Of a stretch of 64,000 bases of DNA, positions 1 to 64,000 are shown piece by piece (position 1 is the first letter of the stretch; every line of letters starts with the position of its first letter). The position numbers and the translations under genes were made by a program. The stretch comes from Symmachiella dynata (GTDB lineage: Bacteria > Planctomycetota > Planctomycetia > Planctomycetales > Planctomycetaceae), in contig NZ_CP036276.1 of assembly GCF_007747995.1 (NCBI RefSeq), positions 6,500,001 to 6,564,000 on the forward strand. Reading direction: 5' to 3'. The notes beneath the pieces are model-generated. The model was not told the DNA's origin. It worked only from the letters and a program-made list of their open reading frames with translations, and ran no database searches.

Positions 1-938
1 TTGAATTCGGGCAGTTCGTCCAAAAACAAAATGCCGTTGTGTGCCAACGAAATCTCGCCCGGCGAGGGCGTGCTGCCGCCGCCAACTAAACCTGCTTCGC
101 TGATCGTATGGTGCGGCGCGCGAAAGGGGCGCGTCATCATCAACGATTCCCCGGCATTCAAGCGGCCGACCGCACTATAGATTTGTGTGGTCTCCAAACT
201 CTCTTCGGGGCTAAGTTGTGGCAAAATGGTTGGCAAACGCGAGGCTAATAACGTTTTTCCCGTCCCGGGTGATCCAAGCATCAGCAGGTGGTGGGAACCG
301 GCCGCGGCGACTGTGACGGCGCGCTTGGCGAGTTCTTGGCCTTTGACATCCTGGTAGTCAATTTCATATTTGGCCAATTCGCTCAGCGCGCGTTCCCAAC
401 TGAATTGCGTGGGCTGGACGTCCAGTCGGTCGGAATAGAATCCCACTGCTTCAGCCAACGAGCCAACGGGAATCGCTTCGATCTCGCCAACAACGGCCGC
501 TTCTTGGGCGTTCTCCACCGGCACAAGCAAGCCCCGCTTGCCCTGCGCACGAGCGGCGATGGCCATCGACAGGACCCCTTTGACCGGGCGAATCACCCCG
601 TCGAGCGCCAACTCTCCGACAGCGGCGTATTCGTCGAACCGCTCGGACTGTAACTGACCACTGGCGGTCAACATGCCCAGGGCGATTGGCAAATCGAACG
701 AGGCAGCATCCTTGGGAAGATCGGCCGGCGAAAGGTTAATCACGATGCGATCAATCGGCCGGTTGTATCCACTATTGACCAGCGCGCGTTCGATGCGATG
801 CGTACTCTCCCGCACCGCTGCCTCGGCCAATCCAACGAGAATCGTCTTGGGCATCGCACCGGGGGAGATATCGACCTCCACCTCAATCGGCTCGGCGTTG
901 ATTCCCAACAGCGAATAGGTAAAGAGTTTAGCGAGCAT
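1..938 (-). CDS. comM: ComM/YifB family Mg-chelatase-like AAA+ ATPase (3' end cut by window edge)
   Basis: The reading frame starts with ATG at 938 (MLAKLFTYSLLGINAEP) and runs off the left edge, so only about 312 N-terminal residues are visible. Residues 1-170 match the ChlI-like N-terminal domain of the YifB/ComM family. A Walker A motif (GSPGTGKT) follows and the visible part ends in the Walker B region (ILFLDELPEF). Family members are hexameric helicases that promote branch migration during natural transformation, acting in the cytoplasm; this role is known for ComM in other bacteria and is inferred here. It is transcribed away from the rest of the window. The family is clear; whether the organism takes up DNA is unknown. 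Confidence 0.9.
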   Translation of the reverse strand, partial: MLAKLFTYSLLGINAEPIEVEVDISPGAMPKTILVGLAEAAVRESTHRIERALVNSGYNRPIDRIVINLSPADLPKDAASFDLPIALGMLTASGQLQSERFDEYAAVGELALDGVIRPVKGVLSMAIAARAQGKRGLLVPVENAQEAAVVGEIEAIPVGSLAEAVGFYSDRLDVQPTQFSWERALSELAKYEIDYQDVKGQELAKRAVTVAAAGSHHLLMLGSPGTGKTLLASRLPTILPQLSPEESLETTQIYSAVGRLNAGESLMMTRPFRAPHHTISEAGLVGGGSTPSPGEISLAHNGILFLDELPEF

Positions 939-1059
939 AGAGCGTGCTTGCGGGAACGGTCAGGGAAGTTGTCTGAGACGCAATGTTCCCCATTGTGCCG
1001 AGAAACGACGCGGACCGCAAGCCAAAATGAACAAATGTACACAAACCTGGAGATCGCTG

Positions 1060-1626
1060 TCAGGCTTGAGGCGGTTGACGATGGGTTGGTATCGCGACGA
1101 TTTGGTTTTGTCCACGAATCCGCACCCAACTGATGCCTTGAACAATCCATGTTCCAGCCGCAACCAAAAATGTATGACTGAAATACAAGCCGACTAACCA
1201 AAATAGGACGCGCGCGAGTTCAAGCGTGCCATGATGACCATTGCCAAACACGTCAAAAACAAATGACAAACCAACTAGGGCAAAGGAGCAAACGACGAGA
1301 AATGGCGGCATTAGAAACACGCATGCAAACCTAGCCAAATTCACACCACGGGCGAAGCCGACTGTCGGTGGCTTTGCATTTGCCTGCGATGAGTGATTCG
1401 CGAACAGGATCGCCGTCAATTTTATATAGACGTCTTCAAAGGACATGGCGATATACGCGCCTATAAGGGCGCCTATGACTCCGCCCATCATCATTGAGAC
1501 TGAAAGGCTGCCATTACCTGTCCACGGGCTACACATCGCTCCAACCAGGCCGCAAAAGAAACTTCCTCCCAACAGTTTCTGAGCCGTTTGCCAATAATTG
1601 ACGTTTGAATTCGTTGCGTCGGCCAT
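1060..1626 (-). CDS. Hypothetical multi-pass membrane protein
   Basis: A 188-residue protein of no family I recognise. About four hydrophobic stretches are visible: residues about 20-35 and 44-60 (glycine-rich, with VIGALIGAYIAM), about 98-120, and about 133-155. The C-terminus is polar. The ATG at 1626 is preceded by a good ribosome binding site (AGGAG, with a second GAGGAG just upstream). It lies between the comM-like gene and the hydrolase gene, both on the same strand, but the gaps and base composition do not show an operon. Probably a small inner-membrane protein; function unknown. Confidence 0.6.
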   Translation of the reverse strand: MADATNSNVNYWQTAQKLLGGSFFCGLVGAMCSPWTGNGSLSVSMMMGGVIGALIGAYIAMSFEDVYIKLTAILFANHSSQANAKPPTVGFARGVNLARFACVFLMPPFLVVCSFALVGLSFVFDVFGNGHHGTLELARVLFWLVGLYFSHTFLVAAGTWIVQGISWVRIRGQNQIVAIPTHRQPPQA

Positions 1627-1707
1627 TCTCCTAACTCCTCAATAGAGTCAAGCGGGGGGGAGCTAACGGTGATTTCTAATCGCAAATTGGATGGAGCGCA
1701 GTCGCAG

Positions 1708-4041
1708 CTAAAAATCCAGCCGTGTCCAGAAGATCTGTTGCCGGTCGCCGCGGCGGCGGTAGTCTTCGAGCATTGTTTCTAGGTCCGCCTCGGGGAAGTC
1801 GTTGTACCGCATGCGGTTTTTCATGTTCACGCGGAGGCGGCTGTCAAAATCGACAATATCGGGCGACAGCCAGACCGTATTGCGTTCCGCCCCGGATGAG
1901 ATGCTGATTGTGTTGCCGGGTGAAATGTGGACCTTCAACGGCATGGCGCGCTTACCGCGGCGGCGGCGGTTCGTCCAATCGGTCACGCTGATGGTACTAG
2001 GGAGCCCCTGTGCTTCGAACCAATAGAAGCGGCCGTCGGTTTCCCGCATCGTTTTCATTTCGTAATCCCGCAGCGTGCGCGGACGAGTTTGCAAGGCCAT
2101 CCACGTGAACAGCTTGTGGATCTCTTCATAAAAACCTTCGCGACCACGTCCGATGTATTCGACGTAGATCAGGTCATAGCCTTGCATCATCATCCGCATA
2201 AGCACGCCGGAATTCTCGTTGGGGACGTCGCGGTCCAATTCACCACCGATCACGTACAACGGCAGATGCTCGGCGTTGCTCCAATAGAATTGGCAGTTAT
2301 TGCGAATCACGCCGCAAATAGGAATCACCCCGGCAAACATGTCGGGATGAGACAATCCAATATCAAACGCGGCGTCTCCTCCCATGCCGTGGCCGGATAG
2401 AAAAATTCGGTCGGAGTCGACTTGAAATCGGCGGCAGGCATCGTAGATCGCTTCGACCACACTGTGATGACTGTCAGAGGAGTAGGTGTGGGCAAACGCG
2501 CCAGTCGCCGCATACTCGGGGGCGATAACGATGTAACCGTGACGTTGAGCCTGTCCCGCTCGTTCGGCTGTACCGGCCCACCACTCGGCTTCTTGTTGCG
2601 TGGTTTTTCCCTGTTCGCGAAGAGCGACGATCATGGGATAGTTTTGGCCAGGGTGGTATTCAGGCGGCAGTATCACGGTGTAGTTCACAGCCGGTTCCTC
2701 CTCTTGGGCGGGAAGGGCGACTTCAAACGGCGCTCCCACGACGGCCTGGGGAGTTTTTACAGCGGAGGGGAGCAACGGTAGGATTCGCGCGATGCTGGCC
2801 GCATCGATTCCTTCCAGCTCATCCAACTCAACCAGGATTTCCTGTCGCCGATAAGCCTCAGCGGGAAGTACGGCCAAGTACTCCATGACCAACTCCCGCG
2901 CTTTCCACAACCGCAGCGCGCGGTCCAAGTCGGTCTCGGCGTAACTGCTGCCTACGACCATCCCGGAAATTGCTAGCGCCAATTGTTCATCAGCAGGCAG
3001 GCCACCATCTTTGGCATACAGAAAAAAGGACTCTAACCGGTCCATCGTGGAAATATTGAATTCTGCAATCAGCGAATCGGCAAGTTTGTTCACAGCCTCC
3101 GCGTGGTCTTTATTGCTTAAGTCATTGGGGAGTTCATGAATTTTGGTGACAAACAGTTCGCGCTGCTGCTTTTTATTTTCGTAGTCAGCCGTCATTTCGG
3201 TGACGTCACGTAGAATTGAACGGCTCACATCCTCGGAGGGAAATTTGAGCGTGCTCTGGTAAACGAGTTGGTGTTGCCCGGCGGCGCGTCGCAAGCTGAG
3301 TTCGTCGAGCAATTGCTTGGCCTGCATTTGCGTTAATTGCAAACGCACATCCTTCACGTTGTCGGCGAATTCGGGAAAATCCTTTTCAATTGCGACCAAT
3401 TCCTGCTTGGCGTCGCGGTACATTTGGGCTTGCAAATAGAAACGGACGATGGCCATGCGGTGGTCGGGATCATCCGGCTTCGTCGCTTTTTCGAGGAGGG
3501 CCGCCAACGTTTTTCGAGGCAGGGAACTCGTGGCCATTCCCGAGTCCCATCGATGATTCATCCCTTCAAGTTTTAAGTAATCGGGACTGATTTCGGTAAT
3601 CGCCTGAATCACCACACGTTCTTTGCCGCCGGCGTTGATCGTGATCTGCCGTCGGCCCCATTCGTCGAAGGGGGTCACCTTGAGGAACCGCCCGATCTGT
3701 TGAATGGCCACCGCGCCGCTACGGCCATGTTGCGGAAGTTTGAAGACCTGATTCTGCCCGCCCATCTGGTCCGCTACAAATTCAGCAACTTGCGTCCGCG
3801 GGACAAAGTAGCGAGCCAAACCGGTGTCGACCATTGTGACGTTATAAACCGTCGTCGGCCCCCGGTTTTTGCCTCCTCTGGGCCCCGTGCCGAGTCCGAA
3901 GAGCGGCGTCGAGCGACCTTCAAATCGGGTTCCGTTCTTGAGCGTGACTTCATCGGCAGCCAAATGCGAGAGGCAGACCCCGCACAATCCGGCGAGCACA
4001 ATCACTCGCAGCGGGGTTGCGAGCGCGGTGAAACACGTCAT
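1708..4041 (-). CDS. Secreted alpha/beta-hydrolase-fold protein, nucleophile serine replaced by glycine
   Basis: About 777 residues. I chose the ATG at 4041 over a GTG at 4047 because AGAGG lies 7 bases before it. An N-terminal signal peptide (VIVLAGLCGVCLSHLAA) is followed by a beta-rich region typical of planctomycete exported proteins (VTLKNGTRFEGR), then an alpha-helical middle part. The C-terminal third resembles PHB-depolymerase/dienelactone-type alpha/beta hydrolases: the segment IFLSGHGMGGDAAFDIGLSHP aligns with the nucleophile elbow. The elbow reads G-H-G-M-G-G, so the expected Ser is Gly552 (codon GGC at 2386-2388). A candidate Asp (GELDRD) and His (EEIHKLF) follow. It may be a binding protein rather than an esterase. 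It follows the kinase gene in the same direction across a 356-base gap. Confidence 0.75.
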   Translation of the reverse strand: MTCFTALATPLRVIVLAGLCGVCLSHLAADEVTLKNGTRFEGRSTPLFGLGTGPRGGKNRGPTTVYNVTMVDTGLARYFVPRTQVAEFVADQMGGQNQVFKLPQHGRSGAVAIQQIGRFLKVTPFDEWGRRQITINAGGKERVVIQAITEISPDYLKLEGMNHRWDSGMATSSLPRKTLAALLEKATKPDDPDHRMAIVRFYLQAQMYRDAKQELVAIEKDFPEFADNVKDVRLQLTQMQAKQLLDELSLRRAAGQHQLVYQSTLKFPSEDVSRSILRDVTEMTADYENKKQQRELFVTKIHELPNDLSNKDHAEAVNKLADSLIAEFNISTMDRLESFFLYAKDGGLPADEQLALAISGMVVGSSYAETDLDRALRLWKARELVMEYLAVLPAEAYRRQEILVELDELEGIDAASIARILPLLPSAVKTPQAVVGAPFEVALPAQEEEPAVNYTVILPPEYHPGQNYPMIVALREQGKTTQQEAEWWAGTAERAGQAQRHGYIVIAPEYAATGAFAHTYSSDSHHSVVEAIYDACRRFQVDSDRIFLSGHGMGGDAAFDIGLSHPDMFAGVIPICGVIRNNCQFYWSNAEHLPLYVIGGELDRDVPNENSGVLMRMMMQGYDLIYVEYIGRGREGFYEEIHKLFTWMALQTRPRTLRDYEMKTMRETDGRFYWFEAQGLPSTISVTDWTNRRRRGKRAMPLKVHISPGNTISISSGAERNTVWLSPDIVDFDSRLRVNMKNRMRYNDFPEADLETMLEDYRRRGDRQQIFWTRLDF

Positions 4042-4397
4042 CGACACACCTCTTTATCGTATGAATGCAAACAAGCGGGTCGAGCTACAAACCCGGGTCG
4101 CCAAGCCCTTGCCGGGGTGACTTTAGCAATCGCCTACTCTTATTGTGACCCGATGCCCAACGGCATCAAGTCTTTTTTCGGGGCTGGGAGACGAAATTAT
4201 CTCAAATTCGCCGGCTAGTAACGTCGGACCGGGAGCCCGTATCACTTGATTTCGGCGGCCAATGCAACGAAGTCGAAGCGGTTTCGCCACAGCCGGAATT
4301 GCCGATGTAACCGGAACGCTCCAACAGCTGTCCCCACGACTTTTTCAGCAGATCAGTCGAATCTCGTTTCGAATTGATGGAGACCGACTCCAGCTGC
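4042..4397. other. Intergenic stretch without a supportable gene
   Basis: This 356-base gap separates the 3' end of the kinase gene from the start of the hydrolase gene. Open frames here are short and lack family resemblance. A 6-bp hairpin (GATGCC/GGCATC, 4152-4167) followed by a T run at about 4172 looks like a plus-strand terminator, but no plus-strand gene ends upstream. It probably holds the hydrolase promoter. Confidence 0.5.
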
Positions 4398-6107
4398 CTA
4401 TAAAAATAAATTGGGGAATGTTTCACGCAGGTAGGCTAATGCGTAGGGAAAGGCAAACCACAATGCGGCGATCACAGCGGCAATGATCGCCAAATACACA
4501 ATCAACCCAGCTCCACCGAGCAAGGAATCACGGAAACGCCGCAGTCCACGCCAACGACGGTACCAGCGTTCCTCGCGGTCAATACGATCATACAAATGGT
4601 TGAATTGTTCTTGTTTTTGCGCGGCTCGTTTTTTGATGAGTTTTTGCTCGACGATTTCCAAGAATTCCGGAAACGATGCCAAGGGAGCATAGGCGGCGTC
4701 CGCCGAGGTTTTGCCTTTGGCGCGGGTGCTGATATTTCCCGCCTTGAGTTGTTGTTGCACCTGTGCTGTGCGGAGTTTGGAAACAATTTTTTTGCCTTGC
4801 GAATCGCGGTACTGCACGTACCACCATTCTCCCGAGGTGGACTTTTGACTGCCGGAAGTCACGGGACGCATAGACGACGAACTACTCGGCTTAACAGGCC
4901 GACGCCGTTCGCGTGGTTTCGGCGTTGCCGCACCTGGTGAGGGAGTCGGACTGGGCTGCGACGATGGGGCCGATGATCGCCGTGCACGCGGAGTATGCCG
5001 AGCGGATCGGGACGTCGATGGCGAGACAACCGCCTCTTCGGCAAAGCTGAGTGTCTCCACGTCCATTTGCAGGCTGTCGAGGTCGTTGATCAGATCAGTA
5101 CAGGTTTGATAACGGTGACTGGGATCTTTCGCCAACGCTTTGTCGATGATCAAATCCAACCGCTCCGGAACAGCCGGATTGACCCGCCGCGCCGATTTGA
5201 AAATGCCGCGTTCCTTGGCCGTGATGATCTCCAGCGTCGAATCTCCCTCAAAGGGGTGCGCGCCGGTGACACAATAATAAAGCATGCACCCCAGGGCATA
5301 GATGTCGCTGCGGCCGTCGACATATTTGGCGTTACGCGCCTGTTCGGGCGGCATGTAATAGGGGGTGCCCAAACCTGTGCCGCTTTGCGTCATCGACATA
5401 TCATCGTCGAGCGCCTTGGCTAACCCCAGATCGGCCACTTTCACGATCCCCGACTTTGTGACCAGCACGTTGTCCGGTTTGATATCGCGGTGAATGATGT
5501 TCAGTTCATGCGCGTGTTCCAATGCTTCGGCGCACCGGATTGCGACGTGTACCGCATCGCCGATCTCGATGCGCGCGAGTTTTTTCATCCAATCGTGCAG
5601 GCTCCGCCCGTCAATGAATTCCATCGCCACGTAGTGGATGCCATCCGCCTCGCCAACGGCATAACCGCGCACAACGTGAGGGTGATCCAACTTGGCCATG
5701 CTGCGGGCTTCTCGGTAAAACCTTTCGATGAAAGATTTCTTGGAAGCCAATTGCTTGGAAAGTGTTTTGAAAGCAACTTTTCGGTCCAGGCTGACCTGAT
5801 GGGCTAAAAAGACTTCGCCCATTCCGCCTTTCCCCAACCGTTTGAGAAGCTTGAAGTCGCCGATTTGGGTGGACTTCTTTTTCTTGGGCGTTGGTTTGTC
5901 CGCCATTGCTGGGGCTGGCCGTTTGGATTTAGGTTTGTTGATCTTACGTGGCGTTTTCGCCTCGTCTTGCGCGTGATTCGTGTCGTCCAATGTCCGTTCA
6001 GCAGTCTGGCGAGCGGCGGCATCATGCGCCGCAGCCTCCGCATCCGATCGCCCGGAGCGTGAAGCGCGGTCTCCCGGTGCTCGGCGGCAATGATGATAAT
6101 TTCGCAT
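4398..6107 (-). CDS. Membrane-anchored Ser/Thr protein kinase with GYF_2-like domain
   Basis: ATG at 6107 is preceded by GAGGGA; an in-frame GTG at 6128 would add 7 residues. The N-terminus is Lys/Arg-rich and low-complexity. A Hanks-type kinase domain spans about residues 84-343: glycine loop GKGGMGEV, VAFK lysine, HRDIKPDN catalytic loop, DLG in place of DFG, and a MPPEQ activation-segment end. A Ser/Pro-rich linker follows, then a short module (WWYVQYRDSQG ... VQQQLKAGNI) resembling the GYF_2/DUF4339 fold, a charged helix, and one transmembrane helix near the C-terminus (about 530-558). The kinase would face the cytoplasm, tethered by its C-terminus. Substrates are unknown. Confidence 0.88.
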   Translation of the reverse strand: MRNYHHCRRAPGDRASRSGRSDAEAAAHDAAARQTAERTLDDTNHAQDEAKTPRKINKPKSKRPAPAMADKPTPKKKKSTQIGDFKLLKRLGKGGMGEVFLAHQVSLDRKVAFKTLSKQLASKKSFIERFYREARSMAKLDHPHVVRGYAVGEADGIHYVAMEFIDGRSLHDWMKKLARIEIGDAVHVAIRCAEALEHAHELNIIHRDIKPDNVLVTKSGIVKVADLGLAKALDDDMSMTQSGTGLGTPYYMPPEQARNAKYVDGRSDIYALGCMLYYCVTGAHPFEGDSTLEIITAKERGIFKSARRVNPAVPERLDLIIDKALAKDPSHRYQTCTDLINDLDSLQMDVETLSFAEEAVVSPSTSRSARHTPRARRSSAPSSQPSPTPSPGAATPKPRERRRPVKPSSSSSMRPVTSGSQKSTSGEWWYVQYRDSQGKKIVSKLRTAQVQQQLKAGNISTRAKGKTSADAAYAPLASFPEFLEIVEQKLIKKRAAQKQEQFNHLYDRIDREERWYRRWRGLRRFRDSLLGGAGLIVYLAIIAAVIAALWFAFPYALAYLRETFPNLFL

Positions 6108-6499
6108 GAGTCCCTCACTCGACGACACTCATTGAACCGATCAAAAACGCGGCACCTTCCCCGCGCCGGAAGGCGATTCGAAAATGATAGACTCAGAAAT
6201 GAACAACGGTCAAGATGATGTGTACCGCGACGTGAAAAGATTGACCTCGCCCATTATCATGGTTTCGCCGATGCGTTGCAAACGATTTTGACGGCGGATC
6301 ACCATTTCGGAACCAGGTTTTCGATTTGTTTACCTGTCTCCCCTCAATTGATCCGCCCCTTTTCGTTGTTTTTACGATACACTGCAACCATTTTTTCAGC
6401 TGCTGCAGAATCCTCCGCCCAGCAGATTCTGTTATATTCGCAACTTCAAATAGTCCTCTGTCCACCAACGACTACGCCCACAATGGGAGAATGCACGCT
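6108..6499. promoter_or_regulatory. Divergent intergenic region between kinase and AI-2E-type genes
   Basis: About 390 bases lie between two divergently transcribed genes, so both promoters should be here. One visible element is an inverted repeat, CAGAATC (6407-6413) and GATTCTG (6426-6432), directly followed by TTATAT (6433-6438), which could be a -10 box for the plus-strand gene. No matching -35 box is obvious, so this remains a guess. No gene is supportable in the stretch. Confidence 0.25.
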
Positions 6500-7579
6500 A
6501 TGCCGGCCACGAGCCCGCTCACTGACGAACAAAAACGAATCGTCACCTCCTGCCTGATGGTCCTGGCGGCAGTCGCCATTGCCGGTGTGTTGATTTTTAC
6601 GCGGTCGGTGATGGTCCCCTTTGTGATCGCGATCTTTATCGTTTCGATCGTTTCGCCAATTGTGGACTACCAAGTGATTCGCCTCAAATTTCCGCGTTCA
6701 ATCGCTGTCACGGTTGCCCTGTTGCTTGTGTTGGCGTTTGTCTCGATCTTTAGCCTGTTTGTCTTTGGCGCTGTCCAGCGCGTCGGCACCGCTGCCTCGA
6801 ACTACAGCAGCACCGTCGAAGGTCTCGGCCAGGAATTTGGGAACAATATTGCCGAGATGTTTGGGATCGAAGAACGGCGTGTCACGCAAATCATCAACGG
6901 GTTGGCTGCCGATGTGGCGAAAAGTATTCCAAACATGGCCCAGCGCACTGCTGGAACCGCTGTCGATGTGCTCTCGTCAGGATTCTTTGTGTTGATCTTT
7001 GTGATCTTTCTCTTAGCAGGCCGCAATCCACACGTCATTCGCAAAGGTATCTATGCCGAAATTGACCAGAAGATCCGCGCGTACATTTCCACCAAAGTTG
7101 CCCTATCGGCTTTCACTGGGATTGTCGTCTGGGGCATTCTGGAATACTACGAACTGAAGTTCGCCGGCATCTTTGGTTTATTGGCCTTCATGCTGAATTT
7201 CATCCCCTCGATCGGCTCAGTGATTGCTACGCTGCTGCCGATCCCCGTGGCCTTCGTGCAATTTCGAGCCACCGAAGACCCACACCCACTCGAATGGGCC
7301 TCCCTTCTAGGCGTCATCCTCTGGCCCGGTCTAGTGCAAATGCTGGTGGGCAACGTGGTCGAACCCAAATTGATGGGCCGTGGCTTAGAACTGCACCCGG
7401 TAACCGTCGTGCTCATGCTGGCATTCTGGGGCTTGCTCTGGGGGGCGATTGGCGCGATCTTGGCCGTGCCGATGACCGCTGTGCTGCGAATCGTGCTCAT
7501 GCGGTTCGATGCGGGCAAACCGATCGGCCGCCTCTTGGCGGGCGAGTTACCCGGCTCGACGCTGACCGAGAATGCCTAA
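6500..7579 (+). CDS. AI-2E family transporter (PerM/YdiK-type membrane protein)
   Basis: About 359 residues with the pattern of the AI-2E/PerM family: two N-terminal membrane helices, a soluble loop (about residues 90-150), then several C-terminal helices with conserved family segments (LNFIPSIGSVIATLLPIPVA, WPGLVQMLVGNVVEPKLMG, LMLAFWGLLWGAIGAILAVPM). I chose the ATG at 6500 because GGGAGA at 6485-6490 lies about 9 bases before it; the ATG at 6491 is too close, and the frame upstream reads like noncoding sequence. Family members export autoinducer-2 or act as Na+/H+ antiporters, so the substrate cannot be assigned. It converges with the ABC permease gene, 35 bases apart. Confidence 0.88.
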   Translation: MPATSPLTDEQKRIVTSCLMVLAAVAIAGVLIFTRSVMVPFVIAIFIVSIVSPIVDYQVIRLKFPRSIAVTVALLLVLAFVSIFSLFVFGAVQRVGTAASNYSSTVEGLGQEFGNNIAEMFGIEERRVTQIINGLAADVAKSIPNMAQRTAGTAVDVLSSGFFVLIFVIFLLAGRNPHVIRKGIYAEIDQKIRAYISTKVALSAFTGIVVWGILEYYELKFAGIFGLLAFMLNFIPSIGSVIATLLPIPVAFVQFRATEDPHPLEWASLLGVILWPGLVQMLVGNVVEPKLMGRGLELHPVTVVLMLAFWGLLWGAIGAILAVPMTAVLRIVLMRFDAGKPIGRLLAGELPGSTLTENA

Positions 7580-7614
7580 CACACCGTGACAAAACGGATC
7601 GCCAACGTTGCCGG

Positions 7615-8709
7615 TCAATTCGACCGCAGTCGCGGGTCGGTGGCGTGCTGCAAACCTTCGCCGATGAGGTTATAGGCCAACACAGCCAGAAAAATAGCCA
7701 TACCGGGATAGAAGGTCATCCACCACATATCGAGATTGTTTCGCCCGGTCTGCAACATCGTGCCCCAACTCGGATTAGGGGGCGGAGTGCCGAACCCTAA
7801 AAAGCTCAGCCCCGCTTCGATAAGAATCGCTGAGGCGATCCCGAACGAAATGGGCACCAACACCGGTGCCATGGCATTGGGCAGAATGTGCCGGAAGACA
7901 ATCCGCAACGGCTTGTAACCCATGGCCCGCGCCGCGGAGACAAATTCGGTCTGTTTGAGTTTCAAAAATTCCGCGCGCGTCAATCGCGCAATGCCCGTCC
8001 AACCGGTGCAGCCAATCACGGCCATGACATGCCAAATCGTCGGGCGATCAATGATGGCAATCAGCGCCAGAATCAACACCAACGTCGGCACGCACATGAC
8101 AACCTCGATGAGCCGACTGACAATCATGTCGGTCCAGCCTCCCAGATAGCCGGCCAATGCGCCGACGGTGATTCCGATGGTGGAAGCAATCCCCATCGAA
8201 ACAAATCCCACCAACAGTGCAATCGTCGTCCCGTGCACCATCTGAGCGAAGATATCCACGCCGCGGGTGTCGGTGCCGAAAATGTTGTATCGATTCGGCG
8301 TCCCTTTATCGCGCGACGGATTTTCCGGCTGCCCGGGCATTTCCCCTTCACGGATCCGACGAAACGGATCTTGATAAACCAACGGCCAAATGGCCCAACT
8401 GAGGGGATCTTTTTCTTTCAAGTTGACGGGATACCGTTTACGAAAGCGATCCTTTTGAAAGACCGGGTTCTCCCAAGTGTTTTTGAAATACCCCATCGCC
8501 GGGAAATAGATGTGTCCCTTGTATTTGCAGACAATCGGTTTGGTGCCGGCGATCGCCGGGGCAAACAGCGCAACGAAGGCCATAAAGCAGACGAAATAAA
8601 ACGCCGCCATCGACGTTCCCCGGCGACGGAAACGGGACCAGGCCTCTCTCCAAAATCCAACCGATTTGGAAACCTTGATTTCCGGTGGCATTGACGTCGG
8701 TTCACTCAT
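7615..8709 (-). CDS. Oligopeptide/dipeptide ABC transporter permease, OppC/DppC type
   Basis: 364 residues with an N-terminal cytoplasmic segment, a first helix (FYFVCFMAFVALFAPAIAG), then a long soluble insert (about residues 60-140) before five further helices. The insert makes it longer than typical OppC (about 300). The permease loop is clear (FVSAARAMGYKPLRIVFRHILPNAMAPVLV), as is the family signature GLSFLGFGTPPPNPSWG. It is the last gene of the operon SBP-OppB-OppC, 40 bases after oppB. No OppD/OppF ATPase follows; the next gene is convergent. Inner-membrane uptake of peptides or similar solutes is inferred from the family. Confidence 0.92.
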   Translation of the reverse strand: MSEPTSMPPEIKVSKSVGFWREAWSRFRRRGTSMAAFYFVCFMAFVALFAPAIAGTKPIVCKYKGHIYFPAMGYFKNTWENPVFQKDRFRKRYPVNLKEKDPLSWAIWPLVYQDPFRRIREGEMPGQPENPSRDKGTPNRYNIFGTDTRGVDIFAQMVHGTTIALLVGFVSMGIASTIGITVGALAGYLGGWTDMIVSRLIEVVMCVPTLVLILALIAIIDRPTIWHVMAVIGCTGWTGIARLTRAEFLKLKQTEFVSAARAMGYKPLRIVFRHILPNAMAPVLVPISFGIASAILIEAGLSFLGFGTPPPNPSWGTMLQTGRNNLDMWWMTFYPGMAIFLAVLAYNLIGEGLQHATDPRLRSN

Positions 8710-8749
8710 GGAAACGCAATTGTGCTCAAAAAAATGAAATTGAAGCCGT

Positions 8750-9733
8750 TTAGTTCAACCGAATCCGCGGATCGACAACCGCGTACAAGATGTCAGCCAA
8801 TAATTGTCCGGCCAATGTGAGAATCGCGAACATCAAAGTCAATCCCATAATCAGAGGATAGTCCCGTGATGTCAGCGACAGGAAATACAACTGGCCCATG
8901 CCGGGCCATTGAAAAATTCGTTCGAGGATCACCGCTCCACCCAACAGTCCCGGCAATGTCATGCCAATCATCGTGACCAGCGGAATCAATGTGTTGCGAA
9001 AGGCATGATGCAACACAATCGATGAGGGGCCGACTCCTTTGGCTTTGGCGGTGCGGACGTAATCTTGTCGAATGACCTCTTGCATGTTGGCGTTGATAAA
9101 TCGCGAATAGTAGGCGAGCGAACCGTAGGTGTAACAAATGATCGGCATCAGCGCATGCATCATAATGTCTTTGGCTTTGCCGAACGTGTCCAGCGTGTCA
9201 TACGTCTCCGTAGTCGTCATGCCATACAACGGCAGCCAGCCCAATTTGACGGAGAGATAAATCTGCAAAAACAAAGCCGCCACGAACGCCGGAAACGAGT
9301 ACAGCATGTAGAGCGAGATGCTCATCACCCGTTCGTCCATTTTGCCGATGCGGACCGCTCCGACCAGCCCCATCGGGATGGACAACATATAGGCCAGCAG
9401 CAGCGAACTGATGGAGAGGATCAGCGTCGGCGCCACGTGCTCCCCGATCACCGTCGTCACCGGTTTTTTCCACGACAGCGACCGCCCCAGATCTCCCTGC
9501 ACCAAATTGCCCACCCATTGCACATAGGCTTGCGGCCAGGGTTTGTCGAGACCGTAGGACTTTTTCATCCGCTCATACTCGAGCGGGCTGATGACTTTGC
9601 TGGGATCGACCATGGAGAGGTCCATCGTCAATGGATCGCCCGGCATGTTGCGGATCAACGCAAAAATGATGAACGTGATCAGCACCAACGTGAGGGCACC
9701 CAGCAGCAGCCGTCGGATGATGTAGCTTACCAT
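8750..9733 (-). CDS. Oligopeptide/dipeptide ABC transporter permease, OppB/DppB type
   Basis: 327 residues starting MVSYIIRRLLLGALTLVLITFIIF, the standard OppB/DppB opening, followed by the conserved region MPGDPLTMDL and six predicted helices. The coupling loop (RQDYVRTAKAKGVGPSSIVLHHAFRNTLIPLVTMIG) and the C-terminal DILYAVVDPRIRL motif are typical. ATG at 9733. It sits 72 bases after the binding-protein gene and 40 before the OppC gene, so the three genes form one transcription unit. It would pair with the OppC-type protein to form the translocation channel. Confidence 0.93.
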   Translation of the reverse strand: MVSYIIRRLLLGALTLVLITFIIFALIRNMPGDPLTMDLSMVDPSKVISPLEYERMKKSYGLDKPWPQAYVQWVGNLVQGDLGRSLSWKKPVTTVIGEHVAPTLILSISSLLLAYMLSIPMGLVGAVRIGKMDERVMSISLYMLYSFPAFVAALFLQIYLSVKLGWLPLYGMTTTETYDTLDTFGKAKDIMMHALMPIICYTYGSLAYYSRFINANMQEVIRQDYVRTAKAKGVGPSSIVLHHAFRNTLIPLVTMIGMTLPGLLGGAVILERIFQWPGMGQLYFLSLTSRDYPLIMGLTLMFAILTLAGQLLADILYAVVDPRIRLN

Positions 9734-9805
9734 ACAACTTTCAGGGGACGATAATCTTTGACCGAAGAGAAACAGGGATTCAGAGCACAGGCAAGTTGCG
9801 CGGGC

Positions 9806-11758
9806 TCAATGCATGGCTGGTTTATAGATGCTGCCGAAACCCGGCCCGTAGTTATACGGACCCCGTGGGCTAAAGCTATAGCCTCGCAATTTCTTGTTGA
9901 ACCCGTAGAACGAATTGCGGTAGTACAGCCAAGTGTAGGGCTGGTCCTCCCACAAGATCTTGTGAATCTTGGCGTAGATCGCCGCACGTTTTTCAGGGTC
10001 GAACTCCCGTTTGCCCTCTTCGAAAAGCTTGTCGATTTCCTTGTTGGCATAACTGCCGTAGTTCCGGCCGTTTTTGATGGCGTTTGTCGTCCAAATGTTG
10101 CTGCTCGTATCCGGATCGGCGCCGGTTCCCCAGCCGGCAAACGCAGCTTGGTAATCGTGCTTGAACATTTTTTCCATCAACACGGGAAACTCCAACGGCC
10201 GGACGTGACAAATGATCCCCAACTGATCCAAGTTCTCCTTGAGCAGTGTGCACATATCGATCCGTTCTTGTGCAGTCGCACACAAGATCGTGAACTCAAA
10301 CTTCTGCAGCTTTCCGCCAATCATCTTGTCGCGGATCCCATCCCCATCGTTGTCGACCCAACCGGCCTCCTCCAACAAGTCTTCGGCCTTGTCGAAGTCT
10401 TGTTTGTACGGCGTAAGTTTTTCCTTGGGATACATCTTGGAATCGGGGTGAAACGGTCCCAGGCAGGGAGTGTTCAGGCCATAGAGCAGTGTGTTGAGCA
10501 ATTCTTCGTGGTCGAACGCATAGGACATCGCCTTCCGCACACGTTTATCACTAAAGAAAGGCGTCTTCGTATTCCAGTTGAAGTGAAAGCTGACCCATTC
10601 CACGCCGGTGACTTTTGTATTGTGCTTATAAAAATCATCACCGTCGGTTTGCGTCATCCACAACTCGGGCAACAGTTCCATCTCTTCGATTTCGCCGTTC
10701 TTGAGCGCCAAAATAGCTGTGTTCGATTCTTCCAAAATCCGGAAACGAATTTCCTTGAAGTACGGCTTGGGGCGAACCTGCTTGCCTTTGTACATATAGT
10801 ATTCTTCGCGGCGGGTCAGGACGATTTCCTGTTTGGGCTTGCGGTCGGAAATCACGTACGGTCCGCCGGTCACCGGCGCGTTTTCATGTTTCACATGATG
10901 CTTGCTATCTTGCAGCGTGTAATCTTCGTGCAACGACTCATCATAGATGTGCTTGGGGATTACGCTGAAGTTCAAATTCCATGTGTTGGTTGCCAGCGGC
11001 TCTTTGTGAAAATAGACCAGCGTCTGATCGTCATACGCCTCGATCCAACGAATTTGATCCGTTCCTGACCGTTGAGCGGGGACCGGTACTTTGGGGTTCA
11101 TGATGGTTTGGAACGAAAACACGACGTCATGGGCAGTGATCGGCACGCCGTCGGACCAAACGAGGTCGTCGCGCATCACGACTTTGTCGTACTTCCCATC
11201 CTCGCTGGAATGCCACGACTTGACGGTGTCAGAGGAGGCCAACGGGTTGAAATCCCAATCGAAACCAAACAGACCAAAGCCTGTCAGTCCCGTGACATTG
11301 AATTCAATCGTAGAACTGACCAGCAAGGGATTCGTCGTTTTGACATCCCCGGTAGCACGGCGATAAATAGACGCGTCCCAATCGACATCGGAGTCCGATT
11401 CCGGCAGACGTCCCAAGGCGCTCAAGATTTTGGCGTTGTCTTCTTTGGATTTGTTCTTCAACGCCAGTGCTTCTTCGGTCGTGGCCAAGACTTCTTCATT
11501 GGCCTGCCGCAGTCGCAATAACTCCAGCGTGTCCAGCACCGGGCGCTCGACCCATTTGACCTTGGCGTCGAGTTCTTCCAGCGGCGGGGCATCGAACGGA
11601 TGAAGCAGGATTTCCGGTTCAGCTTCGGTCTCAGTTGCTGTCGTGTCACCGGTGGTTGAAGCGGAATCGTCATCGCCACCCCAACAGCCGACTAAGCACA
11701 TCGAGCAAACCGTAAACGCAAACAGCCACCCCAGGGAAAATCGTGAAAGCCTACTCAT
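9806..11758 (-). CDS. ABC transporter substrate-binding lipoprotein, SBP_bac_5 (oligopeptide) family
   Basis: 650 residues from the ATG at 11758; an upstream extension to 11929 is rejected because the ATG begins a perfect lipoprotein signal (MSRLSRFSLGWLFAFTVCSMCLVGC, lipobox LVGC, lipidated Cys25). An acidic, Thr-rich linker follows. The body has SBP_bac_5 hallmarks: DDLVWSDGVPITAHDVVFSF, a run from VTGGPYVI to FKEIRFRIL, DKRVRKAMSYAFDHEELL, and a C-terminal WLYYRNSFYGFNKKLRGY. It heads the permease operon. The expected ligand is a peptide or another elongated solute. There is an extra helical insert near residues 70-115 (LDTLELLRLRQANEEVLATT). Confidence 0.93.
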   Translation of the reverse strand: MSRLSRFSLGWLFAFTVCSMCLVGCWGGDDDSASTTGDTTATETEAEPEILLHPFDAPPLEELDAKVKWVERPVLDTLELLRLRQANEEVLATTEEALALKNKSKEDNAKILSALGRLPESDSDVDWDASIYRRATGDVKTTNPLLVSSTIEFNVTGLTGFGLFGFDWDFNPLASSDTVKSWHSSEDGKYDKVVMRDDLVWSDGVPITAHDVVFSFQTIMNPKVPVPAQRSGTDQIRWIEAYDDQTLVYFHKEPLATNTWNLNFSVIPKHIYDESLHEDYTLQDSKHHVKHENAPVTGGPYVISDRKPKQEIVLTRREEYYMYKGKQVRPKPYFKEIRFRILEESNTAILALKNGEIEEMELLPELWMTQTDGDDFYKHNTKVTGVEWVSFHFNWNTKTPFFSDKRVRKAMSYAFDHEELLNTLLYGLNTPCLGPFHPDSKMYPKEKLTPYKQDFDKAEDLLEEAGWVDNDGDGIRDKMIGGKLQKFEFTILCATAQERIDMCTLLKENLDQLGIICHVRPLEFPVLMEKMFKHDYQAAFAGWGTGADPDTSSNIWTTNAIKNGRNYGSYANKEIDKLFEEGKREFDPEKRAAIYAKIHKILWEDQPYTWLYYRNSFYGFNKKLRGYSFSPRGPYNYGPGFGSIYKPAMH

Positions 11759-11898
11759 GCCTGCCAATCCTTTATCTACGCGGGATTCACCGCAACACGC
11801 GTCAATTCTGCGAGGTGCGGGTCGATCTCTCCATCCGGTCATTTGTTTTGAGACCGGCAACCAGTCTGGATTCTGGCAGAGACGTGGGATTCGGGCAA

Positions 11899-11913
11899 CC
11901 CTAGAATCTAGGG
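11899..11913. promoter_or_regulatory. Perfect 15-bp palindrome between divergent genes, possible operator
   Basis: The sequence CCCTAGAATCTAGGG has 7-bp arms around one central base. It lies about 140 bases before the binding-protein start and 100 before the nucleotidyltransferase-like gene, in a 257-base divergent region. A dimeric regulator could bind, but nothing else supports this. Confidence 0.3.
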
Positions 11914-12015
11914 AACTTGTAACGGCCACCAGACGGCCACAATCTGCATGATAAAAAGTGGATTCTCCACCGATTCATCCACCCACTCGCCCCCAACCGC
12001 GACAAGGAATCCGTA

Positions 12016-13041
12016 TTGCCACTGCCCCACACATTTGCCGCACACCGTCCCTGGAGTGCCGAAACCACCCTCGACTTGAGCAAACACCCCCTACTGGATA
12101 ACGCCTGGAAAAATTCGCAACGACTCTTGCAGCAGATCAGCGACCAACTGCGTGCGGCCGCACTGGATCCGCGGATTCTCACCGTGGCAGCCTCCGGCTC
12201 CTTAGGCCGCATGGAAGCAGTCGCCGGTTCCGACGCGGATTTGATCGTAGTGTTGAGCAACGAAATCACCACCGATTCGCCACAAGCCCAACAGGCCTGT
12301 GATTCTATCTGGGAGGCATTGGAAGCATTGCAGCTCCCCCACTCGCGGCGCGGCGGAATTTTTTCCATCCCCACCACGCCCGCCGCCCTCTGCAACGTCG
12401 ACGCCCGTGGAAAAATTGACGAGGACATTCCCACGTTCGGAAAACGATTTCAATTGTTCTGCGACGCACAGCCAGTTTACGGCACGGTTGCCTATGAGCA
12501 ATTGCTGTCTGATGTGATCCGCTGGTATACGGCAGCCACGCCGGGGGATGCCACAATTGCCTGGTGGCGGTATTTGTTGAATGATCTCCTACGGTATTAC
12601 CGTTCGATGTGCGTCGCCGCTCAGTGGGATCAGTCGCACGGCGCTGGTTTTCAACGGATGCGCAACTTCAAACACGCCCATAGCCGCACGGTGATGTATG
12701 CGGCGATGTTGTGTCTGTTGGGAGAATGCAGCAGCGTTCAGCAAAACCCACTACAACAATTTCAGGCAATGTTGCGTCTCACGCCGCTGGAGCGATTGGC
12801 TTGGTCCTGCCCGTCAGCCCAAGAAGCCGACATGGCGGCGATCGCGACGATCTATGCCCGCTATCTGGAAAAGTTAGACGCCCTGACGTTTCGGCAATCG
12901 CTATTGGACGACAACCTCACCGAAGCTCATACCGCTGAGTGGACGCGATCAGGTCACGATTTGCGCAACGCGTTGTCTCGATTCCTTGATGAGCAACGGC
13001 AACAGTGGGACCCAGATTTTGCCACCGCATTGTGGCTATAG
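12016..13041 (+). CDS. DUF294-type nucleotidyltransferase-like protein (GlnD-like fold)
   Basis: 341 residues. The start is TTG at 12016, with AAGGA about 8 bases upstream; no ATG fits better. Residues 55-75 hold a Pol-beta-superfamily nucleotidyltransferase motif, GSLGRMEAVAGSDADLIVVL (GS...R.E...SDADL), like the N-terminal part of PII uridylyltransferase and the DUF294/DUF4111-type proteins. The rest is alpha-helical (RYYRSMCVAAQWD, FKHAHSRTVMYAAML), as in the DUF294 C-terminal partner region. No ACT or HD domain is present, so it is not full GlnD. Substrate unknown. It is divergent from the peptide transporter operon and convergent with nadB. Confidence 0.7.
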   Translation: MPLPHTFAAHRPWSAETTLDLSKHPLLDNAWKNSQRLLQQISDQLRAAALDPRILTVAASGSLGRMEAVAGSDADLIVVLSNEITTDSPQAQQACDSIWEALEALQLPHSRRGGIFSIPTTPAALCNVDARGKIDEDIPTFGKRFQLFCDAQPVYGTVAYEQLLSDVIRWYTAATPGDATIAWWRYLLNDLLRYYRSMCVAAQWDQSHGAGFQRMRNFKHAHSRTVMYAAMLCLLGECSSVQQNPLQQFQAMLRLTPLERLAWSCPSAQEADMAAIATIYARYLEKLDALTFRQSLLDDNLTEAHTAEWTRSGHDLRNALSRFLDEQRQQWDPDFATALWL

Positions 13042-13072
13042 TGCACTGGGACTTTAGATCGCACACGCACCG

Positions 13073-14707
13073 TCAGCCATCGGTCCGTTTGGACACCATC
13101 GTAATGTGCCGCGCCTGCGCTGGATCAGTGTCGGGATAATCGTGGCGAAAGTGGACGCCGCGACTTTCGGTGCGCTGCCGGGCGGCTGCGATCATCAATT
13201 TGGCAGCGAGCATCATGTTTTGCAGTTCCCAACCCTCGGGAGAGGCAAACTCGCGACTGGCGACGTAGCGGTTCCAAAACTCGACGTTTTGTCCCGCTTC
13301 GTTTAAGTCGGAGTCATCGCGCTGGATGCCCACCTTACGCCACATTTCGCTGGTGAGCGAATTGCGGAGGTCCTTTAGATCGAGTTGATCCGTGTCATCG
13401 ACGCTAACCGTCGGCCAATCGCTTTCCAACGGCAGTGCGCGGTATTGATCGGGAATCTCCGCGGCTTCGGCCGCCGCTCCGTGTCCCGCCAACCGACCGT
13501 AGACCACCCCTTCCAACAGGCTGTTCGACGCCAAGCGATTCGCACCGTGCAGTCCTGTGGAGGTGACTTCGCCAGCGGCCCATAGCCCCGGCAGTGTCGT
13601 TCGGGCATCTCGGTCGACGGTCACACCTCCGACCATGTAATGCGCGCCAGGGCGGACGGGAATCAGATCGTGAGCGATGTTCAACCCAAATTCCGCACAG
13701 ACATCGCCGATATGGGGGAACCGCTCTTTGATCAGTTCCGGCGGCAAATGCGTGAGGTCGAGAAATACGTTGGGATGTTTGGTCTTTTTCATCTGCAGCG
13801 TAATCGCCTGGCTGACGACATCCCGCGGCGCCAGTTCCAACCGATCATCGTAGTCGGCCATAAAACGATGCCCGGTCGCGTCGCGCAAGTAGGCGCCTTC
13901 TCCACGAACCGCTTCGGAAATCAGGTGCCGCGAACTCCCGGCAATGTACAACACGGTGGGGTGGAATTGCATGAATTCCATGTCTCGCATTTCGGCGCCG
14001 GCGCGAGCGGCGATCGCGTGTCCGTCGGCCGTGGCGATTTGGGGATTGGTGGTTTCCCGGAACAGGCACCCCGCGCCACCGGTCGCTAGAATCGTCTGTT
14101 TAGCCCACACAAACGTTTTACCATGATGCGGATTCCACACCAGCGCCCCGCGGCAAACTCCTTCGTAGGTCAGCAAATCAATCGTAAAGGTTTCGGGCCA
14201 ACATTGAATTCGTTCCGATTGATTGACCTCGGCAATCATCGCCCGCATGATCTCTTTGCCGGTCGCGTCTCCCAAGGCGTGAGCGATGCGGCGATGGCTG
14301 TGCCCGCCTTCGCGCGTCAGTGCCAGTTCGCCATCTTCGAGATCGAATTGCGTTCCCAATTTAATCAACTGCCGAATCCGCTCCGGGGCTTCGCGGATGA
14401 CCATTTCGACAACATCTGGGTCGCACATCCCTTTGCCGGCGGTGATCGTGTCGGCAATATGATTGGCGATTTCATCCAAGGGATCCAAGACGCCGGCGAT
14501 TCCCCCTTGGGCATAGACGCTGTTGGATTGCACCAAAGCATCTTTAGTGATCACTGTGGCTTGCAGCGGCGCGGGGACTTCCAACGCCGCGCTCAGCCCG
14601 GCAATACCTCCCCCGAGAATCAAGACATCGGTGAAGGCATGCGGAATCTGTTTGGGGTGAAACCGCACCAAATAACGGTGCAACAGCGAGAAATTGATAT
14701 CGGCCAC
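13073..14707 (-). CDS. nadB: L-aspartate oxidase
   Basis: 544 residues, normal for NadB. It oxidises L-aspartate to iminoaspartate with FAD, the first step of de novo NAD synthesis, in the cytoplasm. Visible features are the dinucleotide-binding motif GGGIAGLSAAL (about residues 32-42), the flavin-family segments GGAGCLFRETTNPQIATADG and MEFMQFHPTVLY, the active-site region RPGAHYMVGGV, and GEVTSTGLHGANRLASNSLLEG near residue 390. A helical C-terminal domain follows. The start is GTG at 14707 with no clear Shine-Dalgarno. It lies about 100 bases after an SDR gene on the same strand. nadA is not in the window. Confidence 0.95.
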   Translation of the reverse strand: MADINFSLLHRYLVRFHPKQIPHAFTDVLILGGGIAGLSAALEVPAPLQATVITKDALVQSNSVYAQGGIAGVLDPLDEIANHIADTITAGKGMCDPDVVEMVIREAPERIRQLIKLGTQFDLEDGELALTREGGHSHRRIAHALGDATGKEIMRAMIAEVNQSERIQCWPETFTIDLLTYEGVCRGALVWNPHHGKTFVWAKQTILATGGAGCLFRETTNPQIATADGHAIAARAGAEMRDMEFMQFHPTVLYIAGSSRHLISEAVRGEGAYLRDATGHRFMADYDDRLELAPRDVVSQAITLQMKKTKHPNVFLDLTHLPPELIKERFPHIGDVCAEFGLNIAHDLIPVRPGAHYMVGGVTVDRDARTTLPGLWAAGEVTSTGLHGANRLASNSLLEGVVYGRLAGHGAAAEAAEIPDQYRALPLESDWPTVSVDDTDQLDLKDLRNSLTSEMWRKVGIQRDDSDLNEAGQNVEFWNRYVASREFASPEGWELQNMMLAAKLMIAAARQRTESRGVHFRHDYPDTDPAQARHITMVSKRTDG

Positions 14708-14805
14708 GGAGATCGCGTTCTATCAAAACCGAGGGAACGGAAAAAGGACTGCAGCCGCAATATACCCGATCACAGCGACTTTCTCATCTTCTCTGGGCTG
14801 CCGCC

Positions 14806-15603
14806 TCAGATCGTCATCGCCGTAAACCCACCGTCGACGGCAATGTTGGCGCCCGTGAGGAAACTTCCGGCGACCGGCGAAGCCATTAACAACACGGCAC
14901 CAGCCAATTCTTCAGGCGACCCGAAACGATCCATCGGGGTGTGCCGCATGATGCTTTCCACCCGGTCGGGGGTGAGCACCTTGCGATTTTGTTCCGCTGG
15001 GAAAAACCCGGGTGCCAATGAATTCACGCGAATCCCTTGCGAGGCCCATTCGCGGGCCAAGTTTTGCGTGAGGTTGATCACCGCAGCTTTGGTGGCGGAA
15101 TAAGTGAAGACGCGCGACAAGGGGATCATGCCGCTCAGCGAGGAAATATTAATGATCGAACCGTTGACTTTGTTCTCCAACATGTGCGCGCCGAAGACCT
15201 GACAGGCAAGCCGCACCCCGCGAAGGTTCACGTTGAAGATATTATCCCATTCGTCGTCGCTGATCTCCAGAAACGGCGTGGCCGAATTGATCCCGGCACC
15301 GTTGACGAGCACATCCACCGTGCGGTTTTGGTTGGTGACATGCGCTACGATAGCTTCGAGATCCGCGCGGCTGGTGGAATCGGCCGCAACGAATTCGGCC
15401 GAGCCGCCCAATTCCGTAATCCGTGCGACGCACGCGGCGCCCAATTCGGCGTTGCGTCCTACGATCAATGTGTGAGCGCCGGCCTGCGCGAGTGCGGCGG
15501 CAATGGCTCCGCCCAGGACACCGGTGCCACCAATGACCACGGCTGTCCGATCTTCCAGACCGAAAACTTGTTGCAGGTAATCCCCAGGCGTGTGCGATGT
15601 CAT
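14806..15603 (-). CDS. Short-chain dehydrogenase/reductase (SDR), sugar-acid or polyol oxidoreductase type
   Basis: 265 residues from the ATG at 15603 (a TTG at 15621 would add six). The Rossmann motif is GGTGVLGGAIA near residue 24, and NGAG near residue 100. The catalytic Ser-Tyr-Lys set is complete: INISSLSG, then YSATKAAV. The C-terminal IAVDGGFTAM is the classic SDR ending. Length and ending resemble the gluconate 5-dehydrogenase/mannonate oxidoreductase-like branch, but substrate cannot be read from sequence. It lies between mqnD and nadB on the same strand with gaps near 100 bases, so co-transcription is possible but not shown. Confidence 0.85.
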   Translation of the reverse strand: MTSHTPGDYLQQVFGLEDRTAVVIGGTGVLGGAIAAALAQAGAHTLIVGRNAELGAACVARITELGGSAEFVAADSTSRADLEAIVAHVTNQNRTVDVLVNGAGINSATPFLEISDDEWDNIFNVNLRGVRLACQVFGAHMLENKVNGSIINISSLSGMIPLSRVFTYSATKAAVINLTQNLAREWASQGIRVNSLAPGFFPAEQNRKVLTPDRVESIMRHTPMDRFGSPEELAGAVLLMASPVAGSFLTGANIAVDGGFTAMTI

Positions 15604-15714
15604 TGCGTCAAGCGAATCCAAAAAACTGGCCAGCGTAAATGAATCAACGCCGAGCCGAAAAAATATCGTCGTTTCTCAGCCACGGCAAACAGATGGCGGC
15701 GCCACATCGCGATC

Positions 15715-16560
15715 TCAGCCGATGAATTCGACTTCCACCGGCTTAGGAATCACGCCCGCTTCGTGCCCGCGGTTGAGCAGCAATTGCACAGCTTCGCGGC
15801 CACGCGGACCAAAATCGAGCGTCCAGTCATTGACGTACATGCCGACAAATTTATCTGCCTTGCTGTGATCCAGGTTGCGCCCAAATTGCAAAGCATAGTC
15901 CAAGGCTTCTTGGCGGTGATCCAAACCGTACTGGATGCTCTGCTTGAGCAAGGCGGTCACTTCATGCATGGCCTGTTCGCCGAGATCCTTGCGGATGGCG
16001 TTGGCGCCCAACGGCAAGGGCAACCCTGTCTCATCATGCCACCACACGCCCAAATCGACGATCAGGTGCAAACCTTGTTCGCCATAGGTCAGCTGGCCTT
16101 CGTGAATGATCAACCCTGCGTCGACTTTGCCCGCTTCGACCAAATTGAGGATTTCGTCGAAGGGATGGATCTCGTATTTGAAAGTATCTCCCAGTAATAA
16201 CTTCAGCGCCAAAAACGCCGTCGTCAGTTTGCCGGGAATGGCGATGGTTTTGCCTTTGAGGCTCTCGATGCTGCCCGCTTGCCGAGCGACGACCATCGGT
16301 CCATAATTATCACCAATGCTGGCGCCGCAGGCGCAGACTGCGTAAGTATCGGTGAGATAGGCATATCCGTGCAGACTGACAGCCGTCAATTCCAGTTCGG
16401 CCTTGAGAGCGCGCTGGTTGAGCGTCTCAATATCCTGCAGGGTATGCGTAAAGGTATAATTGCCTGTTTCGATCTTGTCGTTTGCCAAGGCATGAAACAT
16501 AAAGGCGTCGTCGGGATCGGGACTGTGTCCGACCTGAATCAAAGTCTTAACCTGAGACAT
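15715..16560 (-). CDS. mqnD: 1,4-dihydroxy-6-naphthoate synthase (futalosine menaquinone pathway)
   Basis: 281 residues in the MqnA/MqnD family, which has a periplasmic-binding-protein fold used as an enzyme. The opening GHSPDPDDAFMFHAL and the segment LTAVSLHGYAYLTDTYAVCACGASIGDNYGPMVVA are MqnD-specific, as is LIIHEGQLTYGEQGLHLIVDLGVWW. MqnD splits cyclic dehypoxanthine futalosine to dihydroxynaphthoate in the alternative menaquinone route. ATG at 16560. Other mqn genes are not in the window, which is usual because they are often scattered. It is divergent from the membrane glycosyltransferase gene. Confidence 0.92.
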   Translation of the reverse strand: MSQVKTLIQVGHSPDPDDAFMFHALANDKIETGNYTFTHTLQDIETLNQRALKAELELTAVSLHGYAYLTDTYAVCACGASIGDNYGPMVVARQAGSIESLKGKTIAIPGKLTTAFLALKLLLGDTFKYEIHPFDEILNLVEAGKVDAGLIIHEGQLTYGEQGLHLIVDLGVWWHDETGLPLPLGANAIRKDLGEQAMHEVTALLKQSIQYGLDHRQEALDYALQFGRNLDHSKADKFVGMYVNDWTLDFGPRGREAVQLLLNRGHEAGVIPKPVEVEFIG

Positions 16561-16837
16561 GAATGCGTTCTGCCAATTTTTCGTGTCGAGTTGAGTAAAA
16601 ACCTGCTAGACCATGAACTAACCGAGCCAGCTCGCGATCCTTAACGGGTGGGGGTCGAGATTGTCGAATGGATGCTGAATCGATACACTTCGGGCGCCCA
16701 CAGGCGCGTCGCCGAACTGAAGTGCAGCCTAACTTCCGCGCCGGACCGCCGCAAGGGTGACAGTCGCATTGCCGCCCCATCCGCCACTAGAACCAAGATT
16801 GGGCTCAGATTCGAACAGATCGAAGACACGCGTTTTC

Positions 16838-18688
16838 ATGTCCGTCGAGTTCAAAAAGATTGACGATGACCAACTGCAGCGGATGGCGGCCGAGCCAATT
16901 CGACCGTTATTTGCCGTCTTGGACCACGCACGGGCCATGGTCCCCTGGGTGGTCTTGTTGGCCTGTTTGCCGGCGCTGATTGCGGTGATGCACCGTCCGT
17001 TGACCGACACAAATGCGGCATGGGGGCTGAAGGCGCTCAAACTCTCCTCCGCACCGACCGTCAGCGCATTTGTCGCTCCCGGTTCGAACGACGATTCAAT
17101 CCCTTATCGTTGGCAACCGCCGTTGATCAGTTGGTTGGCTGCGTGGGCGACCAATCTGTTTGGGCCGTGGACACCCTCGGCCTTGATACTGGCTCCCTTT
17201 GTCGCGAACGCTTGTTTTTTAGGCGCGGTCTATGCGCTGGCATTTCGCATCGGCGATGCCAAACTCGGATTATTAACCGTCGGCTTGGCGGCATTTCATG
17301 TCAATATCCTCACCAACACACAAACCGTCTCGCCGATCCCGGTGGGACTCTTTTTTGCCGTGCTGACCATCTGGGCTTTCGTGGGACATCTCCACAAATC
17401 AAAAACAACGCTCTCCGCTAATTTGTTGATCGGAGGAATTGCGCTGGGGTTTTGTTTGTTGTCCGGCGGCATACTGGCGATTGTCGTCGTCATCACGTTA
17501 GCCTTGCATGCGATCTTATTAAAACGTCCGCTGCGTCGCGCTGCCGACCTGCCTCCTGTACCTCGCAGCCAAACCGTCAACCGCGCTCCTACCTTGCGCT
17601 CTCTGAGCGTAATGTCACTCACTGCTTTTGCCGTGGGAGGCTGGTGGGAATTGATGATGGGGTATTCGCAAGGACAGCCGTTTTGGCGCGCCTGGATCAC
17701 GGGCGACGCGGGGTATACGACTGCCTTAAAATCGGTTGCCAAAAATTCAGCGTTCATTCTCCCAAGAGATGCCAGCGAACTCATGCTCGTTTTGGCGGGA
17801 CCGATATTGTACGGCTTATGGATGGCGGTCCGTGAAATCCAAATTGGTGAAAAGCCCAAACGTTGTCGTGACCTGCAACTGTTGATTGTCTGGACCATTG
17901 TCGCCGGAGTTTGCTGGCAACTGGCCCGCACCAATCAATTCACTGCCGCCTCTGGAGAGATGATGTGGCAGGGGTTCCTGCTCGTGCCGCTGCTGACGCT
18001 CGGCGCTGGGGGGATACTGAGGATCTTGGACGGGCGCGCCTCAACTTGGTCCGTGGCCCTCGTCGGCTTAATCACCGCCGCGAACCTGGTTTGGCACGCG
18101 CCGGCGCATTTGGCGAAGACAGGATTGATCACGATGTTCATCATGATTGTCCTGATCGGTGTATTGGCATTGATCGCCTCATTTCGCACCGAAATTCGAT
18201 CGGCTTCTCCCTATGAGCGTCGTGAATCGCGACTGCTGATATCAGCATTTGTGGTCATGCTGGTGATTGGGCATTGCCTTTCCGGATTCACAGCAGTCCC
18301 CCGTGCCGGTGCTGCGGACGACGAGTTGAGGCGCTTGTCCCATGCCCTGTCAAAACTTGAACAACCGGTCACACAATTCACGATCGTTTCGGCCGACCCC
18401 AGCGACGCTGCGCCGATTCAACTCGAATATCTGGCGCGAGCCACATGGCCCACGGCACAGGGAAATGTCTTCACCAACTGGAACGACGTGCCCAATTGGA
18501 CTGACGTCGGCGTGGCAAAGAAAGACATCCCCATCACCAAGCAAACGCCGGCGCATGTCTATTTCTTATGGCAAACCCCGCTGATTCCGTTTGCCGCCGC
18601 GGGAGCCCACAGTGACATCATGCGCTTTCAGGAATACTACCAACAGCGTCAGATTTCTGTGTTGGTTCGTCCTGCAACCGGCAATTGA
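16838..18688 (+). CDS. Multi-pass membrane protein, PMT/ArnT-like glycosyltransferase family
   Basis: About 616 residues from the ATG at 16838; a GTG frame upstream to 16757 gives no sensible extra sequence. After a short cytoplasmic N-terminus come about 11 hydrophobic helices, starting with VPWVVLLACLPALIAVM. The first extracytoplasmic loop (PLTDTNAAWGLKALKL ... YRWQPPLISWLAAWATNLFG) has the layout of GT-C family PMT_2/ArnT proteins, including the PPL..WL segment. Such enzymes move sugars from polyprenyl carriers onto acceptors outside the cytoplasmic membrane. The C-terminal about 130 residues are soluble. The acidic catalytic pair of ArnT is only partly evident, so activity is uncertain. 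Confidence 0.72.
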   Translation: MSVEFKKIDDDQLQRMAAEPIRPLFAVLDHARAMVPWVVLLACLPALIAVMHRPLTDTNAAWGLKALKLSSAPTVSAFVAPGSNDDSIPYRWQPPLISWLAAWATNLFGPWTPSALILAPFVANACFLGAVYALAFRIGDAKLGLLTVGLAAFHVNILTNTQTVSPIPVGLFFAVLTIWAFVGHLHKSKTTLSANLLIGGIALGFCLLSGGILAIVVVITLALHAILLKRPLRRAADLPPVPRSQTVNRAPTLRSLSVMSLTAFAVGGWWELMMGYSQGQPFWRAWITGDAGYTTALKSVAKNSAFILPRDASELMLVLAGPILYGLWMAVREIQIGEKPKRCRDLQLLIVWTIVAGVCWQLARTNQFTAASGEMMWQGFLLVPLLTLGAGGILRILDGRASTWSVALVGLITAANLVWHAPAHLAKTGLITMFIMIVLIGVLALIASFRTEIRSASPYERRESRLLISAFVVMLVIGHCLSGFTAVPRAGAADDELRRLSHALSKLEQPVTQFTIVSADPSDAAPIQLEYLARATWPTAQGNVFTNWNDVPNWTDVGVAKKDIPITKQTPAHVYFLWQTPLIPFAAAGAHSDIMRFQEYYQQRQISVLVRPATGN

Positions 18689-19328
18689 TTTCAGAAAATC
18701 TGCATCTTAAAAAGCTGTCCACGCCACAATGTCGGTCAGCAAGTTGCCTCTCAAATCCCGCCTGCCACTTGCCCACAAGCGTTTTCTGCTTATCTCAATC
18801 GCGAACCTGTTATGGCTTAAAAAAAATCTGATCCAGGTCGCGATTTCCTTCACTATCCGGCTTGACGCGTTTTCGGGAAATCCATATTGTTCCGCCTCGT
18901 TTGGAGCGGAGCACAAGGATGTGCCCGACGAAAGCAGAAACGAAGACGTCAGCAAGGATGCGGACGGTTTCTGTTTTCCTCCAGACGGGAAATCACTTCT
19001 CAGTTCATTCCTACAAACATCGCGGCTCACCTCAGTTTCAATTCCGACTGCAGTTGTCAAAACTCAGCGACAACTGAACACGGCACACCCAATCAAAAGG
19101 CAGTTGAAACATACTAGCGGACAATTGAATATCCGGAGCCAATCGCCCCGGAAGTGGCTGGAGTCTTTCGCCCCCCTGGGACCCGCTGCTTCCGGGCATT
19201 TTTTTTTGCGCCTGGTCTCATAGGGTTTCAAAAACGCTTGGAACGCTGGTACGCAAGGAAATCTGCTAGCGAATTCGCCGCACATCCTTCCCACACAACC
19301 ACAGTATCAGTGGCATGTTCTAAGGTAC
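18689..19328. other. 640-base region without a supportable gene
   Basis: Open frames here (for example 18729-19223 on the plus strand) have unnatural composition, no domain and no ribosome binding site. The only structure seen is CCCGGAAG (19147-19154) pairing with CTTCCGGG (19189-19196), followed by a 9-T run at 19199-19207. This would be a plus-strand terminator with an unusually long 34-base loop, about 460 bases after the nearest plus-strand gene. The stretch may hold decayed sequence or an unrecognised RNA. Confidence 0.4.
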
Positions 19329-20018
19329 CTATTTGACGGTCACTGGGCGAGAAAAGCTATTGGCAACACCCGGTGCATTGACAGGCGGCTTGGGAAAAAT
19401 CCCTGCGGCGATGCCGCCGCCCAATTCCTCAAGTCGCCATCGGTCTTCGGGATCCTCGGTGTCGCGGGCTACCGACGTAATCGCATTCATCAGTCCGAAC
19501 ATTGATGGTAGCCCTTCTGCGAAGACTTGTTCGAGAATCAAACGGGCGATGTCTCCAGACGGACCGCCCGGGAAACTCGAAATCATTGGCAACAATGTGA
19601 GTGCGAGGTTGATTTCGACATGGAGCGTCGAACGGATCTCCTTCACGGAATTTGTAAAAGACTTCTCTTGAGAACATGCCGTAATGGCTTCGCTAATAGT
19701 TGAACTTAATTCCTCCGACGTTTCGTCGATTGATCGCTCAAGTCGATAACTGCACAACGAATGCGCCATGACGGCGCCGTTGCTGCAAACTTCGCGGAGG
19801 ACGTAAGGAAACACGCAAATTTCATCCAACGTCGCCTTTAATGCCACACCGCCTTGCAAGCGGTCTTGAGGCTGGACGTCCTCGAATCGCGGAAATACGG
19901 ATCGTTGGAAAAGTCGCAGTCCGTCGTCAAACGTATCGGTGATCCGTCCCGATTGTGACTCAATTTCTTCGACGAACAGATCGCTGATTTCCGACGTTGT
20001 GAGACAGGAACTAGACAT
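19329..20018 (-). CDS. Hypothetical protein with a VCSNGA motif
   Basis: 229 residues from the ATG at 20018; the frame extends to 20132, but the extension is basic and unstructured, so MSSSCLTTSEISDLF is the likelier start. No signal peptide or membrane helix is visible. The middle contains LREVCSNGAVMAHSL, faintly like the vC.NG motif of DUF932 (phage/plasmid-type) proteins; the resemblance is too weak to assign. Flanks are intergenic regions of 640 and 311 bases, so it is a single-gene unit. It could be lineage-specific or recently acquired. Function unknown. Confidence 0.55.
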   Translation of the reverse strand: MSSSCLTTSEISDLFVEEIESQSGRITDTFDDGLRLFQRSVFPRFEDVQPQDRLQGGVALKATLDEICVFPYVLREVCSNGAVMAHSLCSYRLERSIDETSEELSSTISEAITACSQEKSFTNSVKEIRSTLHVEINLALTLLPMISSFPGGPSGDIARLILEQVFAEGLPSMFGLMNAITSVARDTEDPEDRWRLEELGGGIAAGIFPKPPVNAPGVANSFSRPVTVK

Positions 20019-20329
20019 GGTTGCGCGTCTCCAAATCGACAAGAGGGAGTAGAAGCTGGACGCATATCGATGGATCGCTACTGACAGAGTGCAGTCCACC
20101 GTCAGAACAGATACAGCATCCCGCGCTCTCATGGGGAATTCAAGATGGATATCCTTGTTTTGAGAGTCGTGCCACCCAGAGTATTCTCAGGTGACACTTT
20201 CGCGCTGACTGATCGACCGAAAGCAGCTCGATAGCTCGAATCAATGACGTGATGTCACATCCACGCGGAATCTCAAGCGGTCGCGGCAGCGTATGAACTG
20301 GGCATGATTCGGAGTTTTGAATTCAAACC
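20019..20329. other. Intergenic stretch of about 310 bases
   Basis: It lies between the hypothetical gene start at 20018 and the 3' end of the PIG-L gene at 20330, both on the minus strand. A near-palindrome TGACGTGATGTCA occurs at about 20244-20256. No gene, terminator or repeat is supportable. It should contain the promoter of the 229-residue protein. Confidence 0.4.
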
Positions 20330-21163
20330 CTAGCCTTGGTCCGATAGCCATCCGAACAATCGTTGCCGCGCCGCCTCGTCAAACGTGCCCGCGTATTCGC
20401 TGATCTCGTAAACCTCAGCATACTCAATCGCGCGGCCGCGCTGCTCGCCGTACGCGGCAAGCAATTCATCGCGATACCGGTCCGCCATTGGCCGTAGATG
20501 CTCGCGGTACCAATCGGACAGCCACTGCAATCGTTCGGCCAGATCGTCACTCAACTGGTCGCTGATTCCCAAATTGTAAGGCAGCCAATCGAAGACCTGC
20601 GACTTATGGCAAGCCAGCATTGCCACGATTATTTCGACCTGTTCCCCGACATCAATCACAATATCGCCGGTCAGCGGATTCGGTTTGGTGAACCGGTCGG
20701 GCATGTAGGCGACAATCGGATCGTGTCGCAGCGCAGGCACCTCCGGCACAACGTGCGGAACGGTGACCATATAAGACGCGTCCTGCACGGCTTGGCCCAC
20801 GGCGCGGTGATCGGGGTGATAATCATTCACGCGATGCGTGAGCACCAGATCGGGTGCGAATTGGCGAATCTGGGCAATGATCTTTCGCCGCACATCGAGT
20901 GTAGGCTGTAACGAGCCGTCGGGAAATTCCCAAACGTCATACGTAGCACCAATCACGCTTCCAGCGGCAGCGGCTTCTTGCTTGCGCAAAGCAGCCAATT
21001 CATCGGGCGGAATGGTCTGATGCCCGGAGCGGCCATCGGTCACCGACACAATTTTGACATCATGACCAGCAGCGCAATACCGCGCCACCAAACCCCCGGC
21101 ATGCCATTCAGCATCATCGGGATGCGCGCCGAGAATCAACAATTTCAGTGGTGCATTTTTCAT
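20330..21163 (-). CDS. PIG-L/LmbE family N-acetyl-sugar deacetylase
   Basis: 277 residues from the ATG at 21163 (the longer frame to 21280 crosses a repeat and is rejected). The zinc-binding motif AHPDDAEWHAGG is at residues 13-24 and the second metal region HRVNDYHPDHRAVGQAV near residue 100. These are the PIG-L/LmbE signatures seen in BshB and MshB, which remove acetyl groups from N-acetylglucosaminyl conjugates. Length and motif spacing fit a BshB1-like protein, but no bshA or bshC is nearby, so bacillithiol synthesis is not claimed. Cytoplasmic, monocistronic. The promoter region carries copy A of a 121-bp repeat. Confidence 0.88.
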   Translation of the reverse strand: MKNAPLKLLILGAHPDDAEWHAGGLVARYCAAGHDVKIVSVTDGRSGHQTIPPDELAALRKQEAAAAGSVIGATYDVWEFPDGSLQPTLDVRRKIIAQIRQFAPDLVLTHRVNDYHPDHRAVGQAVQDASYMVTVPHVVPEVPALRHDPIVAYMPDRFTKPNPLTGDIVIDVGEQVEIIVAMLACHKSQVFDWLPYNLGISDQLSDDLAERLQWLSDWYREHLRPMADRYRDELLAAYGEQRGRAIEYAEVYEISEYAGTFDEAARQRLFGWLSDQG

Positions 21164-21235
21164 AGTCGATGCATCATCGCGCAGCGCATCGCAAAAATCA
21201 ATACGGGTACAATCAACGAATACCCCACACCAAAA

Positions 21236-21356
21236 GGGTGGCCGCGATAGCTCCGCTATCGGGGCGGGCAAAGCCCGCAAGAAGCCGCAATTGACGCGCT
21301 CCTAAACGAGAGCAGTCTGATTAGCAGAGACCACTAATACTGCTGCGTCTTGTGCC
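21236..21356 (+). repeat. Copy A of a 121-bp intergenic repeat
   Basis: This segment aligns without gaps to 54935-55055 (my count: 94 of 121 identical). It holds two hairpins: GATAGC-tcc-GCTATC (21246-21260) and GCGGGC-aaa-GCCCGC (21264-21278). It lies between the 3' end of the YHS-like protein gene and the 5' end of the PIG-L gene, both on the minus strand; the partner copy has the same relative setting. No coding potential is evident. Confidence 0.75.
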
Positions 21357-21434
21357 GTCGGCAATCCTTGCCGCACAACGAACGATCGGCGGATGCCAAC
21401 TTCAATTCCTTGAAGCGTGACGCAGCTTACCCGA

Positions 21435-22205
21435 TTAAGAATTCTTCTTCGCCGCCGCAGCCTTCTTGGCCCGTTTCTTTTCCAACCGTTTTTTGGCATC
21501 GGCGATAATCCCTTCGGGATCATCCAAAAATGCTTCGCGGCAACCGCTGCAGCACAGGTAATACGTCTTGCCTTTGTAGTCGATCGTGCTGGTTCCCTTA
21601 CCGCCGGTCACGATACACTCAGGTGATCCGCCACCGACCTCGGCAAGTTTCGTCCCCGCGCGCGTGTAGCCCACCTCGGCGACGCGACCAAAGCGTTTCT
21701 GCTTCGCGCCTCGTTTTTGGAAGAGCACCAACGTCCGTTTTTCATTCAGTCGCGTTACGGTGATCCGATACACAGTCCCGTCGGCGTCCGCAGGCGACTG
21801 GAGCACGAGTTTGTCGTCTTCTACTTGCCCGGCATAATTGCGTTTGGCCTCATCAGGCAGTACTGCTTCGAGAGAATAAGTCTTCGTCTCGGGATCATAG
21901 GTGAGCTTGGCTGTCTTGAGTTGGTTGCCTTTTTCGACAACGTACCGCAAAGCGGGCTGGTCCGATTTGAGTTGCCAGACCCATTCGGCTTGCTCCAGCC
22001 AGGCACCACGGTTCGACCCCCGTCGGACTTGTCCCACACCGCGCCAGCCACCGATCAGCGAATTGAATTCCTCCAACGCCGCACGGGCAGCCGCGCGATC
22101 TTCAGCCGACATTTTGGCGGGCTGTTGCTCAGCCTCAGCTGCAACCATCCCGGCGAACAAGAGACTGGTTAGCAACAACAACACAGCAGAGATACGAATC
22201 CGCAT
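21435..22205 (-). CDS. Secreted protein with C-terminal YHS/TRASH-like metal-binding segment
   Basis: 256 residues from the ATG at 22205, starting with a signal peptide (RISAVLLLLTSLLFAGMVAAEA). The middle part (residues 45-190) is beta-rich with a repeated strand pattern (LRYVVEKGNQLKTAKLTYDPETKTYSL). Near residue 200 comes a cysteine-rich segment, PECIVTGGKGTSTIDYKGKTYYLCCSGCREAF, which has the C...Y..CC..C..F layout of YHS/TRASH-like domains that bind heavy metals. The C-terminal tail is very Lys/Ala-rich. Outside the cytoplasm, a metal-sensing or metal-binding role is plausible but unproven. Confidence 0.7.
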   Translation of the reverse strand: MRIRISAVLLLLTSLLFAGMVAAEAEQQPAKMSAEDRAAARAALEEFNSLIGGWRGVGQVRRGSNRGAWLEQAEWVWQLKSDQPALRYVVEKGNQLKTAKLTYDPETKTYSLEAVLPDEAKRNYAGQVEDDKLVLQSPADADGTVYRITVTRLNEKRTLVLFQKRGAKQKRFGRVAEVGYTRAGTKLAEVGGGSPECIVTGGKGTSTIDYKGKTYYLCCSGCREAFLDDPEGIIADAKKRLEKKRAKKAAAAKKNS

Positions 22206-22430
22206 AGCAGACACTCTCCTCAAGCACCGGGAGCACAAGGCAGAAAATCACAATCGCGGACTGGGGAAGCCCGCCTCTGCTCTATTGAACACCACCGACC
22301 ATGAAAAGTCCTGGTCAAAAGGTGGTTTTTCCCGCTCTGCTGCGTAGAAACAGTGGGAATTGTCGCGTTTTTCCAACCGTTGCCGCAATTTTCGCCAGAT
22401 CGTCGCGCCGATTCTGCTCGACAATGGGTC

Positions 22431-23126
22431 TTAGGACGGTTCCGTTTCGCGAAAGCGATAGCCCACGCCGCGGACGGTTTCCACCAAGTCGGCATAGGTG
22501 CCCAATTTTTGCCGCAGCGAACGGATATGCACGTCGATCGTCCGCTCCAGCGACAAAGCATCTTCCCCGCGGCAGGCTTCCATCAGGTCGGACCGTTTGA
22601 ACGGTCGTCCCGGTTTGCGGACCAGCGTCCACAACAAATCGAATTCCGTGGGAGTCAGGTCCAACACATCGCCACCGGCCAACGCGCGGTGATTCAGCCG
22701 ATCAACTTCGATACCGTGCTTGGAGACGAGTTCTTTACTCGGCTCGCCAGACTTGGACCGCCGCAATAACGCCTTGACCCGTTGAATCAGTGGCTTGAGT
22801 TTAAAAGGTTTGGTGACGTAATCGTCCGCTCCCATGCGGAAGCCGACGATTTCGTCCACCTCTTCGCTCTTGGCTGTGAGCATCAAGACCGGGATGTCGC
22901 TCGTACGAGAATCACCCCGCAATTGCCGACAAACTTCCAGCCCTTCCATCACAGGCAACATGACATCCAGAATAATAATATCCGGATGATGCGCCCGCGC
23001 CTGATTCAAGCCGTCCATGCCGTCGGTCGCCGACAACACTTCAAAGCCTTCGTTTTCGAAGTTATACGTGAGGACGTCAACCAGTGACTTCTCATCCTCA
23101 ATGATCAAAACTCGTTGGTCCGACAT
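22431..23126 (-). CDS. OmpR/PhoB-type response regulator
   Basis: 231 residues from the ATG at 23126. The receiver domain (1-120) has the acidic pair at E10/D11, phosphoacceptor Asp54 (IIILDVMLP), Thr84 and Lys106 (VTKPF). A winged-helix DNA-binding domain follows (about 135-230), including RTIDVHIRSLRQKLG and VETVRGVGYRF. This is a cytoplasmic transcription factor activated by phosphorylation. No histidine kinase gene is adjacent: downstream is the YHS-like gene and upstream, 45 bases away, DUF1080. Partner and regulon are unknown. Confidence 0.93.
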   Translation of the reverse strand: MSDQRVLIIEDEKSLVDVLTYNFENEGFEVLSATDGMDGLNQARAHHPDIIILDVMLPVMEGLEVCRQLRGDSRTSDIPVLMLTAKSEEVDEIVGFRMGADDYVTKPFKLKPLIQRVKALLRRSKSGEPSKELVSKHGIEVDRLNHRALAGGDVLDLTPTEFDLLWTLVRKPGRPFKRSDLMEACRGEDALSLERTIDVHIRSLRQKLGTYADLVETVRGVGYRFRETEPS

Positions 23127-23170
23127 TGTGCTCTGACAACGTCCTCGTTCTGCGACTTGTGATAGTTGAG

Positions 23171-24148
23171 TTATTTTTCCACCACCCAAAAGTTGCGAAA
23201 CCGCACCGGATCGCCATGGTTTTGCAAATACAGGCTACCGGGAAGTTTCTCGTCATTTTGACCGCCGCCCGGAGTTGTGTGCGGCAATTTCAATTTGTCG
23301 TGAATCACCACCCCGTTTTGTCGTACCGTGACGATGGCCGGGGTGACTTTCTTACCTTCGGAATCGAACTTGGCGGCTTGAAAATCGACGTCGTATGTCT
23401 GCCACGACAAGGGCGGCAAACACATATTCACCTTCGGCTCTTGGATCTGATAAAAGCCGCCGCACTCGTTGTTCTTTCCTTCCAATCCGAACGAATCGAG
23501 AATCTGACATTCGTATTGATCGTTCAAATACATCCCGCTGTTCCCGCGACCTTGCCCCCGTGCTTCGGGCATGTACGGTGAACGGAATTCGAGGTGTAAT
23601 GTGTAATTGTTAAATTTTTGTTTAGAACGGACGGGAACCCCCAATAATTTTCCGTCCTCAATTTTCCCTTCGGCCAATGCGTCAACATTTGTGCCGTCAA
23701 ACAACACAATCGCCCCCTCAGGCGGCTTCAGCCCCATGGTGGGGGAGCTGCGCTGGATTTTTCGCAGTTCAAATTTCACTGCATCTTCGGCGATCCCGGC
23801 AAAAATGCCGTCCTTGATCGCGCCGTTGAAATTCAACCCCGTAAACTCGACGATATCGTCGTTCGTTTCTCCCTTGAGGTGAATTTTGGGCTGTCTGGGA
23901 TCCCAACCGGAACCTGGCAAACCATTTCCAAAGACCACCGCATCAAATTTCCCATCACCCCGTGCAATGACTTGCACGCCGACTTTGGTGTCCTTGCCGA
24001 TTTTGCCTTCGTATTCCCCTTGAACCTTAAAATCGGGCCCAGCTTTCTCGCCGTCAAGATAGGCCGGACCTTTATCCGCCGCTTCGGCTGCAGTCATGGA
24101 AATCGCCATCACAAAAAGGAGGGAAAGGATTGCGGTCAATCGAGGCAT
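23171..24148 (-). CDS. Secreted DUF1080 (3-keto-disaccharide hydrolase-type) protein
   Basis: 325 residues; ATG at 24148 follows GGAGAATATC, a good ribosome binding site. A signal peptide (LTAILSLLFVMAISMTAAEA) precedes an about 100-residue beta-rich N-terminal region and then a DUF1080 concanavalin-like domain (about 140-325): IVLFDGTNVDAL, FNNYTLHLEFRSPYMP, GNSGMYLNDQYECQILDSFG, ending GSLYLQNHGDPVRFRNFWV. Characterised members include 3-keto-glycoside hydrolases; planctomycetes carry many. It probably acts in the periplasm or outside the cell on sugars. A second DUF1080 gene is at 60168. Confidence 0.9.
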   Translation of the reverse strand: MPRLTAILSLLFVMAISMTAAEAADKGPAYLDGEKAGPDFKVQGEYEGKIGKDTKVGVQVIARGDGKFDAVVFGNGLPGSGWDPRQPKIHLKGETNDDIVEFTGLNFNGAIKDGIFAGIAEDAVKFELRKIQRSSPTMGLKPPEGAIVLFDGTNVDALAEGKIEDGKLLGVPVRSKQKFNNYTLHLEFRSPYMPEARGQGRGNSGMYLNDQYECQILDSFGLEGKNNECGGFYQIQEPKVNMCLPPLSWQTYDVDFQAAKFDSEGKKVTPAIVTVRQNGVVIHDKLKLPHTTPGGGQNDEKLPGSLYLQNHGDPVRFRNFWVVEK

Positions 24149-24353
24149 GATATTCTCCGGAGGAACGGTGGGGGGGAATGAGTATCCGCAGTCGCGCAGT
24201 CAAACACAGCAGCGATGAAAATCTATGACTAATAGGGTAACCGTTCCCCGCCGGATGATCCACCGAACGAGAAAGGCAGATCGGGTCGGCTGTGCGGACC
24301 GAAACCAATGCAGTTCGTCCATGCTTAGGTCATGCCAGAAAGACCGACTCGTT

Positions 24354-25496
24354 CTAAAACACACCTGTGCCATCTCCTTGATCGACGCGCTCCATCCCCT
24401 CTGGTGGTTGATCCCAGATTCCCTGTCCAGGCAACCCAGGCCGATCATCCCATTCCTTGCCGTCCGTAAATTCCATGAGTGGCCGTTTGGCTATGAGATC
24501 CTGAATCGCTTTCAATACTGCATCTCGGCGGTTTTCGGGGACGAGTATCAAAAATGGCTCTCCGTTCTTCATTCGCCATTCGATCGTTTCTGTTGGATCC
24601 GTAGATGCATGTGCCCGTGGGCGACCGATCACGATCTCGGTCAATGTTGGAATTCGTCCCAGCGAGCTAATCACTTCGGGGTCGGCATCGAACGCATCGA
24701 TGCGGATCCGCTCTAACGACGTCGATGCCTGGAGCGCACACAGGTCGTCGTGGGAAATGCGCGTTCCCAGCAGGTCCAGTCGTCGCAACCCTTTCATTTT
24801 TGCCAACTCCTGCCCACTGCCTTTGCTCATCTCAACGTTCGAGGCATAGAGAGTCTCTACTGTTGACATGCGGGCCAACTCGCGGAAAGAGCTTTCGTCG
24901 AGTTCGCAAAACGAAAGGTTCAGAAGCTCAGTGCTGATTCCGGATAAGGACCCATTCGGCAGGTCAGTTAGGCTCGAATGGCTGAAGTTTAATTTGCGAA
25001 GTTGGCGAAATCCTCCTATGGCCGTCAGACCGTGGATGTTGATTTCGCATCCGCTGACGTCAAGGTTTTCTAATTGTTCATTGACGGCGAAAAGCCCTGC
25101 GTCTGAAATCTCGCGTCCAGATAGTTTCAGTGTTCGCATCCGTTCCTTGGAAGCCAAGTGCCTCAGGTCGTCATCCTGGATAGTCACAACGCCCACGTCC
25201 AAGAATTCAAGCTGCGTGAGCAAATCAATACACCGCCAGTCCTCATCGCTCAATTCGTCTTGCAAGAGCGACAGCCCGACGATCGGTTTTGACTTGTCCT
25301 CGAACAATTGAAAATCCCCGTCATTGCGTTTCACATAGAGAAGATTTCCTTGCTGATCCAAGTGGTCAATCGCGGCGCTCAACGCAGCGGCATGATCTCT
25401 AGCAGGTTTTTGCTGCGTGTAGAAAAGTACCCCAGCCCCCGCTACGAATAACGCCCCGAGGACGAGAGACCAAGCCTGATTTTTGTACGCGGCCAT
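24354..25496 (-). CDS. Leucine-rich-repeat protein with N-terminal membrane anchor
   Basis: 380 residues from the ATG at 25496. The N-terminus holds one hydrophobic helix (WSLVLGALFVAGAGVLFYT) and no cleavage signal, so it is probably membrane-tethered with the repeats outside. Residues about 75-280 are about nine irregular LRRs of about 24 residues (LEFLDVGVVTIQDDDL, MRTLKLSGREISDAGL, LENLDVSGCEINIHGL, LRRLDLLGTRISHDDL). The C-terminus is Pro/Gly-rich. Base composition seems slightly lower in GC than its neighbours. LRR proteins mediate protein binding; no partner is suggested by the context. Confidence 0.8.
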   Translation of the reverse strand: MAAYKNQAWSLVLGALFVAGAGVLFYTQQKPARDHAAALSAAIDHLDQQGNLLYVKRNDGDFQLFEDKSKPIVGLSLLQDELSDEDWRCIDLLTQLEFLDVGVVTIQDDDLRHLASKERMRTLKLSGREISDAGLFAVNEQLENLDVSGCEINIHGLTAIGGFRQLRKLNFSHSSLTDLPNGSLSGISTELLNLSFCELDESSFRELARMSTVETLYASNVEMSKGSGQELAKMKGLRRLDLLGTRISHDDLCALQASTSLERIRIDAFDADPEVISSLGRIPTLTEIVIGRPRAHASTDPTETIEWRMKNGEPFLILVPENRRDAVLKAIQDLIAKRPLMEFTDGKEWDDRPGLPGQGIWDQPPEGMERVDQGDGTGVF

Positions 25497-25598
25497 GGCG
25501 ATATCCTAAACGATGATAGAGCGACCATTCGGCAGGATAGCATGCATGCCGGTTATCGCAGACGCCCTAGCGCGGTTTACGCCAGTCAATACAACTTA

Positions 25599-27509
25599 TC
25601 AATACAGCTGATCGGCAAAGTACCCGCCGGTCGGCAGCGCGATCACGCCCCAGGTGGTTCCTTCGGTGATGTTCAACTCTTCGGATTGTGGTTTTTCGCC
25701 GGGGGTTTTGATGGTCAGCGGATACTTGCCGGCGACGACGGTGTAGTTCAGTGCCGTTTTCAAATCGCGGCCTCCTTGCCCCGGCTTTAAGGTGTAATCG
25801 CGCTTGACGATGGTGATCACCACGGGGCGCGTATGGGCGTTTCCCAGAATCAACCGCGCTTTGCCTGGCTCGGGCAGCACGCCGTCTTGCTTGGCTTTCA
25901 CTTCGTTGCGAGTGGTGATCTGGACGACCGTTTCTTTCCCCTTGGGGGTTAACACGACATGGATGGGGCCGGATGCATCGCGATAATTGAGCACAACGCC
26001 CGCGGCCGGTTTTGCGTCGCCTGCTTTAGCCGGAACTTCACGCCATTTTTTTGTTGCAGCTGTCGAGCGATAAAATTCTTCGACCTGGGGCATTTCCATT
26101 TTCACAGTCGCGGTAGCGGATCGGCGATATTGCGAACCCCCACTTTGCACTTCTAGCGTCCCCTCGGGCAACGGAAGGCCGGCACTCTCGACGAGTGGTG
26201 AGACGCTGGGAGGCGGGTCGACGGCGTTCAACACGCGCGTGGTGGGACTCATCAGCCCGGCTTCGATCGTCGCCACAAAATGAAACGGCTTGTCGAAGAT
26301 TTCTTCAGACGGCATCTTAATCGTGGCGACGACGCGGCCGTTTTCGATTTTCACTTCGCGGACCGGCTCATCGATCGAACGGCCGATACCATAGCCATCG
26401 GCTGAGAACGAGAACGAGGTATATTTATTCAAGCCGATGGTCAGTACATTGGGAGAGTCAAACTCGTACAGGTCCAAAAATGAAAAGTCCTCTTTGTCCT
26501 TCTTGAGCGCCGCCTGCATTCTCTTATACGGAATGGCTTTATCGGCAAAGATCAGCGCCGTCCGCAAATTGCCGTTCTCCTCCATCTGATACGCTGCGAC
26601 GTGCGTGAAAACGTACTTTTTCTTGCCGAACGTAACCGTGGCTTTGCCCTTATTCTTCGAAACATCAACTCCGGTTTGAACTGTCGGAGTCGGACTTGGT
26701 TTTCCCGCGGGTGTCCCCGCCGGTTTGTTGATCGAGGCCAATGCCACGTCGGGCAACGGCGGCACAGTCGCTTCCTTTTGGGAACTTTCATACCCCAGGA
26801 TGATCCGCGATCCGACTTCATCGTCGAAGATATTGACCGACAGTTCCACCGGACCTTTTTTGAATTCGGTGTAACGGCGGTTGTCGCTGGACAGCACCCG
26901 CAACGATTGTTGCCAGCCGAGGCTCTTTGCCAAATCCACAAAATGGTTGAACGCCTCTTGAAGCTTCATCGTCGACTTGAACTTGCATTCATCATCGTCG
27001 TAACTTAACCCTTGAATCTTCTCCGGTAAGGGAATGTTTTTTTGCAAGAACAAATACGACTGCGGTTGCGGAACTCCAGCCGCCAACATCGCTGCCGGGT
27101 CATTGCTCCCTTCAAAGTCGAGTTTTTTACACCCCAGCCTCACCAGCGTGGCCTTGGAACGCTTGTCCAACTCGACTTTAACTTCCGCGTCGCCATGCTT
27201 GAACGTGAGGTCGACGGAGTCGTCTTCAATTTTCTCGGCCTTGGCATCTTCCTCCCAGCCCCGCTTTTTCATTTCGGCCCGATAGAATGCTGCCAGGGCG
27301 CCCAAGGAGGATTGGCTCGTGAACTCAATGCGTTTGAATATGCTGCGAAATTCGATCTCCCGTGTATCGGGAGGGTAGGGGAGTGCCTTCACATGCGCGA
27401 TAAACTCATCCGCTTGCGGATCATCGCCCCGCGCCGTGCCAAGCGGCGATAAGCAAAACCCCACGACGGAAAGCACAGCCAACGATAGAAAGATATCCCG
27501 CGTCTTCAT
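25599..27509 (-). CDS. Secreted protein with three internal beta-rich repeats, unknown function
   Basis: 636 residues from the ATG at 27509, with a signal peptide ending in GTARG. Three modules of about 75 residues share a pattern: a strand, a helix with FYR or NHFVDLAK, an MKK.GW-type turn, then strands with FK.G...V.V.L. They begin near residues 45 (TSQSSLGALAAFYRAEMKKRGW), 190 (TMKLQEAFNHFVDLAKSLGW) and 480 (VKMEMPQVEEFYRSTAATKKW). Between the second and third is a beta-rich domain (KKKYVFTHVAAYQMEENGNLRT). The end (HTRPVVITIVKRDYTLKPGQGG) looks like a small surface domain. I recognise no named family. Confidence 0.7.
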   Translation of the reverse strand: MKTRDIFLSLAVLSVVGFCLSPLGTARGDDPQADEFIAHVKALPYPPDTREIEFRSIFKRIEFTSQSSLGALAAFYRAEMKKRGWEEDAKAEKIEDDSVDLTFKHGDAEVKVELDKRSKATLVRLGCKKLDFEGSNDPAAMLAAGVPQPQSYLFLQKNIPLPEKIQGLSYDDDECKFKSTMKLQEAFNHFVDLAKSLGWQQSLRVLSSDNRRYTEFKKGPVELSVNIFDDEVGSRIILGYESSQKEATVPPLPDVALASINKPAGTPAGKPSPTPTVQTGVDVSKNKGKATVTFGKKKYVFTHVAAYQMEENGNLRTALIFADKAIPYKRMQAALKKDKEDFSFLDLYEFDSPNVLTIGLNKYTSFSFSADGYGIGRSIDEPVREVKIENGRVVATIKMPSEEIFDKPFHFVATIEAGLMSPTTRVLNAVDPPPSVSPLVESAGLPLPEGTLEVQSGGSQYRRSATATVKMEMPQVEEFYRSTAATKKWREVPAKAGDAKPAAGVVLNYRDASGPIHVVLTPKGKETVVQITTRNEVKAKQDGVLPEPGKARLILGNAHTRPVVITIVKRDYTLKPGQGGRDLKTALNYTVVAGKYPLTIKTPGEKPQSEELNITEGTTWGVIALPTGGYFADQLY

Positions 27510-27667
27510 ATTTCTTGCCCCTCTAGAAAAACGATCGACTGGTGGAATCAACATTTGCCCCAAGTTTTATCAACGTGGGGGTCGCCCGCAACTGCAAAAT
27601 GTTGGTTTTGGCGCGCAGGTGATAGGAACAGTGCCGCGTGCCGCTTCGCATCCAGCCCCCTTGGGGC

Positions 27668-30115
27668 CTATTTAGCATCCAACCGAAACACCGGTTCCGC
27701 TGTACCGTCGGTATCGACGCGCCACGGGGTCCACAGCAATGCGACTTCGTCGACATCGATATCACTCTTACGGGGACGCATGCTCAGTTCTTCCAGCTCC
27801 AACGCATCGACCTGAAATGCCTCTTCGAGTTGCTCCACGTCCTCCTCGAATTGACGTTGCAAGTCCTCAACCTGTTCGTTGAGGTTTTCGACTTTTTCTT
27901 CGGCGCGGGCGACGTCGCTGCGTTGTTGTGCGGCGCGGCCGGCACTGCGCATCGAGGTCGAGGCGCGGCCGACGTTTGTGCGGCTGGCGATTTTGCGGCC
28001 GAATAAGGCGCCCAGAATCGTTGAGCCGATCGAAATCACCGAATCGGTGGTCGCCTTGGTCGCTTGTGATTTCTCGCGTGCGACGCGTTCCTCGGCGGTT
28101 TGGATTTTTCCCTGCAGCCGCTGCAATTTTGTCGTAAAGCGGTCACGTAATTTTTCGACCTGCAAGTCTCGTTGTTCGCGCGCCGTCTGAGCAAGGCGAA
28201 TGCGAAAATCGCCTTCCGCTTCTCCAGCTGCGGAATACGTTTTAAGCGCCGCGCATTTCCAGACAGATAGTTCTTGGCTTTGGTACAGATGTTCTTTCAG
28301 CTTTTTCTGCCAAGTCGGATAGCTTTTCGCCTGCAAGCAGTCCGCCGGCACCGTGGCAAAATCGGCATCGATTTCCGGTTCGCTTTCGGTCTCCAATTGC
28401 GCGGCATCGATGACCTGTGCCGCTTCCCACACATCGGACGGCATTTCTTCTCCGAGCGTCGACAGCAATGTAAAGTCTTCCCATTGATCAACCTTATAAG
28501 TCGATTTGACGAAATGCAGTCTCGCTTTGCAAAGCAGCGCTGGACGATACGTCAGTCGACTGTCGCGCGGTACGGCATGTGTGCGGACTAAAAAGAGTTC
28601 GTCGACCTTCGCCGGCAGATGCGGACGTTTCTCAGCAACGTCGCCGGTTTGTCCTGCCGTCGCCACATCCATCGACGCTGCGGCGGCTTCGGCCGCCAGT
28701 TGTTTCTTGTCGGCCATCAACCTTTCGATTTGTCCCCGCGTAAGCGGTCCCCGGAGGTAAGACAGTGCCCAACGGGTTTGGAACACCACCGGTTCGTCAT
28801 CGTGCACGTTGTTCATCAAAAACACGCGGCTTCCCAAACCGGCGAGCGTCGCCTCCATTTTTTGGCGGTCAAACCCCGTGCCTGCTTGTGCCGACGCCCC
28901 TTCCAAGCCTTCCAACACGCGTGCCTTGTCCCGCTCGGTCTGCAGCCGCCCCAAAAACCAGGTGCCGGTGTTCGACAGGCCTTTATAGTCCAGGTCGACC
29001 GGGTTTTGTGTCGCCAGCACGACTCCCAATCCGTAGGCGCGTGCCTGTTTCAACAGCGTGAGCATGGGTGTTTTCGACGGCGGATTGGCCGTCGGCGGGA
29101 AGTATCCAAAGACTTCATCCATGTAGAGCAGCGCCCGCAGACTCGATGTCCCGGGTTGGGTGCGGACCCAGGCGAGTACTTCGTTGAGCAGGATCGTCAC
29201 AAAGAACATTCGCTCCGCATCGGAGAGATGTGCGATAGAAATAATCGACAACCGCGGCTTTCCTTCGGCCGTGTACAACAGGTTGCGGATGTTGAGCGGT
29301 TCGCCTTCCATCCAACTTGCAAACGACGGCGACGCCAACAGGTTATTGAGGTTCATCGCCAATTCGTTGCGGTTCTTCGCAGGAAAAAACGTTTCCAGAT
29401 CGACCACGCCGACGGTCTTAAAGGGTGGATTTTGCACGCCGCGAATCAGCGAAGCGACATCCAAATGACGTCCGTCGCGCCACGCTTGTTCAAAAATGTT
29501 GGACAGCAGAATATGTTCACGACTACGAATCGGATCGGCGTCAATCCCCAACAGTGCCAACAGACCAGACGTCGCCGAACTGATCCGCTCGCGCAGCGCA
29601 TCACTATCGTCGATGAGTTCTTGCGGCGGCGCGTCAAACGATCGCAGGATCGTCAACGGTAAGCCGGCATTGCTCCCCGGGGTATAAATCCCGATATCGA
29701 CCGCTTGGCGAAACTTGGCAATCCGCTCGGGCGTTTGCCCCCACTCGGCCAAACCGTCGCGCCATTGATCGGCGGTCTTGGCGGCAAATTCATCCGGCGT
29801 GAGACCAGCGCGCGTCGCGGCGCTCTCTTCGATCCAGGGACGAAAATCGTCGGGCGCCAAATCGGGAAACGTGAGCAACAGATTGCCCAGGTCCCCTTTG
29901 GGATCAATGGCGATTGCGGGAATGCCATCGATAGCGGCTTCTTCCAACAGCGACAAACACAGGCCGGTTTTCCCGCTGCCGGTCATCCCCACACAAACCG
30001 CGTGTGTGGTCAGATCTTTGGAGTCGTAAAGCAACAACTCATCGCGCAGTGCCGCGCGCGTCATGTCGAAGAGTTTGCCGAGATAAAACGCTCCCAGTTT
30101 CTCGAAATTCTGCAC
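27668..30115 (-). CDS. HerA/DUF87-like P-loop ATPase with long coiled-coil tail
   Basis: 815 residues. The start is GTG at 30115, supported by GGAG nine bases upstream. Walker A GMTGSGKTG is at residues 43-51, followed by IAIDPKGDLGNLLL, typical of HerA/VirB4/FtsK-like ATPases that act as hexameric motors. A Walker B region (LLYMDEVFGYFPP) is near residue 330 and a sensor/arginine-type segment (GVVLATQNPVDLDYKGLSNTGTWFLGRLQ) follows. After about residue 640 come two long coiled coils separated by a Gly/Ala-rich segment (SIGSTILGALFG). A 117-residue protein is encoded 41 bases upstream. DNA translocation is inferred from the family, not shown. Confidence 0.82.
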   Translation of the reverse strand: MQNFEKLGAFYLGKLFDMTRAALRDELLLYDSKDLTTHAVCVGMTGSGKTGLCLSLLEEAAIDGIPAIAIDPKGDLGNLLLTFPDLAPDDFRPWIEESAATRAGLTPDEFAAKTADQWRDGLAEWGQTPERIAKFRQAVDIGIYTPGSNAGLPLTILRSFDAPPQELIDDSDALRERISSATSGLLALLGIDADPIRSREHILLSNIFEQAWRDGRHLDVASLIRGVQNPPFKTVGVVDLETFFPAKNRNELAMNLNNLLASPSFASWMEGEPLNIRNLLYTAEGKPRLSIISIAHLSDAERMFFVTILLNEVLAWVRTQPGTSSLRALLYMDEVFGYFPPTANPPSKTPMLTLLKQARAYGLGVVLATQNPVDLDYKGLSNTGTWFLGRLQTERDKARVLEGLEGASAQAGTGFDRQKMEATLAGLGSRVFLMNNVHDDEPVVFQTRWALSYLRGPLTRGQIERLMADKKQLAAEAAAASMDVATAGQTGDVAEKRPHLPAKVDELFLVRTHAVPRDSRLTYRPALLCKARLHFVKSTYKVDQWEDFTLLSTLGEEMPSDVWEAAQVIDAAQLETESEPEIDADFATVPADCLQAKSYPTWQKKLKEHLYQSQELSVWKCAALKTYSAAGEAEGDFRIRLAQTAREQRDLQVEKLRDRFTTKLQRLQGKIQTAEERVAREKSQATKATTDSVISIGSTILGALFGRKIASRTNVGRASTSMRSAGRAAQQRSDVARAEEKVENLNEQVEDLQRQFEEDVEQLEEAFQVDALELEELSMRPRKSDIDVDEVALLWTPWRVDTDGTAEPVFRLDAK

Positions 30116-30156
30116 GACGTATTGCTCCGTGTCGCTGCGACTATGAATTCACGTTT

Positions 30157-30510
30157 TCAATGGTCCTTTGCGTAGCCGTCCCAGACCAACCCCTGCGAAA
30201 TTTTTTCCTCTTTGCCCGCTTCCAGAGTCTTGAGCACCTCTTGCACGGTCGTCAATTTGGGCAGTTCGCGAATCATGGCTTTGACCACAGCGGTGTCAAC
30301 GCTTTTACTTCCCGGACCGGGTGCCCCTTCAACGAACGCCCGTTTTTGGTCAAAGACTGCCCAATAAATCGTCCGCTGATGATTTTTCGCACCGTCCCGA
30401 ATGACGTCCGCATGTTTCCCTTGCGCCCGATTTCCGTTGATACGAAAAAGATCGGGGCGCTCAAAGATGACTGCGATCACGTTCCAATCTTTTTTACTGA
30501 ACAATCCCAT
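30157..30510 (-). CDS. Small conserved-looking protein upstream of the HerA-like ATPase
   Basis: 117 residues; ATG at 30510 has GGGAG six bases upstream. Opens MGLFSKKDWNVIAVIFERPDLF and is predicted alpha/beta, soluble, with Lys/Glu-rich helices (TAVVKAMIRELPKLTTVQEV) at the C-terminus. I recognise no family. The 41-base gap to the ATPase gene on the same strand suggests one transcription unit, so it may be an accessory subunit or regulator; that is inference from position only. Confidence 0.65.
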   Translation of the reverse strand: MGLFSKKDWNVIAVIFERPDLFRINGNRAQGKHADVIRDGAKNHQRTIYWAVFDQKRAFVEGAPGPGSKSVDTAVVKAMIRELPKLTTVQEVLKTLEAGKEEKISQGLVWDGYAKDH

Positions 30511-30668
30511 ACTACACTCCCGGCTCGACCGCGAAATCGGTACCCGCCCACTCTCTGCATAATCGTTTTATCAATTCCACCAGCTGTCAGCCAGGGAAAC
30601 TTGATAGCCCCACAGCGACGCACGGTTTAGAATGCCGATCCTCCATCCCTATTGCAAGGTTCAATACA

Positions 30669-30980
30669 ATGAGCGACACGCCGATCTATATGCTGAACGT
30701 CCTGTGGTTCCAACCCGATGGCGGTGCGGCGCGTTATCGTGAGTACCTGAAGGCCTCGTGGCCGGTCGCGAAGAAGTACGGCGGAGAAAAGTTGGAATCG
30801 TACATCCCCGAGGCGAACGTCATCGGTGAACTGGATGCTGACTTGATCTTTATGGTCCGCTGGCCCGATCAAAGCAGTTTTGACGGCTTCATCGCTGATC
30901 CGGAATTCCAGGCGGTCCAGCCGCTTCGCGAGGCAGCGATCACGAATTCGCTATTGATCCGTTGCCGCCGTGACGATTAA
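30669..30980 (+). CDS. DUF1330-type dimeric alpha-beta barrel protein
   Basis: 103 residues. The pattern YMLNVLWFQPDGGAARYREYLKASWPVAKKYGGEKLESYIPEA ... LIFMVRWPDQSSFDGFIADPEFQAVQPLREAA fits the DUF1330/EthD-like ferredoxin-fold proteins: one beta-alpha-beta unit, then W P D ... F..F..D..F. These small cytoplasmic dimers are linked to heme or small-molecule handling in some bacteria, but most have no known role. The gene stands alone on the plus strand, divergent from the 117-residue gene. Confidence 0.78.
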   Translation: MSDTPIYMLNVLWFQPDGGAARYREYLKASWPVAKKYGGEKLESYIPEANVIGELDADLIFMVRWPDQSSFDGFIADPEFQAVQPLREAAITNSLLIRCRRDD

Positions 30981-31002
30981 ACAAAGACTCAACTGAGGCA
31001 AG

Positions 31003-31335
31003 TTAGGTCTTGTAGCGTTTGCGGAGGGTGTTCGCTTCGCGGATTTCCGTTAAGATATTGCGGCATTCTGCGCCGCGGCGGTAACGCTGCTCGTTCTGTT
31101 CGCTGAGCCGCTGGGCCAGTTTGGCGCGATTGGCTGAGTTTTGTGTTCTGGAGAGCTGCGAGGTTACCGGCGATGGGGCGGGGATGGGTTGATAATCGTA
31201 ACGGGAGATAAAATACCGCAGCACCTTGGCATGTAGTTTGCTTACCCAACCGGTGTGCCGGGGATTGTTTTCCAATTCCTGTAGGTCTCGTAGCCGATAA
31301 TGCCAATCTTCAAAAAATTGGGAAGTGCCGGACAT
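31003..31335 (-). CDS. Hypothetical small basic protein
   Basis: 110 residues; ATG at 31335 follows an excellent Shine-Dalgarno, AGGAGG, six bases upstream, which strongly supports translation. The sequence is mainly helical and rich in Arg, Gln and Glu (LAQRLSEQNEQRYRRG), with no signal peptide or Cys pairs. I recognise no family. It is divergent from the J-domain gene (201 bases between starts) and converges with the DUF1330 gene. Confidence 0.6.
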   Translation of the reverse strand: MSGTSQFFEDWHYRLRDLQELENNPRHTGWVSKLHAKVLRYFISRYDYQPIPAPSPVTSQLSRTQNSANRAKLAQRLSEQNEQRYRRGAECRNILTEIREANTLRKRYKT

Positions 31336-31536
31336 GAAAACCTCCTAGGTCAAGAAACCAATTGCGAGCAAGAATGGGAGATGTGCCGTTAGCTGCTGAT
31401 AGTCACCAGGACAGACAACCAAAAATAGTATACACTTAGACGGGTAAACCTTGCAAAACAATAGGCCGTTCCCAGGATCGGATTTTCCGAATTGTGGCGG
31501 TCGCAACGGCCTAAATGCGGAGACCACGGCAACACG

Positions 31537-32247
31537 ATGACTGGTTTTAAGGTCGAACCGTTTCAGCGCCCGGAATTCATGGTGCGTCTGGGACTCAGGC
31601 CCCCCTATTCGCCGTCTGACATCAAACAGGCGTATCGCCAAAAGGCGAAGACTGCGCACCCCGATGCCGGGGGCAGCGCCGCTGAATATACCGCCCTGCA
31701 CGATGCCTACGAGCAAGCGCTCGATTTTGCCAAATTCCATGCCGGACGCAGCCGATGGATTGGCGAAGAAATGGAACTCTATATCGCGCGACTGGCAATC
31801 GTTACCGCTGTCGAAAGCCGCGGCGGATATGTCACCATGCAACGGATCGAAGGGCTTCGCCCTTGGGTTGGGGAAGATTTCGGGCAGATCAAAGACAAGC
31901 TCATCGCCATTCAATGGCGCGGCAAAGAGGTCAATGATGAATCGTTGGCGAGCTTGATCGAAAATCAACAAGTTCTCTCCGACCTGCAACACTTGGATTT
32001 GGCACACAGCAGCGTGACCAGCGATGGCCTCTTGCAACTGCACGGAATGACGGGGCTGACCGCACTGGACCTGCATGACACGCCGATCGACAACCGGGGA
32101 CTCGAAGCCATCAAACAATTCGACCGGTTGGAGTGGTTGCACATCGGGGGAACCAAGATCAATTGGCGAGGCCGAATGAAGCTCAAACTCGCCCGCCCGC
32201 AACTGCATGTCGCCACCGGAACATCGAAGCACAAGCATCGCCGCTAA
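31537..32247 (+). CDS. J-domain protein fused to leucine-rich repeats
   Basis: 236 residues from the ATG at 31537. Residues about 15-60 form a short J domain: PYSPSDIKQAYRQKAKTAHPDAGG contains the diagnostic HPD in the loop between two helices. Residues about 130-205 are LRRs: LQHLDLAHSSVTSDGLLQL, LTALDLHDTPIDNRGL, LEWLHIGGTKINWRG. The N-terminal J domain could recruit DnaK and the LRRs could bind a client protein; this architecture is unlike DnaJ, CbpA or DjlA. Cytoplasmic, no signal. The role is inferred only from the domains. Confidence 0.78.
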   Translation: MTGFKVEPFQRPEFMVRLGLRPPYSPSDIKQAYRQKAKTAHPDAGGSAAEYTALHDAYEQALDFAKFHAGRSRWIGEEMELYIARLAIVTAVESRGGYVTMQRIEGLRPWVGEDFGQIKDKLIAIQWRGKEVNDESLASLIENQQVLSDLQHLDLAHSSVTSDGLLQLHGMTGLTALDLHDTPIDNRGLEAIKQFDRLEWLHIGGTKINWRGRMKLKLARPQLHVATGTSKHKHRR

Positions 32248-32306
32248 TCACGGGGACGCTTTCGTGCGACTGGGCTTGGGCGTGAGTGATGTGATTGATT
32301 CGCTAT

Positions 32307-32846
32307 TCAGCGGGCAAAATGCAGCGCGGCGTACACCTTGGGATCCACCAAGGTCGTTGCGGGCGAGAACGATGTGAACCACTCATCAATCGTCGCTAGC
32401 GGAACCGTGTGGACAACAATATCCTCTGACTCGTCGCCGCCACCGGCATCAACTTGGCGCACTGGCCCTGCTCGGAAAAACGAAATCACTTCGTTTGTTA
32501 ATCCGGCTGATGTCGGTCCGCGAAAGAGAAACTCAAACCCCTCAGCCTCATAGCCGGTTTCCTCACGCAATTCTCGCTTTGCGGCTCGTTCCAACGGTTC
32601 CAATTCTTCGCCGGCAATATCGCCGGCCAGTCCCGCCGGCAAATCGATCACGCGGCGCTGCACCGGGGGGCGGTATTGTTCCGTCAAAATCAACTGTCGG
32701 TCTTCGGTGACAGCGACGACCGCGACCACTCCGCGACAGTTGGTTCGTTCGGTGTATTCCCAACCATCGACCGATACGAGTCGCAGATGATTTCCCGCCG
32801 CCAGTATTTTTTGCTGAGGCATAATGCGTTCCGCTTGCTCGAGCAT
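32307..32846 (-). CDS. Nudix hydrolase, ADP-ribose pyrophosphatase-like
   Basis: 179 residues (ATG at 32846; ATG at 32822 is an alternative). The Nudix box is present near residue 85: EELEPLERAAKRELREETGYEAEGF, with the REL.EETGY core that binds Mg2+. The N-terminal beta-strand run (GVVAVVAVTEDRQLILTEQYRPPVQRRVIDLPAG) is typical of the ADP-ribose/NudF subfamily. It would cleave ADP-ribose or a similar nucleoside diphosphate in the cytoplasm. It lies 16 bases after the stop of the methyltransferase gene on the same strand, so co-transcription is likely. Confidence 0.86.
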   Translation of the reverse strand: MLEQAERIMPQQKILAAGNHLRLVSVDGWEYTERTNCRGVVAVVAVTEDRQLILTEQYRPPVQRRVIDLPAGLAGDIAGEELEPLERAAKRELREETGYEAEGFEFLFRGPTSAGLTNEVISFFRAGPVRQVDAGGGDESEDIVVHTVPLATIDEWFTSFSPATTLVDPKVYAALHFAR

Positions 32847-32862
32847 CCCGTTTTGCTTGCCA

Positions 32863-33537
32863 TCACCCCGCGGTGCTATCGGCTGCTGCGACCGATTCCT
32901 GTCGCCGCAGATGTTGAACCCAGGCTGGGGGCGCGTTGACGAAAACCCAATCTCGCGCGATGCGGTGATTCTCTAAATGCGTGCCTAAAATTTTGTCCAA
33001 GTCGGTCAGACGTTGCTTTTCATCTGACTTGGAAACCAATCGCCGCACCGGCCGGACGTACATATATTCAAAATAGGAGAGCGTTCCCCCCGGAGCCAAC
33101 AACCGCCAATAACTCTCGAAGATTTCCTCGACCAATGCAGCCGGAAAATTGTTCAGCGGCAAACCAGAAATGATAAAATCAAACGGCTCGGAAGCTTCAA
33201 ATTCCTGCAGCGGGCAAAGATGCACTTCGGAAAACTCCGCGACGGCACGAAACAGATCCTCTTCGCTGAATAACCGATTCAGAGATTCGACAAAGTTTTC
33301 GTTGAGTTCCACAAGGTCGAATCGATCCCCCGGCTTGAGATGCTTAACGATTTGACGCGTCACCGCTCCGGTGCCCGGTCCGACCTCTAAGACCCGTACC
33401 GGGCCATCATGCTTCTTCAGCGGACCGCTCAGCGCCCCCGCCAAAAAACGGCCGCTGGGGGCGACGGCTCCTGTGGTTTCGAAGCGACTACGGAATTCGC
33501 GAAAGAACTCCCGGTACTCTTTGAACATACGTTTCAT
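32863..33537 (-). CDS. SAM-dependent methyltransferase, phospholipid N-methyltransferase (PmtA)-like
   Basis: 224 residues. The class I SAM motif I is VLEVGPGTGAVTRQI (about residues 50-64), followed by FDLVELNENFVESLN and FDFIISGLPLNNFPAALVEEI. The motif spacing and the SGLPLNNF catalytic region resemble PmtA, which methylates phosphatidylethanolamine to phosphatidylcholine, and the related rRNA adenine dimethylases. The opening MKRMFKEYREFFREF is amphipathic, also seen in PmtA. The substrate is inferred, not proven. It precedes the Nudix gene by 16 bases. Confidence 0.8.
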   Translation of the reverse strand: MKRMFKEYREFFREFRSRFETTGAVAPSGRFLAGALSGPLKKHDGPVRVLEVGPGTGAVTRQIVKHLKPGDRFDLVELNENFVESLNRLFSEEDLFRAVAEFSEVHLCPLQEFEASEPFDFIISGLPLNNFPAALVEEIFESYWRLLAPGGTLSYFEYMYVRPVRRLVSKSDEKQRLTDLDKILGTHLENHRIARDWVFVNAPPAWVQHLRRQESVAAADSTAG

Positions 33538-33655
33538 GATGTCGCCGACGTTTAATTATTGTGGCTAGTACTAGTTTCAACACACGGTTGCGCTTGTTCG
33601 CGAAACATTCAAGTCAGTGTCAGTGGGACGCGTCAGAGGGTTTTGAAACTACTTT

Positions 33656-34576
33656 TTATTGTGATTCGACTACAGATTGCTCAACGGCCTGAGCGGCAAT
33701 ATCCAGCCCGGCCATCATATTCCATGTTTCCAAAATGTGTTGATACACCGCGCCCGGTTGGCCGTCGCCAATGGGTTGTCCATCGATTTTCGTCACCGGC
33801 AGGACACAATACCCGGTGGACGAGGTGAATACCTCATCGGCGGACAGTGCCTCGGTCAGCGTGATATTTTGTTCTTCGTAACTGATACCTAAAAATTGAG
33901 CAATATCCCGCACGACCATCCGGCTGATTCCTCCGAGCGTGACCTCAGACCGTGGCGTCAGAATAGTTTTCTCGCGGACGATAAAAACATTACCCGCGCT
34001 CGTTTCGGTTAGATGCCCCTGTAAATCCAACAGCAACGCTGACGCATCGGCGTCGATTTCTCGAGCCTGCCGATCCGCGAGATACCAATGCAGACGGTTG
34101 CGGGATTTGATTCTCGGATTGAGACATTCGGTGGGGATTTGTCGCATTTCTGGAACGACCAAATGCTGGCCGTTTTGATATTTGGCCGCCCACCGCGAAA
34201 ATTGTAGCGGAAATGTGCGCACGTAGATTGTTGGTCCACTGTGATTCGGTGCCGCATTCATCGAATTGAGCCCAGCGGAGATCACGTGGTTGACCATCAA
34301 CTCGCCGGTTTTGCCCACAAGTGCCGCGTGGTGGTTGACGACGGTCTCTGTAATCTTATGCCAGTCGTCACGGAGCAAATCGACGGCGATCCCCAGTTGA
34401 TCGGCCGAAGCATTCAAACGGTCCAGATGATCGTCCAAGCGAAAACAACGTTGGCCAAACGTCCGCGTCATTTCCGTCACCGCGACGCCATGCAGGCCCC
34501 AGTCCGCCAGCGATACACTCGCCTGCGACGCAGCGAGGTACTCTCCGTTGAGGTAGACAATCGGCTCGGCGGACAT
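33656..34576 (-). CDS. Class IV pyridoxal-phosphate aminotransferase (branched-chain/D-amino-acid type)
   Basis: 306 residues, normal for the family. The PLP lysine lies in IKSRNRLHWYLADRQA, and TETSAGNVFIV, LGGISRMVVRDIA and DEVFTSSTGYCVLPV are family landmarks. The protein belongs with IlvE/D-amino acid aminotransferases; which of the two cannot be decided from sequence. ATG at 34576. It is followed, same strand, by the methyltransferase with a 118-base gap. ilvB is in the window but about 15 kb away, so a shared pathway cannot be concluded. Confidence 0.88.
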   Translation of the reverse strand: MSAEPIVYLNGEYLAASQASVSLADWGLHGVAVTEMTRTFGQRCFRLDDHLDRLNASADQLGIAVDLLRDDWHKITETVVNHHAALVGKTGELMVNHVISAGLNSMNAAPNHSGPTIYVRTFPLQFSRWAAKYQNGQHLVVPEMRQIPTECLNPRIKSRNRLHWYLADRQAREIDADASALLLDLQGHLTETSAGNVFIVREKTILTPRSEVTLGGISRMVVRDIAQFLGISYEEQNITLTEALSADEVFTSSTGYCVLPVTKIDGQPIGDGQPGAVYQHILETWNMMAGLDIAAQAVEQSVVESQ

Positions 34577-34780
34577 GAATGGATTTCGTTTTTATCGGGA
34601 AAAACAGCGGTCGCTTAGGATAATCCAAACAGTGACGCTGCACCAGTGGCCCGCTAGCAGATTGTTGAGGCAACCTACCGGGCGTACTGACGGTTCTTGA
34701 AGCCACCGCACACTCGCACTCGATGCTGAATGACCGCGGGCACATTTGCGTGTCGAGGAAAGCGGCCGGGACCTGGCCCA

Positions 34781-36502
34781 TTAGCGGCGGAAAGTGACAT
34801 CGATCAGATCTTGGAAACGACTCTGTTCGGTTTGGAAGGCCTGTTGTCGCGATTCCAATTCCGCCTTGAGTTTTTCCAACTCGGATTGCTGCATCGCGAA
34901 CCGTCCCTGTTCCTCGGTGATGCGGACGAGTGCTTCTTTGAGGGCCGCTTCATTTTCCTGGAACGTTAATGCGCGTTGCTCCAGTTCGGCTTGCGTTTGC
35001 TGCAATTTTTGCCGCTCTGCTTCCAAGCGGCTGTCGGTCTCGTCGGCCGCCCGGGTCAATTCGGTGCGTAGTTTCTCGATTTCTGCTTGCAGTTGTGCAT
35101 TGTCCTGACGCAATGACTCAACCGCCTCCGCCGACATGCCGACAGATCTCTCGCCCTGCGCCACGTCAGCAATGCTTTGTTGCAGGTCTTGCAATTCCGA
35201 CTTGAGCGTCGCTTGCTCTTCGTCAATTTCCTGCAATTCCTGTTGCACGGGCTGCAGTTGCTGCCACAACGCCGAGCCATCCATGTCAGGCGAGGTGACG
35301 TGAGAGCGATGCTCCCTGAACTCTTGAAGTTTCAGCCTCAACCAGTTGCGATGCTTCTCGAGGCGGGCGCGCTCTTTGCGCGTCTCTTCACGCTGGGGCT
35401 CGAGTTTCTCCCGCTCGCGTTGTAACCGCCGTTCTTCCTGTTGGAATTTGGCGCGATCAATCTCAAACTGTTCCAACTCCTCGGTGAAGGCCGCTTGATC
35501 GTCTTCCAACACCTGACGTTCGGCATGAATCTGCCGGCGTTCTTTGGCCAACTGGCGAAGGTCGGTATCAATCCCTCCCTCGCCTCGATTGCTGGAAGTC
35601 TTTTTCAAACGGGACTCGAATGATTCGCGTTCCGTTTGTAGTTGAATGCGTTCTTCATCCAGCGCCGTCTTTGCGGCCAGCACGCGCTCCAATTCTTTTT
35701 GAAGCCGCTGTTGTAGTTGTGCAACCTCTTTATGATCCACCGCACCCGTTGCGGCGGCTTTTGAGGATTGACGTGGCTGACCCATCAGTCTTTTCTTGGC
35801 AGCAGCCTCGGGATCGTCTTCTTCGATCTCCATCCGCAACGCGTCAATGCGTTCCAGCGCCTGCATAGCGCGGTTCGGAGCCGCTGCCTTGTCCGACTCT
35901 GGCTTTGCCTTTGAAGCGGGAGCTTTCTTCTGTTTGAGGCGATGCTTGGGCGGGACCAGCGGGCCGAGTGGACCGTCCTCCATCGGGTCGACGGTTTCTC
36001 CCCACTCCGGAAATTCACCGAGCTCCAGTTCCGCCAAGGTCTCCAGGTCGAATGCCAACGCCCGCGACGCAGTTTCCTCATCCGCCATCGCGGCGATCAT
36101 CGATTCGCCGGCAATCTCCACAGCCACCCAAACCTCTTTGTCCATGCCTTGCGAGGCTTTGACAGCAAAGCAAATATTGGCGGCCCCCACAGCCGCCAAC
36201 GCAGCCTTGGCGGCGTGTACCGCCTCGGGTGAGGCGAATTCCGGATCTTGGGCGGCTGCGTATGCCTCTTCGGCATCTCGCGTCGCAGTGGCCGCTTTTT
36301 TCGCATCGACCGAGCCGCCCATGGCGAACTCTTCGGCGACGCGAATTGCCGCATTGATGGAATTTGTGCTCGTTTGTTTGGTGGGGTGGTCATTCTCCAA
36401 GACATACTGAGGCTGAATCCTCCGCGCGCAACGGGACGCAAATGCGACCAGCGCACGCAACGGCAATCGCCTCAGTTGCTCTCCGTTGGAAAAATCACCC
36501 AT
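34781..36502 (-). CDS. Coiled-coil protein with N-terminal helical domain
   Basis: 573 residues from the ATG at 36502. The N-terminus (LRRLPLRALVAFASRCARRIQP) is a recognisable lineage-type helical domain in planctomycete proteins, about residues 10-150, with acidic segments (ALAFDLETLAELELGEF). A Lys/Pro linker follows (about 165-225). From about 240 to the end the protein is a nearly continuous coiled coil rich in Glu, Gln, Arg and Lys. No transmembrane helix is seen. It could be a scaffold or filament. It lies downstream of the CheY-like gene on the same strand. Confidence 0.72.
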   Translation of the reverse strand: MGDFSNGEQLRRLPLRALVAFASRCARRIQPQYVLENDHPTKQTSTNSINAAIRVAEEFAMGGSVDAKKAATATRDAEEAYAAAQDPEFASPEAVHAAKAALAAVGAANICFAVKASQGMDKEVWVAVEIAGESMIAAMADEETASRALAFDLETLAELELGEFPEWGETVDPMEDGPLGPLVPPKHRLKQKKAPASKAKPESDKAAAPNRAMQALERIDALRMEIEEDDPEAAAKKRLMGQPRQSSKAAATGAVDHKEVAQLQQRLQKELERVLAAKTALDEERIQLQTERESFESRLKKTSSNRGEGGIDTDLRQLAKERRQIHAERQVLEDDQAAFTEELEQFEIDRAKFQQEERRLQREREKLEPQREETRKERARLEKHRNWLRLKLQEFREHRSHVTSPDMDGSALWQQLQPVQQELQEIDEEQATLKSELQDLQQSIADVAQGERSVGMSAEAVESLRQDNAQLQAEIEKLRTELTRAADETDSRLEAERQKLQQTQAELEQRALTFQENEAALKEALVRITEEQGRFAMQQSELEKLKAELESRQQAFQTEQSRFQDLIDVTFRR

Positions 36503-36657
36503 GACACCTGATTGTCCACAATCCGTCTATTGAGGGGAGTTAACGGCAAACTTCGTCCTCGGCAAACCCGCAGAACGGGTATTGGCAGCTCCCAGAAACA
36601 GGAGCCGTCGAGGGCGTTTCCCGATAGATTCAATCCGTTTGAGTCGCCACAAATCTT

Positions 36658-37029
36658 CTACACAGGCGCCGCGACCCATTTCTCCAATTTGGCCCGAAGG
36701 TCGTCCGGAGTGAAGGGCTTCACCAAATAATCGGTCACGCCGGCTTGAATGGCCGTGACCACCCGCGCCCGTTCGGCTTCGGTGGTGATCATGATAAACG
36801 GGACGTCCTTATTGGTCTCGCGGACCTTTTGCAGGAACGTCAGACCGTCCATGTTGGGCATATTCCAATCGCTCAACACGACATCGAAATTCGCGGATTC
36901 AAATTGTGTCAGCGCCTGTTGTCCATCTTCAGCTTCTGTGATATCCGTTTCAGCCAAACCCAATTTGAGCAGGCATCGCTTTTGAATCGTCCGCATTGTT
37001 CCCGAGTCGTCGGCCAGTAGTAATTTCAT
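36658..37029 (-). CDS. CheY-like single-domain response regulator
   Basis: 123 residues, a lone receiver domain: acidic pair Asp7/Asp8, phosphoacceptor Asp54 (VVLSDWNMPNMDG), Thr82 and Lys104 (YLVKPFTPDDL). SD AGGGACC lies before the ATG at 37029. The WNMP and ITTEAERARVVTAIQAG segments are close to CheY proteins that bind partner proteins rather than DNA. No chemotaxis or flagellar gene is nearby. The next gene on the same strand, 155 bases on, encodes a long coiled-coil protein, which could be its partner; this is inference only. Confidence 0.92.
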   Translation of the reverse strand: MKLLLADDSGTMRTIQKRCLLKLGLAETDITEAEDGQQALTQFESANFDVVLSDWNMPNMDGLTFLQKVRETNKDVPFIMITTEAERARVVTAIQAGVTDYLVKPFTPDDLRAKLEKWVAAPV

Positions 37030-37545
37030 CTTTCAGGTCCCTTGCTCATTTCGCAGATCTGTAAAATTGTTTCAACGAACTGCCCGGCAACAAAGACAAC
37101 ACGACCAAATCGCCTCGCTGTCGAAATGTTTGGTTGCGATCTCCAAGTCGCACAACAGTCGTCTGTTATGGCAACCGTGTGATCGTCCCATTTGTCCAGG
37201 TCAGGAGCGCATCGTCTGACGAAATATAGCTCAAGAATTAAGCGGTGTTGGAGAATTATGTTTGCACCGCGCAGAACCTGACCGCCAATAACGATTAGGG
37301 CGCTTATGACGATTCGCGCATTGGCACTTGCCCTGAGAGCGCGCAGGGTTTCCGGATTCACGCCCACAGCCAGGCGCGGCACATCCTCTTACACTGCCAG
37401 CTAAGCCCCCGCTGAAGAAGTCTGTCACTGGCGGCTCGTTTGCCAGTGACAGACTGTGTGATAGGCAAAACAGTGCTGGATAAGCCAGCAGTAGCACTCG
37501 ACTCGCGAATGTTTTTGGGTTTCAGGCGAGCGGCTAAGCATGCGC
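37030..37545. other. 516-base intergenic region with REP-like pair
   Basis: The stretch lies between the M24 peptidase stop and the CheY-like gene start. It carries the paired REP-like units described at 37426-37493. A frame at 37026-37382 overlaps the CheY start but has odd composition and no family match, and is not called. The rest probably includes the CheY promoter. Confidence 0.5.
37426..37493. repeat. BIME-like pair of inverted 23-nt REP-like units
   Basis: Unit 1 (37426-37448) begins CACTGGCGG and ends CCAGTG; flanking bases extend it to a perfect 12-bp stem, TCTGTCACTGGC / GCCAGTGACAGA (37421-37453). Unit 2 (37471-37493) is the same type of unit in the opposite orientation (GCTGGCTTATCC on the minus strand). 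The spacer is 22 bases. It lies about 50 bases downstream of the M24 peptidase stop. Similar elements occur at 46462-46528 and 58456-58478. Confidence 0.7.
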
Positions 37546-38667
37546 TCACAGCTCCAACGGATACCCCGTCAATCGCTCCACGCCGGTTTCCGTCACCACG
37601 TAATTCTCTTCCAGGCGAATCCCCGCGCGCAGTTCCGGTCCGTACAGTCCCGGCTCCGCAGTAAAAACATCACCAACGGCAAACGTGTCTTCCCAATGCG
37701 GGTTGAGATGTGGACCTTCATGGGGAAACAAACCGATGCCGTGCCCCAAGTGATGAAAGAACGCCCCCGTGCGGTATTCGTCCAGCATCTCTTGCGCACG
37801 ATGGAACAACTTCTGCGCGCTCAAACCGGGACGGACCGTTTCCTCGACCATTTGCAGCACATCGACAATGGCTTGCCAGGCATGTTGCTGTTCGTCGTTA
37901 ATCGTTGCGCCGACGCGCATCGAACGGCAATTGTCGGCATAGTACCCCCGGTACCCCGGTCCCAAGTCGAGCACGAATAACTCCCCCGCCTCGGCCGCGC
38001 GATTACGAGGCGGGCCGCCGGGGGAGTTGCATTGAAAATCATTCCCAAATCCGGTCAGCGGTTCCCCCGCCACTTCCACCGCAGCGGCATGCAGTTGGTT
38101 ATAAACCTCGATTTCTGTCACGCCCGGTTCAATCACCTCACGAGCACGGGCGTACATGGCTTCGGTGCAAGCGACCGCACGTCGAATCATCGCCAATTCG
38201 TCCGGATCTTTTGCCCGCCGTAAGTCCCACAACTCTGGTTCGAGGTCGACAATGGCAATGTCCGCAAACAATGGATCTAAATGCCGCCCCGTATTCGCGA
38301 ACTCCACTCCCACGCGACTCGCAGCCGACCGCCCGCTCCAGGCAGTGCGGAGAATCGCTGCAATCGCCTCGCGCTGATCCTGCCGCAATGTGCAATGCCA
38401 TTGTGCCTCGAACGTTACCACCTCATCGACCGCCGCATGCTCCGGCGCGTTGTTGGGAGCAACCAACAGACAATGCCCGTCGGCATCCAAACTCACGGCG
38501 GCGTTCAACAAGCCACCCGGCCGAAAACCGGTGAAATACTGCACATGTTCCGGCTGAAACAACACCGCCCGCTGGATATCGAGACGTTCCATCACCGCCA
38601 ACAAACGTTGTTGCCGCTGACGGCAATAGTCCAAATCGAGCGTTAGAGGTTCGTACAAATGACTCAT
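37546..38667 (-). CDS. M24 family metallopeptidase, Xaa-Pro aminopeptidase-like
   Basis: 373 residues from the ATG at 38667, which has AAGGGA eight bases upstream (a start at 38685 would lack this). The N-terminal creatinase-type domain (about 1-140) is followed by the pita-bread domain with the metal ligands: Asp pair region LDLGPGYRGYYADNCRS, His in GHGIGLFPHEGPHL, Glu in AEPGLY, Glu in RLEENYVV. These proteins remove the first residue before proline from peptides using two metal ions. No signal peptide, so cytoplasmic. It is a single-gene unit, with an intergenic REP-like pair after its stop. Confidence 0.92.
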   Translation of the reverse strand: MSHLYEPLTLDLDYCRQRQQRLLAVMERLDIQRAVLFQPEHVQYFTGFRPGGLLNAAVSLDADGHCLLVAPNNAPEHAAVDEVVTFEAQWHCTLRQDQREAIAAILRTAWSGRSAASRVGVEFANTGRHLDPLFADIAIVDLEPELWDLRRAKDPDELAMIRRAVACTEAMYARAREVIEPGVTEIEVYNQLHAAAVEVAGEPLTGFGNDFQCNSPGGPPRNRAAEAGELFVLDLGPGYRGYYADNCRSMRVGATINDEQQHAWQAIVDVLQMVEETVRPGLSAQKLFHRAQEMLDEYRTGAFFHHLGHGIGLFPHEGPHLNPHWEDTFAVGDVFTAEPGLYGPELRAGIRLEENYVVTETGVERLTGYPLEL

Positions 38668-38981
38668 CGACAGTATCCCTTGCATGGTTGGTTGTTTTTG
38701 CAGCCTTGTCCCCTAAAAGTCTACAAAAACAACGCCGCAAATGGCATGCGCCCGCTCAGTTCTTTGTGAGGCAGCGCGGCGCAACGAAAGCGTCCTCACT
38801 TGCGGGAAGAGTTGCGAACCGTTGAAAATCGGCCCCTCGACCGACAGGAATTCGTCGCCGTCCTTGCCAGTGCCGGTGCGAACGAAGATGATGAGAGTCC
38901 ATCACGCATATATTTTTATAAACTTCAATCACGCCGCGCCCCTGCCGGCATGATTTCAGCGAATCCTTAAGGAAGTTCACG
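38668..38981. promoter_or_regulatory. Divergent intergenic region, no gene seen
   Basis: 314 bases lie between the M24 peptidase (minus) and the Reg_prop protein (plus). No open frame has a family match. Both promoters should be here, but I cannot place boxes with confidence. AAGGAAG just before 38982 is the ribosome binding site of the plus-strand gene. Confidence 0.35.
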
Positions 38982-41246
38982 ATGAAACGAATATTTGGGT
39001 CCCTCTGGGTCGTCCTGTTGGCAGCAACCTTCACTGCTGTCGCTCCCGCGATTACGAATGCCGCTGACAAAAAAATCGTCGACAAGCCGTTCTTGCAAGA
39101 TTATCGCGGCCCGTTCATCAAAGCCGCCGTCCCCAAAGGTCAAGATGTTCGAAAGTCAGGGAACAATATCCGCGCCATTGCGGTCGATACCAACGATATA
39201 ATCTGGGCAGCCACAGCCGACGGATTGATGCAAGTCCAGGAGGATCAATTGGTCTCTCCGGAGGGTGCGACCGTCGATGGCTCCACGTACGCGGTTTTGG
39301 CAAATCCCGACGGCTCATTGTGGGTCGGCGCATGGAATGGATTGTTTCGGATCGCAGACGGTCAGGTCACACAGGATACGGGGATCGAAGGGCCAGTCAC
39401 GTTGCTCAGACGAACAGGCAAACGGCTCTTTGCTGCCACGCCCCGCGGACTGTTTGAAAAAACCGACGATGCCTGGAAGAAAGTGGAAGGGCCCTGGGCC
39501 ACGAATATTTATGACGTCGTGGTGGCCGGCGACGATCTGTATATTGCTGCCTGGTCCGGATTGTATCGCCAATCGGCCGGCGAAACGCAGTGGTTGCAAG
39601 GCAAAGAACAGGCGCTGAGTCGCCGCGTCAATTCTCTGGCAGCGGATCGCAACGGTCATGTCTGGATCGGTTCGGCAGCGGGAATCGACATCTATCGCGA
39701 CGGCCGCCGCGTTGCTGCCATCACCCCCGAACAAGGACTCCCCTCGACAAGCATCCAGTGTCTGAACTTGGGGCATGACGGACGACTGTGGGTGGGCACG
39801 GCCATTGGTGCCGCTCGATTTGACGGCAAAAGTTGGTCGTTCCGGCACAGCCTGCGTTGGCTGCCCAATGACAACGTGCGCGACATTGAATTTTTGAAAG
39901 ACGGCTCAGCAGTCATCGCCACTGCGGACGGAATCAGCATCATTAGGCAACGGGAGATGACACTCGAATCGAAAGCAGATTTTTTTGAAAAACTCGTCCG
40001 CGCACGACACGTCCGTCCCCCCGGCCTGATGGAACGTTGCCGGCTGGCGGTTGCTGGTGATATCTCAACCTTCGAACCGATGGATACCGACAACGACGGC
40101 ATGTACACCGGCCTGTATATGGCGGCCGAATCCTATCGTTATGCTGTTACCAAAGCAGCTGATGCCAAGGCGAACGCCACCGAAGCGTTTCGCGCCATGG
40201 AGTTTCTACAAACCGTGACCGGCACCCCCGGATTCGTGGCCCGCACGGTGATTCCCGTCGAATGGGACCGCATGGCGGACGGCAACCGGACTTATACCGA
40301 CGAAGACGCCGCCGATCACTTTGCTCGCGAAGCACGTTGGAAGAAAGTGGAGAATCGTTGGCGAAAAAGCGCCGACGGAAAATGGCTGTGGAAAGGGGAC
40401 ACCAGTTCCGACGAAATCACCGGCCATTTCTTCAGCTATCCAATCTACTACGACCTGGTCGCCGACGATGCTGAGAAAAAACGTGTCGCCGCTTTGGTCG
40501 GACGGATTATGGATCACATCATCGAAGGCGGTTACGTTCTCCGCGACATCGATGGCCAAGCAACACGTTGGGGCGTTTGGTCGCCCGAAAAATTGAACAA
40601 CGATCCCAACTGGTGGTTGGAACGGGGCGTCAATTCAGTCGAGGCGCTGACCTATCTGACGATCGCGAAGCATGTCACAGGCGACGAGAAATATGATCGC
40701 GAAATTGATCGACTGCTTTACAAAGAGCACTACGCGGAAAACATCCTCAAGCCGCTCAGAACCGGCAACGACTATTTTACCTATATCGGATATCAGTTGT
40801 TGGCGTTTTGTTATCCGGCGCTGCTGACCTATGAACAAGACCCCGCGCGTCGCGTGCTCTATCGCGAAAGCATGGAAGCTTGGTTCGCCCCAGTGCGGCG
40901 GGATGACAGCCCGTTGTTTGGTTTTGTCTATGCGGCCTTCTCCGGCGGGGACGCAAAGCTCGGCGCGTGTGCTGAACTTCTGCGGGACGTGCCGTTGGAT
41001 CAGATTCAATACACCATTCACAACTCACAGCGAGAGGATGTTGAGGTCGTGGGAATCCCCGTTGAGGGACGAAGGCAAACCCGCCGTCTGCTTCCTCCCA
41101 GTGAACGGGCGGTGTTTCGTTGGGATCGCAATGTCTATTTCGTTGACCATGGGGCCGGCGGACGCTGGGAGGGCAGCACCGCGTTTTGGTTGATGCCCTA
41201 CTGGATGGGGCGATACTACGACCTCATCACCCCGCCGGAAAAATAG
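38982..41246 (+). CDS. Secreted Reg_prop beta-propeller protein with large C-terminal domain
   Basis: 754 residues, signal peptide (WVVLLAATFTAVAPAITNA); SD AAGGAAG. Residues about 60-330 hold Reg_prop-type propeller blades: NIRAIAVDTNDIIWAATADGLMQV, GSLWVGAWNGLFRI, GHVWIGSAAGIDIYRDG, GRLWVGTAIGAARFDG. In HTCS two-component sensors these are followed by a kinase, but here none is present: no transmembrane helix, histidine-kinase or regulator domain follows. The C-terminal about 380 residues (DNDGMYTGLYMAAESYRYAVTK..., EITGHFFSYPIYYDLV, YFTYIGYQLLAFCYPAL) look helical, possibly an alpha/alpha toroid, a fold common in glycan-active enzymes; this is inference. Confidence 0.75.
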   Translation: MKRIFGSLWVVLLAATFTAVAPAITNAADKKIVDKPFLQDYRGPFIKAAVPKGQDVRKSGNNIRAIAVDTNDIIWAATADGLMQVQEDQLVSPEGATVDGSTYAVLANPDGSLWVGAWNGLFRIADGQVTQDTGIEGPVTLLRRTGKRLFAATPRGLFEKTDDAWKKVEGPWATNIYDVVVAGDDLYIAAWSGLYRQSAGETQWLQGKEQALSRRVNSLAADRNGHVWIGSAAGIDIYRDGRRVAAITPEQGLPSTSIQCLNLGHDGRLWVGTAIGAARFDGKSWSFRHSLRWLPNDNVRDIEFLKDGSAVIATADGISIIRQREMTLESKADFFEKLVRARHVRPPGLMERCRLAVAGDISTFEPMDTDNDGMYTGLYMAAESYRYAVTKAADAKANATEAFRAMEFLQTVTGTPGFVARTVIPVEWDRMADGNRTYTDEDAADHFAREARWKKVENRWRKSADGKWLWKGDTSSDEITGHFFSYPIYYDLVADDAEKKRVAALVGRIMDHIIEGGYVLRDIDGQATRWGVWSPEKLNNDPNWWLERGVNSVEALTYLTIAKHVTGDEKYDREIDRLLYKEHYAENILKPLRTGNDYFTYIGYQLLAFCYPALLTYEQDPARRVLYRESMEAWFAPVRRDDSPLFGFVYAAFSGGDAKLGACAELLRDVPLDQIQYTIHNSQREDVEVVGIPVEGRRQTRRLLPPSERAVFRWDRNVYFVDHGAGGRWEGSTAFWLMPYWMGRYYDLITPPEK

Positions 41247-41372
41247 ATTCCTGCACGGCGGCGCCGCTATAGTCCATTTCCAGCTTGAAACTCGCGGCCG
41301 AGAGGCTGACAATGGCGAGCGGCGTTCTTCGTGCGGCGATCCATCGTGTCTTCCAGGCAAGGAACTTCGATC

Positions 41373-43769
41373 ATGCTTCAAGTCAAACGGTTCTCCCAGG
41401 CAGCGGTTTTCGTAGCAGTTTTACTTACTGGAATCGCAACGAACAATGCCGCCACAGCGGCTGAGGGAAATTTTCCCGAATTCATCGCCGTAGAAAAACA
41501 ACCCTTTGTCGCCGCCACCGACCGCTTGCTAGAGGGCCTCGAATACGTCGGCGACCCGTTGAGCGACGCCGATTTGCAGGCCATCGAAGCGGCAAAGAAA
41601 CTCCCCAATGATCGCGACTGCGTGGCGGAGATTCAAAAAGTCCTCGACAAACGCGCGCTGGCAGCCGTGCGTATTAACGCCGAAAGCCGCGTCTCGGTGG
41701 GCGAAGGGCCGGCGCCTAAGGAATTGATCGAACAAGGTTGGCGGACGTTTCTCATCAAAGTGCACAACGAAGCCGGCATTACCGCCAAACTGGTTGCGGA
41801 CAGCCCCAATGCCCAACCGGTCTATATGCGCGGCAAGGGTTCGCGACAACGACCGCAGACCGAGCAGAAACTTGTCCCCGCCGGTGCCGGTGAGTCACGA
41901 TTCCTCGACATCAACATGTTCGACAAACAACCGCTCAAGCCGACCCTCTCAGGACTGGAAGCTGAGTATCGGATCATCCAACTTTACAGCCGTGATGTCG
42001 GCAAACGAGAAGCCAAGTTGGCATTCAACGTAGGGCAGGGGACCCAGGACCTCGGGTTTCGTAATGCCGTGCCAATCCTGTTCGATTGCCTACCGGCGGT
42101 CGAGGTGACGTTGGGGATCAAGGACTTCGATGGCGAACCGACCACGGCGTCGCTCATCATTCGCGATGAAAAAGGACGCGTCTATCCCAATCCCGCACGC
42201 CGCATGGCGCCGGACTTTTTCTTTCACGATCAAATCTATCGCGCTGACGGCGAGTCGGTCCATCTGCCGCCGGGCGAGTATACCGTCGTCATCAACCGCG
42301 GCCCGGAATACTATGTCGACACCTTCCCCTTGACCGTCCAATCAGACGTCAAGAGTCAACAGGCTGACTTCACTTTGCGACGTTGGACACATCCGGCCAT
42401 ACAACGCTGGTTCTCCGGCGACCATCATGTCCACGCCGCTGGTTGCGCGCATTACGACAGCCCCACCGAAGGCGTCACGCCGGCCGATATGATGCGGCAC
42501 ATTCTCGGCGAAGACCTCAACGTCGGCTGCGTTCTCAGTTGGGGGCCTTGCTGGTACACACAAAAGCAATATTTCGAAGGCAAAACCTCTGCCTTGTCGC
42601 GGCCCAACTACTTGATGCGGTATGACGTGGAGGTCAGTGGATTCCCCTCATCCCACGCCGGGCATCTCTGCTTGTTGCGGCTCAACGAAGACGACTACGA
42701 AGGGACTGAACTCATCGAAGAATGGCCGAGTTGGACGTTGCCCGTTTTGGCCTGGGGGAAAAAACAAGGAGGCGTCGTCGGCTACAGCCATAGCGGTTGG
42801 GGCTTGGAACTGCCCGATTACGACGATCGTGGCAACCGGGTGCCGAACAAAAAAGGCAAAGCAGCGGATAAGCTTCCCGACTATGCCATGCCTCCCTTTG
42901 ACGGCATCGGCGCCAACGAATACATCGTGACTGTCACCCACGACGTCTGCGACTTTATCTCCGCTGTCGACACCCCATCGATTTGGGAATTGAACATCTG
43001 GTACCACACGCTCAACTGTGGGTACCGCGCCCGCATCAGCGGCGAAACCGATTTCCCCTGCATCTACGGCGACAAAGTTGGACTGGGCCGCATTTACGTC
43101 AAACTCCCCGAAGACCAGGAGCTGAATTACGACAACTGGGTCGCCGGTTTGAAGGATGGACGCAGCTATTGTGGCGACGGGTTGAGCCACATTGTTGATT
43201 TCAAAGCCAACGACGTCGGCGTCGGCGAGCCGGGCAGCGGCGGCGAAATCAGCCAGTTGGATATTCCCGAAGCGGGCACGGTCAAAGTTGAGTTCGACGT
43301 CTCGGCCTTACTAGCTGAAGCACCGACGCCTGAGACCGAACGCATTCGCAATCGACGCCTCGACGAAAAACCGTATTGGCATCTCGAACGCGCACGGGTC
43401 GGCGAGACACGGACCGTGCCGGTGGAAGTCATCGTCAACGGCTATCCCGTTGCAACGAAACACATCGTGGCTGACGGAGAAATGCAGCATTTGAGCTTTG
43501 GCGTCAAAATCGACAAATCGAGTTGGATCGCCGTGCGGATTTTGCCGTCGGTGCACACCAACCCGGTGTTCGTGCAAGTCGGCGACAAACCGATTCGCGC
43601 CAGTCGCCGCAGCGCACAATGGTGCCTAGATGCGGTCGACGTCTGCTGGGACCGCAAAGAAGGCCGCATTGGTGTTCGCCGCCCGGAAGAAAAACAACAA
43701 GCCGCCGCCGCCTACCAAAAAGCGAGAGAAAGTTACACAAAAATCCTAGAAGAATCAGTCGCCGACTAA
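41373..43769 (+). CDS. Secreted CehA/McbA-type metallohydrolase (PHP superfamily)
   Basis: 798 residues from the ATG at 41373 (SD AAGGAA), with a signal peptide ending TAAEG. After an N-terminal region and a beta-sandwich segment (about 230-330; VTLGIKDFDGEPTTASLIIRDEKG), the PHP-like domain starts with the metal motif GDHHVHAAGC, then SHAGHLCLLRLNE, VVGYSHSGWG and VTHDVCDFISAV. The ending has further beta strands. CehA and McbA hydrolyse carbaryl; related planctomycete proteins are of unknown substrate. The gene follows the Reg_prop gene by 126 bases, same strand, so co-expression is plausible. Confidence 0.83.
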   Translation: MLQVKRFSQAAVFVAVLLTGIATNNAATAAEGNFPEFIAVEKQPFVAATDRLLEGLEYVGDPLSDADLQAIEAAKKLPNDRDCVAEIQKVLDKRALAAVRINAESRVSVGEGPAPKELIEQGWRTFLIKVHNEAGITAKLVADSPNAQPVYMRGKGSRQRPQTEQKLVPAGAGESRFLDINMFDKQPLKPTLSGLEAEYRIIQLYSRDVGKREAKLAFNVGQGTQDLGFRNAVPILFDCLPAVEVTLGIKDFDGEPTTASLIIRDEKGRVYPNPARRMAPDFFFHDQIYRADGESVHLPPGEYTVVINRGPEYYVDTFPLTVQSDVKSQQADFTLRRWTHPAIQRWFSGDHHVHAAGCAHYDSPTEGVTPADMMRHILGEDLNVGCVLSWGPCWYTQKQYFEGKTSALSRPNYLMRYDVEVSGFPSSHAGHLCLLRLNEDDYEGTELIEEWPSWTLPVLAWGKKQGGVVGYSHSGWGLELPDYDDRGNRVPNKKGKAADKLPDYAMPPFDGIGANEYIVTVTHDVCDFISAVDTPSIWELNIWYHTLNCGYRARISGETDFPCIYGDKVGLGRIYVKLPEDQELNYDNWVAGLKDGRSYCGDGLSHIVDFKANDVGVGEPGSGGEISQLDIPEAGTVKVEFDVSALLAEAPTPETERIRNRRLDEKPYWHLERARVGETRTVPVEVIVNGYPVATKHIVADGEMQHLSFGVKIDKSSWIAVRILPSVHTNPVFVQVGDKPIRASRRSAQWCLDAVDVCWDRKEGRIGVRRPEEKQQAAAAYQKARESYTKILEESVAD

Positions 43770-43817
43770 TCGCGTTTTCCGTCGTAGGGTGTGTCTCCTG
43801 GCGTGGATTGCCGTGTG

Positions 43818-43833
43818 CGACGGCAAGCCGTCG
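43818..43833. other. Perfect hairpin downstream of the CehA/McbA gene
   Basis: CGACGGC (43818-43824) and GCCGTCG (43827-43833) are perfect 7-bp arms with a 2-base loop, about 50 bases after the stop of the CehA/McbA gene. No T run follows, so it is not a standard Rho-independent terminator. The direct repeat AATCTGTG occurs twice shortly after (43862 and 43873). Confidence 0.35.
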
Positions 43834-43936
43834 GTTTGGGATTTACGTTCCGACGCCCGCCAATCTGTGTTTAATCTGTGGCTAAGAATTCGACCAACGG
43901 GAAATCAACCGGGCCTTTGTAATTCGAGTACGAATC

Positions 43937-45394
43937 ATGATCTGTATTCCCATTGCGCCGGAATCGCACACGTTGGCTCGGGCCGACTTGTACAATGCCG
44001 AGCCACAGTGTGACGTTGTTGAAATCCGGCTGGACTGCCTGCACAAGACGCCCAACGTGGCCAAGCTGATCGAAGGCCGCCGTAAACCGGTGATGATTTC
44101 CTGTCGCCGCCAAGAGGATGGTGGTTCCTGGAACCGCGATGAGGCCGAACGCGTGACGGTTCTGCGGCAGGCGATTGCCGATGGACCAGAATTCGTTGAT
44201 ATCGACGTCGACATCGCCGGCAAGATTCCTCGCTACGGACCGACGATGCGGATCGTCAGTTTTACGCATTCACAAGGCTCGTTGCCCGATCTCAAGACAA
44301 TCTACCAACGCGCGTGTGATGCCGATGCAGATATGGTGCGATTCACCGCGCCCACGCCGACCTTAGAGGCTGCTTGGCCGTTGCTGTTAGCGCTGAACTT
44401 CCAAGGCAAAGCACCGGTCATCGTCAGCGGCACGGGGGACGCCGGGTTGACGTTGGCACTGACGAGTTGCAAATTGGGATCGCCATTTATTTATGCAGCG
44501 CTCGAACAGGGCATGGAGGTTCAAGAGGGACAAGTCAGCGTCCGCATTCTCGAAGAGACATACCGCTGGCGAGACATTTCGCAGCAAACCCACCTTGTGG
44601 CCGTGATGGGATTTGAAGCGCCGCAAACAAAGACCGTACGGGCCTTAAACGCGGCCTTTGCCTATTCACATCTCAACATCCGCTGCCTACCGGTCGAAAC
44701 ACAATTGCTGGAACGGATGATGCAGATGCTGGAAAAGCTGCACATCAAAGCAGCACTGCTTGACCCTAAGAACCGCGAAACCATGTTGCGTCTCGCCGAC
44801 CACATTGAAAAATCGGCAGAGATCTCACAGCAAGCCGATATGCTGCTGAAGTCCGACAAGGGTTGGACGGCTTACAGCACGCTGTGGCGGTCCGCACTCA
44901 AGGCCTTAGAAACGACGCTCGGTCCCGCCCGCGGCGATCAAAAACCACTCGACCACCGCAACGTACTGGTCGTCGGCGCCAATTCCACAGCCCGCGCAGC
45001 CATCTACGCCAGCAAGCGCCGCGACACAATCCTCAGCATCACAGCCGGAGACGACAAACGCGCACAGTTATTGTCGCAATTGTTCAACCTCCGCTACGTC
45101 CCCACAGCCAACGTGTTCTCCACGCTGTGCGATGTGATCATCTCCACCGAAAGCGAGTTTGAACAAGGGAAAAAAACCAAACTGCCCGCTAGTTTTCTGC
45201 GAGACTCGATGGCGGTGATGGACCTCGACGGTATGCCGCAAGACACACCGTTTATCAAAGAAGCACGCTCACGGTTCTGCAAAGTCGTCGAACCGGTCAA
45301 AATTTCAGTCGAACAACTCGCCTCACAATTCACCGCCATCTCCGGCCAACCCGCACCGCTAGAAGTTCTCGAAACGGCATTGAAGGCGGAGTGA
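43937..45394 (+). CDS. AroD-AroE-like fusion protein with altered active-site residues
   Basis: 485 residues. Residues 1-215 match type I dehydroquinate dehydratase (AroD): VEIRLD (Glu29/Arg31), THSQGSLPD, DADMVRFTAP, GSPFIYA. Residues 216-485 match shikimate dehydrogenase (AroE): a substrate-domain-like part (ALNAAFAYSHLNIRCLPV), a Rossmann motif LVVGANSTARAA (about 344-355) and an AroE-like end (SVEQLASQFTAISGQPAPLEVL). Key residues differ: the AroD Schiff-base lysine is Arg135 (codon CGA), the AroD active-site arginine is missing (LTLALTS at about 171-177), and the AroE substrate motifs HS.SP and NTD are not recognisable. If active, it would catalyse shikimate steps 3-4; loss of function or a new role is also possible. 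Confidence 0.7.
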   Translation: MICIPIAPESHTLARADLYNAEPQCDVVEIRLDCLHKTPNVAKLIEGRRKPVMISCRRQEDGGSWNRDEAERVTVLRQAIADGPEFVDIDVDIAGKIPRYGPTMRIVSFTHSQGSLPDLKTIYQRACDADADMVRFTAPTPTLEAAWPLLLALNFQGKAPVIVSGTGDAGLTLALTSCKLGSPFIYAALEQGMEVQEGQVSVRILEETYRWRDISQQTHLVAVMGFEAPQTKTVRALNAAFAYSHLNIRCLPVETQLLERMMQMLEKLHIKAALLDPKNRETMLRLADHIEKSAEISQQADMLLKSDKGWTAYSTLWRSALKALETTLGPARGDQKPLDHRNVLVVGANSTARAAIYASKRRDTILSITAGDDKRAQLLSQLFNLRYVPTANVFSTLCDVIISTESEFEQGKKTKLPASFLRDSMAVMDLDGMPQDTPFIKEARSRFCKVVEPVKISVEQLASQFTAISGQPAPLEVLETALKAE

Positions 45395-45425
45395 TTTGTG
45401 GGGATAAGCCTATCGCGTCCGCCAA

Positions 45426-46400
45426 TTATTTCTTCGTCTTGCGAACCTTCGCAGCGATGCGCGCGAGCACCTGCTGTGCCCGGCGTTCCCCATCGCTGAC
45501 CGCACTGGCGTGGGCCCCGTTCATGTTGACGAACAAAGTCTGCACCATCTTGCGATAGCCTTCGAACTCGCGCTGTGCGTGTTGTATGCCGTCGAAGACT
45601 TGTTTGGGAACAATATATTGCTCGTACGTCTGTTTCATCCAGTCCCGTTTGGGCGCCGACGTTGTGTCTCCCACATCACAATCCTTCAAATATCGTGACA
45701 CCCGCGAAGCGGTTTCGCGCAACCACCGCCGCGCATCCATCCACGCCGCCTTGTCCGCCGTATCGGCGGACAGTTGCTCTTCATGGTTTAAGTCGCGATT
45801 CAGCGAGCCCAAGCGGGTCAGGGTATCGACCAATTTTTTGCGGCAGAGCGCCAAGTCCCGCTCGGCTTTGACGATCGCTTTCCAATCGGTGTCGATATTT
45901 TCAAACAGATCGCCGATATCCGTCGGCACTGGGCCACCGGGCAGCGGCGCGAATGGCGGAGCTGAAGACGGTGCGGCGGGTGGCGCGATCGGAGGTGCAA
46001 CTGGCATGGCCGGAGCGAGTAACGAAATCGCGACTCCTGAATCCACTCCAGGGACCGGATCGGTCAACGGTTGATCGAAATACGCTGACGCCCCCTGCTG
46101 AGCATCATAGGTCACCCCATATTGTGTCCATTGCCAAACGCACCCCGGCTCCAGTCCCAACCAACTCAGGACCGTCCGCAACGTCAACTGCTGGCGCTGT
46201 CGATAGCTGCGGAAGGTCTCGTCAGGGATATTCACCACCACTCCGCAGGGCAAATGGGACGGCTTGTACCAGACCCAGAGGAACTGCTGCGGCGAATCCC
46301 CGCAAGGGACCCGTTCCCAACTCTGCGAAGCAGGCCGGGCCGAAAAATTTGCAATGACGGATGAGAGACGAGCGCTTCCCTCGAAATCAATTTGGCTCAT
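45426..46400 (-). CDS. Hypothetical protein, beta-rich N-terminus and Pro/Ala-rich linker
   Basis: 324 residues from the ATG at 46400 (the frame to 46487 crosses a REP-like pair and is rejected). An N-terminal domain (1-115) has Trp/Gly-rich strands (VVVNIPDETFRSYRQRQQLTLRTVLSWLGL, GCVWQWTQYGVTYDAQQG). A linker of Pro and Ala follows (about 130-165, PPIAPPAAPSSAPPFAPLPG), then a helical Lys/Arg-rich C-terminus. No signal peptide. I recognise no family. The gene converges with the AroD-AroE-like gene, 31 bases apart. Confidence 0.65.
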   Translation of the reverse strand: MSQIDFEGSARLSSVIANFSARPASQSWERVPCGDSPQQFLWVWYKPSHLPCGVVVNIPDETFRSYRQRQQLTLRTVLSWLGLEPGCVWQWTQYGVTYDAQQGASAYFDQPLTDPVPGVDSGVAISLLAPAMPVAPPIAPPAAPSSAPPFAPLPGGPVPTDIGDLFENIDTDWKAIVKAERDLALCRKKLVDTLTRLGSLNRDLNHEEQLSADTADKAAWMDARRWLRETASRVSRYLKDCDVGDTTSAPKRDWMKQTYEQYIVPKQVFDGIQHAQREFEGYRKMVQTLFVNMNGAHASAVSDGERRAQQVLARIAAKVRKTKK

Positions 46401-46461
46401 CGGCTTATTCGCCCTTGCTCCTCGACATCTGAAACTTGGTAGCCAGCTCAAATATAGGTGC

Positions 46462-46528
46462 CACTGGCGGCTTGTCCGCCGGTGCAAACCGTGCGGCTGT
46501 CAAAACACGGCTGGGCAAGCCAGCAATG
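46462..46528. repeat. BIME-like pair of inverted 23-nt REP-like units (second copy)
   Basis: Unit 1 (46462-46484, CACTGGCGGCTTGTCC...) and unit 2 (46506-46528, minus strand CATTGCTGGCTTGCCC...) repeat the arrangement at 37426-37493: same order, opposite orientation, spacer 21 bases. In the downstream portion 25 of 31 bases (46501-46531 versus 37466-37496) are identical by my count. It lies about 85 bases after the hydrolase stop and about 60 before the start at 46400. Confidence 0.72.
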
Positions 46529-46612
46529 GCATCCAATGACCGGGTGTTTTTCGATACTGCAACGGGCTTCTGGTAACGGAATTCATTCCGCCGCCCAAGT
46601 CATAGATCCACC

Positions 46613-47560
46613 CTACGGCGATATTTGTTTCAAAAAATCGGATAGGGCGCGGCCATATTCTGAAAATTCGGAGCGGTCGATGTTGTTGTGCCCGATATTT
46701 GGAAGTTCCACGAATTGCTTAGGCACTCCGCTGTGCGAGGCTCGCGGCGCTCGCGCAAACAGCTGTTGTCCCAACTCAAAAGGAACGACCTCATCGGCCG
46801 TTCCGTGCAAATGCAACAGCGGACAATTGACCTCGGGAACCACCGCCTGCGAATCGAAACGATCCAACAGCAACCAGCGCACCGGCAACCAGGGATAGTG
46901 GTATCCAGCCGCATCCACCAATGACGAAAACGTCGCCTGCAACACCAGCGCCCGCGGCGTCTCGCCACTGCGACAGGCATGGGCGGCCAATTGCGTCGCA
47001 ACGCCCCCACCCAACGATTCGCCGAAAATAATCATCCGCTCCGGCGCGACTTGTTGCTCATCGGTTACATGCCGCCAGATCGCACGGGAATCGGCCAAGA
47101 TCGCCGATTCACTCGGCAAACCCTCGTTGTCACCGTAGCCTCGATAATCGAAGATCAGCGTATCGACGTCCAACGCCGAAAACAGCCGCAGCACATCGTC
47201 ACGATGCCCGCGATGCCCTGCGTTTCCGCAAAACACAATCACCACCGGCCGATCGCTTTGTAGGTGCTCGGAATATTCGGCGTCGTTGACGCAACTCCGA
47301 GCGCCGGCGGGATGGTACCAGCCATGCAGTGCCGTTCCGTCATCGGCCGTGACGGTGACTTCATGCACTTGCGAGTCAGCAAACCCGCCGTCGATGGGTC
47401 GAACGGCTTCCACTTGGTGAGGATGGTAGATCAGCGATCGTTGAAATACGGCTAACATGACAAGGAGCACCAGATAGATTCGGACCGGCATCAGCCAGTG
47501 GGACCGCCACCAGGGACGCCGCCGCGGCGGCTTAACCGGCGTTGTGTCGTTGTTGGTCAT
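46613..47560 (-). CDS. Membrane-anchored alpha/beta hydrolase (serine aminopeptidase S33/BEM46-like)
   Basis: 315 residues; N-terminal helix (LMPVRIYLVLLVMLAVFQRSLIY) anchors it, so the catalytic part is probably outside the cytoplasm. Hydrolase landmarks are intact: VIVFCGNAGHRGHRDDVLRL (oxyanion region), DTLIFDYRGYGDNEGLPSE, nucleophile Ser in IIFGESLGGGVATQL, Asp in HLHGTADEVVP, His in LPNIGHNNI. So, unlike the hydrolase at 1708, it should be active. The substrate is unknown, probably an ester or peptide. It follows the kinase gene by 111 bases on the same strand. Confidence 0.85.
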   Translation of the reverse strand: MTNNDTTPVKPPRRRPWWRSHWLMPVRIYLVLLVMLAVFQRSLIYHPHQVEAVRPIDGGFADSQVHEVTVTADDGTALHGWYHPAGARSCVNDAEYSEHLQSDRPVVIVFCGNAGHRGHRDDVLRLFSALDVDTLIFDYRGYGDNEGLPSESAILADSRAIWRHVTDEQQVAPERMIIFGESLGGGVATQLAAHACRSGETPRALVLQATFSSLVDAAGYHYPWLPVRWLLLDRFDSQAVVPEVNCPLLHLHGTADEVVPFELGQQLFARAPRASHSGVPKQFVELPNIGHNNIDRSEFSEYGRALSDFLKQISP

Positions 47561-47671
47561 CGCCTCTCCACGCGAGCATTGTTTCGTTGCGATTACTTAC
47601 AGCGCGGGTTGCTCTGCACTGTTGGCAGAAATCTGTTAGCAGAAATCTGTACGCGAAGTTCATGGCCAAAT

Positions 47672-49339
47672 TTATTGAGTCGAGGCTGCGTCATTCTCGC
47701 CCGGTCGACTCGGCACTCCGCCGCCATCGACTTCCAATTGGCGATCTCGGGCCCGTTGTACTAATGGGGCCAGTTCTCGATTGTCTTGATACAGGGCGAT
47801 GACGGACTTCCAGACCCCCTGGGCCTTGATGGTTTCGCCGTTGAGATAAAGGTTGTCCGCCCGGTCCAATGCGTCGCGGACCAACTCCGCACGGTTGTCG
47901 TTCGTGTCGCCGCTTTCAATCTTGGCGATTTGCCGGCGCGACAAATTCACAAAGGGGCGCGCCGTTTTATCGTTCTCATCCAGTACTTTGACGATGCTTT
48001 GGTATTTCTCCAAGGCAGAAATTCGGTCGCCGAATTGTTCGAATTCGTAGGCCCTTACATACAGTCGTTCTGCTTCACTCTTCGGTTCGGTGAGTCCAAC
48101 CTTTGACCGTGTTAGAATACTTTCTTCAGCTTTGCGCATCTCGACTTCATCAATATACACCTGGACTTGGGGCGCAAATTCCGCATCGGGATAATCCTCA
48201 GCCAACGGAAGCAAGTAATCTTTGAGCGCCTTGCGCTGGTCAACACTTTCGCCGGTCTTCATTAACGCTTCGGCTTTGGCAAATTTTTGCGCCGGGCTAT
48301 CGGGCCAAACCGCATAGATCACGACCAACAACAGCAGGGCCAATGCGCCGACTAAGAACCACGTTTTTTCAAAAATCGGTGTGTCTAGTTGCGGTTTGCG
48401 TTTTTTCTTCTTCTTTCGCCGCAATAAGTCCTTGGCCACCGCCGTGTCGACATCGCCGCCGGCGACAGTCGCTTTTTCCGTCGCCTGATTTTCTAAAATA
48501 CTGGTTTGCTTAGCGACCTTTTCTCGGACCATTTCCAGTTGCGTTGCTACGGCCAGTGCGTCAAGCGGACGATTGTCGACCGGCTTGGCCAACAAGTCTT
48601 GCACGACCGACTCCAACCAGATTGGACAGTCCATATTTTCCGCCCGCACTCGCGGGGGTTGTTCACTCAGATGCATGTGGAATAGCGTCGCCGGGTTGTC
48701 GGACATGAACGGCGGCTTGCCGGTCAGCATCTCAAACATCACGCAGCCCATCGCATACAAGTCGGTCTTGTGCGAGATCGGTGGCTTGCCGCAAATCTGC
48801 TCAGGCGACATATAGGCGAATGTCCCCATCGTCTTGCCGGCAGCGGTCAGTTGGGTGGCATCGTTGGTTCGTGCCAAACCAAAATCGCCCAGTTTCAGCG
48901 TCCCTTTTTTGGTAAGAAACAAATTCGCCGGTTTCAAATCGCGATGAACCACACCATGGTCATGCGCGTGCTCCAGGGCAGCGCACAGCTGCAGTGAATA
49001 GTCGATCGTCTCTTCCCAGGTCAACCGGCCTTTTTTGCGGATCAAGTCTGCCATCGATCCGCCGTCGACGTATTCCATGGCATAGAATTTTTGCGCCCCT
49101 TTGCGGCCGCCGCCGTAGCAGAGCACAATGTTCTTGTGCCGCATTTTCTGCAGCACCTTCAATTCCCGCTCGAACCGCTTCACCAAGCGGATATCTTCGT
49201 TCAAATCCGCTGGTAATAGCTTCAGCGCGACTTTCTTGCCGTTTTTGGTGTAGATGGCGCTATAGACAACGCCCATTCCGCCGGCGCCAATCTGTTTTTT
49301 CAGCTCAAACGGACCAAGCCGTGTCGGGACGCCTGCCAT
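47672..49339 (-). CDS. Membrane-spanning Ser/Thr protein kinase
   Basis: 555 residues from the ATG at 49339. Kinase domain at about 8-270: GAGGMGVV, VALK (Lys40), HRDLKPAN (His132-), DFG (152-154), MSPEQICG. A linker ends in a Lys/Arg run (RRKKKKKRK) just before one transmembrane helix (about 328-345, LVGALALLLLVVIYAV), so the kinase is cytoplasmic. The about 200-residue C-terminal portion outside the membrane is helical and TPR-like (YVRAYEFEQFGDRISALEKYQSIV), which may sense or bind. Downstream lies the alpha/beta hydrolase gene. Confidence 0.9.
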   Translation of the reverse strand: MAGVPTRLGPFELKKQIGAGGMGVVYSAIYTKNGKKVALKLLPADLNEDIRLVKRFERELKVLQKMRHKNIVLCYGGGRKGAQKFYAMEYVDGGSMADLIRKKGRLTWEETIDYSLQLCAALEHAHDHGVVHRDLKPANLFLTKKGTLKLGDFGLARTNDATQLTAAGKTMGTFAYMSPEQICGKPPISHKTDLYAMGCVMFEMLTGKPPFMSDNPATLFHMHLSEQPPRVRAENMDCPIWLESVVQDLLAKPVDNRPLDALAVATQLEMVREKVAKQTSILENQATEKATVAGGDVDTAVAKDLLRRKKKKKRKPQLDTPIFEKTWFLVGALALLLLVVIYAVWPDSPAQKFAKAEALMKTGESVDQRKALKDYLLPLAEDYPDAEFAPQVQVYIDEVEMRKAEESILTRSKVGLTEPKSEAERLYVRAYEFEQFGDRISALEKYQSIVKVLDENDKTARPFVNLSRRQIAKIESGDTNDNRAELVRDALDRADNLYLNGETIKAQGVWKSVIALYQDNRELAPLVQRARDRQLEVDGGGVPSRPGENDAASTQ

Positions 49340-49983
49340 AGAAATCTGTTTCCCTAAAACTCTCATCCACAGCGTGCCGACATGAAATGCCGCCGCTTGT
49401 GCTCAGAAGCACACGGGAGCGGAATCGTGAAACGCCTCTGCACTAACATCTTGTGCCAAAAGCGTTTATGGATGTGCCACCAGGAATGTTGTCCGCAAAA
49501 ACACCCTGGTGTTTCTTCACCAAACATTATGCTAACCGTGCAAACAAACTCTCGCTACTCCAATCAACAGAGATCGAACATTCCCGCTCGCTTTTTTCCA
49601 CGGAAATTAACCAGCAAACCCGTCTGGGCGAACCTATCTGTTACCGGAAATGTCCCCTAAATCATCAGTCGGCTCGTGACCGCCATTTTCGATTCCCAGC
49701 AGTATTCTTGGCCGGAAACGGCCTAACAATCAGTTCTGCATCTCGCCATTGGTGACGAAACCGGTTAGAATGGGACTGCTGAGGATTGGAGGGGCGATGC
49801 GCGTCGAACCATGATGTTTCCTATTCCGTCTCGACGTGCGCCAACTTTGCCGGCAACGGAACACCTCCTGTTCCTGCATGGCCAGGGGAATTCGTTCTCC
49901 GTTTCGCACGTCCGGTCCAATCTCGCCCATTTGTCGTTTTTTGAATTACACACACGCCTTTTTTAGTGAGTTGAGGAATTCCA
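49340..49983. other. 644-base region between divergent kinase and ilvB genes
   Basis: No gene is supportable. Two short plus-strand frames precede ilvB: a 5-codon one at 49797-49814 with GGAGGGG just upstream, and an overlapping 51-codon one at 49811-49966 ending 17 bases before ilvB. Neither has runs of Leu, Val or Ile codons as a classical ilv attenuator would. Both promoters of the divergent genes must be here. Confidence 0.4.
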
Positions 49984-51768
49984 GTGTCCCTCGCAGAAGA
50001 ACGCCCCCAGACCCGTAATACTCCCATCAATGGAGCGGACATTCTTGTCGACGCGTTGATTCGCCAGGGAGTAGAAGTGGTCTTCGCGTATCCCGGCGGG
50101 GCCAGCATGCCGATTCACCAAGCACTCACCACACGGGCCGATGAACTGCGGACAATCTTACCCCGACACGAACAAGGGGGAGCATTCGCAGCCGAAGGGT
50201 ATGCCCGCAGCACCGGACAGGTGGGGGTTTGCGTCGCCACCAGCGGTCCCGGAGCCACGAATCTGGTCACCGGACTGGCCGATGCCAAACTCGATAGCTG
50301 TCCGATCATCGCCATCACGGGACAGGTCCCCTGGTCGGTGATCGGTACCGATGCATTTCAAGAAACCCCCATCGTCGAAGTCTGCCGCGCGATTACCAAA
50401 CACCACTACTTGGTGACCGATATCGCCGATCTGCCGCGGGTCGTCAAAGAGGCGTTTCATGTCGCCACGACTGGTCGGCCGGGGCCGGTGTTGATCGACA
50501 TTCCCAAGAATGTCCAAAACACCACGCTGGACGAAGAGCCTGATTACGATCCGCCGATGCATCTGCCCGGTTATCGTCCGGAAATCCGCAATATCGCTCC
50601 GGAGCAAATCAAGCAGGTTCTCGCCGCCATTCGACGATCTAAAAAACCGATTCTGTATGTCGGCGGCGGCGCCATTCATTCGGGCGCTTCTGAACAACTC
50701 AAAATCTTCGCCGATCGGACCGGTATTCCAGTCACGATGACCCTCATGGGACTCAGCGCGTTTCCCGGCACACACGATCAATCGATGCACATGCTGGGGA
50801 TGCACGGTACCGAATACGCCAACTATGCCGTTGCCGATGCCGACCTGTTGTTGGCATTCGGTGTTCGTTTCGACGACCGCGTGACGGGCAAACTGGAAGA
50901 GTTTGCCAAACACGGAAAAATCGTTCATGTCGAAATCGATCCGTCAGAAATCCACAAGAACAAAGAAGCGCACATTCCGATCAATGCGGACCTCAACGCC
51001 ACGTTGATCGCCCTGAATGATGCGATGACTGATGACGATATTCCCGACATCTCCGTCTGGCAAAAACAGTGCGCGGATTGGAAGAAAAACCACCCGTTGC
51101 GTTACAAAGACGCCGGCGACTTCATCTTGCCGCAATACGCCATCGAAGAACTGTGGCGACAGACGCACGAAGAAGACACCTTCATTGCTGTCGGCGTTGG
51201 ACAGCACCAGATGTGGTCGGCACAATACTACAAGTTCGATCGTCCACGGCGCTGGCTGAGTAGCTCGGGACTGGGGTCGATGGGATTTGGTTTGCCGGCA
51301 GCAATGGGCGTGCAAGCAGCACATCCCGGCAAGACCGTCGTCGACATTGATGGCGACGGCTCGTTCCAAATGAATATCCAGGAACTGGCAACGCTGCACT
51401 GTGAGAACCTGCCGGTGAAAATCCTATTGCTCAACAACCAGCACCTGGGAATGGTGATGCAGTGGGAGGACCGGTTCCATGCCGGCAACCGCGCCCACAC
51501 GTATCTCGGCCCGGTGCATCATCCTGAAGCGACCGGCAAAGGCGAAACCGAACGGGTCGACGACTCGTATCCTAACTTCGTCAAAATCGCTGAAGGTTAC
51601 GGCATCGCCAGCCGCCAAGTCCGCAGCAAAAAAGAATTCCCCGAAGCACTGGCCGAAATGCTGGCTGCCGAAGGCCCCTATTTGCTCGACGTGCTGTGCC
51701 CCTACCAGGAACACGTGCTGCCGATGATCCCCACAGGCCATTCTGTGGATGGCATGATCACCGAATGA
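49984..51768 (+). CDS. ilvB: Acetolactate synthase, large (catalytic) subunit
   Basis: 594 residues; GTG start at 49984 with GAGGA about 7 bases upstream. It joins two pyruvates (or pyruvate and 2-oxobutyrate) using thiamine diphosphate, the first step of branched-chain amino acid synthesis. N-terminal TPP domain with the catalytic Glu in [14 protein letters not shown], middle domain, then the metal/TPP motif [15 protein letters not shown] and [15 protein letters not shown]. No ilvN small subunit follows; the next gene converges. The 3' end carries a 24-bp duplication covering the stop codon. Confidence 0.95.
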
Positions 51769-51800
51769 TCATAGCAGATGGCATGATCACCGAATGATCA
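51748..51800 (+). repeat. 24-bp direct repeat spanning the ilvB stop codon
   Basis: Bases 51748-51771 recur exactly at 51777-51800, a period of 29. The first copy encodes the last ilvB codons and contains its stop TGA; the second lies just downstream in noncoding DNA. It looks like a recent slippage-type duplication and does not change the protein. Confidence 0.85.
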
Positions 51801-51849
51801 GCGTCAATAGCATGTTCGTCCCATGTGCGACTTAATGCGCCCGTCACAA

Positions 51850-51874
51850 GCCCCGGCTCCGCCGGGGCATTTTT
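51850..51874 (+). terminator. Rho-independent terminator of ilvB
   Basis: GCCCCGGC (51850-51857), loop TCC, GCCGGGGC (51861-51868), then ATTTTTATTT. The 8-bp GC-rich stem and T run after it fit a plus-strand terminator about 80 bases after the ilvB stop. It abuts the stop of the convergent H1-like gene. Confidence 0.85.
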
Positions 51875-52352
51875 ATTTAGCCATGCGCTGCTGTTTGCGT
51901 TGCACTGCATAATCCAGGTCCCCTGCTAGATGCCGGTTATGATCCGCTAGTCGTTTGCGGATTTGCTGCACGGTTTGCACCAGCGGCGCCGATAGCCGGT
52001 CGACGATTTCTTCGGGGCCGAATTTTTCGAGTTCTTTCAGAGACGAGACGCCCAGAAACGTAAAGATTTGCCGGGCGTGGTAGTCCTCCTTGAAGACCTG
52101 ATCCAGCGCCGCTTCGCCCGTAAACTTCGGCCGGCCGAGCGAGGCAGCGCGTTTGGCCTTCTTCTTAGCTGCTTTGCGTTTGCCAACCTTCTTTTTCTTG
52201 ACCTTCCGGGCGGCCGTCTTTTTCTTCAAAGGTTTATTCAAAGGTTTTTTAGCGACACTTTTGCGTTTCGCCGCGGGCTTCCGTCCGGCGGCCTTTTTCT
52301 TTGTCGCCTTACGTTTGGCCGCCTTTTTCCGCGTCTGCTTCTTTTTGGCCAT
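51873..52352 (-). CDS. Lys/Ala-rich histone-H1-like protein with C-terminal domain
   Basis: 159 residues. The ATG at 52352 follows GGAGAG. The first about 70 residues are Lys, Ala and Arg repeats (KKAAKRKATKKKAAGRK), like eukaryotic histone H1 tails and bacterial H1-like proteins that bind DNA. The C-terminal about 85 residues are not basic-repetitive: ALDQVFKEDYHARQIFTFLGVSSLKELEKFGPEEIVDRLSAP appears helical, a domain I cannot name. Planctomycetes have compacted nucleoids; a nucleoid role is inferred. It converges with ilvB. Confidence 0.75.
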   Translation of the reverse strand: MAKKKQTRKKAAKRKATKKKAAGRKPAAKRKSVAKKPLNKPLKKKTAARKVKKKKVGKRKAAKKKAKRAASLGRPKFTGEAALDQVFKEDYHARQIFTFLGVSSLKELEKFGPEEIVDRLSAPLVQTVQQIRKRLADHNRHLAGDLDYAVQRKQQRMAK

Positions 52353-52415
52353 GACAATCTCTCCGAAGAAGAATGCCCGACGCGCCCGGTGAAACCTTGC
52401 TCAACAACGGCAAGA

Positions 52416-53075
52416 TTACTGAATCGATTCGATCATCTTGACGATCTCTTCTTCGTTGTAATCCTCATCCGGCATTTGGATCATCAGAATGACCAAGCCC
52501 TCACCGCTAGGAAATGCGCCGCTGATCTGGTGGATCGTCGTTTCGCCATCTTCTCCCATACCCGTGGTGAATTGAAAATCGACCGGCTGGCCGCGAACTG
52601 TCAACGACTTCGTTTCAGTTTCAGCGTCTTTAAGCTCTTGTTGATCAAACTCACCACTTTGCCCCTGCTGCTCCATCTGCCTTTTGATCTCTTCCATCTG
52701 TTCTTCGGACGACACTGCGCCCGGCTGCGTGGTCTGGATGATCATCAGTTGCGAGTCACTGCTGACACCCTCGTAGACCGCCATCTCCATGGTGAACACG
52801 ATGAAGTTAAATTTCATACCCATTTTGCCGGTGAACTGTTCGGGTATATCAATCTGAATGATCTCTTTTGTCAGCTCGTCAACTTCCGCCGGCGTTTCCA
52901 CAACTTTGAATCCGTCGGCCGCCTGTTTCCCCAAGTAGATTAATCCACCGCAACACAGGAGACCCAAGATCCCACCGCCAACCAAAACGCCGATCAACAC
53001 CTTGACCCCGGTGCTCATTCCCGGTTTCGCTGCGCGGCCGTCGTCAAAATCATCGTTGAAGCTATCGTTGGACAT
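52416..53075 (-). CDS. Hypothetical membrane-anchored protein
   Basis: 219 residues. Acidic N-terminus (FNDDFDDGRAA), one helix (about 22-50, VLIGVLVGGGILGLLCCGGLIYLG), then a soluble beta-rich portion (FTGKMGMKFNFIVFTMEMAVYEGVSSDSQLMIIQTTQPG) and a Glu/Gln-rich helix (SEEQMEEIKRQMEQQGQ). The end is EEEIVKMIESIQ. I recognise no family, although similar single-pass proteins are common in planctomycetes. ATG at 53075. A 63-base gap precedes the H1-like gene on the same strand. Confidence 0.6.
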   Translation of the reverse strand: MSNDSFNDDFDDGRAAKPGMSTGVKVLIGVLVGGGILGLLCCGGLIYLGKQAADGFKVVETPAEVDELTKEIIQIDIPEQFTGKMGMKFNFIVFTMEMAVYEGVSSDSQLMIIQTTQPGAVSSEEQMEEIKRQMEQQGQSGEFDQQELKDAETETKSLTVRGQPVDFQFTTGMGEDGETTIHQISGAFPSGEGLVILMIQMPDEDYNEEEIVKMIESIQ

Positions 53076-53281
53076 TGGCTATGTCTCTCTGTACTAAAAT
53101 TGGCGTTAAGTCAAATAAGCGGCTGTGCGGCCGGACAAGACGTATGAGTCTACAAAAAAACCCGGCCTGTGTATTCGCAAACAGAAAAAAATGGCGATTG
53201 GATCAAAAAAAATCTCGCCATGCACTGTTCGCTCAAATCTCGCAAATCTTGAATGACACGCACGCAGAGCGGCTCATCAAC

Positions 53282-53317
53282 AAAAAAAGCCACGAGTGAA
53301 CGAGTCACTCGTGGCTT
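53282..53317 (-). terminator. Strong Rho-independent terminator of the Gfo/Idh/MocA gene
   Basis: On the minus strand the stem GCCACGAGTGA / TCACTCGTGGC (11 bp, plus coordinates 53289-53299 and 53305-53315, loop of 5) is followed by seven T. It lies about 30 bases after the stop codon at 53345 and is one of the clearest terminators in the window. Confidence 0.9.
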
Positions 53318-53344
53318 GGTCGGTACTGATTAGTAGGCTACGTC

Positions 53345-54721
53345 CTAGTACTCGCGGCGGAGTAGTCCCGGCAACGGGATGGGGTATTTGCCGTTGCTGT
53401 CTGCGACCAGCGGGGCATCGCCTCCCAGAGCCAATTGATCGACCACCGGGGCGAATTCGTGATCGCTATTGAGGATTTGGTCGCGGGTAATCACTTTTCC
53501 CGTGTGCGCCGCCATACGGCCCATGGAGGTGACCAGCGATGCCTCGACACCCCGCTGCACTTCGTTGTAGGGCTTATCGTTGCGAATCGCATCGATCAAA
53601 TGATCCCATTCGAGTTGGTAGGGGCTTTTCTCCGGCTGCGGATAGGCCCAGACAAGGTTTTTCTCGTCCAGATTCCAACCCTTGTAGATGCGGCATTTCG
53701 CCGGCGAGTGGGAAGCTGTCGAAATCACCGCGGCCCCTTTGGTTCCGTGGGCATAGCTGGCGAATTCGTGATGGCAACCGGGGATCGTCCGGCCATTGAG
53801 CATCAACTTCGTCCCGTCTTCGAAGGTATATTCCACCGAATAACTGTCGAAGTTTTGATCGACGTCATTGCCGCGATATTGCCGCCCACCCGAAGCTTTG
53901 GCTTCGATCGGGAACGCGTTTTTCATCCAACAACATTCATCAATGTTGTGAATCAAGAAGTCGCTGAAGGCACCGCCGCTGGCCCACAGAAACGCGTGGA
54001 AGTTGCGGATCTGGTATTCCAGCTCATTCGTGTCGGCCGGTTTGGGACCGACAGCGGCCGATCCGGTGGGGCCCGCCATCCGGTAGGCTCGCAGTTCCAG
54101 GATATCACCGATTTGTCCCTGCTCGATGCGCTCGTGCAATTCGGCGCGAGCATCGCAGTGACGGCACATCAGACCGACACCCACTTTTAGGTTTCGCTTC
54201 GCCGATTCTTCGCCCAAGGCGAACATCTTGCGAGAAGTGGGGCCGTCGACCGTGACCGGCTTCTCCATAAAGACGTTCAGGCCCTTTTCGATGGCATAGG
54301 TAAATTGCACCCAACGAAATGCGGGAGGCGTAGCGAGAATCACCACGTCACCCGGCTTCAAACAATCCATCGCCTCTTTGTACGCTTCAAACCCGATGAA
54401 ACGCCGTTCTTCCGGCACGTCGACTTTATCCGGATGATCAGCAAACTTGGCTGCGAGGCCGTTGTAGCTATCCGACTGCCGGTCCTCGAACACATCGGCC
54501 ATGGCGACCAACTTGATCGGTCCGTTTTGCACGGAAAGGGCATTGGCAGCCGCTCCCGTTCCCCGTCCGCCGCAACCGACCAATGCGACTTGAATCGTGT
54601 TGTCTTCCGAGGCGAACGCCCGTGGCGACATTCCGGCGACCAATGTCGACGCAGCTGCAACGCGGCCTGTGTTTTTCAAAAAGTTTCGCCGCGAAGTCTC
54701 GGCGGTATTGGCATCGGTCAT
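53345..54721 (-). CDS. Gfo/Idh/MocA family oxidoreductase, Tat-exported
   Basis: 458 residues; ATG at 54721 follows AAGGGCC. The Tat signal is SRRNFLKNTGRVAAASTLVAGMSPRAFA, so it is exported folded, probably with NAD(P) bound. The Rossmann start IQVALVGCGGRGTGAAANAL and EKPVTVDGPTSRKM are family-typical; the C-terminal domain (FSDFLIHNIDECCWMKNAFP, RTIPGCHHEF) follows. Such enzymes oxidise sugars or inositols; planctomycetes have many Tat-exported members. It ends at a strong terminator and its upstream region holds copy B of the 121-bp repeat. Confidence 0.92.
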   Translation of the reverse strand: MTDANTAETSRRNFLKNTGRVAAASTLVAGMSPRAFASEDNTIQVALVGCGGRGTGAAANALSVQNGPIKLVAMADVFEDRQSDSYNGLAAKFADHPDKVDVPEERRFIGFEAYKEAMDCLKPGDVVILATPPAFRWVQFTYAIEKGLNVFMEKPVTVDGPTSRKMFALGEESAKRNLKVGVGLMCRHCDARAELHERIEQGQIGDILELRAYRMAGPTGSAAVGPKPADTNELEYQIRNFHAFLWASGGAFSDFLIHNIDECCWMKNAFPIEAKASGGRQYRGNDVDQNFDSYSVEYTFEDGTKLMLNGRTIPGCHHEFASYAHGTKGAAVISTASHSPAKCRIYKGWNLDEKNLVWAYPQPEKSPYQLEWDHLIDAIRNDKPYNEVQRGVEASLVTSMGRMAAHTGKVITRDQILNSDHEFAPVVDQLALGGDAPLVADSNGKYPIPLPGLLRREY

Positions 54722-55109
54722 CGACAGGCCCTTTGCAAAAAGGAATTAGCGGTTATATCAACGGGTTCCGTTACGTTCAGCATACGCGGTTATTACGTAT
54801 TGTTGCAAGAGTTGTGTTGGAAAATAGGCTGTAGTCAGTCGGCGATAAACCGCCTTAAAACCGGCAATATCGTTACGGTATAAGCTGACAGACGGCGAGA
54901 TTCCACACAACAGGTTGAGAATCCACTCACCCCGGGGTGGCCGTGATGGCGCAGACATCGGGGCGGGCGCAGCCCGCAAGAAGCCGCAATTCTCTCGCTC
55001 TGAAACGAGCAGAGACTCGCTGGCAGGGACAGCTGAAACTGCTGCTTCTTGTGCCTACAGCACACCGATAACGGCCCCTCCCTCAAGCCTGTCCCCTCAA
55101 GCCTCACGC
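54722..55109. other. 388-base intergenic region with copy B of the repeat
   Basis: It lies between the Gfo/Idh/MocA gene start and the PQQ-propeller gene stop, both on the minus strand. Bases 54935-55055 are the 121-bp repeat. No gene is supportable; the promoter of the oxidoreductase gene should be here. Confidence 0.5.
54935..55055 (+). repeat. Copy B of the 121-bp intergenic repeat
   Basis: It aligns without gaps to 21236-21356 (94 of 121 by my count). The hairpin GCGGGC-gca-GCCCGC is at 54963-54977; the other stem is weaker here but one pair shows a compensating change (A-T in copy A, G-C here). Bases after it do not match copy A, so the ends are as given. Confidence 0.75.
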
Positions 55110-56390
55110 CTACTTCGCGTCGATGCGGTAAAGCTGGCTGCGTGAACGCAGGAACAAGGAATCACCTGAAACCGCCGGGGAGGCCATAAAACCGTCCCCC
55201 AGTTTATTGACCGCCAATTGGCGAAATTCGCGGGCCGCTTCGATGACCGTGGCTTTGCCGTCTTCATCGAAGAAATAAACTTTTCCATCCGCATAAATCG
55301 GCGAAGCGGAGAAGTTTCCGCCCAATCGTTTTCGCCAGATCCCCTCGCCCGTTTTTGCATCGATGCAGGCAGCAATGCCCCCGTCGTCGACGACGAATAA
55401 CAAATCATCGACCAACAACGGCGAGGCGCGTCGGGGGACCACTTGTTTGTATTCCCAGGCGATATGATCCTGCGAAAGTTCCCCGCTGCCATTGGGATTG
55501 ACGGCCCACAGTTTTCCGCCAGAGCCCATCGGCATGTACACCAAGCCGTGCCCCAACGCCGGACGGCACGACCCCGAATGCACGCCGGGAGCATTCAGCC
55601 GCCAAAGTTCTTCTCCCGTTTCCGGATCGTAGGCATAGAGCGCCTTGGACCCCAAACTGATCAACATCGGCCGGCCATCGACGTCGGCGATCATCGGAGT
55701 CGAAAACGCTTTGCGGAAATCCCCGTCACGGATCGGTTTGCCGGTCTTTTCTACGATGTCGTCGAAATCAACAGTCCGCTCGGTTTCCCAAACCGTGTCG
55801 CCGGTCTGCTTGTCGAGCGCTACGACATATTGGCGGTCACTGCCATCAAAGTGCAAAATGAGCAGATTTTTATACAGAAACGGTGACGAGCCGGGACCGC
55901 GAAAATGATTGCAGACAAAATCATCCCGTTCCCAAATCACTTCACCCGTTTTCGTGTCGAGACACGCGTTGTACGGCGAACCGAAACTGACGTAAACGCG
56001 TCCTTCTTCAATGACCGGCGAGGGGGATGCGTATGAATTAAACGGATGGCAATACTGCGGTCCAGCGACTGCATACAGCATCTTATCGTGCACGATTTTG
56101 CCGGTATTTTTATCAACACAAATCGCTCGCAGTCGATTTCCCTCCAACGGAGCGGAGGTCAACCAGATCTGATCCCCCCAAATCACCGGTGTCGACCAGG
56201 CTTTGCCTTCGATCGGCGTTTGCCAAGTGATGTTTTTATCTTCCCCCCAGGTCAACGGCAGGTTTTTGGCATCGGTCAAACCTTGTTCGGAGGGGCCGCG
56301 ATAATTGGGCCAATTTTCGCCAGCCCAACTCGTGACACAGCACGCTAACGTCAGGCAGGCACACACAAGGACGCGTTTTAATGAAACCAT
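55110..56390 (-). CDS. Secreted PQQ-type beta-propeller protein
   Basis: 426 residues from the ATG at 56390 (SD CGGAG; TTG at 56396 rejected). The signal peptide is VLVCACLTLACCVTSWAG. Propeller blades with PQQ/WD-like repeats follow: ENWPNYRGPSEQGLT, ARLDTKTGEVIWE-type units (ACLDTKTGEVIWERDDF, VALDKQTGDTVWETERTVDF, YAYDPETGEELWRL, ACIDAKTGEGIWRKR). In planctomycetes this is a large family of unknown function, possibly binding a cofactor or ligand. It lies upstream of the repeat copy B region and the oxidoreductase gene on the same strand. Confidence 0.9.
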   Translation of the reverse strand: MVSLKRVLVCACLTLACCVTSWAGENWPNYRGPSEQGLTDAKNLPLTWGEDKNITWQTPIEGKAWSTPVIWGDQIWLTSAPLEGNRLRAICVDKNTGKIVHDKMLYAVAGPQYCHPFNSYASPSPVIEEGRVYVSFGSPYNACLDTKTGEVIWERDDFVCNHFRGPGSSPFLYKNLLILHFDGSDRQYVVALDKQTGDTVWETERTVDFDDIVEKTGKPIRDGDFRKAFSTPMIADVDGRPMLISLGSKALYAYDPETGEELWRLNAPGVHSGSCRPALGHGLVYMPMGSGGKLWAVNPNGSGELSQDHIAWEYKQVVPRRASPLLVDDLLFVVDDGGIAACIDAKTGEGIWRKRLGGNFSASPIYADGKVYFFDEDGKATVIEAAREFRQLAVNKLGDGFMASPAVSGDSLFLRSRSQLYRIDAK

Positions 56391-56621
56391 ACTCAAACTC
56401 CGCGGGTGGGGGATTCAGGAGAGGGCGCGTTGCGTAGGGTCAACATCACTGCATTCCATGTTGGCGACAGCGGGTGATTTTCGCAAGCGCGGCGGACCGT
56501 TGATCGTCTGTATTATAGGGCGCGGGTATTGCACGGCGGTCGTGGGAGTGTTACACAGTGACCGGAACGCCGGACACGATTCGGCACATTTTTCACCTTG
56601 GAATGAACTTCACGAAGCCGT

Positions 56622-58436
<1,815 letters not shown>

Positions 58437-58449
58437 ATCCCCCCGCTTG

Positions 58450-58480
<31 letters not shown>

Positions 58481-58490
58481 ATCAATACGG

Positions 58491-60110
58491 TTAGTACGCC
58501 AGCGCATACCCGTCGCGGCGAGGGTCGGCGGCGGCCATTCGCGCGCCGGACTCCGGGTCGATCATGACCCCTTGCCCGCCACCGACCAGTGGGGAGAAAT
58601 CTCCGACCGGTTCCAATGCGTGGTGCCGTCGCGTGAGTTGATCGCGAACGGCGCGGGGAATCCGCGTTTCAATTTGCATCCGCGTCCGTTCCCACACGCG
58701 AAACCGTGGCGCTTCGATCGCTGCTTGCAGATCGGCACCAAATTCGGCGACGTTTAAGAACATTTGCATCGTCGTCTGCAAAATCCCCCAGCTTCCCGGT
58801 GTCGCCACCGAAAACCAAAACCGCCCGTCGCGAAACGCATGCAGCGGCGCCATGCAACTTGACCAGCGTTTGCCGGGAGCAATCAAATTCGGGGTGGGAC
58901 AAGTCGGATCGATTTCGCACCACCAGACAAAATTATTCAGCACAATTCCTGTACCGGGAATCATCACCCCGCTGCCAAAACCGTTCCCCAACGACTGCGT
59001 GATACTGGCCACATTGCCCGCTTCGTCGACCGCCGCCATGTGCGTGGTCATGCCGTTGATCCGTCCGGGACTAACCATCGTCTCATCGCGGGGACCAAAC
59101 CAACGTTCGCCTTCGCTGTGCGAGGCCCACGTACGATTGACCAGGCTCCGACGCTCGGCGATGTAATCATCGCTCAACAACCGCTCAAGCGGAATTTCAC
59201 ACAACTTGGGATCGCCGTTGTATGCAATACGATCCGCGACAGCCAATTTGATTGCTTCGCTGACCAGTTGAATGTAATCGGCTGAGTTGTGCCCCATTTC
59301 GCCCAGGTCGAACGACTCCAACATGCGCAGTTGCTGCAGGATCTGAAAGCCTTCATTATTCGGCGGACAGGTCTTCACCTGCGTGCCGCGATAATCGACC
59401 CCAATTGGTATTTCCCACTCCGGGCGATAGTTGGCCAGATCCTCACGGCTGAGCAGGCCGTCTTGCGATTGAATATGCTCGGCGATCTTGCCAGCCAATT
59501 CGCCTCGATAAAAAGTCTCCGCTCCTTCGTCGACGATCTGCCGATAGCTGTTCGCCAAATCGGGTTGTTTGAGAACCGCGCCAATGCGATGCGGGACCGA
59601 AGAAAAAACTCGTTGCCCCGCGTCGTTGAGCCGTGGTGTGCAAATCTTCAAAAAGTGCACGTTTGTCGGATGCAGTGGAAACCCATCCTCAGCATGACGA
59701 ATCGCCGCGGCAAAGATGTCGCTGCGTTTCAAAGTCCCTTCACGTTCGACCGCTTCCAGCCAACCAGCAAGGTTGCCGGGAATCAAACAGGCGCGAGGAC
59801 CGCACTCCTGTGTTTCCGCAGTGAATTGATCGGGCGTGCCGGCGGCTGGTGTATTGCCGCTGAAATTCAACACCCGCGTCGTGCCGTCCGCTTTATGTAG
59901 CAGCAAAAACCCAACGCCGCCCGGTCCGCTCATATACGGTTCGACGACAGCCAGCGTCGCAGCTGTCGCGGCAATCGCATCGACCGCGTTTCCGCCGCTG
60001 CGAAGAACATCCAACCCCGCTTGCGAGGCCAAGGGGTGCGCCGAAGCGACGGCGCCGTGTAATCCGCTGATCGTGGGACGCGTGCGCGCCCATTTGTCGG
60101 CATGGGACAT
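58491..60110 (-). CDS. Gamma-glutamyltransferase (glutathione hydrolase) family protein
   Basis: 539 residues. The N-terminal half has the family opening (GAVASAHPLASQAGLDVLRSGGNAVDAI). The expected autocleavage threonine is in MTTHMAAVDEAGNVASITQSLGNGFGS, followed by GTGIVLNN. A conserved pair, GAVLKQPDLANSYRQI, lies in the large-subunit part. The enzyme is normally exported and processed into two subunits, but I see no signal peptide here (starts MSHADKWARTRPTISGLHG), so a cytoplasmic or leaderless location is possible. It degrades glutathione or gamma-glutamyl peptides. ATG at 60110; it follows the DUF1080 gene by 57 bases on the same strand. Confidence 0.88.
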   Translation of the reverse strand: MSHADKWARTRPTISGLHGAVASAHPLASQAGLDVLRSGGNAVDAIAATAATLAVVEPYMSGPGGVGFLLLHKADGTTRVLNFSGNTPAAGTPDQFTAETQECGPRACLIPGNLAGWLEAVEREGTLKRSDIFAAAIRHAEDGFPLHPTNVHFLKICTPRLNDAGQRVFSSVPHRIGAVLKQPDLANSYRQIVDEGAETFYRGELAGKIAEHIQSQDGLLSREDLANYRPEWEIPIGVDYRGTQVKTCPPNNEGFQILQQLRMLESFDLGEMGHNSADYIQLVSEAIKLAVADRIAYNGDPKLCEIPLERLLSDDYIAERRSLVNRTWASHSEGERWFGPRDETMVSPGRINGMTTHMAAVDEAGNVASITQSLGNGFGSGVMIPGTGIVLNNFVWWCEIDPTCPTPNLIAPGKRWSSCMAPLHAFRDGRFWFSVATPGSWGILQTTMQMFLNVAEFGADLQAAIEAPRFRVWERTRMQIETRIPRAVRDQLTRRHHALEPVGDFSPLVGGGQGVMIDPESGARMAAADPRRDGYALAY

Positions 60111-60167
60111 CTGGATGCGTATTTCGTCAAGAGCGAATCAAAACAAAACAGCGCTGTGCGGCGCAGC

Positions 60168-61034
60168 TTATTCTTTTTTCAGCGGATGCAATTCGATTTT
60201 GCGAAAGAAGATCTCGGCACCTTCGGATTGGAACATCAGCTTGCCGGATTCCGGCTCCGCCATTTCGCCATAGTTGACGACCGTTCCGTTCACAATATTG
60301 GTGATCTTCCCACCGTCGCAAATGCACTCCAGCCGAGTCCATTCATGGCCCGGGCTATCTTTATCTTGCTCAAAACGAATCCCCAGTTCGTCTTTCCAAT
60401 CGGGGTCGCGACCGTACCAATTGATACGTCCACTGGTGAAAGCCTTCTTCTCGCCACCTTTTTTCCAAACGGCTTCGCCGTCACGGTCCTTGATGAACTC
60501 GCAGGTTAGTTTGGGGACACGTTTGGTGCCGTCGTTGTCGGTTCCTCCCAACACTAGAAAATCGCCGACGCCCCCTTCGATGATCTGGCACTCGATACCC
60601 GCCATCCAAGGTGAGTTTCCGCCACCCTCGTTGTAATTGCCATCGTCGCCGTTGCAGTGCAACAGGACGCCGCTGTCCTTTGCTGCCATTTTCCGTTGGC
60701 CCCAGGTCAGATCACCCCAGCGGTACTCGACCACCAAGTGGTAATTGGTATATTTATCCTTCGTCACAATCCCGCCGAACCCGTCTCCCGACGCGCGAAT
60801 CACCGGCGTCCCATCCGGTTCCTTCGTGACGGTGAAAACCTTGCGAGGATCTTCACGTTTCGTATCCTGCAACCACGTATAAAAATTCGTCAGATCCTTG
60901 CCGTTAAATAGCACGATGGGAGCATCCGTCGGCGTGATGACCTTTTCGGCCTCATCTGCGCCGGCGGCAATTCGCACTGAGAAGCAAAGTGCGAGTAACG
61001 TACAAATCCAACAAGCCAATGTGTGTTTTTTCAT
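60168..61034 (-). CDS. Secreted DUF1080 (3-keto-disaccharide hydrolase-type) protein
   Basis: 288 residues; signal peptide (LACWICTLLALCFSVRIAAGA). The DUF1080 domain takes up the rest: IVLFNGKDLTNFYTWL, DKYTNYHLVVEYRWG, KDSGVLLHCNGDDG, WMAGIECQIIEGGVGDFLVLGG, and LMFQSEGAEIFFRKIELHPL. Trp-rich strands fit a concanavalin-like lectin/hydrolase fold. Compared with the copy at 23171 it lacks the N-terminal extra domain. It may hydrolyse 3-keto-glycosides outside the cytoplasm. The start is preceded by a perfect 11-bp tandem repeat. Confidence 0.9.
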   Translation of the reverse strand: MKKHTLACWICTLLALCFSVRIAAGADEAEKVITPTDAPIVLFNGKDLTNFYTWLQDTKREDPRKVFTVTKEPDGTPVIRASGDGFGGIVTKDKYTNYHLVVEYRWGDLTWGQRKMAAKDSGVLLHCNGDDGNYNEGGGNSPWMAGIECQIIEGGVGDFLVLGGTDNDGTKRVPKLTCEFIKDRDGEAVWKKGGEKKAFTSGRINWYGRDPDWKDELGIRFEQDKDSPGHEWTRLECICDGGKITNIVNGTVVNYGEMAEPESGKLMFQSEGAEIFFRKIELHPLKKE

Positions 61035-61044
61035 GGTGATCGTT

Positions 61045-61066
61045 CTTTAGCGGGCCTTTAGCGGGC
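61045..61066 (-). repeat. 11-bp tandem repeat in the DUF1080 leader
   Basis: CTTTAGCGGGC occurs twice without a gap (61045-61055, 61056-61066), 10 bases upstream of the ATG at 61034. On the minus strand each copy ends in CTAAAG, so translation initiation could be affected. Only two copies are present. Confidence 0.7.
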
Positions 61067-61315
61067 GCTGTGTCTTGATATCTTCCACAGAGCGTTTCAC
61101 AGAAAAACCGTCAACAACTCATTCAGCGTAACAAGTCGCAACTTCCGATGCCAGATACCAAGCACTCCCGGTCATGGTTTCTCGGCTCCGACTGCGGTAT
61201 ATGTAGAGCCTGCGACAAGTCAACATCCTCGCGTACCGTGACCGGGGAGGCAACCGAAATCAGCGGGGAATTTGCGAAACGTTCGTTCCGCTTTCGCAGA
61301 CAAAGGGTGAAACAA

Positions 61316-62146
61316 ATGGCTCGCCACTTAATCCAATCGCCGGTTTCAACCACCGCACAAATCGTTGTCCTCACCGTTACTTTCCTCGCATGCTCGCAAC
61401 AGGTCGCCATGACTGAAGAACAAAAAATCCCCGTCGACAAAGCGCTGCTGAACCAAATCGTCACCGCCGTCAAACAAGGCGGCGACACCTATGCCGCCAT
61501 GGCCGAACTGGAAGCCACCGGTGAACCAGCAGTGGTGGCCGAGCATTACTCGCAACTGCTCCGCCAATTCTATTTTCAGGAGAAGAACGTCCCGCAAATG
61601 GTCATGTTCGGCCGCGGTGGGATTGGATATGCGCTCGCGCAAGCGAAGCAACTCGAAACCACCGATCCGAAATCCGCGGAACAACTCCGCAGCACGGCCA
61701 AGACGATCGCTTATAACCTTGGCGTGAATTGCTGGCCCGGTTGGCGGGACGAGGGAATTACGATCACCGCATCGGATCGGGCGGCAGGCTACGATGCTGC
61801 GTTATTGAACCTTCGCTTGGCCCGTGAATTAAAACGCGACGCCGAAGTCCTGGGCAATGCCCATTGGCTTGTCGGCGCGCATCATCTGGCAGCCCATCGA
61901 CATGCCGACGCGATTGCAGAATTCAACAAATCTTCCGTAGAATTTACGAAGGCGGACAAGACCGATTATCAATTGATGGCCGCCGGATACTCCGCGCTTG
62001 CAGATCAACTATCACCAAACGCAACAGCCAACGCCAAACAAAAATACGAAGCCGCCCTCGCCGCCCTAAAATCCCGCAACACGGAGGACGCGAAATTCTT
62101 CGCCGAACAAATCAAAACAGCGGCCGAGGTATTTGCGGAGCCATAG
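61316..62146 (+). CDS. Hypothetical lipoprotein with TPR-like helices
   Basis: 276 residues from the ATG at 61316 (SD AAAGGGTG), since this gives a lipoprotein signal, IVVLTVTFLAC (lipobox FLAC), while the upstream frame to 61148 is improbable. The mature protein is entirely helical, Ala/Glu/Lys-rich (YAAMAELEATGEPAVVAEHYSQLL, DAALLNLRLARELKRDAEVLGNAHWLVGAHHL), like TPR solenoids. I recognise no family. Located just before the sialidase gene on the same strand, 47 bases apart, so likely the same operon; it may be a tether or chaperone for it, by context only. Confidence 0.68.
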   Translation: MARHLIQSPVSTTAQIVVLTVTFLACSQQVAMTEEQKIPVDKALLNQIVTAVKQGGDTYAAMAELEATGEPAVVAEHYSQLLRQFYFQEKNVPQMVMFGRGGIGYALAQAKQLETTDPKSAEQLRSTAKTIAYNLGVNCWPGWRDEGITITASDRAAGYDAALLNLRLARELKRDAEVLGNAHWLVGAHHLAAHRHADAIAEFNKSSVEFTKADKTDYQLMAAGYSALADQLSPNATANAKQKYEAALAALKSRNTEDAKFFAEQIKTAAEVFAEP

Positions 62147-62193
62147 TCTCTCCTCTCAATCAAACTTTCTGCACCCCCTGCCGAAGGGAACTC

Positions 62194-63390
62194 ATGCACT
62201 TACGAATCCCACTCGCCACGCTCCTATTCTTGATCGCGTTTTGCACCGCCCCCGAAATGTCGCGCACCACGCTGCGGGCTGCTGATAGCGAAACGGCACA
62301 AAACGCCACCACGCTCTTCGAACTGGGCGAGGGGAAAGAGAGCAAATATGGTTTTCGTATCCCCGCGCTGGCGCGGACCAACTCGGGCACTTTGCTGGCG
62401 TTTGCCGAACGGCGTCTTGGTCTGCACGACCATGCTGAAAACGATATTGTGCTGCGCCGCAGTCTCGATGGCGGTCGCAGTTGGCAGCCGTTGCAAATCG
62501 TCGCCGAAGCGGGAGGTGATTCGCTGAATGATCCCTGCGTTGTTGTGCTGGACAGTGGACGCATTCTCCTGCGGTACACACATTTCCCCAAGGGCGTGCA
62601 TGCCCGCACGACCAAACACACCGTCATCGCCGAACCGGGTTACGGCGGGCCGAAAAATGTGCGTCTGTTTTTGACACACTCCGATGATGACGGCAAGACT
62701 TGGTCGAAACCGCGCGACGTCACGCGAGACATGCGGCGTAAAACGGCGATCTCTGTCGGCAGCCCTGGCGCTGCTTTGCAATTGACCCGCGGTCCGCATC
62801 AGGGGCGCATCGTGTTCCCCAATTACGAAGTCTATCACCTGGGCGGCGACAAACGAAAATCGGTGAATAGCGTTTCGTATAGCGACGATGGCGGCGCCAC
62901 TTGGAAACTCTCAGAGACGATTGCCGAACCGGGGCCAAAGGGTTTCGGAAACGAAGCCCAGTTGGCCGAACTGGCCGGCGGCGGCATCCTCCTGTCGGCC
63001 CGTGACCAAGAAGGCGGGACCTTTCGGAAACTTTCGGTCAGCAGCGACGGCGGAGAAACTTGGTCACCGCACCGACTGGCCACTGATCTGCTCACCCCGC
63101 AATGCATGTCCAGCGTCATGCGCTATTCCTGGCCCAACGACCAGCAAGCGGGCGTGCTCTTGCACACCTTGCCGCACACCAAGGACAAACGCGCCAACGG
63201 CACGATCATGATCAGTCGCGACGAAGGGAAATCCTGGAAACCGGCCCGCGTAATCGTCCCGGCCGGTTTCGAATACAGCTGCCTAATCCGCTTTCCAGAC
63301 GGCGACATCGGCTGCCTGTACGAGACAGACCACTGCCGCTCAATCGATTTCCAACGCCTGAACGCACAGACAATCCTCGGCGATCAATAA
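62194..63390 (+). CDS. Secreted sialidase-like protein (BNR repeats)
   Basis: 398 residues from the ATG at 62194, with GAAGGG about 6 bases before it. A signal peptide (MHLRIPLATLLFLIAFCTA) is followed by the FRIP motif (GFRIPALARTNSGTLLAFAERR), which holds the first catalytic arginine of sialidases. Five Asp-boxes are visible: RSLDGGRSW, HSDDDGKTW, YSDDGGATW, SSDGGETW, SRDEGKSW. Near the end GFEYSCLIRFPDGDIGCLYE fits the catalytic Tyr/Glu region. It probably releases sialic acid or a related sugar outside the cell. Confidence 0.88.
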   Translation: MHLRIPLATLLFLIAFCTAPEMSRTTLRAADSETAQNATTLFELGEGKESKYGFRIPALARTNSGTLLAFAERRLGLHDHAENDIVLRRSLDGGRSWQPLQIVAEAGGDSLNDPCVVVLDSGRILLRYTHFPKGVHARTTKHTVIAEPGYGGPKNVRLFLTHSDDDGKTWSKPRDVTRDMRRKTAISVGSPGAALQLTRGPHQGRIVFPNYEVYHLGGDKRKSVNSVSYSDDGGATWKLSETIAEPGPKGFGNEAQLAELAGGGILLSARDQEGGTFRKLSVSSDGGETWSPHRLATDLLTPQCMSSVMRYSWPNDQQAGVLLHTLPHTKDKRANGTIMISRDEGKSWKPARVIVPAGFEYSCLIRFPDGDIGCLYETDHCRSIDFQRLNAQTILGDQ

Positions 63391-63412
63391 CTCAATTGGG
63401 GGGGCGGCGAAT

Positions 63413-63778
63413 TCACCAGACCTCAGGGCTGGTTAAATCGATTTCATCCTCGCTCGGGATTCGCCAACCAGAGCGTTCCATGTGCCGAACGAATTCATCC
63501 GAGATTTGTAGATGGTGCTCAGCAACGTAGAAAGACAACGCATCCGGCCAAACGTACACCCCATCCGTATATAACCCCGTGACGTTGTGAACGATGCTAG
63601 GATCGGATTGCTCGCCCCGCCCACCGGGGGAAAACGCCACCAAATGCCCCTCAGTCAGGTACCGAACAATTTTCTCTTCGTCCTGGACGGCGTGGCTGCG
63701 GAACAGACTCTCCATGGGAATGCCATCATTGATTCCCAATCCAAACTCTCGAAAGAAGCCCTCTTTACGTAGTTTCAT
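63413..63778 (-). CDS. Small hypothetical protein, acidic
   Basis: 121 residues, soluble, no signal. Segments: MKLRKEGFFREFGLGINDGIPMESLF, EKIVRYLTEGHLVAFSPGG and VWPDALSFYVAEHHLQISDEFVRHMERSGWRIPSEDEIDL. Acidic C-terminal half. No family recognised. It starts 24 bases after the stop of the partial upstream gene on the same strand, so it may be translated from the same mRNA. Its size, acidity and tight linkage resemble immunity proteins, but the upstream product is too short to judge. Confidence 0.6.
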   Translation of the reverse strand: MKLRKEGFFREFGLGINDGIPMESLFRSHAVQDEEKIVRYLTEGHLVAFSPGGRGEQSDPSIVHNVTGLYTDGVYVWPDALSFYVAEHHLQISDEFVRHMERSGWRIPSEDEIDLTSPEVW

Positions 63779-63802
63779 GAGGCACCCTTTGGCAACGGCC
63801 TG

Positions 63803-64000
63803 CTACACAGTGTCGTTGTCTTGCAAAGCAGATTCAAAGGCGGTCCAGAAACTGTGGTCGCGGGCGTATTGATCGGGTGGCGTTTGATTTTTGAAAGACT
63901 CAAGCGATTCGAGCGCCTTGCGGGCTTTATTCAAATAGGAATAGTCAGAACTGGCCATCGGATTGACGAAGTCCGCATCCCCCGGTTCGGAGCGACCGAG
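63803..64000 (-). CDS. C-terminal end of a gene cut by the window edge
   Basis: The last 65 codons of a minus-strand gene end at a TAG at 63803-63805. The visible peptide includes DADFVNPMASSDYSYLNKARKALESL and ends SALQDNDTV. It is mainly helical and no domain is recognisable. It overlaps the right edge, so its start lies beyond the window. It lies 24 bases before the 121-residue gene. Confidence 0.6.
   Translation of the reverse strand, partial: LGRSEPGDADFVNPMASSDYSYLNKARKALESLESFKNQTPPDQYARDHSFWTAFESALQDNDTV

Follow-up and report, generated by a model that had tools for sequence, protein, structure and literature searches.

The DNA analyzed here, referred to as the window, is a 64,000-nucleotide stretch of the Symmachiella dynata genome. 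In it, an ATG start opens an uninterrupted reading frame of 485 codons at exactly 43937-45394 on the forward strand, which encodes an AroD-like half fused to an AroE-like half. The features of this gene, together with its upstream neighbor, are as follows. Catalytic positions are numbered as in E. coli AroD and AroE, which were added to an alignment of 105 window-type relatives and 15 canonical AroDE proteins; the identities of the two E. coli reference sequences were confirmed by matches to solved structures.

41331..43769, + strand: CehA/McbA-family metallohydrolase, the upstream neighbor (NF038032, E=1e-84)
43937..45394, + strand: AroD-AroE fusion paralogue of 485 aa in which both ancestral active sites are lost (reading frame, profile matches, fold match)
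43937..44563, + strand: AroD-like TIM-barrel half, residues 1-209 (PF01487 over residues 3-209, E=2.8e-31)
44264..44266, + strand: Thr110 codon at the position of catalytic His143 (His in 1 of 105 relatives, Thr in 85)
44339..44341, + strand: Arg135 codon (cga) at the position of the Schiff-base Lys170 (Lys in 103 of 105 relatives)
44456..44458, + strand: Ala174 codon at the position of Arg213, for the substrate carboxylate (Ser in 100 of 105 relatives, Arg in none)
44504..44518, + strand: family-specific remodelled beta8/lid motif E190-x-G192-x-E194 (YAALExGME; alignment conservation)
44579..45391, + strand: AroE-like half, residues 215-485 (TIGR00507, E=5.6e-16)
44627..44635, + strand: Thr231-Lys-Thr233 replacing AroE Ser14-x-Ser16, with the HSxSP motif lost (alignment)
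44774..44776, + strand: Arg280 at the position of AroE catalytic Lys65 (alignment)
44882..44884, + strand: Leu316 at the position of AroE catalytic Asp102, with the NTD motif lost (alignment)
44975..44992, + strand: degenerate Rossmann glycine motif GANSTA, residues 347-352 (alignment)
45047..45052, + strand: Gly371-Asp372 in place of Arg150-Thr151 for the NADP 2'-phosphate (alignment)

A preliminary description of the locus from its sequence had recognized the folds of type I dehydroquinate dehydratase (DHQase) and shikimate dehydrogenase (SDH) in the two halves, and profile searches and structure prediction bear this out. Pfam places the AroD half in DHquinase_I above its cut-off. The TIGR00507 match extends over residues 221-483 and scores 58.5 bits, against an equivalog cut-off of 200 bits, and the bifunctional model NF006802, which has a cut-off of 598 bits, spans residues 1-466 at a score of 72.5 bits. 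An AlphaFold2 model of the protein, computed with 47 relatives as input, is confident nearly throughout (mean pLDDT 91.6, pTM 0.90) and includes the AroE fold with its substrate and Rossmann domains (Foldseek matches include 2hk8 and 1nyt). The best solved match is the Arabidopsis DHQ-SDH enzyme (2o7q/2o7s), which aligns over the full length with a TM of 0.86-0.87, an rmsd of 3.2-3.5 and ~20% identity. Thus, the protein retains not only each single fold but also the way in which the two domains pack in the bifunctional enzyme. The plant enzyme (PDB 2gpt, 2o7q, 2o7s) places its two domains in the same relative positions; however, it is catalytically intact at both sites, unlike the window protein. 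DHQase and SDH are the only domains in the window protein; a shikimate kinase domain is absent, and no DNA-binding domain was found. We also considered whether the reading frame could be an artefact or the product of a frameshift, and rejected this because the frame is intact and the copy in a sister genome is 96% identical.

A search of the genome, which consists of one contig of 7.77 Mb, for separate functional genes recovered an intact AroDE fusion and a third AroE, while AroQ (type II DHQase) is absent. The intact fusion (G000:C1:1311761-1313272, locus L002) has 504 aa and is 33% identical to the window protein over the whole length. It keeps Glu46, Arg48, Arg82, His143, Lys170, Arg213 and Gln236 of AroD, with Asp at the Glu86 position, as well as Ser14, Ser16, Lys65, Asp102, Tyr215 and the NADP arginine of AroE. 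The two proteins have the same domain order, a similar length and the same fold family, and the intact copy is evidently the parent paralogue; by contrast, only this copy retains the catalytic and NADP residues of both halves. About 200 bp downstream of it lies a reading frame (L002:3210-3743) that, from its sequence, we take to be a shikimate kinase. The third AroE is a stand-alone protein (G000:C1:3551837-3552655, locus L005) that scores above the NCBIfam aroE cut-off and may be a shikimate or a quinate dehydrogenase. Accordingly, the window gene is not the sole AroDE of this genome, and replacement by a type II DHQase was rejected because AroQ is absent; for the same reason the dehydroquinate step is presumably carried out by the intact AroDE. 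The window gene is therefore a spare paralogue, which the intact fusion and the third AroE of this genome free from pathway duty.

In the AroE half, substrate, catalytic and cofactor positions have all changed: Ser14 and Ser16 are Thr231 and Thr233, Lys65 is Arg280, Asn86 is Asp301, Asp102 is Leu316, Tyr215 is Gly432 and the NADP-binding Arg150 is Gly371. The HS.SP and NTD motifs are therefore missing, as the preliminary description had stated. In the alignment, the loss of Ser14/Ser16, Lys65, Asp102, Tyr215 and the NADP arginine extends across the whole family; at the Lys65 position, Gly (59 of the 105 relatives), Ala (19) and Ser (11) predominate, and Lys is outside the five commonest residues. 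The NADP(H) motif NRT..R that follows beta-2 is absent as well. The window protein reads Ala370-Gly371-Asp372 here and its relatives have acidic or small residues, most of them having lost the NADP arginine and gained an acidic residue. The Rossmann motif GANSTA had been described as kept, and this holds for its first glycine, Gly347, which is present in 104 of 105 relatives; the motif as such, however, is degenerate, with GxGG reading GANS in the window protein and the second and third glycines found in ~70 of 105 relatives. Overall, the former catalytic and cofactor positions of the AroE half are conserved to the same degree as background (permutation p=0.57), compared with p<1e-4 in the canonical copies.

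The AroD half presents a different pattern. Relative to E. coli AroD, Lys170, His143 and Arg213 are replaced by Arg135, Thr110 and Ala174, Glu46, Arg48, Arg82 and Gln236 are retained as Glu29, Arg31, Arg57 and Gln199, and the Glu86 position is occupied by Asp61. The absence of the family arginine that had been pointed out for the window protein proved to be a trait of the entire family. The exchange of the Schiff-base lysine for arginine is likewise real in the window protein, but it is not shared by the family: Arg occupies this position in 2 of 105 relatives, namely the window species and its sister genome G102, while the third member of the genus (G051) has Lys. A lysine at a shifted position does not rescue the site, as none of the alignment gaps brings a Lys close to Arg135. 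Of the pair Glu29/Arg31, which had been described as kept, both residues are present in the window protein, and Glu46 is found in 105 of 105 relatives; Arg31, however, is a minority state (Arg in 15 of 105 relatives, Cys in 75), and the pair is thus just half conserved. The cup of the AroD half is otherwise mostly retained, with Glu46, Arg82 (105 of 105), a Tyr at the Phe225 position, Gln236 (101 of 105) and, in nearly all relatives, Lys170. Around the old site, new invariant residues have appeared, that is, Ser174 for Arg213, Thr110 for His143, Trp184, Ala188, Leu189, Glu190 and Gly192, and these new invariants of the AroD half sit at the barrel mouth, at strand ends and in the lid. Glu190 and Gly192 are present in all 105 relatives and differ in the canonical copies, and Glu194 is invariant in an alignment of 47 sequences. 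The old AroD site is slightly more conserved than background (permutation p=0.08). Judged from the alignment, the Lys-to-Arg exchange is a late, species-level change; the loss of His143, Arg213 and the AroE/NADP site came earlier and is shared by the family. Given that nearly all relatives retain the lysine, Schiff-base formation may still occur in the family at large.

It is highly improbable that the protein, despite its unusual residues, has remained a dehydroquinate dehydratase or shikimate dehydrogenase. The AroD half passes the Pfam cut-off for DHquinase_I, and Lys170, Glu46, Arg82 and Gln236 remain in most relatives, which speaks in favor of this reading. However, His143 and Arg213 are gone in essentially the entire family, the catalytic and NADP residues of the AroE half are lost with no constraint remaining on these positions, the scores fall far short of the NCBIfam equivalog cut-offs, and the genome has a complete canonical set at other loci. 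The Pfam score makes it possible for proteins of this family to be named dehydroquinate dehydratases despite the missing His143 and Arg213, and this represents a mis-annotation hazard.

Between the window species and G102, dN/dS for the window gene is 0.063 (NG86) to 0.068 (YN00), compared with 0.047 for the intact AroDE in the same species pair. By this measure, the window gene is under strong purifying selection, and because both species of the pair already carry Arg, this selection went on without the lysine. Among 47 diverse sequences, 39 positions are invariant; in the alignment with the canonical copies, 39 positions are conserved in a family-specific manner, most of them in the AroD half. 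The mean column entropy of the window type is 1.10 bits in the AroD half and 1.96 bits in the AroE half, with corresponding values of 0.92 and 1.23 bits in the canonical copies. This pattern of conservation suggests that the AroD barrel contains a remodelled small-molecule site and that the AroE half is kept for its shape and not for its chemistry. That the gene is instead a pseudogene decaying after duplication is hardly credible: while the active-site substitutions, the long stem branch of the window type and a frameshifted relative (G063) would fit with decay, more than 100 relatives have full-length reading frames, the dN/dS of ~0.065 compares with ~0.047 for the intact copy, and 39 positions have remained invariant. 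For the family and for the window species pair, dN/dS and conservation refute decay.

The neighborhood of the gene is variable. None of the gene families around ~103 window-type loci is a constant neighbor. The CehA/McbA metallohydrolase is the sole recurrent upstream neighbor and lies immediately upstream on the same strand in 17 of the ~103 loci, with a gap of 9-264 bp; its adjacency looks like ancestral synteny and is outside the mechanism proposed below. Other neighbors include a glycosyltransferase-3 protein, an acyltransferase, a CDP-alcohol transferase, a P-type ATPase and a PfkB kinase. The glycosyltransferase-3 gene (L084:2432-3466, - strand, and congeners) lies near the paralogue; at two loci it is located directly upstream, in the opposite orientation. 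From its sequence, it is presumably trpD (anthranilate phosphoribosyltransferase), which would be a possible link to aromatic amino acid synthesis in this one genus. We found no adjacent cognate activator or regulator conserved at the >100 loci, and the neighbor families sampled are not transcriptional activators. A function based on an operon was therefore rejected: the neighbors are not conserved, the metallohydrolase is present at a minority of loci and the trpD-like gene in a single lineage. In other words, the gene stays intact in changing neighborhoods and thus behaves as a stand-alone trans-acting unit. In the window itself, a 353-aa protein with a proline-rich middle is encoded convergently with the AroDE paralogue (45426-46487, - strand) and has no match in Pfam or NCBIfam, and a 754-aa protein with beta-propeller repeats of the two-component-regulator type (PF07494) is encoded upstream of, and on the same strand as, the CehA/McbA gene (38982-41246, + strand).

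We suggest, tentatively but as our preferred reading, that the window protein is a pseudoenzyme that uses the AroD pocket for ligand sensing or regulation and is convergent with the fungal repressors QutR, GaaX and TanX. In this model, the AroDE fusion was duplicated, most simply in the ancestor of a planctomycete family, and one copy would have become a pseudoenzyme. As read from the alignments, its AroE half has lost the substrate, catalytic and NADP residues and is left with no special constraint at these sites, while the AroD half has lost the His and Arg required for dehydroquinate dehydration and kept most of the cup. The sequence analysis establishes the duplication, these losses, the retained fold and the selection; the further steps are inferred. 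This cup would then bind a shikimate-pathway metabolite or a similar keto-acid without turnover. In most species, the ligand would probably be trapped reversibly on the lysine as an imine; in the window species, which has Arg in place of the lysine, binding would have to be non-covalent. Finally, the fused AroE half would relay the binding state to a protein partner, and the protein would function as a sensor or regulator of aromatic metabolism. The missing DNA-binding domain, the absence of a conserved regulator gene beside it, in contrast to the fungal activator/repressor pairs, and its loss from a few genomes speak against this reading. The preliminary description had likewise proposed a new role from retained fold and lost chemistry. 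That proposal stands in part, with the fold kept, the sites lost, a spare copy and family-wide purifying selection; its limit is that the loss of the lysine is not family-wide.

In fungi, the SK-DHQase-SDH part of AROM gave rise to the repressors QutR (A. nidulans), GaaX and TanX, for which the working hypothesis is that they are catalytically inactive and still bind an inducer (PMC10512348). In QutR/QA-1S, GaaX and TanX, AroD and AroE domains were thus likewise taken over from the shikimate pathway by proteins thought to be inactive metabolite sensors (PMC10512348). However, they arose independently in fungi, contain three AROM domains including shikimate kinase, and are accompanied by an adjacent Zn2Cys6 activator. 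Because the planctomycete protein has neither the kinase domain nor an adjacent activator, the two systems share at most a working principle. A broader version of our preferred reading, in which a dead bifunctional twin gave rise to a family-wide planctomycete metabolite sensor that is mostly imine-trapping and is a bacterial counterpart of QutR with an independent origin, is rather unlikely.

The sequence cannot decide between a ligand sensor and a new enzyme. The latter, which we regard as possible but doubtful, would use the Schiff-base lysine in the remodelled barrel for a different imine-based reaction, in which another keto-acid might undergo dehydration, retro-aldol cleavage or isomerisation, for instance; the AroE half would serve as a scaffold, and the two species with Arg would have secondarily lost or altered the reaction. 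A near-universal lysine (103 of 105 relatives) is at least as compatible with an enzyme as with a sensor, Glu46, Arg82 and Gln236 are nearly invariant, and Thr110, Ser174, Trp184, Ala188, Glu190 and Gly192 cluster at strand ends and the lid. By contrast, the strong purifying selection in the Arg-bearing species pair indicates that a conserved function survives there without the lysine, which counts against a new enzyme in the window species and not in the family. Moreover, there is no obvious general base among the conserved new residues to replace His143, and no neighborhood that hints at a pathway. The Lys-bearing and Arg-bearing relatives provide a built-in test of how important Schiff-base chemistry is. 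As a precedent for the pseudoenzyme reading, a parallel to Arg135 is found in Candida albicans Aro1, the DHQase of which has no suitable active-site lysine, with Arg1194 as the sole candidate, and no detectable activity (PMC9074039). In Aro1, however, the AroE domain is active, and the inactive DHQase is part of a working multi-enzyme and is compensated for by a type II DHQase (Dqd1).

A protein partner of another kind would be the intact AroDE itself, with which the window protein could form heteromers that tune stability, channelling or feedback in a structural or allosteric manner. The domain arrangement, which over the whole length is that of the Arabidopsis bifunctional enzyme, the dimerisation of type I DHQase domains as in C. 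albicans Aro1 (PMC9074039), and the co-occurrence of both copies in most sampled genomes are consistent with this idea. Yet the intact copy is retained in genomes that are without the dead copy and the two genes are never adjacent in the loci examined, and we consider such a partnership quite unlikely. Whether it is a sensor, our preferred reading, or a new enzyme, the window type would represent a clean natural conversion of an enzyme to a regulator or to a new enzyme, in which a bifunctional enzyme was duplicated, lost both activities and was then conserved in a family.

The window type accompanies the canonical type in nearly all of 150 genomes sampled from the window's order, which belong to a single family. 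There are about seven exceptions: the window type is missing in the near-complete genomes G039, G042, G085, G095, G141 and G148 and frameshifted in G063, and G126 is uncertain. These few genomes argue that the gene is not essential everywhere. Named matches belong to Planctomycetaceae/Planctomycetales and include Gimesia, Schlesneria, Thalassoglobus and Planctomicrobium. In a phylum-wide sample of 292 genomes, the remaining families of the class have a single match, which scores 395-524 bits to the canonical copy and only 169-217 bits to the window type, and thirteen matches examined from outside the class are all canonical too. We found no description of a planctomycete AroDE paralogue or pseudoenzyme in the literature searched, which left most subscription journals outside its coverage.

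The window type is monophyletic (SH-aLRT 100), and its clade has a long stem branch of 1.4 changes per column. In a quick unconstrained tree, this clade falls outside the canonical AroDE of the class; a tree that joins it with the canonical AroDE of the family, however, improves the likelihood by 9.15, and the topology test does not reject it (p-AU 0.66). A duplication older than the class is therefore disfavored, and the simpler reading of the trees, with caution about long branches, is a duplication at the base of the family. Two genomes carry unusual window-type genes. In the single-contig genome G063, from a Gimesia-like genus, the gene is split by a frame change (G063:C1:3296590-3297845, locus L225), which is either a natural pseudogene or a sequencing error. 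G010 has two diverged window-type copies (C3:266807-268252, locus L052, and C41:95136-96638, locus L065) in addition to a canonical AroDE, and the second of these is strongly diverged, including around the old Arg213 site.
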